Shown here: positions 1 through 38,818 of the stretch, piece by piece
Layout of the letters: each line of letters begins with the position of its first letter
How positions within the stretch are numbered: the stretch's first letter is position 1
Assembly (NCBI GenBank): GCA_947169915.1
Contig: CAMVRN010000009.1
Span: 1-38,818, forward strand
Origin: an uncultured Candidatus Saccharibacteria bacterium
GTDB taxonomy: Bacteria > Patescibacteriota > Saccharimonadia > Saccharimonadales > Saccharimonadaceae
Length of the DNA stretch: 38,818 nucleotides
Direction: 5' to 3'
Position numbers and translations under genes: made by a program
The notes under the pieces: generated by a model
The model's database searches: none
What the model saw: the letters and a program-made list of their open reading frames with translations, nothing else
Told to the model about the DNA's origin: nothing

Positions 1-139
1 TTGGCTCATCAGCAAAGGTTCTGGTTGAGAGGAGTTGAGGGTAGAAAGGGAGAGCGAATACAAAAAGTACACTAGCCACAATCGCAAAATAGCACAAAAA
101 ACGTTCTTGCGTCTTCGGGATAGGTAGCCTAAGAAGCAT
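1..139 (-). CDS. N-terminus of an exported or membrane protein (partial)
   Basis: The open frame runs off the left edge, so only 46 residues are visible. It starts at an ATG (139-137) preceded on the minus strand by GGAGGT at 156-151, 11 bases away. The N-terminus has a short basic stretch (residues 4-13) followed by a hydrophobic segment (about 15-33, FLCYFAIVASVLFVFALPF), then a polar region. This looks like a signal peptide or signal anchor. The family cannot be identified from this much sequence. Confidence 0.6.
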   Translation of the reverse strand, partial: MLLRLPIPKTQERFLCYFAIVASVLFVFALPFYPQLLSTRTFADEP

Positions 140-314
140 TAACTGTATTTACCTCCATATATACACCAAAAATACGGCATATTCCATTACAATAATACTA
201 CAAAAGCATATCCAAAATCAACATAAAACCTACACGAATTTTGCTTATTCTTTCTTTGTAAAAATAACAACAAACACACTATTACCCCAAGAAATTTGGT
301 GGAAAACTTTCGTC

Positions 315-341
315 TTGACATCACGCTTGCAGTTGTATAAT
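315..341 (+). promoter_or_regulatory. Sigma70-type promoter for the 383 gene
   Basis: TTGACA at 315-320 is followed 15 bases later by TATAAT (336-341). A TAATAT register at 338-343 would give a 17-base spacer. Transcription would start near 348-350, leaving a leader of about 35 bases that carries AGGAT (370-374) before the ATG at 383. Confidence 0.6.
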
Positions 342-382
342 ATAAAAACAGTACTATATAAAAATAGACAGGATGCGAGGTG

Positions 383-901
383 ATGTCTGAACTACCAGAA
401 AAACAAATAAAACGTCTACGCAGTCTCTTACAAGATGCAGAGACTAACTTGGCCGCCGCAAAAGAACTCTTAAACTCCGTCCTTGGCGATGGTACCGTTA
501 TTACCGCGCCTCACGATACCGTTGTCTCTGACCCTGATGGCAAAATTATTGAGGGCGTTTTTGATGGACAAATCATGATTGGTCCAGACGGAAAGAACTA
601 CCCAGTTCCAGCAAACTATGCTTCAAAGTCTAAGCTCGTCGAAGGTGACCTAATGAAACTCACCATCACTCCTGAAGGCAAATTCCTCTACAAACAAATT
701 GGCCCAGTCGAACGCAAAACCGTTATCGGTACTCTTACCCATCACGACGACAAATACTACGTCGAGGTTGCAGGTCGCGAATATGAAATCCTTTACGCTT
801 CTGTAACTTACTTCCATCTCCGTGAAGGTTCGCAAGTTTCCGTAGTTATACCGGTAAACAATGCCGATGCCCAATGGGCAGCCGTTGAAGCAGCCCTCTA
901 A
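383..901 (+). CDS. Conserved Patescibacteria-type protein of unknown function
   Basis: 172 residues. I chose the ATG at 383, which has AGGAT at 370-374 about 8 bases upstream; a GTG one codon earlier is less likely. Residues 1-35 are predicted helical and coiled-coil-like. The rest is beta-rich and soluble, with two compact segments: about 40-110, containing DGQIMIGPDGKNYPVPANYA, and about 110-165. There is no signal peptide or membrane segment. The segment with the YPVPANYASKSKLVEGD stretch resembles proteins I recall only from CPR genomes, annotated as hypothetical. It precedes dnaX but is separated from it by a terminator, so it is its own transcription unit. I assign no function; a nucleic-acid-binding small-barrel fold is a guess. 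Confidence 0.75.
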   Translation: MSELPEKQIKRLRSLLQDAETNLAAAKELLNSVLGDGTVITAPHDTVVSDPDGKIIEGVFDGQIMIGPDGKNYPVPANYASKSKLVEGDLMKLTITPEGKFLYKQIGPVERKTVIGTLTHHDDKYYVEVAGREYEILYASVTYFHLREGSQVSVVIPVNNADAQWAAVEAAL

Positions 902-928
902 AATCACCTCAAATGGGGTGATTTTTTT
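901..928 (+). terminator. Intrinsic terminator after the 383 gene
   Basis: AAATCACC (901-908) pairs with GGTGATTT (917-924) across an 8-base loop, followed by a T tract to 928. The stop codon is part of the stem. The extended -10 box of dnaX begins two bases after the T tract. Confidence 0.85.
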
Positions 929-929
929 A

Positions 930-938
930 TGCTATAAT
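930..938 (+). promoter_or_regulatory. Extended -10 promoter of dnaX (leaderless)
   Basis: TGCTATAAT with the hexamer at 933-938. Only six bases (CAAAAC) separate it from the ATG at 945, so the transcript is expected to begin at or next to the start codon. No clear -35 box is seen, because the position is occupied by the preceding terminator. Confidence 0.75.
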
Positions 939-944
939 CAAAAC

Positions 945-2279
945 ATGTTAGCCTTATATCGAAAATATCGTCCGAAAAAACTTTCAGAAGTAATTGGCCA
1001 AGAGCAAGTCACTACTCCGCTGGAAATAGCACTCAAGAAAAATAAGGTTTCTCATTCATATATTTTTACCGGACCACGCGGTTGCGGAAAAACTTCCGTC
1101 GCCCGTATTCTCGCCCACGAAATAAATGGTTTTTCTTACGAACTCGAAGATTCATATCTCGATATCATCGAAATCGACGCTGCATCTAACACTGGTGTCG
1201 ACAATATCCGCGAACTCCGCGAAAAAGCCGTTATAGCTCCATCCGAAGGAAAATACAAGGTCTATATCATAGACGAAGTTCACATGCTCTCAAAGCCTGC
1301 ATTTAATGCTCTTTTGAAGACGCTGGAGGAACCGCCTGCCCATGTTGTTTTCATCCTCGCGACTACAGACCTTGAAAAAGTTCCAGTCACAATTACCTCT
1401 CGCTCCCAAGTCTATACTTTTAATCTTGCGCCTGAAGAAATTATGCTCCCGCACCTAAAATCTATTTGCGAAAAAGAGGGAATCAAAATTGCAGACGATG
1501 CGCTTAAAATTATATGCGAAAAAGGCGGTGGCTCCTTCCGCGATTCGCTCTCCTTGCTCGACCAAATCTCTACCTTATCTGAAAAAGGGAAGGAAATCCT
1601 TGAAACTGATGTTGCGAACTGTTTAGGGCTTCCGCTAGATTCGAAAATCCAAGCCCTACTCGAAGCATACAAGTCTAAAGATTTCGAAACTACATCAAGT
1701 CAGCTGAAATCGCTTCTTCTTGAAGGAATAAAACCCGAAGCAATCGCAAACTCGGTTCTAAGTTCCATTGTCAAAAAGCCTGAACCAGCATTACTTCCAC
1801 TTCTAGGCGAGCTGCCAAAAGTTTCAGCACCATATCCCGAAGCAAAACTATTACTTGCTTTCCTCGGAAACGCGTCCATTTCCGCCCCGCCGCAACAAAT
1901 CATAAAGCCCCAGACAAAGCTAGCTTCAAAAGGCCCCGAATCGTCGAAGCCAGCATCTATGCCTGTTACGAAACCCGAATCGAAACCCGAAACAAGCCCC
2001 ACCGTTCCTCTCGCTCTCACGCCAGCCATCGAGCAACAGCTCAAACGCTGCAAAATAAAAGACGATGGGGAAACAATCCATATCTTCCCGTCAAAACAAA
2101 TCACTAAGACTATTTTGTCGCGCCCAGCAAACAGCGCCATCTTAAAAAGTAATTTTGACAAGCCTTTCATAATTCATGACCCCGAGGAACTGCAAAACTC
2201 GCCTGAACTTCAAAAAATTTCTGATATAATGGGTACAGTACAGGAGGTCAATAACGAAAATGGAGGAATCCCTTTCTAG
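945..2279 (+). CDS. dnaX: DNA polymerase III subunit gamma/tau
   Basis: 444 residues. It is the AAA+ clamp-loader ATPase that loads the sliding clamp. The start at ATG 945 gives the family's usual beginning (MLALYRKYRPKKLSEVIGQ); an upstream ATG at 861 would run through the preceding gene and the terminator. Visible motifs are Walker A GPRGCGKTS (residues 43-51), Walker B DEVH (110-113), sensor 1 LATTD and the SRSQVYTF segment. The four-cysteine zinc module that normally lies between Walker A and the IEIDAASN motif is absent: only about 20 residues separate them and none is Cys. The C-terminal third (from about residue 315) is Pro/Lys/Ser-rich and unlike classical tau domains. The 3' end overlaps dnaB by 20 bases and contains a probable dnaB promoter. 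Confidence 0.95.
   Translation: MLALYRKYRPKKLSEVIGQEQVTTPLEIALKKNKVSHSYIFTGPRGCGKTSVARILAHEINGFSYELEDSYLDIIEIDAASNTGVDNIRELREKAVIAPSEGKYKVYIIDEVHMLSKPAFNALLKTLEEPPAHVVFILATTDLEKVPVTITSRSQVYTFNLAPEEIMLPHLKSICEKEGIKIADDALKIICEKGGGSFRDSLSLLDQISTLSEKGKEILETDVANCLGLPLDSKIQALLEAYKSKDFETTSSQLKSLLLEGIKPEAIANSVLSSIVKKPEPALLPLLGELPKVSAPYPEAKLLLAFLGNASISAPPQQIIKPQTKLASKGPESSKPASMPVTKPESKPETSPTVPLALTPAIEQQLKRCKIKDDGETIHIFPSKQITKTILSRPANSAILKSNFDKPFIIHDPEELQNSPELQKISDIMGTVQEVNNENGGIPF
2222..2247 (+). promoter_or_regulatory. Internal dnaB promoter and ribosome binding site
   Basis: TGATATAAT (hexamer 2225-2230) lies inside the dnaX coding end. AGGAGG at 2242-2247 follows, 12 bases before the dnaB ATG at 2260. 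This would let dnaB be transcribed independently with a leader of roughly 20 bases. Confidence 0.55.
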
Positions 2280-3645
2280 TCGAAGCAATTCTTCGAAAAA
2301 ATCGGGCGGACGAATCCCGCCTCAAGATTTGAATGCCGAAAAATCTCTTCTTGGCGCTATCCTCTTATCAGACACAGCGTTTCCTGACATTCTCGAAATA
2401 GTCAAATCAAAAGACTTCTACGAAGAGCGTCATTCAAAAATTTTTCACGCAATGACTTCTTTATATCAGCACCATTCTCCAATCGACCTAACTACAACCG
2501 TCGCCCAACTTCGCAAAGAAAAGAACCTACGTTCTGCCGGCGGAGAAAATTACATCATCGAACTCTCGAACTTCGTTCTTACGCCAACCCACGCCAGTGC
2601 CTACGCCGAACTTGTAAAAAATGCTTCTTTGCGACGCAGTCTCATTAAAGCCGGTTCCGTAATTGTCGAGAGCGGTTTTGAAGAAGGAAAGGAGATTGGT
2701 GAAGTTTTGGGCGCTGCAGAAAAGGAACTATATAGCGTAACCAATACAGTAACTAAATCCGAGTACGTTCCTCTCGGAAGTCTTCTTGCGGACGCCTTCG
2801 AACGCATGGAAGAACTCCACCGTAATAAAGGCGCCCTCCGCGGTCTTAAAACCGGTTTCCGCGACCTAGATAAAAAGACCGCCGGTTTCCAAAAAGGCGA
2901 CCTTATCATCATCGGCGCCCGCCCCGCAATGGGTAAAACCACCTTCGCAGAAAACATTGCCTACAACGTTTCAACCATGAACAATCGCGGGGTTCTATTC
3001 TTCTCGATGGAGATGTCAAGTGCGGAAATCGTCGACCGTATCGTTTCCGATGTTTCAGGAGTCAACAACTGGAATATTCGCACCGGAAATATTACTGAGG
3101 AAGATTACGTGAAAATTACAGACGCCTACGATGAGATGGATTCCGTTCCGCTCTATATCGATGATACTTCATCAATGAACATTCTTGAGCTTCGCAACAA
3201 AGCTCGCCGTGCAGCTCATGACCATGACATTGGTTTGATTATCATTGACTATCTACAACTTATTCAAGGCACCGACCGTTATGCCGGCAACCGTGTTCAG
3301 GAAGTTACAGAGATTTCTCGCGGTCTCAAGCAACTCGCACGCGAGCTCGAAATCCCTATCGTTGCTCTTGCGCAACTTTCACGTAATGTGACTGGGCGCG
3401 ACGACCCGCGTCCAATTCTTTCAGACCTTCGCGAATCTGGTTCCATCGAGCAGGATGCCGACCTTGTTATGTTCCTTCATCGAATCGACTACTATAACCA
3501 AAACAAACCAGATTACGTCGAGACAAATATCACCGAGTTAATTATTGCGAAACACCGCCATGGACCAGTCGGAAAAATCGAGCTTTACTTCCATCCAGAA
3601 CTTCTCCGTTTCATGACTCTCGACAAAGAGCATACCGAAGAATAG
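2260..3645 (+). CDS. dnaB: Replicative DNA helicase
   Basis: 461 residues, full length for the hexameric helicase that unwinds DNA at the fork. The N-terminal primase-interacting domain covers about residues 18-165 (PPQDLNAEKSLLGAIL motif). The RecA-like C-terminal domain has Walker A GARPAMGKT (219-227), Walker B LIIIDYLQL, and the LSDLRESGSIEQDADLV motif near the C-terminus. The start at ATG 2260 is set by the upstream AGGAGG. It overlaps the dnaX 3' end by 20 bases, so clamp loader and helicase are likely co-expressed, with an additional internal promoter. No intein or frameshift is visible. Confidence 0.97.
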   Translation: MEESLSSRSNSSKKSGGRIPPQDLNAEKSLLGAILLSDTAFPDILEIVKSKDFYEERHSKIFHAMTSLYQHHSPIDLTTTVAQLRKEKNLRSAGGENYIIELSNFVLTPTHASAYAELVKNASLRRSLIKAGSVIVESGFEEGKEIGEVLGAAEKELYSVTNTVTKSEYVPLGSLLADAFERMEELHRNKGALRGLKTGFRDLDKKTAGFQKGDLIIIGARPAMGKTTFAENIAYNVSTMNNRGVLFFSMEMSSAEIVDRIVSDVSGVNNWNIRTGNITEEDYVKITDAYDEMDSVPLYIDDTSSMNILELRNKARRAAHDHDIGLIIIDYLQLIQGTDRYAGNRVQEVTEISRGLKQLARELEIPIVALAQLSRNVTGRDDPRPILSDLRESGSIEQDADLVMFLHRIDYYNQNKPDYVETNITELIIAKHRHGPVGKIELYFHPELLRFMTLDKEHTEE

Positions 3646-3674
3646 AAACTTCAACGCGTTTTCAGCCATATTCA

Positions 3675-3683
3675 TGCTATAAT
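3675..3683 (+). promoter_or_regulatory. Extended -10 promoter (leaderless) of the 3690 gene
   Basis: TGCTATAAT with the hexamer at 3678-3683, six bases before the GTG start at 3690. An ATG at 3688 is out of frame and followed at once by a stop. The promoter position supports the GTG. Confidence 0.65.
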
Positions 3684-3689
3684 GTTTAT

Positions 3690-5159
3690 GTGAGTAAACT
3701 CATTATTTCTAAACTTTTTCTATACCGTTATCGCTTTGTTATCGGCTACATCGTCTTAGGTCTTGCATTTGTCGCGCTAGTTCTAACTATGCCACTCATC
3801 TCCCCCGCAGGACTCTCCGACGTCGAACGCGAATCCGCCGTCTCAAGTTATAACCTTCATTTTTCATCCATCACAACTGGCGACCTCGTCGACCTCCCAT
3901 ATCACATTCTTCAAAAACTTTCTATCCTAGCCTTCGGTCTCACTTCTTACGCAATAAAACTTCCATCAATCATTGTCGGTCTCGGCCTCGGTCTCCTTAT
4001 TATTCTCCTTCTAAACCGCTGGTTCAAAAGTAACGTTGCTCTTCTCGCATCAATCGTTACAGTCCTCTCGACACCATTCCTTTACCTTGCCGGTTCTGGC
4101 ACTCCACTCATCATGCTAATCTTCTGGCCAACCCTACTTTTGTGGCTCGGCTCCAAAATTCAGGGCGAGAAAGAGCCAAAACCAATTTGGTGCCTTTTCT
4201 TCGCAATCGCCCTACTTCTTGCAATCTACACTCCGCACCTAATTTATCTCGTGGCATTCATTATCATCTTCACGATTTGGAATCCGCATCTACGTTTTAC
4301 AGTTAAATCCCTTCCGAAACTTCCACTCATTGCCACAATCATCATCATCCTGGGCGGCTTTGGCGTCTGGCTCACAAATGTCATCACATCAAGTTCAGTC
4401 GCCCTAACGGTTTTCTTCGGAGATAACTTTTCTCTAAACAACTTCTTCGAAAACATTAAGACCGGCTTTGCTCCATTTTTCTCATGGGGGCAACCACTTG
4501 AAGGCCTCTATCTTTCTCCGCTTATCGGTTTATCTAGCGTCGCCCTTGCCATTACAGGCTTGTTATCAACCAGAAAAGGATTCTTCGCTTCACGAAACGC
4601 AATCGCCAGCTGTTTTATCGTTTTCGCCATCATTCTCGCCGGTCTTACTCCAGATTCAGCACTTCTCCTAGTTTTACCAGTCGCCATCCTTACCGCGCAT
4701 GGCCTTCGTTATCTCCTCGAAAAATGGTACGGCTTATTCCCAGAGAATCCATACGCTCGTGTCTTCGCGATCTTTCCTCTAACGATTCTATTAGCACTTA
4801 TGATTATTCCGAGCCTAAACCACTATGTCTATGGATACAAATATACCCCAGCTGTCGCTACCCAATTTTCGACCGACCTAGAGCTTATCGACAAAAACCT
4901 TGCAAATGACACCCTACTCATTACAGAAAAAGATTCTCTCGATTATAACTTCTACAAAATATACGAAGACCGCCACCATAAAATTAAACTATATTCATCC
5001 GACGAAAAAATTCCTGTCCTGACAGAACCAGAACTATCAATCGCCACAATAGGCAAACTGGACGACTACAAATTGCCCGACGGCTACGCCCTAAAAAACA
5101 TCGTCACCTCCCCAAAATCAGATAATTCTGATAGAATATACATATATACACGTAAATAA
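3690..5159 (+). CDS. Polytopic membrane glycosyltransferase-like protein (GT39/PMT type)
   Basis: 489 residues starting at GTG. A short basic N-terminus is followed by a first transmembrane helix (about 12-33), an outer loop with acidic residues (LSDVERESA, about 38-46) and a run of roughly ten further hydrophobic helices to about residue 375. A soluble C-terminal domain of about 110 residues follows. The acidic pair in the first loop and the KLPSIIVG motif after the second helix fit GT-C enzymes of the GT39/ArnT kind, which transfer sugars from polyprenyl carriers outside the membrane. The substrate cannot be told. The gene sits between dnaB and ybaB, where it has no obvious functional partner. 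Confidence 0.65.
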   Translation: MSKLIISKLFLYRYRFVIGYIVLGLAFVALVLTMPLISPAGLSDVERESAVSSYNLHFSSITTGDLVDLPYHILQKLSILAFGLTSYAIKLPSIIVGLGLGLLIILLLNRWFKSNVALLASIVTVLSTPFLYLAGSGTPLIMLIFWPTLLLWLGSKIQGEKEPKPIWCLFFAIALLLAIYTPHLIYLVAFIIIFTIWNPHLRFTVKSLPKLPLIATIIIILGGFGVWLTNVITSSSVALTVFFGDNFSLNNFFENIKTGFAPFFSWGQPLEGLYLSPLIGLSSVALAITGLLSTRKGFFASRNAIASCFIVFAIILAGLTPDSALLLVLPVAILTAHGLRYLLEKWYGLFPENPYARVFAIFPLTILLALMIIPSLNHYVYGYKYTPAVATQFSTDLELIDKNLANDTLLITEKDSLDYNFYKIYEDRHHKIKLYSSDEKIPVLTEPELSIATIGKLDDYKLPDGYALKNIVTSPKSDNSDRIYIYTRK

Positions 5160-5179
5160 ACTAACCAGGAGTTGTTAAT

Positions 5180-5476
5180 ATGGGTCAAACAATGGACCAA
5201 ATGAAAATGATTAATCAGTTGCGCAAAGCGCAAAAAGACCTCAAGAATGAAATCGTCGAAGTAGAAGCTGGCGATGGTGCCGTCGTTGTTCAAATCAACG
5301 GTGAACTCAAAATCAAGAAAGTTTCAATCGACCCAGAGAAAGTCGACCTCGACAACATTCACCAACTCGAACGCTGGATTGAAAACTGCCTCCGCGACGG
5401 TTACGCGAAAGCACAAGAAATTGCTTCTGAAAAAATGAAACCTCTCATGGGTAAACTTGGTAACCTTGGACTATAA
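5180..5476 (+). CDS. ybaB: YbaB/EbfC family nucleoid-associated protein
   Basis: 98 residues, the usual size for this dimeric DNA-binding family. Helices at both ends flank a central sheet with the family's GDGAVVVQINGE and KKVSIDPE segments. AGGAG at 5167-5171 lies 8 bases before the ATG. The stop overlaps the recR start (TAATG), so the two are translationally coupled, as in many bacteria. The classical cluster is dnaX-ybaB-recR; here dnaB and a glycosyltransferase are inserted between dnaX and ybaB. Confidence 0.93.
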   Translation: MGQTMDQMKMINQLRKAQKDLKNEIVEVEAGDGAVVVQINGELKIKKVSIDPEKVDLDNIHQLERWIENCLRDGYAKAQEIASEKMKPLMGKLGNLGL

Positions 5477-6081
5477 TGCTTCCTAAGGCTCTGACTGATG
5501 TAATCGAAGCTCTCGGACACCTCCCAGGAGTGGGTCCACGCACAGCAGAACGCTATGCCTACTTTCTGTTTCGCTCGAATCCTCGCATCTCCGAATCAAT
5601 TTCGGAGACCTTAAATAACCTACATTCCCGCTTGAAGACATGTCCAAAAACTTTTGCATTAATCGACTCGGACCGTAAACTATCCGAGTTCTATGACGAT
5701 GATAGCCGCGACAAGACCTCCGTACTTGTCGTCGAAGAGCCGCTAGATATTTATTCAATCGAAGCCACGAAACAATACCAGGGAACATACCATGTCCTTG
5801 GCGGGGCAATCTCGCCAATCGACGGAATCTCTCCCGACCAACTTCACATTAAAGAACTTATCTCAAGAATCAAAGACGACTCAGTTAAAGAGGTTATAAT
5901 CGCAACCAACCCATCAGTCGAAGGTGAGTCAACGGCGCTCCTCTTGCAGAAACTTTTAGGCGAAAAATACCCGGAATTAAAAATCACTCGCCTCGCACGT
6001 GGCCTACCGCTTGGCGTTGATTTGTCCTACGCCGACCAAATCACCTTATCGGCAGCTCTGCAGAACCGTACTGCGCTGTAG
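5476..6081 (+). CDS. recR: Recombination mediator RecR
   Basis: 201 residues, normal length. RecR works with RecO/RecF to load RecA on gapped DNA. The helix-hairpin-helix HLPGVGPRTAERYAY lies at about 14-28, and the Toprim domain (about 80-175) has VVEEPLD, GTYHVLGGAISP and ATNPSVEGE. The Cys4 zinc finger between them is degenerate: only Cys56 remains in the whole protein, while the other three positions of the usual CxxC...CxxC pattern are replaced although the segment keeps its length. It starts in the stop codon of ybaB. It converges on rmuC with 17 bases between the stop codons. Confidence 0.94.
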   Translation: MLPKALTDVIEALGHLPGVGPRTAERYAYFLFRSNPRISESISETLNNLHSRLKTCPKTFALIDSDRKLSEFYDDDSRDKTSVLVVEEPLDIYSIEATKQYQGTYHVLGGAISPIDGISPDQLHIKELISRIKDDSVKEVIIATNPSVEGESTALLLQKLLGEKYPELKITRLARGLPLGVDLSYADQITLSAALQNRTAL

Positions 6082-6098
6082 TATACTCTAATTTCGCA

Positions 6099-7232
6099 CT
6101 AAAGGCCTGAATCAAGTGCAACTTTTTCGTTTTCAGGTAGACTTTCAACGTCGCTCATCGTCTTCTCGATTCGTCGAGCCTGTTTCCTTGTATCCTCAAT
6201 CTTTTTAGCGCTTTCACTAAGCTTCTTTTCTACGCCTTCAAGCAAATCGCCGAATTTCCCAAATTGCGCTTTAACACCGCCAAGAATCTTCCAAACCTCC
6301 GCCGAACGTTTCTCAATTGCTACACTTCTATATCCCATTAATAGACCGTTCAGCATTACCGGAAGCGTCGCCGGACTAGATAACGATATACTATATTTTT
6401 GTCTAATCTCTTCATCGACGCCAGGTATCCTCAATATCTCCGCATAGAGTGATTCCGTTGGAACGAACATCATAGCAAATTCAGTTGTCTTAGGAACTTC
6501 GATATATTTATCGTGAATCTTTTTTGCCTGCGCAACTACGTCGTTTCTTAATGCTTTTCGATAAGCGTCAACGTCGGCTTTATCGCCATTATCATAGGCT
6601 TTAAGAAGTCTCTGATAATTTTCTACAGGGAACTTACTGTCTATCGGGAGTAAAACTTCATCCTCTTTTCCAGGCATCCTAACCGCAAATTCAACCCTAT
6701 CTGACGTTCCTTTCTTAATAATCGTATTCGTTAGATATTGCGTAGGAGTTAAAATGTCCTCAATAATTGCACCAAGCTGAACTTCTCCATATATTCCGCG
6801 TGTCTTTACGCCTTCCATGACTTTTTTCAAATCACCCACCCCAGTAGCTAAGTTTTTCATTTCCCCGAGCCCTTGATAAACTTGCGTTAGCTGCCCAGAA
6901 ATCTGCTTAAAGCTCTCATTAAACCTTTTTTCGACGCTCGCCTGTAATTTTTCATCAACAGTTTCGCGCATCTGTTCAAGCTTCTTCTCATTACTCGTCT
7001 GAATCTTCTCAAAGTTCTGGTTCAGCTCCGACCTACTCTTCCTAAACTCGTCCGAGATAACTGGCGTTAAACTATCAATTTTCTTAGAGAGAACTTCTAC
7101 CTTTGTGTCGGTTTTGATAAGTTTTTCCTCAAGGCTTGAAGTATCGACTTTTGTTCCACGAAGCGTTGTGAGAAGAACCACGCCAATCAAAACAAGATTT
7201 ATAACTAAAAGTATTACCATAACAATTTCCAT
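6099..7232 (-). CDS. rmuC: DNA recombination protein RmuC family
   Basis: 377 residues from the ATG at 7232. An ATG three codons upstream overlaps the -10 box, and the box-to-start distance (7 bases) favours 7232. An N-terminal transmembrane helix (about 2-22) is followed by a long charged coiled coil (about 30-125). The RmuC nuclease-like domain follows, with KTRGIYGEVQLG, LLPIDSKFPVENY (the PD-(D/E)XK-like core) and FVPTESLYAEIL. A C-terminal helical region comes last. RmuC limits inverted-repeat rearrangements in E. coli; the biochemical activity is poorly known. It is divergent from nrnA, with overlapping promoter territory. Confidence 0.92.
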   Translation of the reverse strand: MEIVMVILLVINLVLIGVVLLTTLRGTKVDTSSLEEKLIKTDTKVEVLSKKIDSLTPVISDEFRKSRSELNQNFEKIQTSNEKKLEQMRETVDEKLQASVEKRFNESFKQISGQLTQVYQGLGEMKNLATGVGDLKKVMEGVKTRGIYGEVQLGAIIEDILTPTQYLTNTIIKKGTSDRVEFAVRMPGKEDEVLLPIDSKFPVENYQRLLKAYDNGDKADVDAYRKALRNDVVAQAKKIHDKYIEVPKTTEFAMMFVPTESLYAEILRIPGVDEEIRQKYSISLSSPATLPVMLNGLLMGYRSVAIEKRSAEVWKILGGVKAQFGKFGDLLEGVEKKLSESAKKIEDTRKQARRIEKTMSDVESLPENEKVALDSGL

Positions 7233-7239
7233 GTTTTTC

Positions 7240-7264
7240 ATTATATCACACCTTATGTTATAAT
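7240..7264. promoter_or_regulatory. Back-to-back leaderless promoters of rmuC and nrnA
   Basis: On the minus strand TGATATAAT has its hexamer at 7245-7240, seven bases from the rmuC ATG at 7232. On the plus strand TGTTATAAT has its hexamer at 7259-7264, six bases from the nrnA ATG at 7271. Only 13 bases separate the two -10 hexamers, so polymerase cannot occupy both at once. Confidence 0.7.
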
Positions 7265-7270
7265 AATCAC

Positions 7271-8275
7271 ATGTATCACTCTCTTCTTGATTTTTTGAAA
7301 GGCAAACAAAACATCTGTATTGTCCAAGCGGAGAACCCAGATGGGGATTCGCTCGGTTCCGCCATTTCTTTAGACTATATCGTCTCCAACCTTAATCCTT
7401 CAGCCGAGGTAACCCTTTATTGTCCAGTCGACATTCCAAAATACCTTCACTACTATTCGGATTGGTCGCGCGTCGAAAATGAATTCGGCTGGCGCGCAGA
7501 CGGTTACATTATTGTCGATACAGCCGCGGAAGTCCTTCTAAGTAAACTTCTTGACGACTCAGCAATCAAAAATAAACTATACTCCTCTCCAGTTTTTGTA
7601 CTCGACCATCATGAAACACCGGATGATTTGAATTTTCCTCATGAATCCATAATCGAACCTCTCCCAGCTTGCTGTGACTTAATTTATAAGATTATCGACT
7701 CTGAAAAACTCGAAATAACTCCAGACATCGCCAAAAACCTTATCTATGGTATTCTTTCTGATACTCTAGGGTTAACTAGTGCGACAACATCCCCAGAAAC
7801 TTTTCGACACATTGCCACACTCCTAGAGAAAGGCAACCTCAACATTTCTGACCTCGAAGAAGCTCGCCGTGAATTCATGAAGAAATCGCCTCGCATTCTC
7901 GATTACAAGGCCGAACTAATCAAGCGCATCGAGTACAGCCTCGACGGACAACTCGCTACAGTCCATATCCCTTGGGATGATATTGAAAAATTCTCTGATG
8001 AATACAATCCAAACGTTCTTATTCTCGAAGAACTTCGCCTCGTAGAAGGAGTCGACGTAGCAGTTGCTATAAAAACATACCCTGACGGCAAGGTAACTGG
8101 CAAAATTCGCACTAGCAAGCCAATAGCGGACCAAATCGCTGGATTTTACGGTGGTGGTGGTCACCCATACGCCGCAGGTTTCCGCACCTACGATATTTCA
8201 TACGAAGATGTCATCCGCGACCTCGTCTCAATCGTCCCAGATATGATTAGAAAGGTAGAAAATGAGACTCTATAA
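7271..8275 (+). CDS. nrnA: DHH/DHHA1 phosphoesterase (NrnA-like nanoRNase/pAp phosphatase)
   Basis: 334 residues. It has the DHH N-terminal domain with DGDSLGS (24-30), IIVDTA (80-85), LDHHE (111-115) and the YGILSDT motif, which supply the metal ligands. The DHHA1 domain ends with GGGGHPYAAG (about 295-304). NrnA-type enzymes degrade 2-5 nt RNAs and dephosphorylate pAp. Exact substrate preference cannot be read here, and a cyclic-dinucleotide-product phosphodiesterase (GdpP-like, without the membrane part) is an alternative. It is probably leaderless. It overlaps cysS by 14 bases, forming an operon. Confidence 0.88.
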   Translation: MYHSLLDFLKGKQNICIVQAENPDGDSLGSAISLDYIVSNLNPSAEVTLYCPVDIPKYLHYYSDWSRVENEFGWRADGYIIVDTAAEVLLSKLLDDSAIKNKLYSSPVFVLDHHETPDDLNFPHESIIEPLPACCDLIYKIIDSEKLEITPDIAKNLIYGILSDTLGLTSATTSPETFRHIATLLEKGNLNISDLEEARREFMKKSPRILDYKAELIKRIEYSLDGQLATVHIPWDDIEKFSDEYNPNVLILEELRLVEGVDVAVAIKTYPDGKVTGKIRTSKPIADQIAGFYGGGGHPYAAGFRTYDISYEDVIRDLVSIVPDMIRKVENETL

Positions 8276-9626
8276 TACATCAACTAAATCGCTTGAAGAA
8301 TTCAAACCGAAAAATCCCGAGGAAGTAAAAATCTACACTTGCGGCCCAACAGTTTATTCTGCTCCGCATATCGGTAATTTTTCAGCGTATATCTATTGGG
8401 ATTTGCTTCTCCGTACTCTTATCGCAAATGGCTTCGCTCCAAAGCGTGTCCTGAATCTAACTGATGTTGGCCATCTTACCAGTGACGGCGATACAGGCGA
8501 AGATAAACTTGAAAAAGGAGCCAAAAGAGAGGGGAAGACCGTCTGGGAAATCGCCGATTATTATATCGACTTATTTAAATCTGGCTTCAAGAAGCTCAAC
8601 CTCTTAGAACCATACAAGTGGGCTCGCGCTACCGACTACATCGAACAGTCAGAAGACCTCGTCAAAAAATTAATCGAAAACGGTTTTGCTTACGAAACTT
8701 CCGACGGTGTCTATTTTGACACCTCTAAATTCTCTGCCTATTCTGATTTTGCTCATCTCGACCTCAACCACCAAAAAGCCGGCGCGCGCGTTGCTTTTTC
8801 CTCCGAGAAACGTAATGTATCCGATTTTGCAGTCTGGAAATTCATTAAGGAAGGCGAAAACCACGCTATGCGCTGGGATTTTCTTGGCCGTCCAGGATAT
8901 CCTGGTTGGCATCTCGAATGTTCTTCTATCATTCACGCCGAACTTGGCGAGCCTATCGACATCCACACTGGTGGCATTGACCACATTCCCGTCCACCACA
9001 CTAACGAAATCGCTCAGACTTTCGGCGCATTCGGTTCGGAACTATCAAAAACCTGGCTTCACTGCAATTTCATCACTATCGATAGTGAAAAAATCAGCAA
9101 ATCCCTTGGTAATATCATTACATTGGAAGACATCGAGAAAAAAGGCTATTCTACTCACGACTTCAAACTCTGGCTTTATCAAGGTCACTACCGCAAAGAA
9201 CGTAATTTTACCTATGAAGACTTAGAATCTGCCCGAATCAGGCGCCTCAAATGGATTAATTTCGTCCTAAAAAACCGCCAAAATAATGCAATTGACACCC
9301 CAAGGACACCAAATTTTAAATCAACTCTACTAGAAAACCTAAATAACGACCTTAACTCAGCTGAAGCATTCGCCTATATTGACCAAGTTGCAGAAACCAT
9401 AAATATCGAAGATTGGCGCGATGTTTCAGAATTATTCGGTCTAGATTTACGCTTAGATGATTCTATGGCTCCATCAAAAGAAGATTATGCCCTTGTCGAA
9501 GCTCGCTCAAAAGCCCGCGAAGAAAAGAATTGGCCCGAAGCCGACAGAATTCGCGATGAACTCGCTTCCAAAAACCTCACCGTTCTCGATACTGCAGATG
9601 GTCCCCTCTTGCAATTTTTGCGATAA
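8262..9626 (+). CDS. cysS: Cysteinyl-tRNA synthetase
   Basis: 454 residues, a complete class I synthetase. It has HIGN (36-39) and KISKS as the KMSKS motif. The zinc ligands that select cysteine are intact: Cys27 in YTCGPT, the Cys in GWHLECSS, and His/Glu in HHTNEIAQ. The ribosome binding site AAAGG lies inside the end of nrnA and the start is within the last codons of nrnA, so translation is coupled. The C-terminal RSKAREEKNWPEADRIRDEL segment is typical of the family. Confidence 0.97.
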   Translation: MRLYNTSTKSLEEFKPKNPEEVKIYTCGPTVYSAPHIGNFSAYIYWDLLLRTLIANGFAPKRVLNLTDVGHLTSDGDTGEDKLEKGAKREGKTVWEIADYYIDLFKSGFKKLNLLEPYKWARATDYIEQSEDLVKKLIENGFAYETSDGVYFDTSKFSAYSDFAHLDLNHQKAGARVAFSSEKRNVSDFAVWKFIKEGENHAMRWDFLGRPGYPGWHLECSSIIHAELGEPIDIHTGGIDHIPVHHTNEIAQTFGAFGSELSKTWLHCNFITIDSEKISKSLGNIITLEDIEKKGYSTHDFKLWLYQGHYRKERNFTYEDLESARIRRLKWINFVLKNRQNNAIDTPRTPNFKSTLLENLNNDLNSAEAFAYIDQVAETINIEDWRDVSELFGLDLRLDDSMAPSKEDYALVEARSKAREEKNWPEADRIRDELASKNLTVLDTADGPLLQFLR

Positions 9627-9628
9627 TA

Positions 9629-9697
9629 TGCTATAATATAGATATTGGGTTGGGATTTTGTCTCTATTTGCTCAACGACCTTTAATTTTGGGAGGGG
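9629..9697 (+). promoter_or_regulatory. Promoter, leader and strong SD of the 9701 gene
   Basis: Extended -10 TGCTATAAT (hexamer 9632-9637) directly follows cysS. A leader of about 57 bases ends in GGGAGGGG (9690-9697). The leader contains TTGGGTTGGG (9645-9654), whose exact 10-base complement CCCAACCCAA lies just after this gene's stop codon. Confidence 0.6.
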
Positions 9698-9700
9698 AAA

Positions 9701-10597
9701 ATGAATATCCTGCTTTTGGTTGTTTCTCTGGTTACTATCTGCATAGGAACCAACGCCGCGATGAAAATCGGTGCACGTATCCAGAAACTCGCTGATAAGA
9801 AGTACTTATCGTCAGAATCGAACGACGACGAGACGAGTCAAGAACAAAATCATGGCACCGTTATCCGATTCGACCCCGACAAAGAAAACTTTCCCGTAAA
9901 GGGAACACCAGTAGAGTACTATTACCACGAAAGTGACAAGCTTGCCTACGGAAGAATAATCGAGATGACAATCAATTACTACCACAAACGAAGAACCGAA
10001 GAAGGCTTCTGCAAGATTCTGTATGCCTTACGCGACCAGAATCATCAAATGGCCCTCATTCACGACGAATTAGTATACATCGTCGATGCTCTTGAATTAT
10101 CCGATGTCCGATTCTTAAAAGGCCGAATGCAAGAGATTTTCGATGTGTATGTCCACAACTGCGAGGACTCCGTGAACTACATCCGCCATTACTATTCCAC
10201 AGTAGATACCGCTCGTAAAGATTCAAAGCACATGACCTTGTCCGATATCGTCAAAGATAATGACAAGCTCATCAAGAGTCTCGAAGAATGCATCAAGGCA
10301 ATTCGTGAGTATTGTGCAAAGATTAAAAACGATGAAACGCCTGCTCATTTGACTGACTTCACGGCTACGGAGGATATCAATGACTTCACCGAAAGGCTTC
10401 GCGGAATCACTGCAATGGCAGAAGAGAAAAACAAGGTTGAACCGGTTCCAACAATCAAAATCCCGCGTCGGAGAGGGGTAACCATGCTCGGCATGACCGA
10501 TGCGGAAATCAATCCTAAATCCAACGAAGATGTTGGTCTACAAGACCTCTATACCAGTCACACACAAACTACCTTACCGTCAGGCGACGGATTCTAA
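9701..10597 (+). CDS. Unknown membrane-anchored protein with cytosolic helical domain
   Basis: 298 residues; not recognised. One hydrophobic helix at about residues 2-20 is followed by basic residues (KIGARIQKLADKK), so the rest is probably cytosolic. An acidic, polar linker (about 36-50) leads to a mainly helical domain (about 75-210) with several Tyr/His/Cys positions and no catalytic motif I know. The tail is Pro/Thr-rich and low in structure. Expression is monocistronic: own promoter, 57-base leader, strong SD, downstream hairpins. The overall plan (N-terminal anchor, acidic linker, cytosolic domain) matches the 16888 gene. CAG and AAG codons are more frequent than in the neighbouring housekeeping genes. 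Confidence 0.7.
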   Translation: MNILLLVVSLVTICIGTNAAMKIGARIQKLADKKYLSSESNDDETSQEQNHGTVIRFDPDKENFPVKGTPVEYYYHESDKLAYGRIIEMTINYYHKRRTEEGFCKILYALRDQNHQMALIHDELVYIVDALELSDVRFLKGRMQEIFDVYVHNCEDSVNYIRHYYSTVDTARKDSKHMTLSDIVKDNDKLIKSLEECIKAIREYCAKIKNDETPAHLTDFTATEDINDFTERLRGITAMAEEKNKVEPVPTIKIPRRRGVTMLGMTDAEINPKSNEDVGLQDLYTSHTQTTLPSGDGF

Positions 10598-10614
10598 TCC
10601 CCCAACCCAAAAAG

Positions 10615-10665
10615 TCTCCCCACCCGGGGAGATTATTCATTTAAAAATCTCCCTTGCGGGAGATT
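10615..10665 (-). terminator. Tandem terminator hairpins between convergent genes
   Basis: Hairpin 1 pairs TCTCCCC (10615-10621) with GGGGAGA (10626-10632). Hairpin 2 pairs AATCTCCC (10646-10653) with GGGAGATT (10658-10665). Each is followed by the same GAGATTATTCA sequence on the plus strand. Read on the minus strand, both stems end in T tracts, so they best serve the minus-strand gene ending at 10668. Confidence 0.75.
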
Positions 10666-10667
10666 AT

Positions 10668-12110
10668 TCAGTCATTGAGAAGAAGTGCCTTGATATACTC
10701 TAACGGTTCAGGCTTTTCATAATACATTCTGTCATAATTCCAGGAAGGAAAAATGTCGGTCGGCTGAAACCAGTCTCCGAGTTGCCTCTGCCAGTATAAA
10801 ATCGAGTCAAGTATATGAAAAGACAGATTTGAATAGCGCATAATCCCAAGTGAACGCTCATCATTCTCGATTAGCCACCTAAGAACCCTGATTACTCCCA
10901 TAAAATACTCCAGCCCATGCGGAATAATAAATCCTGAATGTCCAGAAGTATCCGATTGGCCATAAAAAAAACTCAGTGTTTCCCAAACGTAATCGTCGAC
11001 GGCAATATCTTTTCCTGGCTCTTGGTCAATCAAATCATAGAAATAACGAGACGTTTCCGCAAAATTATGCCCCTTAGTAATATAATCAGCAATAATAATG
11101 GAAATTGACGAGAGTATAATCGCCTCGCTGCCAATTGCGCGCATTTCGTAAAGCGTTGCAAATCCTTCATCGACAATATTCCATGGTCCACGCGAAACAA
11201 TCCTCGGCGCAAAAAATCTCGAAACCGCCCTATCTTCCGAAAGCATTGTGCTTGACAGAATCGCGCGTAAATGTGCAGTCTCATGACTAAGCGACTGAAG
11301 CGTTTTCACGCCACTCAGATTGAAATTTGTCGGGACCATAAACCAAAGCCTTGAAGCGTTCGGGTTTGTGCAAATCCCAAGCGAAAACCCAAATTCTGGC
11401 GTATAAATCTCAATTTTCGGTCTTTTAAGTCTAGCTTCATCATAAATATAATTCACTGCCTTCGAAAATACCGTTGCTAGTTTTTTCCAGTCGTAGTTAC
11501 GAAGCTCTAGTTCTTCATACTCACTCTCCGTAACCGAACCGCGGAGGTCCTTAAGAAATACATGAAAAATATTAAACAGTTTCGCACGTCTCTCCGAAGT
11601 ATCTTCTTCTGGCAGAACCAACTTGTCTGTAAAAACTTTGTAGACCGGTTCATCTGCCATAGCTTTTGCAATCTCTACCTCAAGTTCTGTCGGACCGCCA
11701 TCGAACAAATCGAACGCTGCTTTCTTTGCAGATTCAACGGTCGAAGGACTATACGCACTATGAGTTTTTCGCTCATTCGCAACAATCTGTTGCGCAACCA
11801 ATCGTGCATCCGAAAGCGCCTTCGACTGCATCGAGGCCTGATTATACGCAAGCTTAGTCTTTTTCGGGCCAGAGTTAAATGCACCAGCGAAAATTGCCTC
11901 TTTTAGAACATCTTCAAGTCCGGACGTCCTAGCCGAAAAACTTTCAAGTCTCGGAATATCATATTTGAACGTCGGGTTATAACTCAGATTCTGTGACTTA
12001 ATCCATGCCTCCTTTTCCTCTTTCACATTCAATGGGACAATAAAGTTGTACAAATCCACAGGATTCCTTGAAACAGCATTAAACCAATACCGAAACTTCA
12101 TAAAACCCAT
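10668..12110 (-). CDS. DUF1704/MATCAP-like zinc-dependent peptidase family protein
   Basis: 480 residues from ATG 12110, chosen because AGAAGG lies 8-10 bases upstream; a TTG seven codons earlier overlaps that site. The N-terminal NLSYNPTFKYD segment and the putative active site resemble DUF1704 (the family of eukaryotic MATCAP tyrosine carboxypeptidases). The metal site is HETAH (H276, E277, H280), with a downstream DEGFATLYE (E315) matching the family's EEGLA motif. Typical members show HExxxH, whereas this one has HExxH, a one-residue difference. There is no signal peptide, so it is cytosolic. Substrate unknown. It ends in TGA. Confidence 0.6.
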   Translation of the reverse strand: MGFMKFRYWFNAVSRNPVDLYNFIVPLNVKEEKEAWIKSQNLSYNPTFKYDIPRLESFSARTSGLEDVLKEAIFAGAFNSGPKKTKLAYNQASMQSKALSDARLVAQQIVANERKTHSAYSPSTVESAKKAAFDLFDGGPTELEVEIAKAMADEPVYKVFTDKLVLPEEDTSERRAKLFNIFHVFLKDLRGSVTESEYEELELRNYDWKKLATVFSKAVNYIYDEARLKRPKIEIYTPEFGFSLGICTNPNASRLWFMVPTNFNLSGVKTLQSLSHETAHLRAILSSTMLSEDRAVSRFFAPRIVSRGPWNIVDEGFATLYEMRAIGSEAIILSSISIIIADYITKGHNFAETSRYFYDLIDQEPGKDIAVDDYVWETLSFFYGQSDTSGHSGFIIPHGLEYFMGVIRVLRWLIENDERSLGIMRYSNLSFHILDSILYWQRQLGDWFQPTDIFPSWNYDRMYYEKPEPLEYIKALLLND

Positions 12111-12212
12111 TACGTTCACCTTCTTTCTCAATATATAAATGTACGTTTAGCCTCGCCAAAATTATCGCAATTATACCATTTTAAGGCTTTAGAATAAAAC
12201 ATAAACATTTTG

Positions 12213-12221
12213 TGATATAAT
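12213..12221 (+). promoter_or_regulatory. Extended -10 promoter (leaderless) of the 12228 gene
   Basis: TGATATAAT with the hexamer at 12216-12221 stands six bases before the ATG at 12228. No Shine-Dalgarno sequence is present. Confidence 0.7.
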
Positions 12222-12227
12222 ACAGAT

Positions 12228-12845
12228 ATGGCTACTAAGAAATCAATTAAAAAACAACCAACTAAAAACAAAAAACATCTAGAAACAGAGCATAAACGTA
12301 TGGGCAAACTAGTCGTCATCTTTGGCGTTCTCCTAGTTTGTATCCTTGCTGTATTCTTTGCCGTCAAATCAGACGCTCTATTCTGTGACTACGCCAGCCA
12401 GCAGAAGCTTCATGCTTTCGAAGGACTTGCCAAGGCATACCTAGAAGAACAATTCGAGAAAGACGGCGACACGGCTGTATTTACAGGAGAGATGGGAGTA
12501 ACTGACGACAAGGACCTTTATCTCGATTTCATTATCGCAAAATACGAAGACCGCGTTATCGTATCGACCAAAAACGCTCGCCTCCACTTCCAATGTCACG
12601 ACGAAAACTTCAAGTGGAAAGAAACAGGTTGTGCTTACGCATATTGGTATGACAAAGAAAAAGAAGTCAGCGACGAAAATCAAGAAGCCCAAAGAGAGTT
12701 TGTCGAAGCAGCTGAAGCGCTAGTTGACGCTTCAAACTCAGGCGCAGACGAAGCCGTCATCAAACATCTCCGTGAGGAATATCAAAAAGCATACGAAAAC
12801 ATCAAGCCTTTCTTCGAAAAATTTAAAGCTCCTGCCGAACTATAA
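12228..12845 (+). CDS. Unknown single-pass membrane protein
   Basis: 205 residues; not recognised. A Lys-rich N-terminus (1-24) precedes one transmembrane helix (about 26-46), so the remainder should face outside. The outer part (about 50-205) has three Cys (in LFCDY, FQCHD, TGCAY) that could form a disulfide, a mixed alpha/beta region, and a highly charged C-terminal helix (about 145-205). The stop codon abuts the stop of queH on the other strand (CTATAA). A hairpin at 12934-12959 inside queH may terminate this transcript. Confidence 0.7.
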   Translation: MATKKSIKKQPTKNKKHLETEHKRMGKLVVIFGVLLVCILAVFFAVKSDALFCDYASQQKLHAFEGLAKAYLEEQFEKDGDTAVFTGEMGVTDDKDLYLDFIIAKYEDRVIVSTKNARLHFQCHDENFKWKETGCAYAYWYDKEKEVSDENQEAQREFVEAAEALVDASNSGADEAVIKHLREEYQKAYENIKPFFEKFKAPAEL

Positions 12846-13409
12846 TTCAATCACGCCTTTTTCAAGGTCTTTGAGGATTTGTTTCTTATATCTATCCTCT
12901 TCAGAAAAAACACATCCGCAGTATTTCTGCATATAAAGCCCGAGCTCTCGGGCTTTATTCTGTCCTTCGCGAAAACCCACCCTAAAGTCGCGATACAAGA
13001 ATTTAATTCCAGAGATTTCCGCCAATTCCTCGCAAACTTCCTTCAACTCATCATGCTTTTGATAAGGAGAAACCAAAAGCGTAGTCGTAAATGCGTCATA
13101 CCCGTGCTCTTTTGCGTATTTCACTGTCTGGCTAATCCTCGCTCGATAACAGTATTTCGCGCACCTGTTCGGAATATCATTAACAACATTTTTGCAGAAC
13201 TCATCCAATCCGTATTTTTCAACGAAAATTCCTCGCACACCAACAGATTTAATATAATCTTTTAAGCAATCTCTGCGAGTTTTGTATTCGATATAAGGAT
13301 GAATATTCGGATTAAACCAGAAAACAGTCGGCTCGATTCCTTCCTTGCGTAAACTATCGATGCAATAAACTGAACAAGGCGCACAACATGTATGCATTAA
13401 TAACTTCAT
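12840..13409 (-). CDS. queH: Epoxyqueuosine reductase QueH
   Basis: 189 residues (DUF208). QueH performs the last step of queuosine synthesis, reducing epoxyqueuosine in tRNA to queuosine. The family's metal-binding cysteines are visible: HTCCAPC (Cys8, 9, 12), RCAKYCYRAR and the C-terminal KYCGCVFSEED. Its ATG overlaps the TGA stop of tgt (ATGA), so it is translationally coupled to tgt. It is the iron-sulfur alternative to the cobalamin-dependent QueG. Confidence 0.93.
   Translation of the reverse strand: MKLLMHTCCAPCSVYCIDSLRKEGIEPTVFWFNPNIHPYIEYKTRRDCLKDYIKSVGVRGIFVEKYGLDEFCKNVVNDIPNRCAKYCYRARISQTVKYAKEHGYDAFTTTLLVSPYQKHDELKEVCEELAEISGIKFLYRDFRVGFREGQNKARELGLYMQKYCGCVFSEEDRYKKQILKDLEKGVIEL
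12934..12959 (+). terminator. Hairpin inside queH, probable terminator for the 12228 gene
   Basis: ATAAAGCCCGA (12934-12944) pairs perfectly with TCGGGCTTTAT (12949-12959) across the loop GCTC. It lies about 90 bases past the plus-strand stop codon, inside the antisense of queH codons for KARELGLY. The T tract is short (TTTATT), so termination is plausible rather than certain. Confidence 0.5.
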
Positions 13410-14539
13410 ACTCGACCACCATTCTTGTAATACCTAGTCAAAAACTCATTTTTAAATTCTTGAAAATTGTCATTCTCGAGACTTTCTCGAATTCTGTCGA
13501 CAAGATTAACAACAAAGTATTCGTTATGAATCGATGCAAGCACTTTTCCAGTAATCTCATCGACTTTGAATAGATGATGTAGGTATGCTCTCGAGTAATT
13601 TCTGCAACATTCACACTCGCATCCATCAACAATTGGCGAAAAATCATGGGTATATTTTGCATTTTTGATATTCATTCTACCATCAAAAGTAAACAACGCT
13701 CCGTTTCTCGCCAATCTTGTCGGTCCAACGCAATCAAACGTGTCGCAACCATGCTCAGCCCCGACAAACAAATCAATCGGCTCTTGCCCCATTCCAAGTA
13801 AATGCCTCGGCCGCTCCTCCGGCAGAATTGAACAAACAGTTTTTAACATCTCGCCCATTCCATCAGCAACGAACACCCCGCCAATTCCATAACCATCTAC
13901 GCTCATCTTCGCCTCGAACTTAGCGCTCTGCTCGCGAAGGTCAAGAAAATCACCGCCCTGAACCACTGCATATAGGTATTGTTCTGGCAGGCCTTTCTCA
14001 AGATACTCTTTTTCAAGTTTTTCATGTTCGACGACACATCGTTCTAGCCATCTATGTGTCCTTTCCATTGCGCGTTCCATATCATCGTGCTTTTCACTCT
14101 TCGCTAACTGGTCAAAAGCCATATGTATATCAGCGCCAATCTCCCATTGTGTCTGCATGCTAAGTTCGGGCGTCATCAAAAATTTACTTCCATCGATATG
14201 ACTTCTAAAAGTCGCACCGTCTTCCGTAAGCTTCACTTGCGGAAGGCTAAAAATCTGGAATCCTCCCGAATCGGTGAACGTTGGTTTATCCCAATTCGTA
14301 AATTCTGCAAGCCCTCCCCCTTCTCGAATTAGTTCAGAACCAGGAGCAAGAAATAAATGATAAGTGTTTGCGAGAACTGCTTGGCTTCCAAGCTTACGCA
14401 TTTGTTCAAACGTCAAAGCTTTTACGGTCGCCCTCGTTGCGGCACCAACGAAAGCGGGTGTTTTAATGTCGCCGTGTGGAGTATGAATCACGCCAACGCG
14501 CGCCAAGCCCTCTCTCTTTTTTATATCGAATTTTAACAT
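13406..14539 (-). CDS. tgt: tRNA-guanine transglycosylase
   Basis: 377 residues. TGT swaps guanine 34 of GUN-anticodon tRNAs for preQ1 (or queuine). Visible motifs are the catalytic-site FTDSGGFQIFSL, the second aspartate in CDTFDCVGPTRLARNG, and the zinc site CECECC followed by YSRAYLHHL. The substrate loop reads GIGGVFVADGMGEM rather than the common GGLAVGEPKEEM, so the preQ1/queuine pocket differs. The gene overlaps queA by 7 bases and queH by 4 bases. It ends in TGA. Confidence 0.95.
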   Translation of the reverse strand: MLKFDIKKREGLARVGVIHTPHGDIKTPAFVGAATRATVKALTFEQMRKLGSQAVLANTYHLFLAPGSELIREGGGLAEFTNWDKPTFTDSGGFQIFSLPQVKLTEDGATFRSHIDGSKFLMTPELSMQTQWEIGADIHMAFDQLAKSEKHDDMERAMERTHRWLERCVVEHEKLEKEYLEKGLPEQYLYAVVQGGDFLDLREQSAKFEAKMSVDGYGIGGVFVADGMGEMLKTVCSILPEERPRHLLGMGQEPIDLFVGAEHGCDTFDCVGPTRLARNGALFTFDGRMNIKNAKYTHDFSPIVDGCECECCRNYSRAYLHHLFKVDEITGKVLASIHNEYFVVNLVDRIRESLENDNFQEFKNEFLTRYYKNGGRV

Positions 14540-15603
14540 ATAAACATTGAATCCCCGTAGCTCAAAAAATTATATTTTTCTTCAATACAATGCTCGTAGG
14601 CTTGTTTTAAATGTTCCCATCCAGCAAACGCCGAAGCGAGCATTAAAACAGTAGATTTTGGCGCATGAAAATTCGTAAGTAGTGCATCGACAATTTTAAA
14701 CTCAAAACCAGGATAAATGAATATATCATCCTCGCCAAAAGTTTTACCTGTCTTCGCGTAAAATTCAAGCGTCCTTGCAACGGTTGTCCCTAAAGCAACG
14801 ACTCGTTTTCCATTTGTTTTCGTCTCACGAATCGCACTTAAAGTCTCATCAGGGATATGGAACCATTCTGAATGCATCTTATGATTCTCGACTTCGTCTG
14901 TACGAATAGGTAAAAAAGTTCCGAGTCCAACATGGAGAGTCAGATAGCAAACCTTCACACCTTTTTCTTTCAAACGCGCCAATAGCTCATCTGTCATATT
15001 AAGACTTGCTGTCGGTGCTGCCGCACTGCCCATTTCCTTCGCCCAAACGGTTTGATAACGCTTTTTATCCGCCTCGCTTGCGTCCCGATGGAGATATGGA
15101 GGCAAGGGAACTGAACCGTAACTTTCGGTAAGTTCATTCAAATCAGCCTTTGATTCAACCTCGGCAATTCCGTTTCCAAGAATAGAAGAAATCTTGACTA
15201 TATAATCAGTTTTTTCGAGTTTGGATAATTCTTCAACGCGTTTAGCAGAAGAGTTCTTTTCTCCAGAAAAATCAGCCTTAAGAATTCTTAATTCATCGCT
15301 TTCGTGCAGTTTTCCACGATACATTACTTTTTGCGGTTCATCACCATGTTTCTCAAGTACTACCAACTCCCTAGGCCGTCCATCCGAAAGCTCGCAAAAC
15401 AGGCGGCTCTGCATAACCTTTGTATCGTTTAAAATTATCGTGTCACCTTCATTAAGAAATTCATCTAGATTTTTGTAAAACGAATCTTTTATCTCTCCTG
15501 TTTTTCGATTCAAAACACAAAGCCGAGTCGAACCGCGTTCTTCCGGCGGGAACTTAGCAATACGCTCCTCAGGGAGTTCGTACGAAAAATCAGAGACTAA
15601 CAT
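14533..15603 (-). CDS. queA: S-adenosylmethionine:tRNA ribosyltransferase-isomerase
   Basis: 356 residues from ATG 15603, which gives the family's start (MLVSDFSYELPEERIAKFP); an in-frame ATG 30 codons upstream would cross the promoter region. QueA transfers and rearranges the ribosyl group of SAM onto preQ1 in tRNA to give epoxyqueuosine. Characteristic segments are ILNDTKVMQSRLF, the VGLGTFLPI motif and LLTNFHAPKSTVLMLASAFAG. It is the first gene of the queA-tgt-queH operon. A TAATAT box seven bases before the ATG would make it leaderless; the alternative is the shared palindromic box at 15649-15656 with a leader of about 40 bases. Confidence 0.95.
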   Translation of the reverse strand: MLVSDFSYELPEERIAKFPPEERGSTRLCVLNRKTGEIKDSFYKNLDEFLNEGDTIILNDTKVMQSRLFCELSDGRPRELVVLEKHGDEPQKVMYRGKLHESDELRILKADFSGEKNSSAKRVEELSKLEKTDYIVKISSILGNGIAEVESKADLNELTESYGSVPLPPYLHRDASEADKKRYQTVWAKEMGSAAAPTASLNMTDELLARLKEKGVKVCYLTLHVGLGTFLPIRTDEVENHKMHSEWFHIPDETLSAIRETKTNGKRVVALGTTVARTLEFYAKTGKTFGEDDIFIYPGFEFKIVDALLTNFHAPKSTVLMLASAFAGWEHLKQAYEHCIEEKYNFLSYGDSMFIC

Positions 15604-15648
15604 TTCATATATATTAACATTTTTTGCTAAAAATTGAAAACATATGCT

Positions 15649-15656
15649 ATTATAAT
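15649..15656. promoter_or_regulatory. Palindromic -10 shared by queA and the AI-2E transporter gene
   Basis: ATTATAAT is its own reverse complement, so it presents TATAAT on both strands. On the plus strand it is preceded by TGC plus an overlapping TATTAT (15648-15653). The plus transcript carries AGGAGG at 15671-15676, five bases before the ATG at 15682. Confidence 0.5.
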
Positions 15657-15681
15657 ACATATAACAGACTAGGAGGTTTAC

Positions 15682-16800
15682 ATGTCCAGACACATTGTAG
15701 AGATTGAGACAAAAACATTTGTTCGCTTTTGGCTAGTTATTCTCGGCTTTGCACTTTTAACCTTTTTTGTAGTGCGCGCTTCTGAAGCTCTCGCTATCAT
15801 CGGCATAGCCATCCTTCTCGCTATCGCCATCCGACCTTTTGCCCTTAAAGTCGATAATCTCATTGGAAAAAACAAGCAGTCTAACCTTGCCTCCGTCCTA
15901 GCCTATCTCATCGTTCTCCTTGTCATCGCCACCATTATCGCAGTTATTGGTCCAGTCATCGTCAACGAGTTCGCAAAATTCCTCTCATCGCTTCCCGGAA
16001 TGATGCAAAGCTCAGACCTCTCTGCTCTCAACGACATTGGTAAAACCTTTGGCATAGAAAGTCTTTCGACAGAAATCATTCACTCAATCGAAGATTTATC
16101 TAAAAACTTCCTTTCAATCTTCGGTACCGGTGTCGTCTCTGGCATTTCGACAGTTAGTAGTATACTTGCGAAAGCCGGCATAACTCTCGTTATTACTCTC
16201 TTCTTACTTCTCGATGGCCCATCCATCATGGAAAACATGTGGAGCAAAATTGGCGCCAAGAAGTCCGTCCAAGACCTTAAAGACGAAAAGGACTCCGAAG
16301 TCAAGGTTGCAACCGAAGCACGAGTAATCACAACGAAAATGGCCAAAGTTGTTTCCACTTTCGTCAGCAAACAGGTCTCCATCGCTATCATCGATGGCCT
16401 TGCCACTGGCTTCAGCGTATTCGCGCTCTGTTTAATCTTCGGCGTAAGTGCAAACCTTGCTATACCAATGGGTATGATTACTATGACCTTCTATCTTATT
16501 CCTATGTTCGGTCAAGTTATCGGAGCGGGTCTTGTCACCCTCATCCTTCTCTTCAATAACCCTCTCATGGCATTAATTTGGCTTGCCTTCTATATCGTCT
16601 ACGGATTCATCGAAGTAAATGTTTTTGCTCCAAAAATCCAAGGAAATGCTTTAAAGCTAAAACCAGTCGTCGTGTTGGTCTCCATTACAATCGGTACCTA
16701 CATGTTTGGTCTATTTGGCGCCATCATTGCAATCCCAATCGCCGCCTGTATGAAAATCCTCATCGACGAATATCCAACTATTCGTAAACTTCGCAAGTAA
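15682..16800 (+). CDS. AI-2E family transporter (PerM-like permease)
   Basis: 372 residues. The family is polytopic. Hydrophobic helices occur at about 12-50, a further helix lies near 68-88, an outer amphipathic segment runs to about 150, and four to five C-terminal helices follow. The family signatures are the paired N-terminal helices, the basic cytosolic stretch and the final IAIPIAACMKILIDEY. Members transport very different things (AI-2, Na+/Li+, or unknown), so the name does not fix the substrate. The AGGAGG-led start is clear. A terminator with a promoter in its loop follows eight bases after the stop. Confidence 0.85.
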   Translation: MSRHIVEIETKTFVRFWLVILGFALLTFFVVRASEALAIIGIAILLAIAIRPFALKVDNLIGKNKQSNLASVLAYLIVLLVIATIIAVIGPVIVNEFAKFLSSLPGMMQSSDLSALNDIGKTFGIESLSTEIIHSIEDLSKNFLSIFGTGVVSGISTVSSILAKAGITLVITLFLLLDGPSIMENMWSKIGAKKSVQDLKDEKDSEVKVATEARVITTKMAKVVSTFVSKQVSIAIIDGLATGFSVFALCLIFGVSANLAIPMGMITMTFYLIPMFGQVIGAGLVTLILLFNNPLMALIWLAFYIVYGFIEVNVFAPKIQGNALKLKPVVVLVSITIGTYMFGLFGAIIAIPIAACMKILIDEYPTIRKLRK

Positions 16801-16853
16801 TTGACCTAACAGGGATAATTATGGTATAATATGCGTAATTACCCCTGTTTTTT
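16801..16853 (+). terminator. Terminator hairpin with a complete promoter nested in it
   Basis: AACAGGGATAATTA (16808-16821) pairs with TAATTACCCCTGTT (16836-16849), 13 of 14 positions, followed by a T tract to 16853. The loop contains TGGTATAAT (hexamer 16825-16830), with TTGACC at 16801-16806 as a -35 box and an 18-base spacer. It should terminate the transporter transcript and start the 16888 transcript. The arms could also be an operator. Confidence 0.7.
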
Positions 16854-16887
16854 ATGGGACTTAGTACATTAATAAGGAGGGAAATTT

Positions 16888-17703
16888 ATGGAATTTTTCG
16901 CAACCATAGGCGTGATTACTGTTTTTGTCTTTATCTATCGCTGGGTTAAATCTTGGGCTGAAAAGTCTTTGGAGGAAATCGAGCAGAAAAAGAAAGCGAA
17001 GGATGAAGATATCGAACAAAAAGACGACGAGGATGGCGACGACGTAACCGGAGGGCAGCAACTCACTATCTACGACCTGTTCGACGGTATCAACGGAAGT
17101 TCAATCGAGGATTCCGACGATGTATTTGTCCTGGACACGAGTGACGACTGCCTCTACGAACCAGTATTCGAACCGCTTCCTGCAACCGATAACCAAAACG
17201 CGATTGAGCTAAACTTAGAGCTCAAAAAAATTGGAAGCTATGTCCGTCTATATTATCACCTGAAAAATGTATATGGCGAAAATGCTATCCCGACTTTCGG
17301 AAAGGTAGAGAAAAACGTTCGATTGGTTATCTACGAAACCGAAATGACACGTAGAGCTATCTATAGAAAATACTTCAAAGGGAAGCAGTTCGAACGCAGC
17401 ATTAATCCGTTTAATGCGGACGATTCGTGGGCGCTCCATTGCGCCACCTATGACCTGCGTGCCGTGTCTTCGCCGTTGGTTTATAATTACGATATCATCC
17501 GCGAGGAATGCTTCAAAATTACAGAATTCAAGGATGACGGCTTCTACAGCTTCAATCCGACCAACCTACAGAGAACTGCAAGACTCATTAAAATTGAAGC
17601 AATCAACGAAGCTGAAAGACAGCATTTCCGCGGCTGGAAAGATTTGAGAGATATCTACGAAGAAAGCGCCAAAAAGTACATCGATGAAATTTTCAAAAAA
17701 TAA
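16888..17703 (+). CDS. Unknown membrane-anchored protein
   Basis: 271 residues; not recognised. An N-terminal hydrophobic helix (about 2-18) is followed by a basic helix and a very acidic linker (about 42-55). A soluble domain (about 95-270) carries several Tyr/Arg-rich segments. The charge after the helix predicts a cytosolic C-terminal part. It is preceded by AAGGAGGG (16874-16881), has its own promoter and terminator, and is therefore monocistronic. It uses CAG and AAG codons more than the adjacent permease. The same overall plan is found in the 9701 gene, although I see no convincing sequence match. Confidence 0.7.
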   Translation: MEFFATIGVITVFVFIYRWVKSWAEKSLEEIEQKKKAKDEDIEQKDDEDGDDVTGGQQLTIYDLFDGINGSSIEDSDDVFVLDTSDDCLYEPVFEPLPATDNQNAIELNLELKKIGSYVRLYYHLKNVYGENAIPTFGKVEKNVRLVIYETEMTRRAIYRKYFKGKQFERSINPFNADDSWALHCATYDLRAVSSPLVYNYDIIREECFKITEFKDDGFYSFNPTNLQRTARLIKIEAINEAERQHFRGWKDLRDIYEESAKKYIDEIFKK

Positions 17704-17716
17704 CCCCCGAAAAAAC

Positions 17717-17741
17717 ACCCCGCCGTATAAGCGGGGTTTTT
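17717..17741. terminator. Bidirectional terminator
   Basis: ACCCCGC (17717-17723) pairs with GCGGGGT (17731-17737) across a 7-base loop. T tracts follow on both strands (TTTTT on plus; six T on minus), serving the convergent genes ending at 17703 and 17745. Confidence 0.85.
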
Positions 17742-17744
17742 ATT

Positions 17745-19523
17745 TTATTTATATGGTATCACTTCGTAAAGCGAATTCTCTGTTCTGACATAATAAGAAT
17801 TCCATTTTCTAAATGCGTCAACAATCCTGGAGGTATTACCGCCATTCATAAATTCCGGGTCTATCGTTCCTAGTCTAAAATCTGGTTCCAACGCCGACTC
17901 TTCCAACACAATCTGTCGTCCAATTTGCGGTTGTTCTGTAACCACCCCTCCTAGAAAATCCCCAAGTTTCACCATCGCAATATCTGCCGTACTCGGGCTT
18001 AAAGCTTGCTTCATCAGCATAATTTTTGAACCAACTCGAATGTTCAAATTATTATTCATTTCTTGAACAGAGCACTCTATCTCTCTGGGCTCTTCGCCCG
18101 TCAACTCGACTTTATAGAGTATGGATTTCTTCAGAAACTCAACAGCCGACATTTGTCTAATCTCGTCTGAACTCAATTCTGGGTCAAGCGTCTGTATATA
18201 TGTTTCATGCTGGACTTTACCTTCTTCATCCTTGTAATATCTAATATATCCGTTCAGCACCATAGTAGAAGTATCAACTCGACCATTTATCGGGTCACCA
18301 TCAAGATTAATAGACATTTTTTCGCCAACTTTAACCGCACGATTCAAAAATCCACCAAAGGACGCTTCTCCCGGCACTGGCGCCATCTTGAATCCTCCGC
18401 GCTCTTCGTCTGGAATCATGTCCGCAAGTGTAAATTTAACTCCGCGCCCACCGCGAAGTCCAAGTACTTCCATATTTGAAGAAACGCACAATGTTTCACC
18501 AATCTGCGTCCTAACTCTTTCTCCTCTAATCCTGCTCCTGTCTGGTTCCTCAAAAAAGTCATCATAATGTCTCATGATATAATTTGTGGCGAATTCATCT
18601 GCAAAAGACTCTGAGCTCATCTCTCGATAGCTTACCTTATCTGCTTCAAGCACTTCGTTCATGTTGCTAGCATCAATACCCAAAGCTCCAAGTCTGTGAC
18701 GAAATGCATATGCAGTCTCCGACAAATCGCCACCAACCTGCCCAGGTATCGGCTTTCCCATCATGTCACCAAGCCTACGTAGTCCATCCGCCTTACATGC
18801 CGAAACAAACGCTTCAGTTTCCGAAAGCCCACTCTCTCTAGCTGGGTCTAAAAAATTTACTTTAAAGTCCAACGCATGACCAAGCTCATGCATCATCACA
18901 AAAGTGGATAAAAGTCTTTCGTTTCGCATAATATCCGCAGGTCTAGCACCAGTTCTTAAAGCAACCATGTTCAAAACATGGTCGAGGCCGAAGTTGTCGC
19001 CCTCTTTCACTTCGCGTGGAGCCATATATGTTTCAATGTCAGAAAAATTCATACAAACTCGAGGGACAATCTCTCCTTTTTTCGTTACAGCATGCGATTC
19101 GAAAAAAGCATTTCCATCAATTTCCGTATCTACTAACCTCACATTTGCGAGTTGGGGGTACTCTTCCACGACAGTTCTATAAGCTTTCGCCAAGAAGTGC
19201 TTACCCAATCTATTAAGCCTTAATGTATTCCTTGTCTTCTGGCTCTTATCGTATTTAGCAAGTTTTTCAGCGGTTATGAACTGTCTAAGAGACTCGGAGG
19301 AACTATTGAAAGCCCAGGCATTGTTCTTCGCGAATCCTTCTCCGCTTTCTTCAAATTCTTCATCATTGAGCCCATAGCTATCGTCGAAAATCTCGCCCTG
19401 GTCAATATCTAGCTGAGCTTCATCAAAATCTGGCATTTCACTCATTGCACGAGAAAAATCCCTCTCGCCATCGAGAAAAGCTTCTTCCTTCTCGAATCTT
19501 CCCACTTCACCAGGGCCCACCAT
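17745..19523 (-). CDS. Putative cytosolic zinc metallopeptidase (HELGH), family unknown
   Basis: 592 residues; no known family recognised. The zincin signature HELGH (H212, E213, H216) sits in a helix TFVMMHELGHALDF. A helix about 90 residues later, SSESFADEFATNYIMRH (E305 and E310), could supply the third metal ligand. The first 75 residues are very acidic. The last 250 residues are beta-rich and end in SLYEVIPYK, possibly a substrate-binding module. There is no signal peptide or membrane helix, so it acts in the cytosol or leaves by another route. The start ATG lies one base after the stop of the FMN-binding gene, so the two form a tight operon. Confidence 0.6.
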   Translation of the reverse strand: MVGPGEVGRFEKEEAFLDGERDFSRAMSEMPDFDEAQLDIDQGEIFDDSYGLNDEEFEESGEGFAKNNAWAFNSSSESLRQFITAEKLAKYDKSQKTRNTLRLNRLGKHFLAKAYRTVVEEYPQLANVRLVDTEIDGNAFFESHAVTKKGEIVPRVCMNFSDIETYMAPREVKEGDNFGLDHVLNMVALRTGARPADIMRNERLLSTFVMMHELGHALDFKVNFLDPARESGLSETEAFVSACKADGLRRLGDMMGKPIPGQVGGDLSETAYAFRHRLGALGIDASNMNEVLEADKVSYREMSSESFADEFATNYIMRHYDDFFEEPDRSRIRGERVRTQIGETLCVSSNMEVLGLRGGRGVKFTLADMIPDEERGGFKMAPVPGEASFGGFLNRAVKVGEKMSINLDGDPINGRVDTSTMVLNGYIRYYKDEEGKVQHETYIQTLDPELSSDEIRQMSAVEFLKKSILYKVELTGEEPREIECSVQEMNNNLNIRVGSKIMLMKQALSPSTADIAMVKLGDFLGGVVTEQPQIGRQIVLEESALEPDFRLGTIDPEFMNGGNTSRIVDAFRKWNSYYVRTENSLYEVIPYK

Positions 19524-19524
19524 T

Positions 19525-19863
19525 TTAAACTTTCTCTATATTCTCCAATCTAATAGCAACGCTAGTATCTTCGTCGAAAGGCTTTTCCATTTTTTCGAAT
19601 GCTTCTTTAGAAACTGTTACGTCTTCTTCTTCATAGGCATCTGCCGAGAATCTACATGCGCCAAACTCGTTCATTGCAAAAACCTCAACTCTTGGGTTCA
19701 TCAAGATTTGCTCATACATCTTCTTTGTCTTCGCAGTGCCAAAATAAACGTTCCCATCAACCTCCGCCGCCTTATCAAGTGGTCTAACGTGCGGTTGGTC
19801 TTCAACAGATGTTGCAAGATACCAAACACCGCTTAGCGCATCAACTACTTCCTCATTGTCCAT
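19525..19863 (-). CDS. Pyridoxamine 5'-phosphate oxidase-like FMN-binding split-barrel protein
   Basis: 112 residues. The YLATSVEDQPHVRPLDK segment (about 15-31), a VYFGTAKTKKMYEQ stretch and the NPRVEVFAMN strand are typical of the small flavin-binding split-barrel family. Members bind FMN, F420 or heme, so the redox partner is open. GGAGG lies 6 bases before the ATG. The gene leads the operon with the HELGH peptidase. A perfect inverted repeat occupies its leader. Confidence 0.8.
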   Translation of the reverse strand: MDNEEVVDALSGVWYLATSVEDQPHVRPLDKAAEVDGNVYFGTAKTKKMYEQILMNPRVEVFAMNEFGACRFSADAYEEEDVTVSKEAFEKMEKPFDEDTSVAIRLENIEKV

Positions 19864-19878
19864 AGTTTACCTCCATAC

Positions 19879-19911
19879 AAACCTTAAATTTTTCGCGATT
19901 TTTTAAGGTTT
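19879..19911. promoter_or_regulatory. Perfect 10-bp inverted repeat between divergent operons
   Basis: AAACCTTAAA (19879-19888) and TTTAAGGTTT (19902-19911) are exact inverted repeats around a TCGCGA centre. The right arm overlaps the expected -35 position of the two-component operon (-10 TATAAT at 19929-19934). The whole repeat lies in the leader of the FMN-protein operon, whose -10 is TATAAT at 19943-19938 on minus. It is a candidate operator, possibly for the adjacent response regulator, or an RNA hairpin. Confidence 0.5.
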
Positions 19912-19963
19912 AATTTATTAATCACGTATATAATACTATTATAACAAATAAGGAATTAAATAT

Positions 19964-20623
19964 ATGAGAATTTTATATGTTGAGGACGAGAAACTACTAG
20001 CCGACGCAGTCACTCACTTGCTCAAGAAGTCAAACATTAATGTCGACTGGGCAGAAGATGGCGAAGAAGGTCTTCGACTAGCAAAGAAGCCTGTCTACGA
20101 CGCAATTGTTCTAGACATTATGCTCCCGAAGATGTCTGGTCTAGAAATTCTGGAAACTATTCGCAGACAAGGAATAAAAACGCCCGTCATCATGCTCTCC
20201 GCTCTAAGCGAAGTTGAAGACAAAGTACGTGGACTCGATATCGGCGCTGACGACTATCTAGCAAAGCCTTTCAAAACCAAAGAGCTCATTGCTCGTCTTA
20301 ATGCTCTTGTCCGCCGTCCAACTCTTCGCGAATCTAAAATAGTTAAATTTGAAGACCTTGAATTCGATATCGAAAACAGAACCGTAAATAACGTAGCACT
20401 CACAGAAAAAGAAGCTGAAATCCTAGAAATGCTCATAAATTCTGGTGAGAAAACCGTTCAGAAAGACTATATCTTGGCCCATGTCTGGGGTGCCGATATG
20501 ATTGCAGAAGATAATTATGTCGAAGTTTATATGTCCTATCTACGCAAAAAACTCAAAACAATCGGCTCAAAAGTTGCCATCAAAACCGTTCGCGGACTCG
20601 GCTATAAGCTCGTAATAAAATAA
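19964..20623 (+). CDS. OmpR/PhoB-family response regulator
   Basis: 219 residues. The receiver domain (1-115) has the acidic pocket VEDE (6-9), phospho-acceptor Asp51 (VLDIMLP) and Lys101 (AKPF). The winged-helix DNA-binding domain (about 125-219) has LTEKEAEILEML, the recognition region around VEVYMSYLRKKL, and the C-terminal hairpin VRGLGYKL. A weak ribosome binding site AAGGAA precedes the ATG. Four bases separate its stop from the kinase start, so this is a classical regulator-kinase operon. Confidence 0.95.
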   Translation: MRILYVEDEKLLADAVTHLLKKSNINVDWAEDGEEGLRLAKKPVYDAIVLDIMLPKMSGLEILETIRRQGIKTPVIMLSALSEVEDKVRGLDIGADDYLAKPFKTKELIARLNALVRRPTLRESKIVKFEDLEFDIENRTVNNVALTEKEAEILEMLINSGEKTVQKDYILAHVWGADMIAEDNYVEVYMSYLRKKLKTIGSKVAIKTVRGLGYKLVIK

Positions 20624-20627
20624 AAGT

Positions 20628-21626
20628 ATGTTTAATAAGCTCCGCACTCATTTTATCTTAATAAACTTAATAACCACTTCTATCATTCTTGCGTCAGCTT
20701 TTTCGACTGTCTATCTTGTCGCCAAAAATACTTCTGAAGCACGTCGCCCAATCGACGTAAACATAAACCTAAATGAAAGCGGAATAACAACCGAGTTCCA
20801 GCCAGCGAACGATGCAACTGACCCGCAAAGTGCCTATGTTCGTAAAATCGTCGAGGAACGTATCCTTGCAGACCGCGAACTATCTTTGCGCTCTCTCCTC
20901 ATCACCCTCATTGTCACCGGTCTTGCTGTCGAAATCATCGTCGCCGTCTTTTCTTACTACTTTGCAGACCAAGCAATCAAGCCAGTAAAAGAGGCGTACG
21001 AATCGCAAAAGATTTTTATCGCAAACGCATCCCACGAAATCAAAACTCCAGTCGCAGCCATAAAAGCGAATCTCGAAGCCGCCGACTTAAGTGACGAAAA
21101 CCATTGGATTAAAAACATTGAGCTAGAAGCCGATAAAATTGAAACTTTAAACCTTGCTCTTTTACGCCTTGCAAAAACCGACATTATGCAAGAAGCTATC
21201 GTGACTGAGGACGTTGATTTGGAACGCCTAGTAAAAGCTGTTACGAACTCTTTTTCTTCTCGCCTTGAACAAAAGGGAATCAATCTAAAAACCGATTCCG
21301 ACTTTAAGAAAGGCCAAAAAACCATAAAAATCAATCGAGCTGATTTTAAAGAAATCTTTGAGATTCTTTTCGACAATGCAATAAAATACTGCAAAAAATC
21401 TATTGAGATTAAGATTTCGCCTCATTCGCTACTCATCAAAAATGACGGCGCAACAATTCCGAAGGAAAAACTCCCGCGCATTTTTGACCGTTTCTACCAA
21501 GTCGACAAAAGTTCAAATGGCTCCGGTCTAGGTTTAGCTATTGCCATGTCATTAGCAAAACACAATAATTGGAACATTGAAGCAAAATCAGAAAACAAAA
21601 TCACATCATTCGAACTTAAATTCTAA
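20628..21626 (+). CDS. Sensor histidine kinase
   Basis: 332 residues. Two transmembrane helices (about 9-31 and 88-113) enclose a short outer domain of about 55 residues. A very short linker leads to the HisKA domain with His136 in IANASHEIKTP. The ATPase domain has FDNAIKY (N box), IFDRFYQVDKS (F box) and GSGLGLAIA (G box). The signal is unknown. The small sensor loop is too short for a known fold, so it may sense the membrane or bind directly. It is the partner of the upstream regulator. Confidence 0.94.
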   Translation: MFNKLRTHFILINLITTSIILASAFSTVYLVAKNTSEARRPIDVNINLNESGITTEFQPANDATDPQSAYVRKIVEERILADRELSLRSLLITLIVTGLAVEIIVAVFSYYFADQAIKPVKEAYESQKIFIANASHEIKTPVAAIKANLEAADLSDENHWIKNIELEADKIETLNLALLRLAKTDIMQEAIVTEDVDLERLVKAVTNSFSSRLEQKGINLKTDSDFKKGQKTIKINRADFKEIFEILFDNAIKYCKKSIEIKISPHSLLIKNDGATIPKEKLPRIFDRFYQVDKSSNGSGLGLAIAMSLAKHNNWNIEAKSENKITSFELKF

Positions 21627-21628
21627 TA

Positions 21629-21637
21629 TGGTATTAT
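21629..21637 (+). promoter_or_regulatory. Extended -10 promoter (leaderless) of the glutaredoxin gene
   Basis: TGGTATTAT with the hexamer at 21632-21637, six bases before the ATG at 21644. No Shine-Dalgarno sequence is present. Confidence 0.6.
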
Positions 21638-21643
21638 ATTTTT

Positions 21644-21880
21644 ATGATTAAAGTATATACAACCCCAACATGCGTCTACTGTCATGCCCTCATGGACTGG
21701 CTAGACGAACAAAACATCAAATACGAGGAAATCGACGCTTCGACCTCCGACGAAGCAATTGAACTCGGAATTTCTGCCGTTCCTGTTACTATTATTACAG
21801 ACAGCAAAGGCAAAGAAACCCGCATCACTGGCTTCGACCGTCCAGCCCTCAAAAAAGCCCTCAAAGCATTGGCGGCATAA
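21644..21880 (+). CDS. Glutaredoxin-like thiol-disulfide oxidoreductase
   Basis: 78 residues, a minimal thioredoxin fold. The active site CVYC lies at residues 10-13 (TPTCVYCHALMDWL) and the cis-proline at SAVPVT (about 44-49), followed by the GFDRPALKKAL helix. It belongs to the NrdH/YruB-like group that reduces protein disulfides; the partner is not evident. It follows the kinase gene by 17 bases but has its own -10 box, so it may be partly independent. Confidence 0.88.
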   Translation: MIKVYTTPTCVYCHALMDWLDEQNIKYEEIDASTSDEAIELGISAVPVTIITDSKGKETRITGFDRPALKKALKALAA

Positions 21881-21933
21881 TAAACAATCATTTTATTCTT
21901 AAATCAAGTCTTTTTGGTCTTTTGAAAAATCCT

Positions 21934-21939
21934 TATAAT
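21934..21939 (+). promoter_or_regulatory. -10 box of the structured-leader gene
   Basis: TATAAT at 21934-21939, with an expected start near 21946. The palindrome TGTCTAGACA (21945-21954) lies across that start. A variant, TGTCCAGACA, follows at 21967-21976, exactly 22 bases on. No convincing -35 hexamer is seen. Confidence 0.5.
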
Positions 21940-21944
21940 AAAAG

Positions 21945-22083
21945 TGTCTAGACATACTTCGGTCACTGTCCAGACAAAATCAACATAGCAGTTGGATGTC
22001 TGTCATTTCATCCTTCTGCCAAGAGCCTCCAAAAGTTTGGGCTCACATAAATGACTCTAAGATAAATTATCAAGGAGTTACTT
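21945..22083 (+). ncRNA. Structured 5' leader (candidate cis-regulatory RNA)
   Basis: About 138 bases lie between the expected transcript start and the ATG at 22084. Three hairpins can be drawn. H1: TGTCTAGACA (21945-21954) with TGTCCAGACA (21967-21976), 9 of 10 pairs. H2: GCAG-tt-GGATG (21988-21998) with CATCC-tt-CTGC (22009-22019), with a symmetric TT/TT internal loop. H3: GAGC..CCAA (22023-22032) with TTGGGCTC (22037-22044). An AAGGAG site (22072-22077) follows. It matches no riboswitch class I can name. Confidence 0.5.
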
Positions 22084-22335
22084 ATGAAAAATAATAAAAC
22101 TACATCCGAACGCGTCGAAGTCATGGCTCTTTTCGGCTATGAAATGACGCCTTGCCAACCGCTTTCTTTCAAGAAGCGTGGCGAAAGCGAAGTCGAAGTT
22201 ACGGAGCTTCTCCGAACTCGCATCAAATTCGTCGGGCAAGCCGCTCATCATATCTTCGACATACTTGCGGGTCAAGCTAGATACGTGTTGGAGTTCAACT
22301 CAACCGACCTTAGCTGGCACATCAGCAAGGCGTAA
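22084..22335 (+). CDS. Small protein of unknown function with structured leader
   Basis: 83 residues; not recognised. It is soluble, with no signal peptide. The first 35 residues are polar with a basic patch (SFKKRGE). A central amphipathic stretch (about 38-65, TRIKFVGQAAHHIFDILAG) is followed by a strand-like end LEFNSTDLSWHI. AAGGAG lies six bases before the ATG. The gene stands alone between its own promoter with structured leader and a strong terminator, which suggests individual control. The translation reads cleanly and the SD is well placed, so I believe the gene is real. Confidence 0.65.
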   Translation: MKNNKTTSERVEVMALFGYEMTPCQPLSFKKRGESEVEVTELLRTRIKFVGQAAHHIFDILAGQARYVLEFNSTDLSWHISKA

Positions 22336-22344
22336 AGATGGAAA

Positions 22345-22370
22345 AATCCCCTCTCTCGAGGGGATTCTTT
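22345..22370. terminator. Bidirectional terminator
   Basis: AATCCCCTC (22345-22353) pairs with GAGGGGATT (22358-22366) across loop TCTC. It is followed by CTTTTA on plus and a five-T tract on minus, serving the convergent genes ending at 22335 and 22370. Confidence 0.9.
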
Positions 22371-22936
22371 TATTCACTAACTAGAATCGAAAATTCCCAG
22401 AAGACGTTATCAGCGCCTTTTGTCACCTCAAATCGACAGATACCGTCTTTCAAATTAACGTTTAATCTACCACTACCACTAGCCTTAGTCGTTTTCACCA
22501 CTTGAGCCTCGGTTCCATCTTCACATTTCACGATTGCCTCAAATTCAGCCACATTACCAGGGTCGTCACCTTCAAAGTTGTTTTGGAACATATAATCAAC
22601 TGAGCGCTCTCCTTCAGTTACGGAAAAAGCATTAGTAGCTACTCTACCTTGTCCAGGGAGCGTGATACCAAGTGGGTCAGCAACCGCATTTCCACTTCCA
22701 TCTTCAGGTGTTCCAGAACCGTTCCCATTTGAAGTAGTGTTGTTGTTTTTGAGCAAAACACAAACAACAATCAAAACTGCAAAAGCCATTACGCCAAGCA
22801 CTAAAGCGATAGGGCGACTCGTCTTCGCTTTCGCAACACCATTACTAGAATCGCCGTCAATAGTTTTCACCATCTGAGCATCTTCCCCAGAACGATGTTC
22901 TTTCTTTCTAGCTCTAACCTTATCTCGAATTTTCAT
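22370..22936 (-). CDS. Unknown exported, membrane-anchored protein
   Basis: 188 residues; not recognised. A basic, cytosolic N-terminus (1-42) precedes one transmembrane helix (about 43-62). A Asn/Gly/Ser-rich linker (about 63-85) and an outer beta-rich domain follow, with two Cys (in IVKCEDG and DGICRFE) positioned to form a disulfide. AAAGGAGG stands about six bases before the ATG. Its promoter is TGATATGAT (hexamer 22988-22983), within a 14-base string shared with the secY promoter. It lies downstream of lepB and upstream of a shared terminator. Confidence 0.7.
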   Translation of the reverse strand: MKIRDKVRARKKEHRSGEDAQMVKTIDGDSSNGVAKAKTSRPIALVLGVMAFAVLIVVCVLLKNNNTTSNGNGSGTPEDGSGNAVADPLGITLPGQGRVATNAFSVTEGERSVDYMFQNNFEGDDPGNVAEFEAIVKCEDGTEAQVVKTTKASGSGRLNVNLKDGICRFEVTKGADNVFWEFSILVSE

Positions 22937-22982
22937 TCAATACCTCCTTTATTGTTCAATAATCGATACAATTACTTTTGAT

Positions 22983-22991
22983 ATCATATCA
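22983..22991 (-). promoter_or_regulatory. TGATATGAT promoter of the 22936 gene
   Basis: The minus strand reads TTTATGATATGATA, containing the extended -10 TGATATGAT. The same 14 bases occur upstream of secY (36409-36422). The leader is about 40 bases and ends in AAAGGAGG. Confidence 0.5.
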
Positions 22992-23002
22992 TAAAATCAT
23001 CT

Positions 23003-23653
23003 TTAGAAAAACCTAAATCTATTAAGCGGGAACAATCTAACGGCAACAGGACCCGCAATTCGACAAAGAGGAATCGTACCGAGTCCATTTCGGGAATCAT
23101 AGCTATTCGTTCCTTCACGGTTATCACCACTCACGAAAATCTCACCTTCTGGGACGACAATATCTACCTCACCGCTCGTATACTCTTTTGGACCTTCCTC
23201 GAGCCCATTCCTCCATTGAGCATCATACACAATTCCATCAGGATTTTCTTCGTTGAACACTGTTAAAACACCATCCTTGACCTGCACACGCTCGCCAGGA
23301 AAAGCAATGACGCGCTTAATGATATACTGGTCCTTAATCCCCGATGGCGCCGCACAAGTCATCTCCCCGCTTGAGCTACCATTTGCAAAGACAATAATTT
23401 GGCCTCTCTCTGGCACATACTCTTTACCGAGGAAATGCGACCAACTCACTACCAAACGATTCACAATCATTCGGTCGTCTCCTAGAAGCGTATTCTCCAT
23501 GCTAATTCCGACGACGTTATACGACCTAAAGACAAAGGTATTAAGCAGAAAAGTTCCCAAAGCAACCGCCCCTATAAAAAGAACTAGGCTCAGAAGGTCT
23601 TTAAAAAGTGGATGTTTCTGCAGAAAAGTCGCTTTATCATATTTTTCTATCAT
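23003..23653 (-). CDS. lepB: Signal peptidase I
   Basis: 216 residues. An N-terminal transmembrane helix (about 20-42) anchors the outer catalytic domain. The catalytic Ser51 is in GISMENTL and the general-base Lys113 in YIIKRVIAFPGE. The C-terminal VSGDNREGTNSYDSR box is diagnostic. It cleaves signal peptides of exported proteins. A TGTTATAAT box (hexamer 23666-23661) ends seven bases before the ATG, so the mRNA is probably leaderless. It is divergent from the 23746 membrane gene and next to htrA and anchored proteins that need export. Confidence 0.95.
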   Translation of the reverse strand: MIEKYDKATFLQKHPLFKDLLSLVLFIGAVALGTFLLNTFVFRSYNVVGISMENTLLGDDRMIVNRLVVSWSHFLGKEYVPERGQIIVFANGSSSGEMTCAAPSGIKDQYIIKRVIAFPGERVQVKDGVLTVFNEENPDGIVYDAQWRNGLEEGPKEYTSGEVDIVVPEGEIFVSGDNREGTNSYDSRNGLGTIPLCRIAGPVAVRLFPLNRFRFF

Positions 23654-23660
23654 ATTCCCT

Positions 23661-23669
23661 ATTATAACA
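23661..23669 (-). promoter_or_regulatory. Extended -10 promoter (leaderless) of lepB
   Basis: TGTTATAAT on the minus strand, hexamer 23666-23661, seven bases from the ATG at 23653. Confidence 0.65.
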
Positions 23670-23727
23670 CAGCGCCGATACTACTTATGGATTTTTTCAG
23701 GCTTTTTAAGTTAGTTTTTATAAACTT

Positions 23728-23741
23728 TGCTATAATATAAT
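23728..23741 (+). promoter_or_regulatory. Overlapping -10 boxes before the 23746 gene
   Basis: TGCTATAAT (hexamer 23731-23736) overlaps a second TATAAT at 23736-23741. They end nine and four bases before the ATG at 23746. No Shine-Dalgarno sequence is present, so the transcript is leaderless or nearly so. Confidence 0.6.
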
Positions 23742-23745
23742 ATAT

Positions 23746-24534
23746 ATGGCATCAGATTATATATTTATTCGAAAAAGCCGCAACGCCTTATCGACCGTCC
23801 TACACACTTTGATGAACATCTTGCTTGGCGTTGGTTCTGTCTTCGTTACTATCGTTTCCGGTTCATGGATTATTGGCTTCATTTTAGTCCTCTTATCTAA
23901 ATGGCGCATGTTTGCCGTCCACCCACATTATCTTTGGCTAAACGTCAAGTCTAACCTTGTCGACCTCATTGTCGGATTTTCAATCGTCTTACTCGCATTC
24001 TTCTCGGGCACCACTTTAATGACCGTTCACTTTATTCTCGCCGCTATCTACTGTATCTGGCTCACAATCGTCAAACCTCGCACGTCCGAGGCATGGACGC
24101 TCATTCAGGCTCTCTTTGCTGTCTTTATCGGCACATGCGCCATGTGTATTATGTGCGCTAGCCTAAACTCATTCTTCCTAGCCTTCTTTGAATTTGTTAT
24201 TGGCTATGGCGCCACTCGCCACGTCCTAGCACAAAACAACAACACGAACGATGAAGGCTTCCCAGCACTTTTCTTTGGCACAATTTTTGCAGAAATCTCC
24301 CTACTTTGTCACTCGCTTCTCATCGTTTACACCTTTACCGAAGTAGGCATCATCGTTCCGCAACTCGCAATTATTCTTACCGTCTTTAGCTTCCTGGCTG
24401 CAAAAATATCTAAAGCCATCGAATCAAGAGATGGCAACCTTCGCTTTAAGGAAATCGCCGTTCCGCTCGCTTTTAGCGTCTTAATTCTCGCAGTCGTCAT
24501 CATTCTATTTAGTCCACAAAGATTTAATGTCTAA
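23746..24534 (+). CDS. Unknown polytopic membrane protein
   Basis: 262 residues; not recognised. About eight hydrophobic helices cover most of the chain, starting near residue 18, with short loops. There are conserved-looking charged spots near the first loops (LSKWRMFAVHPHYLWLNVKSN) and a central polar loop (about 162-172, AQNNNTNDEG). There is no ATP-binding or known transport motif. Seventeen bases separate it from htrA, so the two are likely an operon. It may be a membrane partner or scaffold for the protease, but that is inference from position only. Confidence 0.7.
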   Translation: MASDYIFIRKSRNALSTVLHTLMNILLGVGSVFVTIVSGSWIIGFILVLLSKWRMFAVHPHYLWLNVKSNLVDLIVGFSIVLLAFFSGTTLMTVHFILAAIYCIWLTIVKPRTSEAWTLIQALFAVFIGTCAMCIMCASLNSFFLAFFEFVIGYGATRHVLAQNNNTNDEGFPALFFGTIFAEISLLCHSLLIVYTFTEVGIIVPQLAIILTVFSFLAAKISKAIESRDGNLRFKEIAVPLAFSVLILAVVIILFSPQRFNV

Positions 24535-24551
24535 TAAAAGGAGGTAACAAC

Positions 24552-25721
24552 ATGAAAGAAGCCGAGATTATTAATGATATCTCAAAAACTGAGAACATAA
24601 GCAAAAAGCAAAAACCGAACGGCCTGGCAATCGCCGGATTGATTGTGGCAATCCTTGCCTTAATCGGAACCTGCTTCAACACTTACGTACTCTACAAAAA
24701 CGAACGCCACAACACATCTTCATTCATTCAAGAGTTCTCGATGGATGGTAATTCCGCCAACTTCACCGAAGGCTCGGTCGCCGAAGTCGCAAACCGCGTC
24801 TCCGACTCAGTCGTTTCTATTGTTACTGAAGTCAAAACCACAAGTTACAGCTTCTTTTACGGACCGACTGAAGAAACTGGCGCAGCGGCCGGCACTGGCG
24901 TCATCGTTTCGTCCGATGGTTACGTTCTGACCAATAAACACGTCATCGACAGCGCTACGAAGATTTACGTCGTCCTAAACGACGGCACCGTCTATAAAGA
25001 AGTTTCTCTCGTTGGCACCGACCCGTTAAACGACGTGGCATTCCTCAAAATTGAAAACGCCACCGACCTTTCTCCAGCCACTCTCGGCGACTCTAAGACT
25101 ATCGTCGTCGGACAACAAGTCATCGCAATCGGTAATGCCCTCGGCCAATATCAAAACACCGTCACATCCGGCATCATCTCTGGTACTGGTCGCGAAATAA
25201 CAGCTACGGACGAATCCTATCAAAACGAAGAAACCCTAGTCGATATGATTCAAACTGATGCTGCCATCAACTCCGGCAATTCAGGTGGCCCACTCGTCAA
25301 CGCCGCCGGCGAAGTCATTGGTCTCAACACCGCAGTTTCATCCGGTAATAATATCGGCTTCGCAATTCCTATCTCAAGCATCAAAGGTATGTTAAACAAT
25401 CTTCTCAAAAACGGTGAAGTCAAACGTGCGTTCGCTGGCGTTGTCTACTCTAATATTAACGCCGCCACGGCTCTAGAATCCGAACTTGATTCCAGCTATG
25501 GCGCCTACGTCTCGAGTGTCGTCAAAGGCTCTCCGGCCGCCTCCGCAGGGATTAAAGAAAAAGACATCATTCTATCCGTCGACGGCATCAAAATCGGTGC
25601 ATCAACTTCTCTTGGAAGTCTTCTTGGTGAACGAACAGTCGGTGAGACCGTCACGCTCGTCGTTCTAAGAGATGGAGAAACAATAACAACCGAACTAACG
25701 CTTGCGGAATACAAAGAGTAG
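24552..25721 (+). CDS. HtrA/DegP-like serine protease with PDZ domain
   Basis: 389 residues. A cytosolic basic N-terminus and one transmembrane helix (about 25-46) anchor an outer trypsin-like domain with His130 (TNKHV), Asp161 (DVAFLKI) and Ser244 (GNSGGPL). One PDZ domain follows (about 290-385, with SPAASAGIKEKDIILSVDG). These proteases degrade or refold damaged envelope proteins. AAAGGAGG lies before the ATG. Its last 27 bases overlap prmC on the other strand. A terminator-like hairpin at 25749-25784 lies inside prmC. Confidence 0.94.
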   Translation: MKEAEIINDISKTENISKKQKPNGLAIAGLIVAILALIGTCFNTYVLYKNERHNTSSFIQEFSMDGNSANFTEGSVAEVANRVSDSVVSIVTEVKTTSYSFFYGPTEETGAAAGTGVIVSSDGYVLTNKHVIDSATKIYVVLNDGTVYKEVSLVGTDPLNDVAFLKIENATDLSPATLGDSKTIVVGQQVIAIGNALGQYQNTVTSGIISGTGREITATDESYQNEETLVDMIQTDAAINSGNSGGPLVNAAGEVIGLNTAVSSGNNIGFAIPISSIKGMLNNLLKNGEVKRAFAGVVYSNINAATALESELDSSYGAYVSSVVKGSPAASAGIKEKDIILSVDGIKIGASTSLGSLLGERTVGETVTLVVLRDGETITTELTLAEYKE

Positions 25722-26375
25722 TTGAAATCCAGAAATCTTTTGAAGTTTATAACCTCTCTCCTCAGCGTGAGAGGTTATTTCTTTGTGCTGGCAAGGGTCC
25801 GCCTCAAGAATAAGATACTTAGCCCTTCCGTCAAGCTCATCAAGCAATCGAAAAATCAGCTCCAAACCATTATTTTCTGCATAAAGTGCTATCTCCGGCT
25901 CAAACTTTATTCCCCGAGATTCTGGTTCATTAAGCCACTCCCAATCTCTGGAAACGTACGGCAAATTCGCGACAACGACATCAAATTTGTCGGATTTTTC
26001 GTACGCGCATAATAAGTCGCTATTTCTAAAATTTACCTTCGTTTTATGCTTTCTAGCATTCCGTTTCGCAACTTCGAGTGCTTCTTCAGAAATATCGCAA
26101 GCGAACACTTCCGCCTCGGGTATTTCGAGTGCGAGGGAAACAGCCACGCATCCACTTCCCGTACCGACCTCAAGTATCCTAGGCTTATCGTCTAGCCTCG
26201 ATTTTCCTACGGTCATTCCAGATAGATAACTCTTCCCAGCAAGGCTCAAGACCATCTCCACCATCGTCTCTGTTTCAGGGCGGGGAATCAAAACATCCGG
26301 CGTAACCAAAAACTCACGCCCAAGAAAGTCGGCCTGCCCCTCTTTATAGGCTCTCGGAAAGAAGTCCTCTTTCAT
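25695..26375 (-). CDS. prmC: Peptide chain release factor N5-glutamine methyltransferase
   Basis: 226 residues if ATG 26375 is used ([13 protein letters not shown]). In-frame ATGs at 26390 and 26414 lie further into prfA. PrmC methylates the GGQ glutamine of release factors, and prfA lies directly upstream in the same operon, overlapping by about 32 bases. The SAM site [17 protein letters not shown] and LIPRPETE are typical. Two things are odd: the N-terminal helical domain of about 70-80 residues is absent, and the catalytic NPPY reads NLPY. NLPY is usual in other methyltransferases such as KsgA, so activity is possible. Confidence 0.88.
25749..25784 (+). terminator. Terminator of htrA embedded in prmC
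   Basis: ATAACCTCTC (25749-25758) pairs perfectly with GAGAGGTTAT (25769-25778), followed by TTCTTT. It lies 28 bases past the htrA stop and is formed by the antisense of prmC codons for SHAEERGY. On the minus strand no T tract follows, so it should act only on the htrA transcript. Confidence 0.7.
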
Positions 26376-27396
26376 ATTTTTTAAGCTCATCGACAATATC
26401 CTCAATATCTCCATTCATCGCCGCGCCAATATTGCTACGCGAGTAATGAATCCTATGGTCGGTAATTCTATCTTGCGGGAAGTTATAAGTCCTGATTTTC
26501 TCACTTCTATCACCTGTTCCAATCAAAGACTTTCTAGCCTCCGAAGCATTTTTTCTTTCTTCTTCGCGTTGACGCTCGACAAGACGAGTCCTAAGAACCG
26601 CCATTGCCTTCTCTTTGTTCTGTCTCTGAGAACGTTCATCTTGCATCGCAACTACAATTCCGCTCGGAAGGTGAGTAATTCGAACTGCCGAGTTTGTAGT
26701 ATTAACGCTCTGCCCACCGTGGCCACCAGAGTGATAAATATCAATCCTCAAATCTTCTTCACGAATCTCAATGTCATGCTCCTGAGCTTCAGGAAGCACT
26801 GCAACAGTGGCCGTCGAAGTATGAATCCTTCCTTGACTTTCCGTTACTGGCACACGTTGCACGCGATGCACTCCGCCTTCAAACTTCATCTGTCCATACG
26901 CATTATCACCAGTAATCTTGAAAATTACTTCCTTCATACCTCCAGCTTCGTTTTCGTTCATCGAAATAGTTTCTGCACGAAGCCCAATTCGCTCTGCATA
27001 TCCAAGATACATGCGGTAAAGTTCACCAGCAAATAAACTCGCCTCATCACCTCCCGCCCCAGCACGAATCTCGACAATTGCCGGCCTATCATCAAGCGGG
27101 TCTTTCGGCATCATCTTTTCTTCCATCTCGGCATTCTCTTTCTCGAGTTTAGCCGTCAAATTCAAGACATCGTCTTTTGCAAGCTCGCCAAGTTCTGGGT
27201 CATTTACGAGCGCTTTCGCCTCTTCTAGTGCTTTCGTATCTGCTTCGATTTGCGCATGCAGCTCAAGAATATAAGCAAGTTCCGCACCGCGTTTCGATTT
27301 TGATGCAAACTCTGGACTCGCGTACGCATCAGGCTGAGCCAAAAAGGTCTCTATCTCTTGTTTCTCTTTTTCAAGATTCTGGAAATCAAAATTCAT
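26344..27396 (-). CDS. prfA: Peptide chain release factor 1
   Basis: 350 residues from ATG 27396 ([16 protein letters not shown]). A more distal ATG at 27417 would start inside the tRNA flank and before the promoter. RF1 reads UAA and UAG. The codon-recognition PxT motif is PVT in [11 protein letters not shown], which distinguishes it from RF2. The catalytic GGQ is in [17 protein letters not shown]. Since TGA is used as a stop in this window, an RF2 should exist elsewhere. TGGTATAAT (hexamer 27409-27404) ends seven bases before the ATG. prmC follows and overlaps. Confidence 0.97.
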
Positions 27397-27403
27397 ATAT
27401 GTT

Positions 27404-27412
27404 ATTATACCA
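27404..27412 (-). promoter_or_regulatory. Extended -10 promoter (leaderless) of prfA
   Basis: TGGTATAAT on the minus strand, hexamer 27409-27404, seven bases before the ATG at 27396. It begins only eight bases from the 5' end of tRNA-Val on the other strand. Confidence 0.7.
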
Positions 27413-27419
27413 TACATGT

Positions 27420-27496
27420 GGAGCTTTAGCTCAGCTGGCTAGAGCGCACGATTCACATTCGTGAGGTCACTGGTTCAAGCCCAGTAAGCTCCACCA
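27420..27496 (+). tRNA. tRNA-Val (anticodon CAC)
   Basis: 77 bases including an encoded CCA. The acceptor stem GGAGCTT/AAGCTCC is perfect. The D stem is GCTC/GAGC. The anticodon stem CACGA/TCGTG holds loop TTCACAT with anticodon CAC, which reads GUG. The variable loop is 5 bases, and the T arm is ACTGG-TTCAAGC-CCAGT. Confidence 0.96.
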
Positions 27497-27717
27497 GTAA
27501 ACATACTCGGAAAGAATCGAATTATTGAAAAAACCATTTTTATTCTGCCGAGTTGGTTTATATTATTATTCTCAATCGCGATAATAGTAGCTTTGACAAT
27601 GATATGTCGTTCTCGAAAAATCCGCAACTCAAGAAAAGCCCGAACACCTAGCGAGATAATCAATAGCTAAATGCGACAAGATTACTAGGGGTGTCATATT
27701 TTTGATATAATTAACCC
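27497..27717. other. 221-base gap between tRNA-Val and the nuclease-like gene
   Basis: It contains a bulged stem CTCGG/AGAAT (27506-27517) with ATTCT/CCGAG (27542-27552) but no T tract. It also has an open plus frame ending at a TAG near 27668. That frame would encode a single hydrophobic helix followed by a basic tail, but it has no ATG, GTG or TTG ahead of the helix. I call no gene. The promoter of the next gene lies at 27703-27711. Confidence 0.4.
27703..27711 (+). promoter_or_regulatory. Extended -10 promoter (leaderless) of the 27718 gene
   Basis: TGATATAAT with the hexamer at 27706-27711, six bases (TAACCC) before the ATG at 27718. No Shine-Dalgarno sequence is present. Confidence 0.7.
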
Positions 27718-29010
27718 ATGGAATATTACATCATTAACCGCATGTACGCGGGAGCATTTCTCGAAAACAACATCGGACACGAAGTCATAAATCTATTCTC
27801 TGCCGACGATGATAGCCATTACGTCTACATTTGCGACGATGGGACCATCAACGATAAATATAACGACCGCGTCAAAGCCGTCGTCCTAACGCGTATGACA
27901 GAAACTATCCATAAACAAGAAATTCTCGGTATTGCCATCGGTCTAACCCAAATATCCAGAAAAGAAAAATACGCCTCAAGAACCAAAAATCTTGCTCGTC
28001 AACAAGAAATCATGGAAGAATACTTGAAAGAGCACAAAATCGAATATGGTGGCGTGCCTCTACCTGAAATCTTTGCGAAAAACAAATGGGGGAGCGATGA
28101 CGAGTACGGCGGATTTTATACTATGACCTTCAAGGCAGAAAATGTTCTCATCCCTAAGAAAAAGATTTATCTTGTCGACAAAGAGGAACTTATCTCGGAC
28201 GATTGTTTTGAACTTAAGGAAACCAATCTCCGCGGACAAAAACTCCGCCGTTATATCGGTAGCCTCGACGAACCAGCCGACTATACGACTGTAACGAGCC
28301 TTATTAATCGCCGCGACCTTTGGAACGATAAGAAAAAGCCAGAAAAAATCATTTTCTCAGTCACAAAAAACAAAATCTATGAAGACGCCTATTTTAATTA
28401 TCTCGACATCATCGGTCGCCAAGACGACGAAAACGTCTTCTCGAATCTAATCGGCTATTTCTTGGACAACGACGGAGAATTACTCTCTAAATTCTGTAAA
28501 GAAGTCCTAAATATTGAAGACTTTTCTTCCGAAGAGTACTTACTCGAACGCGAGAAAAACGCCAACGGCTCCCGCATGGATTTATATATAGAAGATGAAA
28601 ATCATGCCATTGTCATCGAAAACAAAATCAAGTCCGAAATCAACGGCACAAATGAACGTCACAACTTCAACGGTAAGCTAATCCAGTCCCAGCTCGGCGA
28701 ATACTACAAATATGTCGAAAAAATAAAAAACGGTCGTAAATCTTTTTACTTCATTCTTATGCCAAACTACCACAAAATCGACATTTCAAAATACGAAAGT
28801 AGCAAATACTACACAAAGCTTTACTATAGCGACATCTACGAGTTCTTCAAGAAGCACGCTTCAAAGAATATAAGAGACAAGGCTTACTACGAAGACTTCA
28901 TCAAGGCTTTAAAACGCCATGCTGAGGACTATTACGACGATGAATACGCCGAAATGAAAAAACGCTTCATTAAACGTCTCGATGAGTGCCGTCGTAATTC
29001 AAAAGACTAA
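27718..29010 (+). CDS. PD-(D/E)XK nuclease-superfamily protein with unknown N-terminal domain
   Basis: 430 residues. The C-terminal half (about 225-400) carries a PD-(D/E)XK core: E278, then D288 in SRMDLYIED, then E301-N-K303 in VIENKI, and a Gln-containing helix (about 323-334, QSQLGEYYKYVE). This layout is seen in PDDEXK_4-type proteins (PF14281 and relatives), often found in defence or mobile contexts. The N-terminal 200 residues (starting MEYYIINRMYAGAFLENNIG) form a separate alpha/beta domain I cannot name. There is no membrane segment. It stands alone beside tRNA-Val and is convergent with the deacetylase gene (stop codons overlap by 4 bases). Nuclease activity is inferred from the motif only. 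Confidence 0.65.
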   Translation: MEYYIINRMYAGAFLENNIGHEVINLFSADDDSHYVYICDDGTINDKYNDRVKAVVLTRMTETIHKQEILGIAIGLTQISRKEKYASRTKNLARQQEIMEEYLKEHKIEYGGVPLPEIFAKNKWGSDDEYGGFYTMTFKAENVLIPKKKIYLVDKEELISDDCFELKETNLRGQKLRRYIGSLDEPADYTTVTSLINRRDLWNDKKKPEKIIFSVTKNKIYEDAYFNYLDIIGRQDDENVFSNLIGYFLDNDGELLSKFCKEVLNIEDFSSEEYLLEREKNANGSRMDLYIEDENHAIVIENKIKSEINGTNERHNFNGKLIQSQLGEYYKYVEKIKNGRKSFYFILMPNYHKIDISKYESSKYYTKLYYSDIYEFFKKHASKNIRDKAYYEDFIKALKRHAEDYYDDEYAEMKKRFIKRLDECRRNSKD

Positions 29011-30308
29011 TTATTTACCCAGTGATGAGCGCCATACGAATCAGCTTCAAGCTTTTTGAATCTGTATCCGTGCGACTTTCCGTATTTAATAATATCTTCA
29101 ACCGCATCGACCGAAAAACCTTCCGTATCGTGTTGTAAAACTACAAAAGTCCCCTCACCAAGATGGTCTGTAACATTATCGTATACCTCTTCTGATGTTT
29201 TTGCCTCTCCCGCATCGCCAGACGAAATATTCCAGTCAAAATAGCTAAACCCTCTCTCCTCGACTTCATCAACGAGCGTCGACATTATATGCCTTCCCCC
29301 ATCATATAACGCGCTAACCGTATTCGAGCTTCCGCCAGGGAATCGAATCAAGTTCGATTCTAGGCCCGTTATGTCTTCAACTCTATCTCTTATTGCATAA
29401 AGGTCATCAAAGTATGTCCCAGTGTTTTGATAAATCAAATCATATCTATGGGTGTAAGTATGCAGCCCAATCGTATGCCCTTCTTTATACTCGCGCAAAA
29501 TTAAATCGTCATCGCCTCTGCCAGTCACAAAGAACGTCGCCTTTACCCCATTCTCTTTCAGAACATCAAGAAGTCTTCCCGTATGCTCGCTTGGCCCATC
29601 ATCGAATGTTAAATAAATTACCCCGACCGGCTCAATTACTTTTACAATACGTTTCTCTTCGGCAGTATTCCCACTTGCGTCAATCGCTTTATAAACTACT
29701 TCATACTCGCCTAGTTTAGTATTATCAACTTTTCCGTCAGTTGCAACCTGAACATCTCCATCGCACTTATCAATCGCAACTGCCCCCAAATCTTCATATT
29801 CATCGTCAACTATAATGCTTATCTCGTCTCCGCCGTTCAATTTAAGTTCTGGCGCATCTTTATCTTCAACGTTAGCTTTTATTGCTCTTTCGCCATAAAA
29901 TCCACGTTCGTCCGTAGCAGAAATAAACACCATGCCTCGTTTGAATTCGACTTTAGCCGACTCCGTTATATTATTTCCTTTTTTATCCTCAACCTTATAC
30001 TCAAAATCCAAGACTTTTCCATTCGGGCAAACCTGCACCATTTCGACGGCCACAGAAAAAACCGGTGCATTCACCGACCTGACAATCGCCACAACCGCTC
30101 CCGCTATAACAGCAACGGCAACAACAGCCAACACATACGCCGATAATTTTTTCTTCTTTTCTTCTACAACAACTTTTTTCTTTGGGCTGGTTTCCTCTGA
30201 AATCTGCTTTTTACTCTTTTTCGCACTCTTTTTTTGTTTCTTCTTTTCCACATCAGGGAACTCAAAAGTTATATCTTCCGATTTAGTCTTTTTTATGACC
30301 TTGCTCAT
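29007..30308 (-). CDS. Polysaccharide deacetylase with Ig-like domain
   Basis: 433 residues. A highly basic cytosolic N-terminus (1-50) precedes one transmembrane helix (about 51-69). An Ig-like domain of the DUF5011 type (about 150-225, ending GEYEVVYKAIDASGNTAEE) follows. Then comes a NodB deacetylase domain with TFDDGPSEHTG, metal-binding HTYTHR and RFPGGSSN. It should remove acetyl groups from peptidoglycan or another surface glycan. TGCTATAAT (hexamer 30322-30317) ends eight bases before the ATG. It lies downstream of a GT2 glycosyltransferase. Confidence 0.9.
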   Translation of the reverse strand: MSKVIKKTKSEDITFEFPDVEKKKQKKSAKKSKKQISEETSPKKKVVVEEKKKKLSAYVLAVVAVAVIAGAVVAIVRSVNAPVFSVAVEMVQVCPNGKVLDFEYKVEDKKGNNITESAKVEFKRGMVFISATDERGFYGERAIKANVEDKDAPELKLNGGDEISIIVDDEYEDLGAVAIDKCDGDVQVATDGKVDNTKLGEYEVVYKAIDASGNTAEEKRIVKVIEPVGVIYLTFDDGPSEHTGRLLDVLKENGVKATFFVTGRGDDDLILREYKEGHTIGLHTYTHRYDLIYQNTGTYFDDLYAIRDRVEDITGLESNLIRFPGGSSNTVSALYDGGRHIMSTLVDEVEERGFSYFDWNISSGDAGEAKTSEEVYDNVTDHLGEGTFVVLQHDTEGFSVDAVEDIIKYGKSHGYRFKKLEADSYGAHHWVNN

Positions 30309-30316
30309 TTGCTTAA

Positions 30317-30325
30317 ATTATAGCA
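30317..30325 (-). promoter_or_regulatory. Extended -10 promoter (near-leaderless) of the deacetylase gene
   Basis: TGCTATAAT on the minus strand with hexamer 30322-30317, eight bases before the ATG at 30308. Confidence 0.6.
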
Positions 30326-30335
30326 CAAAAGAAAA

Positions 30336-31277
30336 CTACCACACGACTCCGCGGTAAGCCGTCAAACATCTTGCCCGCACCATAATCGGGCACTTAACAA
30401 AATATTTATTCTTCCTCCACTTCGGAAAACGCGACTTCATGACCTGACGGATTCGTTTGAACTGCTTCTTGCCTTCAGGGAATTTAACAAACTCACGCGC
30501 AGCATCGTCAAGCAAGTTCCAAATATAAAAGTATTCGAGTTCAGCCTTATATTTTTCGTACGCGTTTTTCTTCTCAAATCGAAGTAGAAGCAAATCAAGC
30601 GCCTTAAAAATATCGAGCTCCTTTTCATTCCAAGTCTGTCCATGCAAAACCGAGCCTTTACGTTGACGATAATAATAGACTGGTTCCTCTATTGCCGAGA
30701 TTTTCTGCGTATATAATATATATGTAGAAATAATCGCCATATCTTCATGAATCATCCCCTCGTCATAGAATAAATTATTCTTAACGAGAAAATCTCTCTT
30801 CGCAACCACTTGCCAAGGCCCCAGTCCATAACGAATAAATTTCGATAACCAATCTTCAGAAATCTCCGGCCCAACCGGCTTCAAAATACCTCCAAGTATC
30901 TCATTACCTTCCTCGTCAACTTTTTTAGCGCCAACCGTAACAACATCCGCATTCGTTTCGACAAACCGAGAAAGAATTTCCGAGACTGAGCCTTTTTTTA
31001 CGTAGTCATCCGAATCAATAAACCAAACATATTTGCCTTTCGCATGTCTAAGCCCATAATTCTTCGCCGCCGACGCACCAGGTATTTCACATTTTAATAC
31101 TTTCACAAACGAATGCTCCTTTGCGATTTCCTTGCACATCTCGAGACTTCCATCACTTGAACCATTATCAACGAGCAGAATCTCGCCTTTTTTAGGAAAC
31201 CCCTCAACAATGCTTTCAAAGCATTCTTTCAAAAACTTCTTCGTATTATAAACAGGTATAACAATCGAAATATCCAT
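30336..31277 (-). CDS. GT2-family glycosyltransferase
   Basis: 313 residues. The GT-A domain starts at once with ISIVIPVYNTKKFLKECFESI and has ILLVDNGSSDGS and the metal-binding FIDSDDYV (DxD). The C-terminal 120 residues are helical and basic. There is no membrane helix, so it works on the cytosolic face, adding a sugar to a surface glycan. The acceptor is unknown. TATAAT at 31289-31284 (minus) ends six bases before the ATG, right after the rpmE terminator. Confidence 0.9.
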   Translation of the reverse strand: MDISIVIPVYNTKKFLKECFESIVEGFPKKGEILLVDNGSSDGSLEMCKEIAKEHSFVKVLKCEIPGASAAKNYGLRHAKGKYVWFIDSDDYVKKGSVSEILSRFVETNADVVTVGAKKVDEEGNEILGGILKPVGPEISEDWLSKFIRYGLGPWQVVAKRDFLVKNNLFYDEGMIHEDMAIISTYILYTQKISAIEEPVYYYRQRKGSVLHGQTWNEKELDIFKALDLLLLRFEKKNAYEKYKAELEYFYIWNLLDDAAREFVKFPEGKKQFKRIRQVMKSRFPKWRKNKYFVKCPIMVRARCLTAYRGVVW

Positions 31278-31283
31278 GTTTCA

Positions 31284-31317
31284 ATTATACAAAAAATCGC
31301 CCCTTCCGGAGCGATTT
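31284..31317 (-). terminator. rpmE terminator fused to the GT2-gene promoter
   Basis: AAATCGC (31294-31300) pairs with GCGATTT (31311-31317). On the minus strand a six-T tract follows and runs directly into TATAAT (31289-31284), the leaderless -10 of the GT2 gene. The arrangement copies that between the 383 gene and dnaX. Confidence 0.75.
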
Positions 31318-31321
31318 CGTA

Positions 31322-31657
31322 CTATTTAGATTCTGCTTTCTTTGCTTTCTTCTCAGCTTCTTTCTTGGCCTTATTGACTTTGTTGCCAAGAGATTTGCGA
31401 AGTTTTTCAGCTTTCTCTGCACGCGCCTTAAAGCGGTCAACACGACCTTCGGTATCGATAATCTTTTCTTCGCCAGTAAAGAATGGGTGGCTCTTTGAAG
31501 AAATCTGAATTTTGACTAGCGGATATTCTTTTCCGTCGGTCCATTTGATAGTTTCATCGCTTTTCGCAGTGGAACGGGTCAAGAAAGAGAACTTTGCCGC
31601 TTCATCAGAAAACACTACGAAACGATAGTCTTTAGGTTGTTTTGCTTCATTACTCAT
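31322..31657 (-). CDS. rpmE: Ribosomal protein L31, type B (zinc-free)
   Basis: 111 residues from ATG 31657 ([16 protein letters not shown]). The [30 protein letters not shown] and GRVDRFKAR segments identify type B L31 (RpmE2/YtiA), which lacks the zinc-binding CxxC found in type A. The last 30 residues are Lys/Ala-rich, an extension beyond the usual length. TGATATAAT (hexamer 31673-31668) ends ten bases before the start, so the leader is only a few bases. In many bacteria rpmE, prfA and prmC are clustered; here other genes separate them. Confidence 0.93.
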
Positions 31658-31700
31658 AATTACACGCATTATATCAGAGATATGCGGAATTGTAAAGCAT

Positions 31701-31727
31701 AAAAAAGCGGAGGACCTTTGCCTCCGC
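31701..31727 (-). terminator. Terminator of the 32043 gene
   Basis: On the minus strand GCGGAGG (31727-31721) pairs with CCTCCGC (31713-31707), followed by a six-T tract (31706-31701). Confidence 0.85.
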
Positions 31728-31743
31728 AAGAAATCGAAAGTAG

Positions 31744-32043
31744 TTAATAACAAGGATTTTCCCCATCGTAGTACATTTCAGTAATCTCCGAGACGGCATC
31801 AATGGCATCCAATGCGCTATCCAACTCCTTACGCACATCGTCAATCTGCTTGACCAACCTACGATTCTCGTCAATCAACTCGCCCAGGAGTATAACGACG
31901 CCGTGGGTAGGCAACAGAACCTTCTGTTCAATCAACCCGCGAATGTACTTCCTCTTGAAATCACCGTTCGGGCATCGACAGGTAACATCATGTTCGATAC
32001 CGAAATCATCCCTGATTTTAAGACAGTCTACTCTCGTCTTCAT
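31744..32043 (-). CDS. Small protein of unknown function
   Basis: 99 residues; not recognised. The N-terminal half has three Cys (DCLKIR, TCRCPNG), a pattern that could bind metal. The C-terminal half is a predicted coiled coil (about 55-90, [20 protein letters not shown]). There is no membrane segment. The SD GGGGGAG lies 7 bases before the ATG. The promoter is strong (TTGAAA, 16 bases, TATAAT), with a leader of about 45 bases holding a small CGCC/GGCG hairpin. It has its own terminator. It is divergent from rpsB. Confidence 0.7.
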
Positions 32044-32089
32044 AAAGAACTCCCCCTTTGATTTTTTCGCCTGAAAAGGCGTACAAAAA

Positions 32090-32130
32090 ATTATAACACA
32101 CTTGTATTATTTTTCAAATTGTGCTAAACT
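32090..32130. promoter_or_regulatory. Divergent overlapping promoters of the 32043 gene and rpsB
   Basis: Minus: TTGAAA (32117-32112), 16 bases, TATAAT (32095-32090), preceded by TGT. Plus: TTGTAT (32102-32107), 17 bases, TAAACT (32125-32130), preceded by TGC. The two promoters physically overlap. Confidence 0.65.
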
Positions 32131-32157
32131 ACACTCATAACAAACTTAACGAAACAA

Positions 32158-32201
32158 CCAAGGGAGATTTCCTGAAGAAACCCTTGGCGAAGGAAAGGAA
32201 A
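32158..32201 (+). promoter_or_regulatory. rpsB leader hairpin and ribosome binding site
   Basis: CCAAGGG (32158-32164) pairs perfectly with CCCTTGG (32181-32187) in the rpsB leader. AAGGAAAGGAAA (32190-32201) follows before the ATG at 32209. The hairpin ends within a few bases of the ribosome site and may mediate S2 autoregulation. Confidence 0.45.
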
Positions 32202-32208
32202 TCATATT

Positions 32209-32895
32209 ATGACAGTTTCTGTCGATATGAAAGCTCTGCTCGAAGCTGGTGCCCATTTTGGTCACAAAACGAGCCGCTGGCACCCAAAGATGGCGCCATA
32301 CATTCACAGCAAACGCAGTGAAGCTCACATTATCAACCTTGAAAAAACCGTCGAAGGTCTAGAGAAATCTCTTGCATTCGCAACCGAACTCTCCAAGAAC
32401 GGCAAAAAGATTCTCTTCGTCGGCACCAAAAAACAACTCAAAGAACTGGTAAAGACAAGCGCCGAATCCGTTGAGATGCCTTACGTTACCGTCCGCTGGG
32501 TCGGTGGCACTCTCACGAACGTCGAAACCGTCAACAAGCAAATCCGCAAACTCAAAGACCTTGAGAAAAAGATGGCTTCTGGTGAACTCGAATCTCGTTA
32601 CTCTAAACTCGAAGTTCAACGCTTCCAAGAAGAAATTGATATGCTCAACGAACGCTATGGCGGCATCAAGAACATGACCGAGCAACCAGCTGCTATTCTC
32701 GTTACCGACGCTGTAGAAGACAAAAATGCCATCAAAGAGGCTAAGAACCTACATATTCCAATCATTGCTATCTGCGACACCAATGTCGACCCAACCGGTA
32801 TCGATTACGTCATCCCAATGAACGATGATGCACTCAAAGCAGAAAAGCTCGTCATGGATTACTTCGTCGAAGCTATCAAAGCAGGCAAAAAATAA
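32209..32895 (+). CDS. rpsB: Ribosomal protein S2
   Basis: 228 residues, complete. Family motifs are LLEAGAHFGHKTSRWHPKM near the start, ILFVGTKKQ, YVTVRWVGGTLTN, and DTNVDPTGIDYVIPMNDDA near the end. It forms part of the small subunit. It precedes tsf by 12 bases in the classical rpsB-tsf operon. Its leader of about 70 bases contains a 7-bp hairpin. Confidence 0.98.
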   Translation: MTVSVDMKALLEAGAHFGHKTSRWHPKMAPYIHSKRSEAHIINLEKTVEGLEKSLAFATELSKNGKKILFVGTKKQLKELVKTSAESVEMPYVTVRWVGGTLTNVETVNKQIRKLKDLEKKMASGELESRYSKLEVQRFQEEIDMLNERYGGIKNMTEQPAAILVTDAVEDKNAIKEAKNLHIPIIAICDTNVDPTGIDYVIPMNDDALKAEKLVMDYFVEAIKAGKK

Positions 32896-32907
32896 AGGAG
32901 AGAAAAA

Positions 32908-33498
32908 ATGGCAAACATTTCCATTGAAGATATCAAAAAACTTAAAGAGCTTTCCGGCGTTGGTTTAACCGATGCTAAAAATGCCCTTGTCGAAGCCAAA
33001 GGCGATTTCGACAAAGCTCTCGAAGCTATGCGTAAAAAAGGTCTTACCAAAGCCGAGAAGCGCGGTGACCGCGAAACTCGCGAAGGCCTTATCGAAGCCT
33101 ACGTTCATGACGGACGCATTGGCGCCATCGTTGAAGTAAACTGCGAAACCAGCTTCGTCGCTAAAACTGACGAGTTCAAGACTCTTGCTCATCAAATCGC
33201 AATGCAAGTTGCTTCCATGAATCCTCTTTATGTTTCTGAAGAAGATATTCCTGAAGAAGCTCGCAACGCAAAAATGAAAGAACTCGAGGCTAACTTCAAA
33301 GGTCCAGAAAAAATGAAAGAACAAATTCTCGGTGGCCAAATGAAGAAAGCTTTCGCCGACAAAGTTCTTCTATCCCAGCCATACATCCTCGATGATACCA
33401 AGACTGTCGAAGCATTCATTAAAGAAGCTATTGCAAAGACCGGCGAGAATATCACTGTTCGCCAATTCAAACGTATCGAACTCGGTGTAACCGAATAA
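32908..33498 (+). CDS. tsf: Translation elongation factor Ts
   Basis: 196 residues, a short form of the EF-Tu nucleotide exchange factor. The N-terminal UBA-like domain has LKELSGVGLTDAKNALVEA, and the core has GRIGAIVEVNCETSFVAKTDEF. Only one core subdomain is evident, as in other compact EF-Ts proteins of about 200 residues. GGAGAG precedes the ATG. It is followed by a strong terminator. Confidence 0.97.
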   Translation: MANISIEDIKKLKELSGVGLTDAKNALVEAKGDFDKALEAMRKKGLTKAEKRGDRETREGLIEAYVHDGRIGAIVEVNCETSFVAKTDEFKTLAHQIAMQVASMNPLYVSEEDIPEEARNAKMKELEANFKGPEKMKEQILGGQMKKAFADKVLLSQPYILDDTKTVEAFIKEAIAKTGENITVRQFKRIELGVTE

Positions 33499-33517
33499 AA
33501 AACAATAAAAAAAAAAG

Positions 33518-33540
33518 TCCCCGCGAAAGCGGGGATTTTT
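33518..33540. terminator. Bidirectional terminator after tsf
   Basis: TCCCCGC (33518-33524) pairs with GCGGGGA (33529-33535) across a GAAA tetraloop. TTTTT follows on plus and a long T tract (from the A run at 33506-33516) on minus. Confidence 0.92.
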
Positions 33541-33557
33541 GTAGGTACAATAAAGAA

Positions 33558-34091
33558 TTAATCAATCGAGCACGGCAGGAGCCGAGTGTCAATCATCAGA
33601 CGTACAGGCATTTTTTCATCCTTGGCGCGGTCAACAATATCGACCTTTCCAGAACGATAGAAGACAACCGCATACGCAGTGCCTCTGGCATTATCGCTAC
33701 TACTGGTCCAGTAATAGGCAGCGCCACTCTGATTCTGCTGAAAGTTCGTTCCTTCCCAGGTGTATCCCTCATGGGAGAAATTGAATTTCGTGTCACCATG
33801 ATACTTGCCGTCATTGGTCACCCAGAAACTAATTCCGCGCCAATGATGTGCTCTCGGCACAACCAGCCCGAAATCATGCCCGAGCGTCTGGAAAATCATC
33901 GCCTCGAGATGAGTGAACATATTCCGTCCATCAATCGTGAGGTCAGAGTCGAGCAGAAGGATGTCCGTCTTCCTTACCTTTTCCGGCGTTTCGCCCTGGC
34001 TTACAGAAAAGCTCAAACGGCGATAAGCCTTCCTAGCGAGAACATCCTCACTAAGTTCCTGGAGTTCTTTCCGTACCTTGTTAATGTCCAT
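33558..34091 (-). CDS. Unknown protein with FISUMP/DUF1566-like C-terminal domain
   Basis: 177 residues. The C-terminal half, with FWVTNDGKYHGD, YYWTSSSDNARGTAYAVVF and a final MPVRLMIDT, resembles the Fibrobacter major paralogous (FISUMP)/DUF1566 lectin-like domain, usually found on exported proteins. No signal peptide or membrane helix is present here. The first 60 residues are helical and charged. The promoter is near perfect (TTGACA, 16 bases, TATAAT). The leader can fold over the SD. It uses CAG and AGG codons more than neighbouring ribosomal genes. The family call is tentative. Confidence 0.55.
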   Translation of the reverse strand: MDINKVRKELQELSEDVLARKAYRRLSFSVSQGETPEKVRKTDILLLDSDLTIDGRNMFTHLEAMIFQTLGHDFGLVVPRAHHWRGISFWVTNDGKYHGDTKFNFSHEGYTWEGTNFQQNQSGAAYYWTSSSDNARGTAYAVVFYRSGKVDIVDRAKDEKMPVRLMIDTRLLPCSID

Positions 34092-34167
34092 ATTTGCCCT
34101 CCCAAATAAATGTATTCTCTCCCCAAGGGGAGGACTTTAATTATAAATAATTTTTGCAAAATGTCAA
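34092..34167 (-). promoter_or_regulatory. Consensus promoter and foldable leader of the 34091 gene
   Basis: Minus strand: TTGACA (34167-34162), 16-base spacer, TATAAT (34145-34140). The leader contains CTCCC-cttg-GGGAG (34132-34119). Its CCTCCC (34133-34128) is also complementary to GGGAGG within the SD (34103-34097), allowing two exclusive pairings. Confidence 0.55.
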
Positions 34168-34189
34168 GTTTTTCAACTTCTCTCTTGTA

Positions 34190-34235
34190 AAAAGTAGCGG
34201 AATATGATAAAATGGCACAGATATTAACAACTTAA
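34190..34235 (+). promoter_or_regulatory. rplF promoter and ribosome binding site
   Basis: TTGTAA near 34186-34191, a 17-base spacer and TAAAAT preceded by TGA. AAAGGA lies before the ATG at 34245. The CTCTTGTAAAA string around the -35 is repeated in the infA promoter at 38728-38737. Confidence 0.55.
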
Positions 34236-34244
34236 AGGAAAAAA

Positions 34245-34781
34245 ATGAGTCGTATCGGAAAACAACCTATCGTGGTTCCGGCAGGAGTGACAATTACGGT
34301 CGGCGACAAAGAGATTACTGTCGCTGGACCTAAGGGTTCGCTCAATGTTCCGGTTCAACAAAATACGAAGACCGTCGTCGAAGACGGCAAAATCATTGTG
34401 ACTCGTGCAAACGACGAGCCCGAATCCCGTGCATGGCACGGCCTTCAACGTGCTCTTCTCAATAACGCGGTCATCGGCGTTACTAAAGGTTTCGAAAAAC
34501 AACTCGAAATCAACGGCGTCGGCTTCCGTCTACAAGGCGGTGGCAAACAAATTGAGATGGCCCTTGGCTTCTCTCATCCAGTCAAATACACCGCCCCAGA
34601 AGGTGTCGATTTGAAAGTCGACAAGATGAATATCATCGTCACTGGCATCGACAAGCAAAAGGTCGGTCAAGTCGCTGCGGAAATTCGCGCACTCAAGAAA
34701 CCTGAACCATACAAAGGTAAAGGTATCAAGTATGTCGACGAAACCATCCTCCGCAAGGCTGGAAAGGCAGGAAAGAAATAA
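34245..34781 (+). CDS. rplF: Ribosomal protein L6
   Basis: 178 residues, standard length with two repeated domains. It begins MSRIGKQPIVVP and has the C-terminal signature PEPYKGKGIKYVDE. It starts this transcription unit from its own promoter; the usual upstream partners (rplE, rpsN, rpsH) are not here, their place being taken by an unrelated minus-strand gene. rplR follows after one base. Confidence 0.98.
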   Translation: MSRIGKQPIVVPAGVTITVGDKEITVAGPKGSLNVPVQQNTKTVVEDGKIIVTRANDEPESRAWHGLQRALLNNAVIGVTKGFEKQLEINGVGFRLQGGGKQIEMALGFSHPVKYTAPEGVDLKVDKMNIIVTGIDKQKVGQVAAEIRALKKPEPYKGKGIKYVDETILRKAGKAGKK

Positions 34782-34782
34782 T

Positions 34783-35112
34783 ATGAAAGCTATTTTCCGC
34801 GCAAATCGCACCCGTGCTAAAATCCACGGAACCGCTGAACGCCCACGCCTATGCGTGAACATCAGCAACAAACACGTCTCTGCTCAACTTATTGATGATG
34901 ACAAAGGCGCAACCCTTGCTTACGCTACAACCGTAGGCAGCAAACTTAAAGGTACCAAAACCGAACTCTGCACTAAGATTGGTGAAGAAATTGGTAAAAA
35001 AGCCAAAGCCGCCAAAATCAAGAAGGCAGTTTTCGATCGCGGTTCCAAACTCTATGCTGGTCGCATGTCCGCCGTTGCTGAAGGCGCCAGAAAAGAAGGA
35101 TTGGAGTTCTAA
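34783..35112 (+). CDS. rplR: Ribosomal protein L18
   Basis: 109 residues from ATG 34783, one base after the rplF stop, with AGGAAAG in the end of rplF as ribosome site. An in-frame ATG 17 codons upstream lies inside rplF and would add a non-family extension. L18 binds 5S rRNA. Signature segments are ERPRLCVNISNKHVSAQLIDD and VFDRGSKLYAGRM...EGARKEGLEF. Confidence 0.97.
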   Translation: MKAIFRANRTRAKIHGTAERPRLCVNISNKHVSAQLIDDDKGATLAYATTVGSKLKGTKTELCTKIGEEIGKKAKAAKIKKAVFDRGSKLYAGRMSAVAEGARKEGLEF

Positions 35113-35114
35113 TT

Positions 35115-35897
35115 ATGGCCGAATCTAAAGATAATAAAGCTAAAGTAATCAACCAGTCTGGCACGCTCAAAATGAGCGATGCTACGGCTGCAACCAAACA
35201 AACTCGTGACATTTCCGGTCGTCGCATGAATCGCGGCAACCGCCGCGACCGCGTTCGCGCAAACGACGCTCCAAAAGAGTTCGACGAGACAACAATTCAT
35301 ATTTATCGTGTCTCCCGCACCGTTGCTGGTGGTCGCCGTATGCGTTTCAAAGCTCTCGTTGCAGTTGGAAACCACAAGAATAAAATTGGTGTCGCTGTTG
35401 CCAAAGGTAATGACGTTACATCCGCAGTCCAAAAAGCAACTACCAAGGCTAAAAAGAACATGATTACCTTCCACATGGATGGTGAAACTATCTGCCACGA
35501 AACCGAAACCAAGGTTACTGGCGCAAACGTTCTCATGAAGCCTGCTGCTCCTGGTACCGGTATTATCGCTGGCGGTGTCGTCCGCTCTATCATCGGTCTT
35601 ACCGGCGTCAAAAACCTTATTTCAAAGAGCCTCGGTTCAACCAATAAGGTCAACATCGCCTATGCCGTTCTAGAAGGCCTTCGCCAACAAACCCCACGCA
35701 AAGAATGGACAACAACCGTTTCTAAGAACGCTGAGCCAAAAGCTGAAAAACCAGCCGCTAAAGCAACTGCCGAAAAGAAGCCAGCTGCCAAAGCTGCTGA
35801 GAAAAAACCAGTTGAAAAGAAAGCTCCAGCAAAGAAAGCTGTTCCAGCTAAAAAAGTTGCCGCTAAAAAAGCAGCCACCAAAAAGGAGGCTAAATAA
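35115..35897 (+). CDS. rpsE: Ribosomal protein S5 with histone-like C-terminal tail
   Basis: 260 residues, about 90 more than usual. An N-terminal extension of about 50 residues is basic. The S5 core (about 55-200) is normal, with VAGGRRMRFKALVAVG, GTGIIAGGVVRSI and STNKVNIAYAVLEGL. The last 55-60 residues are a Lys/Ala/Pro repeat tail (motifs such as PAKKA, EKKPAAKA) like those of histone H1 or nucleoid proteins. It overlaps rplO by one base (TAATG). The gene for L30, normally between rpsE and rplO, is absent. Confidence 0.97.
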   Translation: MAESKDNKAKVINQSGTLKMSDATAATKQTRDISGRRMNRGNRRDRVRANDAPKEFDETTIHIYRVSRTVAGGRRMRFKALVAVGNHKNKIGVAVAKGNDVTSAVQKATTKAKKNMITFHMDGETICHETETKVTGANVLMKPAAPGTGIIAGGVVRSIIGLTGVKNLISKSLGSTNKVNIAYAVLEGLRQQTPRKEWTTTVSKNAEPKAEKPAAKATAEKKPAAKAAEKKPVEKKAPAKKAVPAKKVAAKKAATKKEAK

Positions 35898-36361
35898 TGA
35901 AGTACAACGAATTAGAAGTGTTTAAAAACACTCGCCCAACCCGCAAAGGTCGTGGTATCTCTGCCGGAAAAGGCAAAACTGCTGGTCGTGGTACAAAAGG
36001 TCAAAAGGCTCGTACTGGTCACAACAAGATGCCTGCTGGCTTCATGGGTGGCCAACGCGCTATCATGCAAGCTATTCCAAAGCTCAAAGGTTTCAAGAGC
36101 ATTCACGACAAAGCTGAAGTTGTTTACACTGACGTTCTAAATGAACTTAAAGGCAATGTCGACAACTTCGTACTCGCTGAGAAGAACTTCATCTCTTCTC
36201 CATACGTCAAAGTCAAAGTCATTTCTCGTGGCGAACTTAAGAGCAAACTAACTCTCGAAACTCAATTCGCCTCAAAGAGTGCAATCGAAGCTATCAAGGC
36301 AGCAGGTGGCTCCTTCAAAAAAGTCGCCGTGCCTATGCGCGAAAAGAAAAGCGATAAATAA
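35897..36361 (+). CDS. rplO: Ribosomal protein L15
   Basis: 154 residues, standard. Signature segments are KGRGISAGKGKTAGRGTKGQ near the N-terminus and GGQRAIMQAIPKLKGF. It starts within the stop codon of rpsE and ends before a terminator, so the rplF-rplR-rpsE-rplO unit is closed here. Confidence 0.97.
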   Translation: MKYNELEVFKNTRPTRKGRGISAGKGKTAGRGTKGQKARTGHNKMPAGFMGGQRAIMQAIPKLKGFKSIHDKAEVVYTDVLNELKGNVDNFVLAEKNFISSPYVKVKVISRGELKSKLTLETQFASKSAIEAIKAAGGSFKKVAVPMREKKSDK

Positions 36362-36374
36362 CACAAAATAAGAA

Positions 36375-36402
36375 AATAACCCCGAAAAGGGGTTATTTTT
36401 TA
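36375..36402 (+). terminator. Terminator between rplO and secY
   Basis: AATAACCCC (36375-36383) pairs with GGGGTTATT (36389-36397) across GAAAA, followed by a T tract. It splits the ancestral spc operon ahead of secY. Confidence 0.9.
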
Positions 36403-36412
36403 TCGGAGTTTA

Positions 36413-36421
36413 TGATATGAT
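36413..36421 (+). promoter_or_regulatory. TGATATGAT promoter of secY
   Basis: Extended -10 TGATATGAT (hexamer 36416-36421) in the string TTTATGATATGATA, identical to the one before the 22936 gene. The leader is about 26 bases with AGAGG before the ATG at 36454. Confidence 0.5.
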
Positions 36422-36453
36422 AGATTGAGTTAATCAAGTAGAGGCCCTATAAG

Positions 36454-37932
36454 ATGCATTTCAAAACTATTTTCAAATCTCTCAAAAACAAGGACATGCT
36501 CAAAAAATTCCTGATTATCATCGGAATTCTTTTCGTCTATCGTCTTCTAGCACATATCCCAGTTCCTCTTGGCGATGCTACGACTTTCCGCGACGCCGTC
36601 CACAATCTCGTGAACTCTTCCAACTTCGGAAGCTTCATCAACATGATTTCCGGTGGTGGCCTCACAAACTTCTCGATTATTCTCGTCGGTATCTCTCCAT
36701 ACATCACCGCCTCTATCGTCATCCAACTCCTAACAAAAGCCGTCCCAGCGCTCGAAGAAATCTCCGAAGATGGTGAAACTGGTCGCAAAAAAATCAATCA
36801 ATGGACTCGCATGCTTGCCGTCCCTCTTGCAATCATTCAATCCATCGTCTACATTTACATCCTCAATCAAAACATTCTTTCTTCAGCAACAGCCACTGTA
36901 TCTGAACTAACAACTTATGAATGGGCTATCGCCATCATCGCAATGGTAGCCGGCTCAATTCTTCTCATGTGGCTCGGCGAGCTCATGACCGAACAGGGAA
37001 TTGGCAACGGTATGTCCACCCTCATCTTGGCCTCAATCATTTCCACCTTCCCAACCACCCTTGCGTCCCTCTGGACTAACCTTACAGACACCTCCCAAGG
37101 AACCCTTTCACTCTTCGGCTGGCTCAATCTCCCAGTCAACCCAACGGTTTTCTGGATAGTCCTAGCGTTTATCATAGCAGTCATAGTGGTCATCTACTTC
37201 CTAACGAAGCTAAATGAAGCTCAACGCATCCTGACTGTCAACTATGCCAAGCGCGTTCATGGAAACTCCGCCTATGGCGATATTCGCTCAATTCTTCCTT
37301 TGAAGCTTATTTCCGCCGGCGTTATTCCAGTCATCTTCGCGACGGCATTCTTATCACTCCCCGCACTCATTGGCCAAGTAATTCTCAGTAGTAACTCCGA
37401 CTCAACTTTCGGCCAAAAACTCGTCGCTTTATTCACCGCCCCAAGCAGCTCAAACTTTGCCGAACTCTATCCTCTCGGCATCACATGGCAATGGTTCATT
37501 TATCCAATCGCTCTCTTTGCCCTAATCGTCATGTTCACTTACTTCTATTCAAGCGTGAACTTTAATACAAAAGAAATTGCCGACAACCTCCAAAAACAAG
37601 GTGGTTTCATTGAAGGTGTTCGCCCAGGTTTTCAAACCGCAGATTATCTCGAAAAGATTGTTCGCCGTTTGAACCTCTTCGGCTCAATCAGCCTTGGCGT
37701 TATCGCCATGCTTCCATTCATTACCGACTACGTTTTTATCGTACTCTATGGCACACCAAGTGGCTTATCGCTTTCTGGTACTGGTCTCCTGCTTCTAGTC
37801 ACCATCTCTCTCGAAAACCTCCGCGCAATCGACTCTCGCGCGCTCATGGTCACTTATGACGATTACGGAAAAGATGACCATAAAAAATCCCGCCGTAAAA
37901 AAGCTAAAAAACTTGCCGCTAAAGCCGAATAA
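36454..37932 (+). CDS. secY: Protein translocase subunit SecY
   Basis: 492 residues, somewhat longer than the usual 430-450. It forms the channel for protein export. Ten transmembrane helices are expected and visible. The family signatures GISPYITASIVIQLL and the basic loop around INQWTRML are present, as is NEAQRILTVNYAKRVHG. The extra length lies mainly in the loops near residues 300-340 and in a Lys-rich cytosolic tail (RRKKAKKLAAKAE). Adenylate kinase and methionine aminopeptidase, often next to secY, are replaced by a sortase gene. Confidence 0.97.
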   Translation: MHFKTIFKSLKNKDMLKKFLIIIGILFVYRLLAHIPVPLGDATTFRDAVHNLVNSSNFGSFINMISGGGLTNFSIILVGISPYITASIVIQLLTKAVPALEEISEDGETGRKKINQWTRMLAVPLAIIQSIVYIYILNQNILSSATATVSELTTYEWAIAIIAMVAGSILLMWLGELMTEQGIGNGMSTLILASIISTFPTTLASLWTNLTDTSQGTLSLFGWLNLPVNPTVFWIVLAFIIAVIVVIYFLTKLNEAQRILTVNYAKRVHGNSAYGDIRSILPLKLISAGVIPVIFATAFLSLPALIGQVILSSNSDSTFGQKLVALFTAPSSSNFAELYPLGITWQWFIYPIALFALIVMFTYFYSSVNFNTKEIADNLQKQGGFIEGVRPGFQTADYLEKIVRRLNLFGSISLGVIAMLPFITDYVFIVLYGTPSGLSLSGTGLLLLVTISLENLRAIDSRALMVTYDDYGKDDHKKSRRKKAKKLAAKAE

Positions 37933-37949
37933 AAACAGAAGGGTGGAAA

Positions 37950-38711
37950 ATGAAACATTCTAAAAAAAACAAAGTTATTGACGAGTTCGGTGCAATAAGA
38001 GAGCCAAGGACAAGAAAAGAAGATGGTCTCGAAATCGGACACACCCACGGTCTAGTCGGGAAAATATTTCTAGCCATTATAGCTATCGCCCTTGCCGCGT
38101 TCTTCATTCGTACTGCTATTTGGGAAACCAACTACTACAATGAAAAAGAAGGTAGCCAGCGTGCGGTCGCTTCGAGCGTCGCTCAACCCGCCCAGGAACT
38201 CGATGAGACCGAAGTTACCGAAGAACAACGACAAGAATATACCGTTCCAGCCAAGCATCCTCGCTATCTTTCAATAGAAAAGCTCGGCATCACGAATGCT
38301 CGCGTTCTCGCCATGGGTCTTAATGAAGAAGGCGAACTTGATACCCCAAGAAACATCTTCGATGTCGGATGGTACGATAAGACCGGAACCCCAGGAAACG
38401 GTGGTGTCCTCGTCATTGACGGCCATAATGGCGGCCCAAACATTCATGGCGTCTTTAAAGAGCTCGATAAACTCGATAAAGACGACCTTATCATTATCGA
38501 ACGTGGCGACGGAAAGATTTTCAAATACCGCGTTTCTGAAAACAAGAAAGTTTCGCTCGAAGACGCAAACGACTATATGCGCATTGCTTTCACTTCACCA
38601 ATCCCAGGAACCGAATCCTTGACGCTTATTTCTTGTACTGGCGAATGGTCCGATACCCAACAAACCTACCTTTCGCGACAATTCGTTCGCGCAGTCATAG
38701 AAAAAGACTAA
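37950..38711 (+). CDS. Sortase family cysteine transpeptidase (class E/F-like)
   Basis: 253 residues. A basic cytosolic N-terminus (1-36) and one transmembrane helix (about 38-58) precede an acidic stalk and an outer catalytic domain (about 100-253). The triad is visible as His159 (VIDGHNGG), Cys229 (LTLISCTGEW) and Arg243 (YLSRQFVRA). Sortases attach exported proteins with a C-terminal sorting motif to the cell surface. No such substrate is recognised in this window. It follows secY by 17 bases with AGAAGGGTGG as ribosome site, so it is co-transcribed with the export channel. Confidence 0.88.
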   Translation: MKHSKKNKVIDEFGAIREPRTRKEDGLEIGHTHGLVGKIFLAIIAIALAAFFIRTAIWETNYYNEKEGSQRAVASSVAQPAQELDETEVTEEQRQEYTVPAKHPRYLSIEKLGITNARVLAMGLNEEGELDTPRNIFDVGWYDKTGTPGNGGVLVIDGHNGGPNIHGVFKELDKLDKDDLIIIERGDGKIFKYRVSENKKVSLEDANDYMRIAFTSPIPGTESLTLISCTGEWSDTQQTYLSRQFVRAVIEKD

Positions 38712-38729
38712 ATTCTTCAAAAATCCCTC

Positions 38730-38758
38730 TTGTAAAATCTCTTATTTTTTGATATAAT
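38730..38758 (+). promoter_or_regulatory. infA promoter
   Basis: TTGTAA (38730-38735), a 17-base spacer and TATAAT (38753-38758) preceded by TGA. Thirteen bases separate it from the ATG at 38772, so the leader is only about 6 bases. Confidence 0.7.
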
Positions 38759-38771
38759 TATTCGGTAATTT

Positions 38772-38818
38772 ATGGCTAGTCAAAAGGAAGTGATTAAACT
38801 CACAGGCAAAGTCGTTGA
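38772..38818 (+). CDS. infA: Translation initiation factor IF-1 (N-terminus, partial)
   Basis: Fifteen residues are visible (MASQKEVIKLTGKVV) before the window ends. They match the start of the IF-1 OB fold, and the position downstream of secY is the usual one for infA. It has its own promoter and a very short leader. Confidence 0.8.
   Translation, partial: MASQKEVIKLTGKVV

Follow-up and report, generated by a model that had tools for sequence, protein, structure and literature searches.

A structured mRNA leader conserved in Saccharibacteria, apparently an undescribed regulatory RNA for error-prone DNA repair

Introduction

What does a long structured leader do in front of a short, apparently isolated gene? 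The question is raised by a 38,818-nt stretch of DNA from an uncultured Candidatus Saccharibacteria bacterium (contig CAMVRN010000009.1 of assembly GCA_947169915.1; hereafter the window), in which about 138 bases of foldable sequence separate a promoter-like hexamer from the start codon of a gene for an 83-aa protein. The original prediction, made from the letters of the window, was that this leader forms three consecutive hairpins, that it fits no known riboswitch class, and that it could be a cis-regulatory RNA, a thermosensor or a stable small RNA. Here we compare the leader and the gene behind it with their counterparts in the genus, the family and the order, and weigh what the RNA may be doing.

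Results

Organization of the locus

Features are on the plus strand unless stated otherwise. A TATAAT hexamer at 21934–21939 is the probable −10 box; the −35 element upstream of the leader is weak. In most relatives from the genus a −10-like box, often TGNTATAAT, occupies the equivalent position 5′ of the first hairpin. Transcription is likely to start at about 21946, placing the ATG at 22084 some 138 nt downstream, as had been proposed. The Shine-Dalgarno (SD) sequence AAGGAG (22072–22077), whose position is conserved, the reading frame for the 83-aa protein (22084–22335) and an intrinsic terminator 3′ of it (22345–22366 with its U-run, in a feature annotated as 22345–22376) are all present as well. 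The encoded protein is all-beta and belongs to a Patescibacteria-wide family. A 78-aa glutaredoxin/thioredoxin-like reading frame (21644–21880), with an equivalent at loci L257 and L258, adjoins the leader on its 5′ side, and a response regulator and histidine kinase pair lies further upstream (19964–21626). Convergent with the 83-aa gene is a 188-aa reading frame on the minus strand (22370–22936), with a probable membrane anchor, for which no family scored above the cut-off.

The leader folds into four hairpins

The segment from 21942 to 22090 has a minimum free energy of −43.9 kcal/mol, compared with −27.0 ± 3.3 kcal/mol for 200 shuffled sequences (z −5.1), none of which was as low. The three predicted hairpins are borne out, and a fourth, which had been overlooked, follows them. 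The first, H1 (21946–21975), is composed of an outer stem, P1, an asymmetric internal loop (U opposite CAC) and a UUCG tetraloop; the P1 pairs covary, and the core of the hairpin, AUACUUCGGUCACUG (21954–21968), is conserved order-wide with the consensus AYACUUCGGUCMCUG. The second, P2 (21988–22019), has in the window the symmetric UU/UU internal loop that had been described for it, a peculiarity of this sequence that is not kept in relatives. P3 (22023–22044) is closed by GAGCC and GGCUC. The fourth hairpin, P4 (22046–22086), has a fold energy of −11.9 kcal/mol and hides the ribosome-binding region: it pairs the GGAG of the SD together with the entire start codon, with pairing probabilities of 0.99 for the AUG and 0.66 for the SD.

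The structure is conserved and covaries

Of 36 genomes from the genus, 28 encode a homologue of the 83-aa protein, and the leaders of these 28 can be aligned along their entire length. When they were aligned by MAFFT on sequence alone, and the pseudoknot described below was scored in place of P4, 91% of cells were paired and 14 of 33 pairs changed on both sides. The covariation score of this alignment was 0.289, as against 0.149 after shuffling (0/500) and at most 0.106 for structures slid along the sequence. The double changes sit in P1 and in P2, where 9 of 11 pairs are affected; P3 and outer P4 are nearly invariant. In a larger set of 78 leaders, aligned by fitting to the structure, double changes affect 21 of 36 pairs, P4 is paired in 98–100% of cells, and P3 is paired in all of them with compensatory changes in one sequence only. 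The flanks of H1 pair better with their own partner than with flanks from other species, both in the genus and in the order (0/20,000 permutations in each; this and the other permutation tests preserve the make-up of columns and not the relatedness of sequences). The comparison of related leaders that had been suggested for this locus thus yields conserved pairing with many compensatory changes.

A covariance model of the leader matches 142 of 174 genomes of the genus, with one main match in each, and also finds the leader in genera g32, g42, g149 and g166 of the same family. Among the 36 genus genomes the RNA accompanies the protein strictly, being present in all 28 that encode it and in none of the 8 that do not; in another genome of the genus, G155, the protein is present and no RNA match was found.

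Two mutually exclusive pairings

The loop of P2 carries the heptamer GUCAUUU (22002–22008), which is invariant in 28 of 28 genus leaders. It is complementary to AAAUGAC (22049–22055), so that a pseudoknot could form, and this complementarity is retained in every one of the 28 leaders with five tolerated G–U changes. The AAAUGAC strand is also part of the 5′, anti-SD strand of P4. Because both pairings use it, P4 and the pseudoknot are mutually exclusive, and since P4 alone is worth −11.9 kcal/mol compared with −6.4 kcal/mol for the loop duplex, the SD-masked state should be the default. We infer that the leader RNA can switch between these two states. The pseudoknot sequence does not vary within the genus apart from the G–U changes, and the case for it there is therefore one of conservation and of an order-wide counterpart, not of double changes. 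For P4, the preference for own over cross-species pairing within the genus was modest (p 0.001). An upstream reading frame starting at the AUG inside AAAUGAC, which is invariant in the genus, was considered and rejected: the reading frames differ, no SD precedes this AUG, and order-wide leaders lack it.

H1 across the order and beyond

We searched 295 order genomes with a 13-mer from the H1 core, ACTTCGGTCMCTG. At most of the loci that lie outside the family it stands approximately 110–210 nt upstream of distant homologues of the 83-aa protein; five matches in genes or unrelated regions (L100, L125, L131, L134 and L136) were discarded as chance. The apical pair of H1 is seen as A–U, G–C and C–G across the order. 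In a sample drawn independently of H1, consisting of 100 loci fetched by the protein alone (99 with usable upstream regions), an H1 descriptor score of at least 10 was reached by 26 of 99 regions and by 0 of 198 controls. No H1 was recognised at 72 of the 99 loci, and the protein family therefore does not need it. The hairpin also occurs upstream of genes other than the small protein (L133, L135 and L270); at the last of these (G209:C1, near 376994), an H1-like hairpin precedes a 58-aa reading frame (MGRIEDLLPK...) that may be another target. Loci outside the family show no TATAAT but conserve the heptamer CAGACTT about 20 nt 5′ of H1 (L096–L099, L124, L127–L130 and L132), which may be a promoter element. 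A long H1 pattern run over 84,980 GTDB species genomes returned eight loci. Beyond the order, two phylum-level matches were found, both inside genes and discarded, and two H1 patterns found no copy in IMG/VR.

What follows H1 is more variable. Pairing between the 40 nt that follow H1 and the SD and start region was compared in 42 leaders from across the order: own partners reach −14.2 kcal/mol, as against −10.9 kcal/mol for partners taken from other loci (0/20,000 permutations). A P2-loop pseudoknot is found in most of these leaders, mainly as GAACGG/CCGUUC and also in compensated forms, among them GAGCGGA/UCCGCUC and UUAAGCGG/CCGCUUAA; taken over the whole pseudoknot region, own pairing was not significantly better than cross pairing (p 0.14), an outcome that a mostly conserved sequence would lead one to expect. 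In 11 of the 42, where 1.4 were expected, a hairpin resembling a terminator and followed by a U-run stands before the SD, and some H1 leaders may therefore act on transcription. In g32 a second, shorter H1 leader precedes a small-protein paralogue and then a polymerase gene. The strand directly after its H1 (AUUCAUAAAAUCC) matches GGAUUUUUAUGAAU around the SD and start codon, giving H1 plus an SD helix with no recognisable P2 or pseudoknot.

H1 leaders head translesion polymerase operons

Outside the family, most operons that begin with H1 and the small-protein gene continue with a gene for a Y-family (UmuC/DinB-like) polymerase, which in several cases is preceded by one for a UmuD-like peptidase; Pfam confirms the IMS and Peptidase_S24 domains in order-wide operons. 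In the genus, the polymerase gene directly follows the 83-aa gene in three genomes (G022, G031 and G129, with Pfam confirmation in G031). The association of the H1 leader with translesion-synthesis genes is thus supported at many independent loci. The description of the 83-aa gene as isolated holds within the window and fails in these close relatives. In the window the polymerase is not part of the operon, for the 83-aa gene ends at its terminator and the polymerase of this genome is on another contig (G000:C2). The window therefore seems to retain the leader and first gene of an operon from which the polymerase has moved or been lost, a direction of change that we infer.

Four loci (L098, L099, L129 and L132) carry two small-protein paralogues each, of which one follows the H1 leader and the other precedes the Y-family polymerase gene. 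A short reading frame after the polymerase gene in L256 (2491–2731; SKHKKMPREQRAKQFSPFEAL) resembles YolD-like proteins by eye. The LexA-like protein of the window genome (L255 819–1148, G000:C8) is 110 aa long and has a LexA DNA-binding domain and no peptidase domain. The idea that LexA is absent and replaced by the RNA was dropped, LexA-type domains being present in 93 of 99 genomes of the order.

The small-protein family

The product of the 83-aa gene had been called unknown, and searches of Pfam, NCBIfam, PADLOC and PDB sequences indeed returned nothing for it. Its AlphaFold model is confident and all-beta (mean pLDDT 89.7, pTM 0.77). A fold search found no confident structural relative: the best Foldseek E was 0.22, and VIA gave Z scores no higher than 6.4, reflecting common beta arrangements. 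Two weak similarities are leads only: a local resemblance, over 45 residues of the modelled fold, to PUR repeats, which bind nucleic acids (Z 5.9), and a non-significant match of one member of the small-protein alignment to DUF6504 (PF20114; E 0.076). The family is present in 250 of 295 genomes of the order and in 48 of 192 sampled genomes of the phylum. The protein is thus wider in range than the RNA, which is nested within it. Paralogues of the small protein share about 30% identity; the H1 core is nearly identical.

Discussion

The comparative analysis shows that a predicted structure of H1, P2 with a pseudoknot, P3 and an SD helix is conserved, and that across the order H1 heads small-protein and Y-family polymerase genes, some with UmuD. 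From these alignments it is well supported that the leader is a conserved cis-regulatory RNA in which the SD and start codon are predicted to be masked and H1 is the putative shared recognition element. Of the three functions originally offered, the cis-regulatory RNA is the one that the conserved, covarying pairing favors. The statement that no known riboswitch class fits also stands: a search of the window against Rfam 15 at gathering thresholds returned only a tRNA, and the leader and 26 related loci, searched with permissive E-values, gave chance matches and nothing credible. No description of the element was found in the literature that was open to searching, chiefly papers outside subscription journals. 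Taken together with the genes that it heads, the leader is apparently an undescribed regulatory RNA for error-prone DNA repair.

We consider it probable that the RNA forms the 5′ leader of an mRNA controlled at the level of translation, comprising H1, P2 with its pseudoknot option, P3 and the SD-hiding helix, in which the choice between P4 and the pseudoknot is set via H1. By default P4 would hold the ribosome off. In the genus, AAAUGAC could pair instead with the GUCAUUU of the P2 loop, which would break P4 and free the SD, so that the leader would alternate between an OFF state (P4) and an ON state (pseudoknot). A factor binding H1 would set the balance between them. H1 is taken as the putative recognition site for this trans-acting protein or ligand because it is the sole sequence kept in all variants, whereas the pseudoknot sequence and the expression platform vary, the latter between an SD helix and, in about a quarter of order-wide leaders, an additional terminator-like hairpin. 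As candidates for the binder we would rank the small beta-protein itself highest, closely followed by a metabolite or nucleotide and then by another protein. The purpose of such an arrangement may be to keep translesion-synthesis functions at a low level until the cell requires them.

The two leading candidates for the binder refine this switch in different directions, and neither is a reading we would bet on. It is possible, if rather doubtful, that the 83-aa protein recognizes H1 both in the mRNA that encodes it and in related operons, and thereby stabilizes or melts the SD helix. The strict co-occurrence of RNA and protein among the 36 genus genomes points this way, as do the small-protein gene's place immediately behind H1 at most loci in the order and the local likeness of the modelled fold to the PUR repeat. 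Strict autoregulation in cis is opposed by the loci at which H1 stands before other genes. Also against this reading are the divergence of the paralogues beside a nearly identical H1 core, the absence of H1 from most family members, and G155. The loci at which H1 precedes genes other than the small protein also favor a riboswitch, in which H1 and the P2/pseudoknot fold would form an aptamer for a small molecule or ion signalling DNA damage or nucleotide stress, binding of which would shift the balance between P4 and the pseudoknot. The leader does have a conserved, covarying, sensor-like domain at its 5′ side, joined to varied expression platforms. But the roughly 15 nt of H1 conserved across variants are few for an aptamer, and the second g32 leader dispenses with a recognisable P2 and pseudoknot, which makes this reading somewhat unlikely.

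The thermosensor, small-RNA and DNA-operator readings fit less well. An RNA thermometer, in which P4 would simply melt with temperature, would account for an SD and AUG held in a weak, imperfect AU-rich hairpin, but it assigns no role to the invariant H1 core and P2 loop, distant from the SD, or to the covariation of P1 and P2; the thermosensor originally suggested is thereby weakened and we regard it as very improbable. It is more improbable still that a stable small RNA arises from the leader, whether by processing or by termination. Its high folding stability would suit that function, but the window has no terminator between leader and reading frame, and the conserved structure, present in one copy adjoining its gene, takes in the SD and AUG. 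We would give equally little credence to a DNA operator or promoter feature, for instance for an SOS repressor, that only resembles an RNA. H1 does directly follow the −10 box, and LexA-type DNA-binding proteins are common in the order; yet the arms of P1 covary rather than being conserved, the core is not palindromic, so that no dyad-symmetric site is apparent, and the SD helix covaries with a start region 100–200 nt away.

The leader shares features with several known systems. Translational riboswitches with SD-sequestering platforms include preQ1-II, preQ1-III and SAM-II, and they resemble it in having a structured leader, a pseudoknot option, a masked SD and start codon, and one sensor with varied platforms; they differ in that the leader here lacks an Rfam match and heads genes for a small beta-protein and translesion polymerases rather than a metabolite pathway. 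Autogenous leaders of the ribosomal-protein type, such as those of S15, L20 and S4, similarly place a short conserved hairpin and a pseudoknot or SD masking 5′ of a small-protein gene, but the small protein here is unmatched among Pfam, NCBIfam and PDB sequences, and its leader is found before other genes too. RNA thermometers, exemplified by FourU and ROSE, likewise hold the SD in a weak hairpin and differ from this leader, with its invariant distal sequence and covarying distal helices. The gene set itself recalls the umuDC and dinB operons under LexA (a UmuD-like S24 peptidase and UmuC/DinB-like IMS proteins), but the control element here is an RNA leader, and the LexA-like protein of the window genome shows a DNA-binding domain only.

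In its broadest form, our proposal is that H1 defines an undescribed regulatory RNA class confined to Saccharibacteria, which detects a signal linked to damage and regulates how operons for error-prone polymerases (umuDC/dinB-like) are translated; this we put forward tentatively, at somewhat less than even chances. The element is compact, single-copy in the genus, clearly covarying and undescribed in Rfam, which opens the way to a direct search for its ligand or protein partner, and it offers an entry point to a small-protein family, without known function, that nearly all genomes of the order encode. If the reading is correct, Saccharibacteria would govern a translesion-synthesis gene set via a structured mRNA leader, and, should the H1 class prove real, mutagenesis would be controlled at the RNA level in a reduced, host-dependent lineage.
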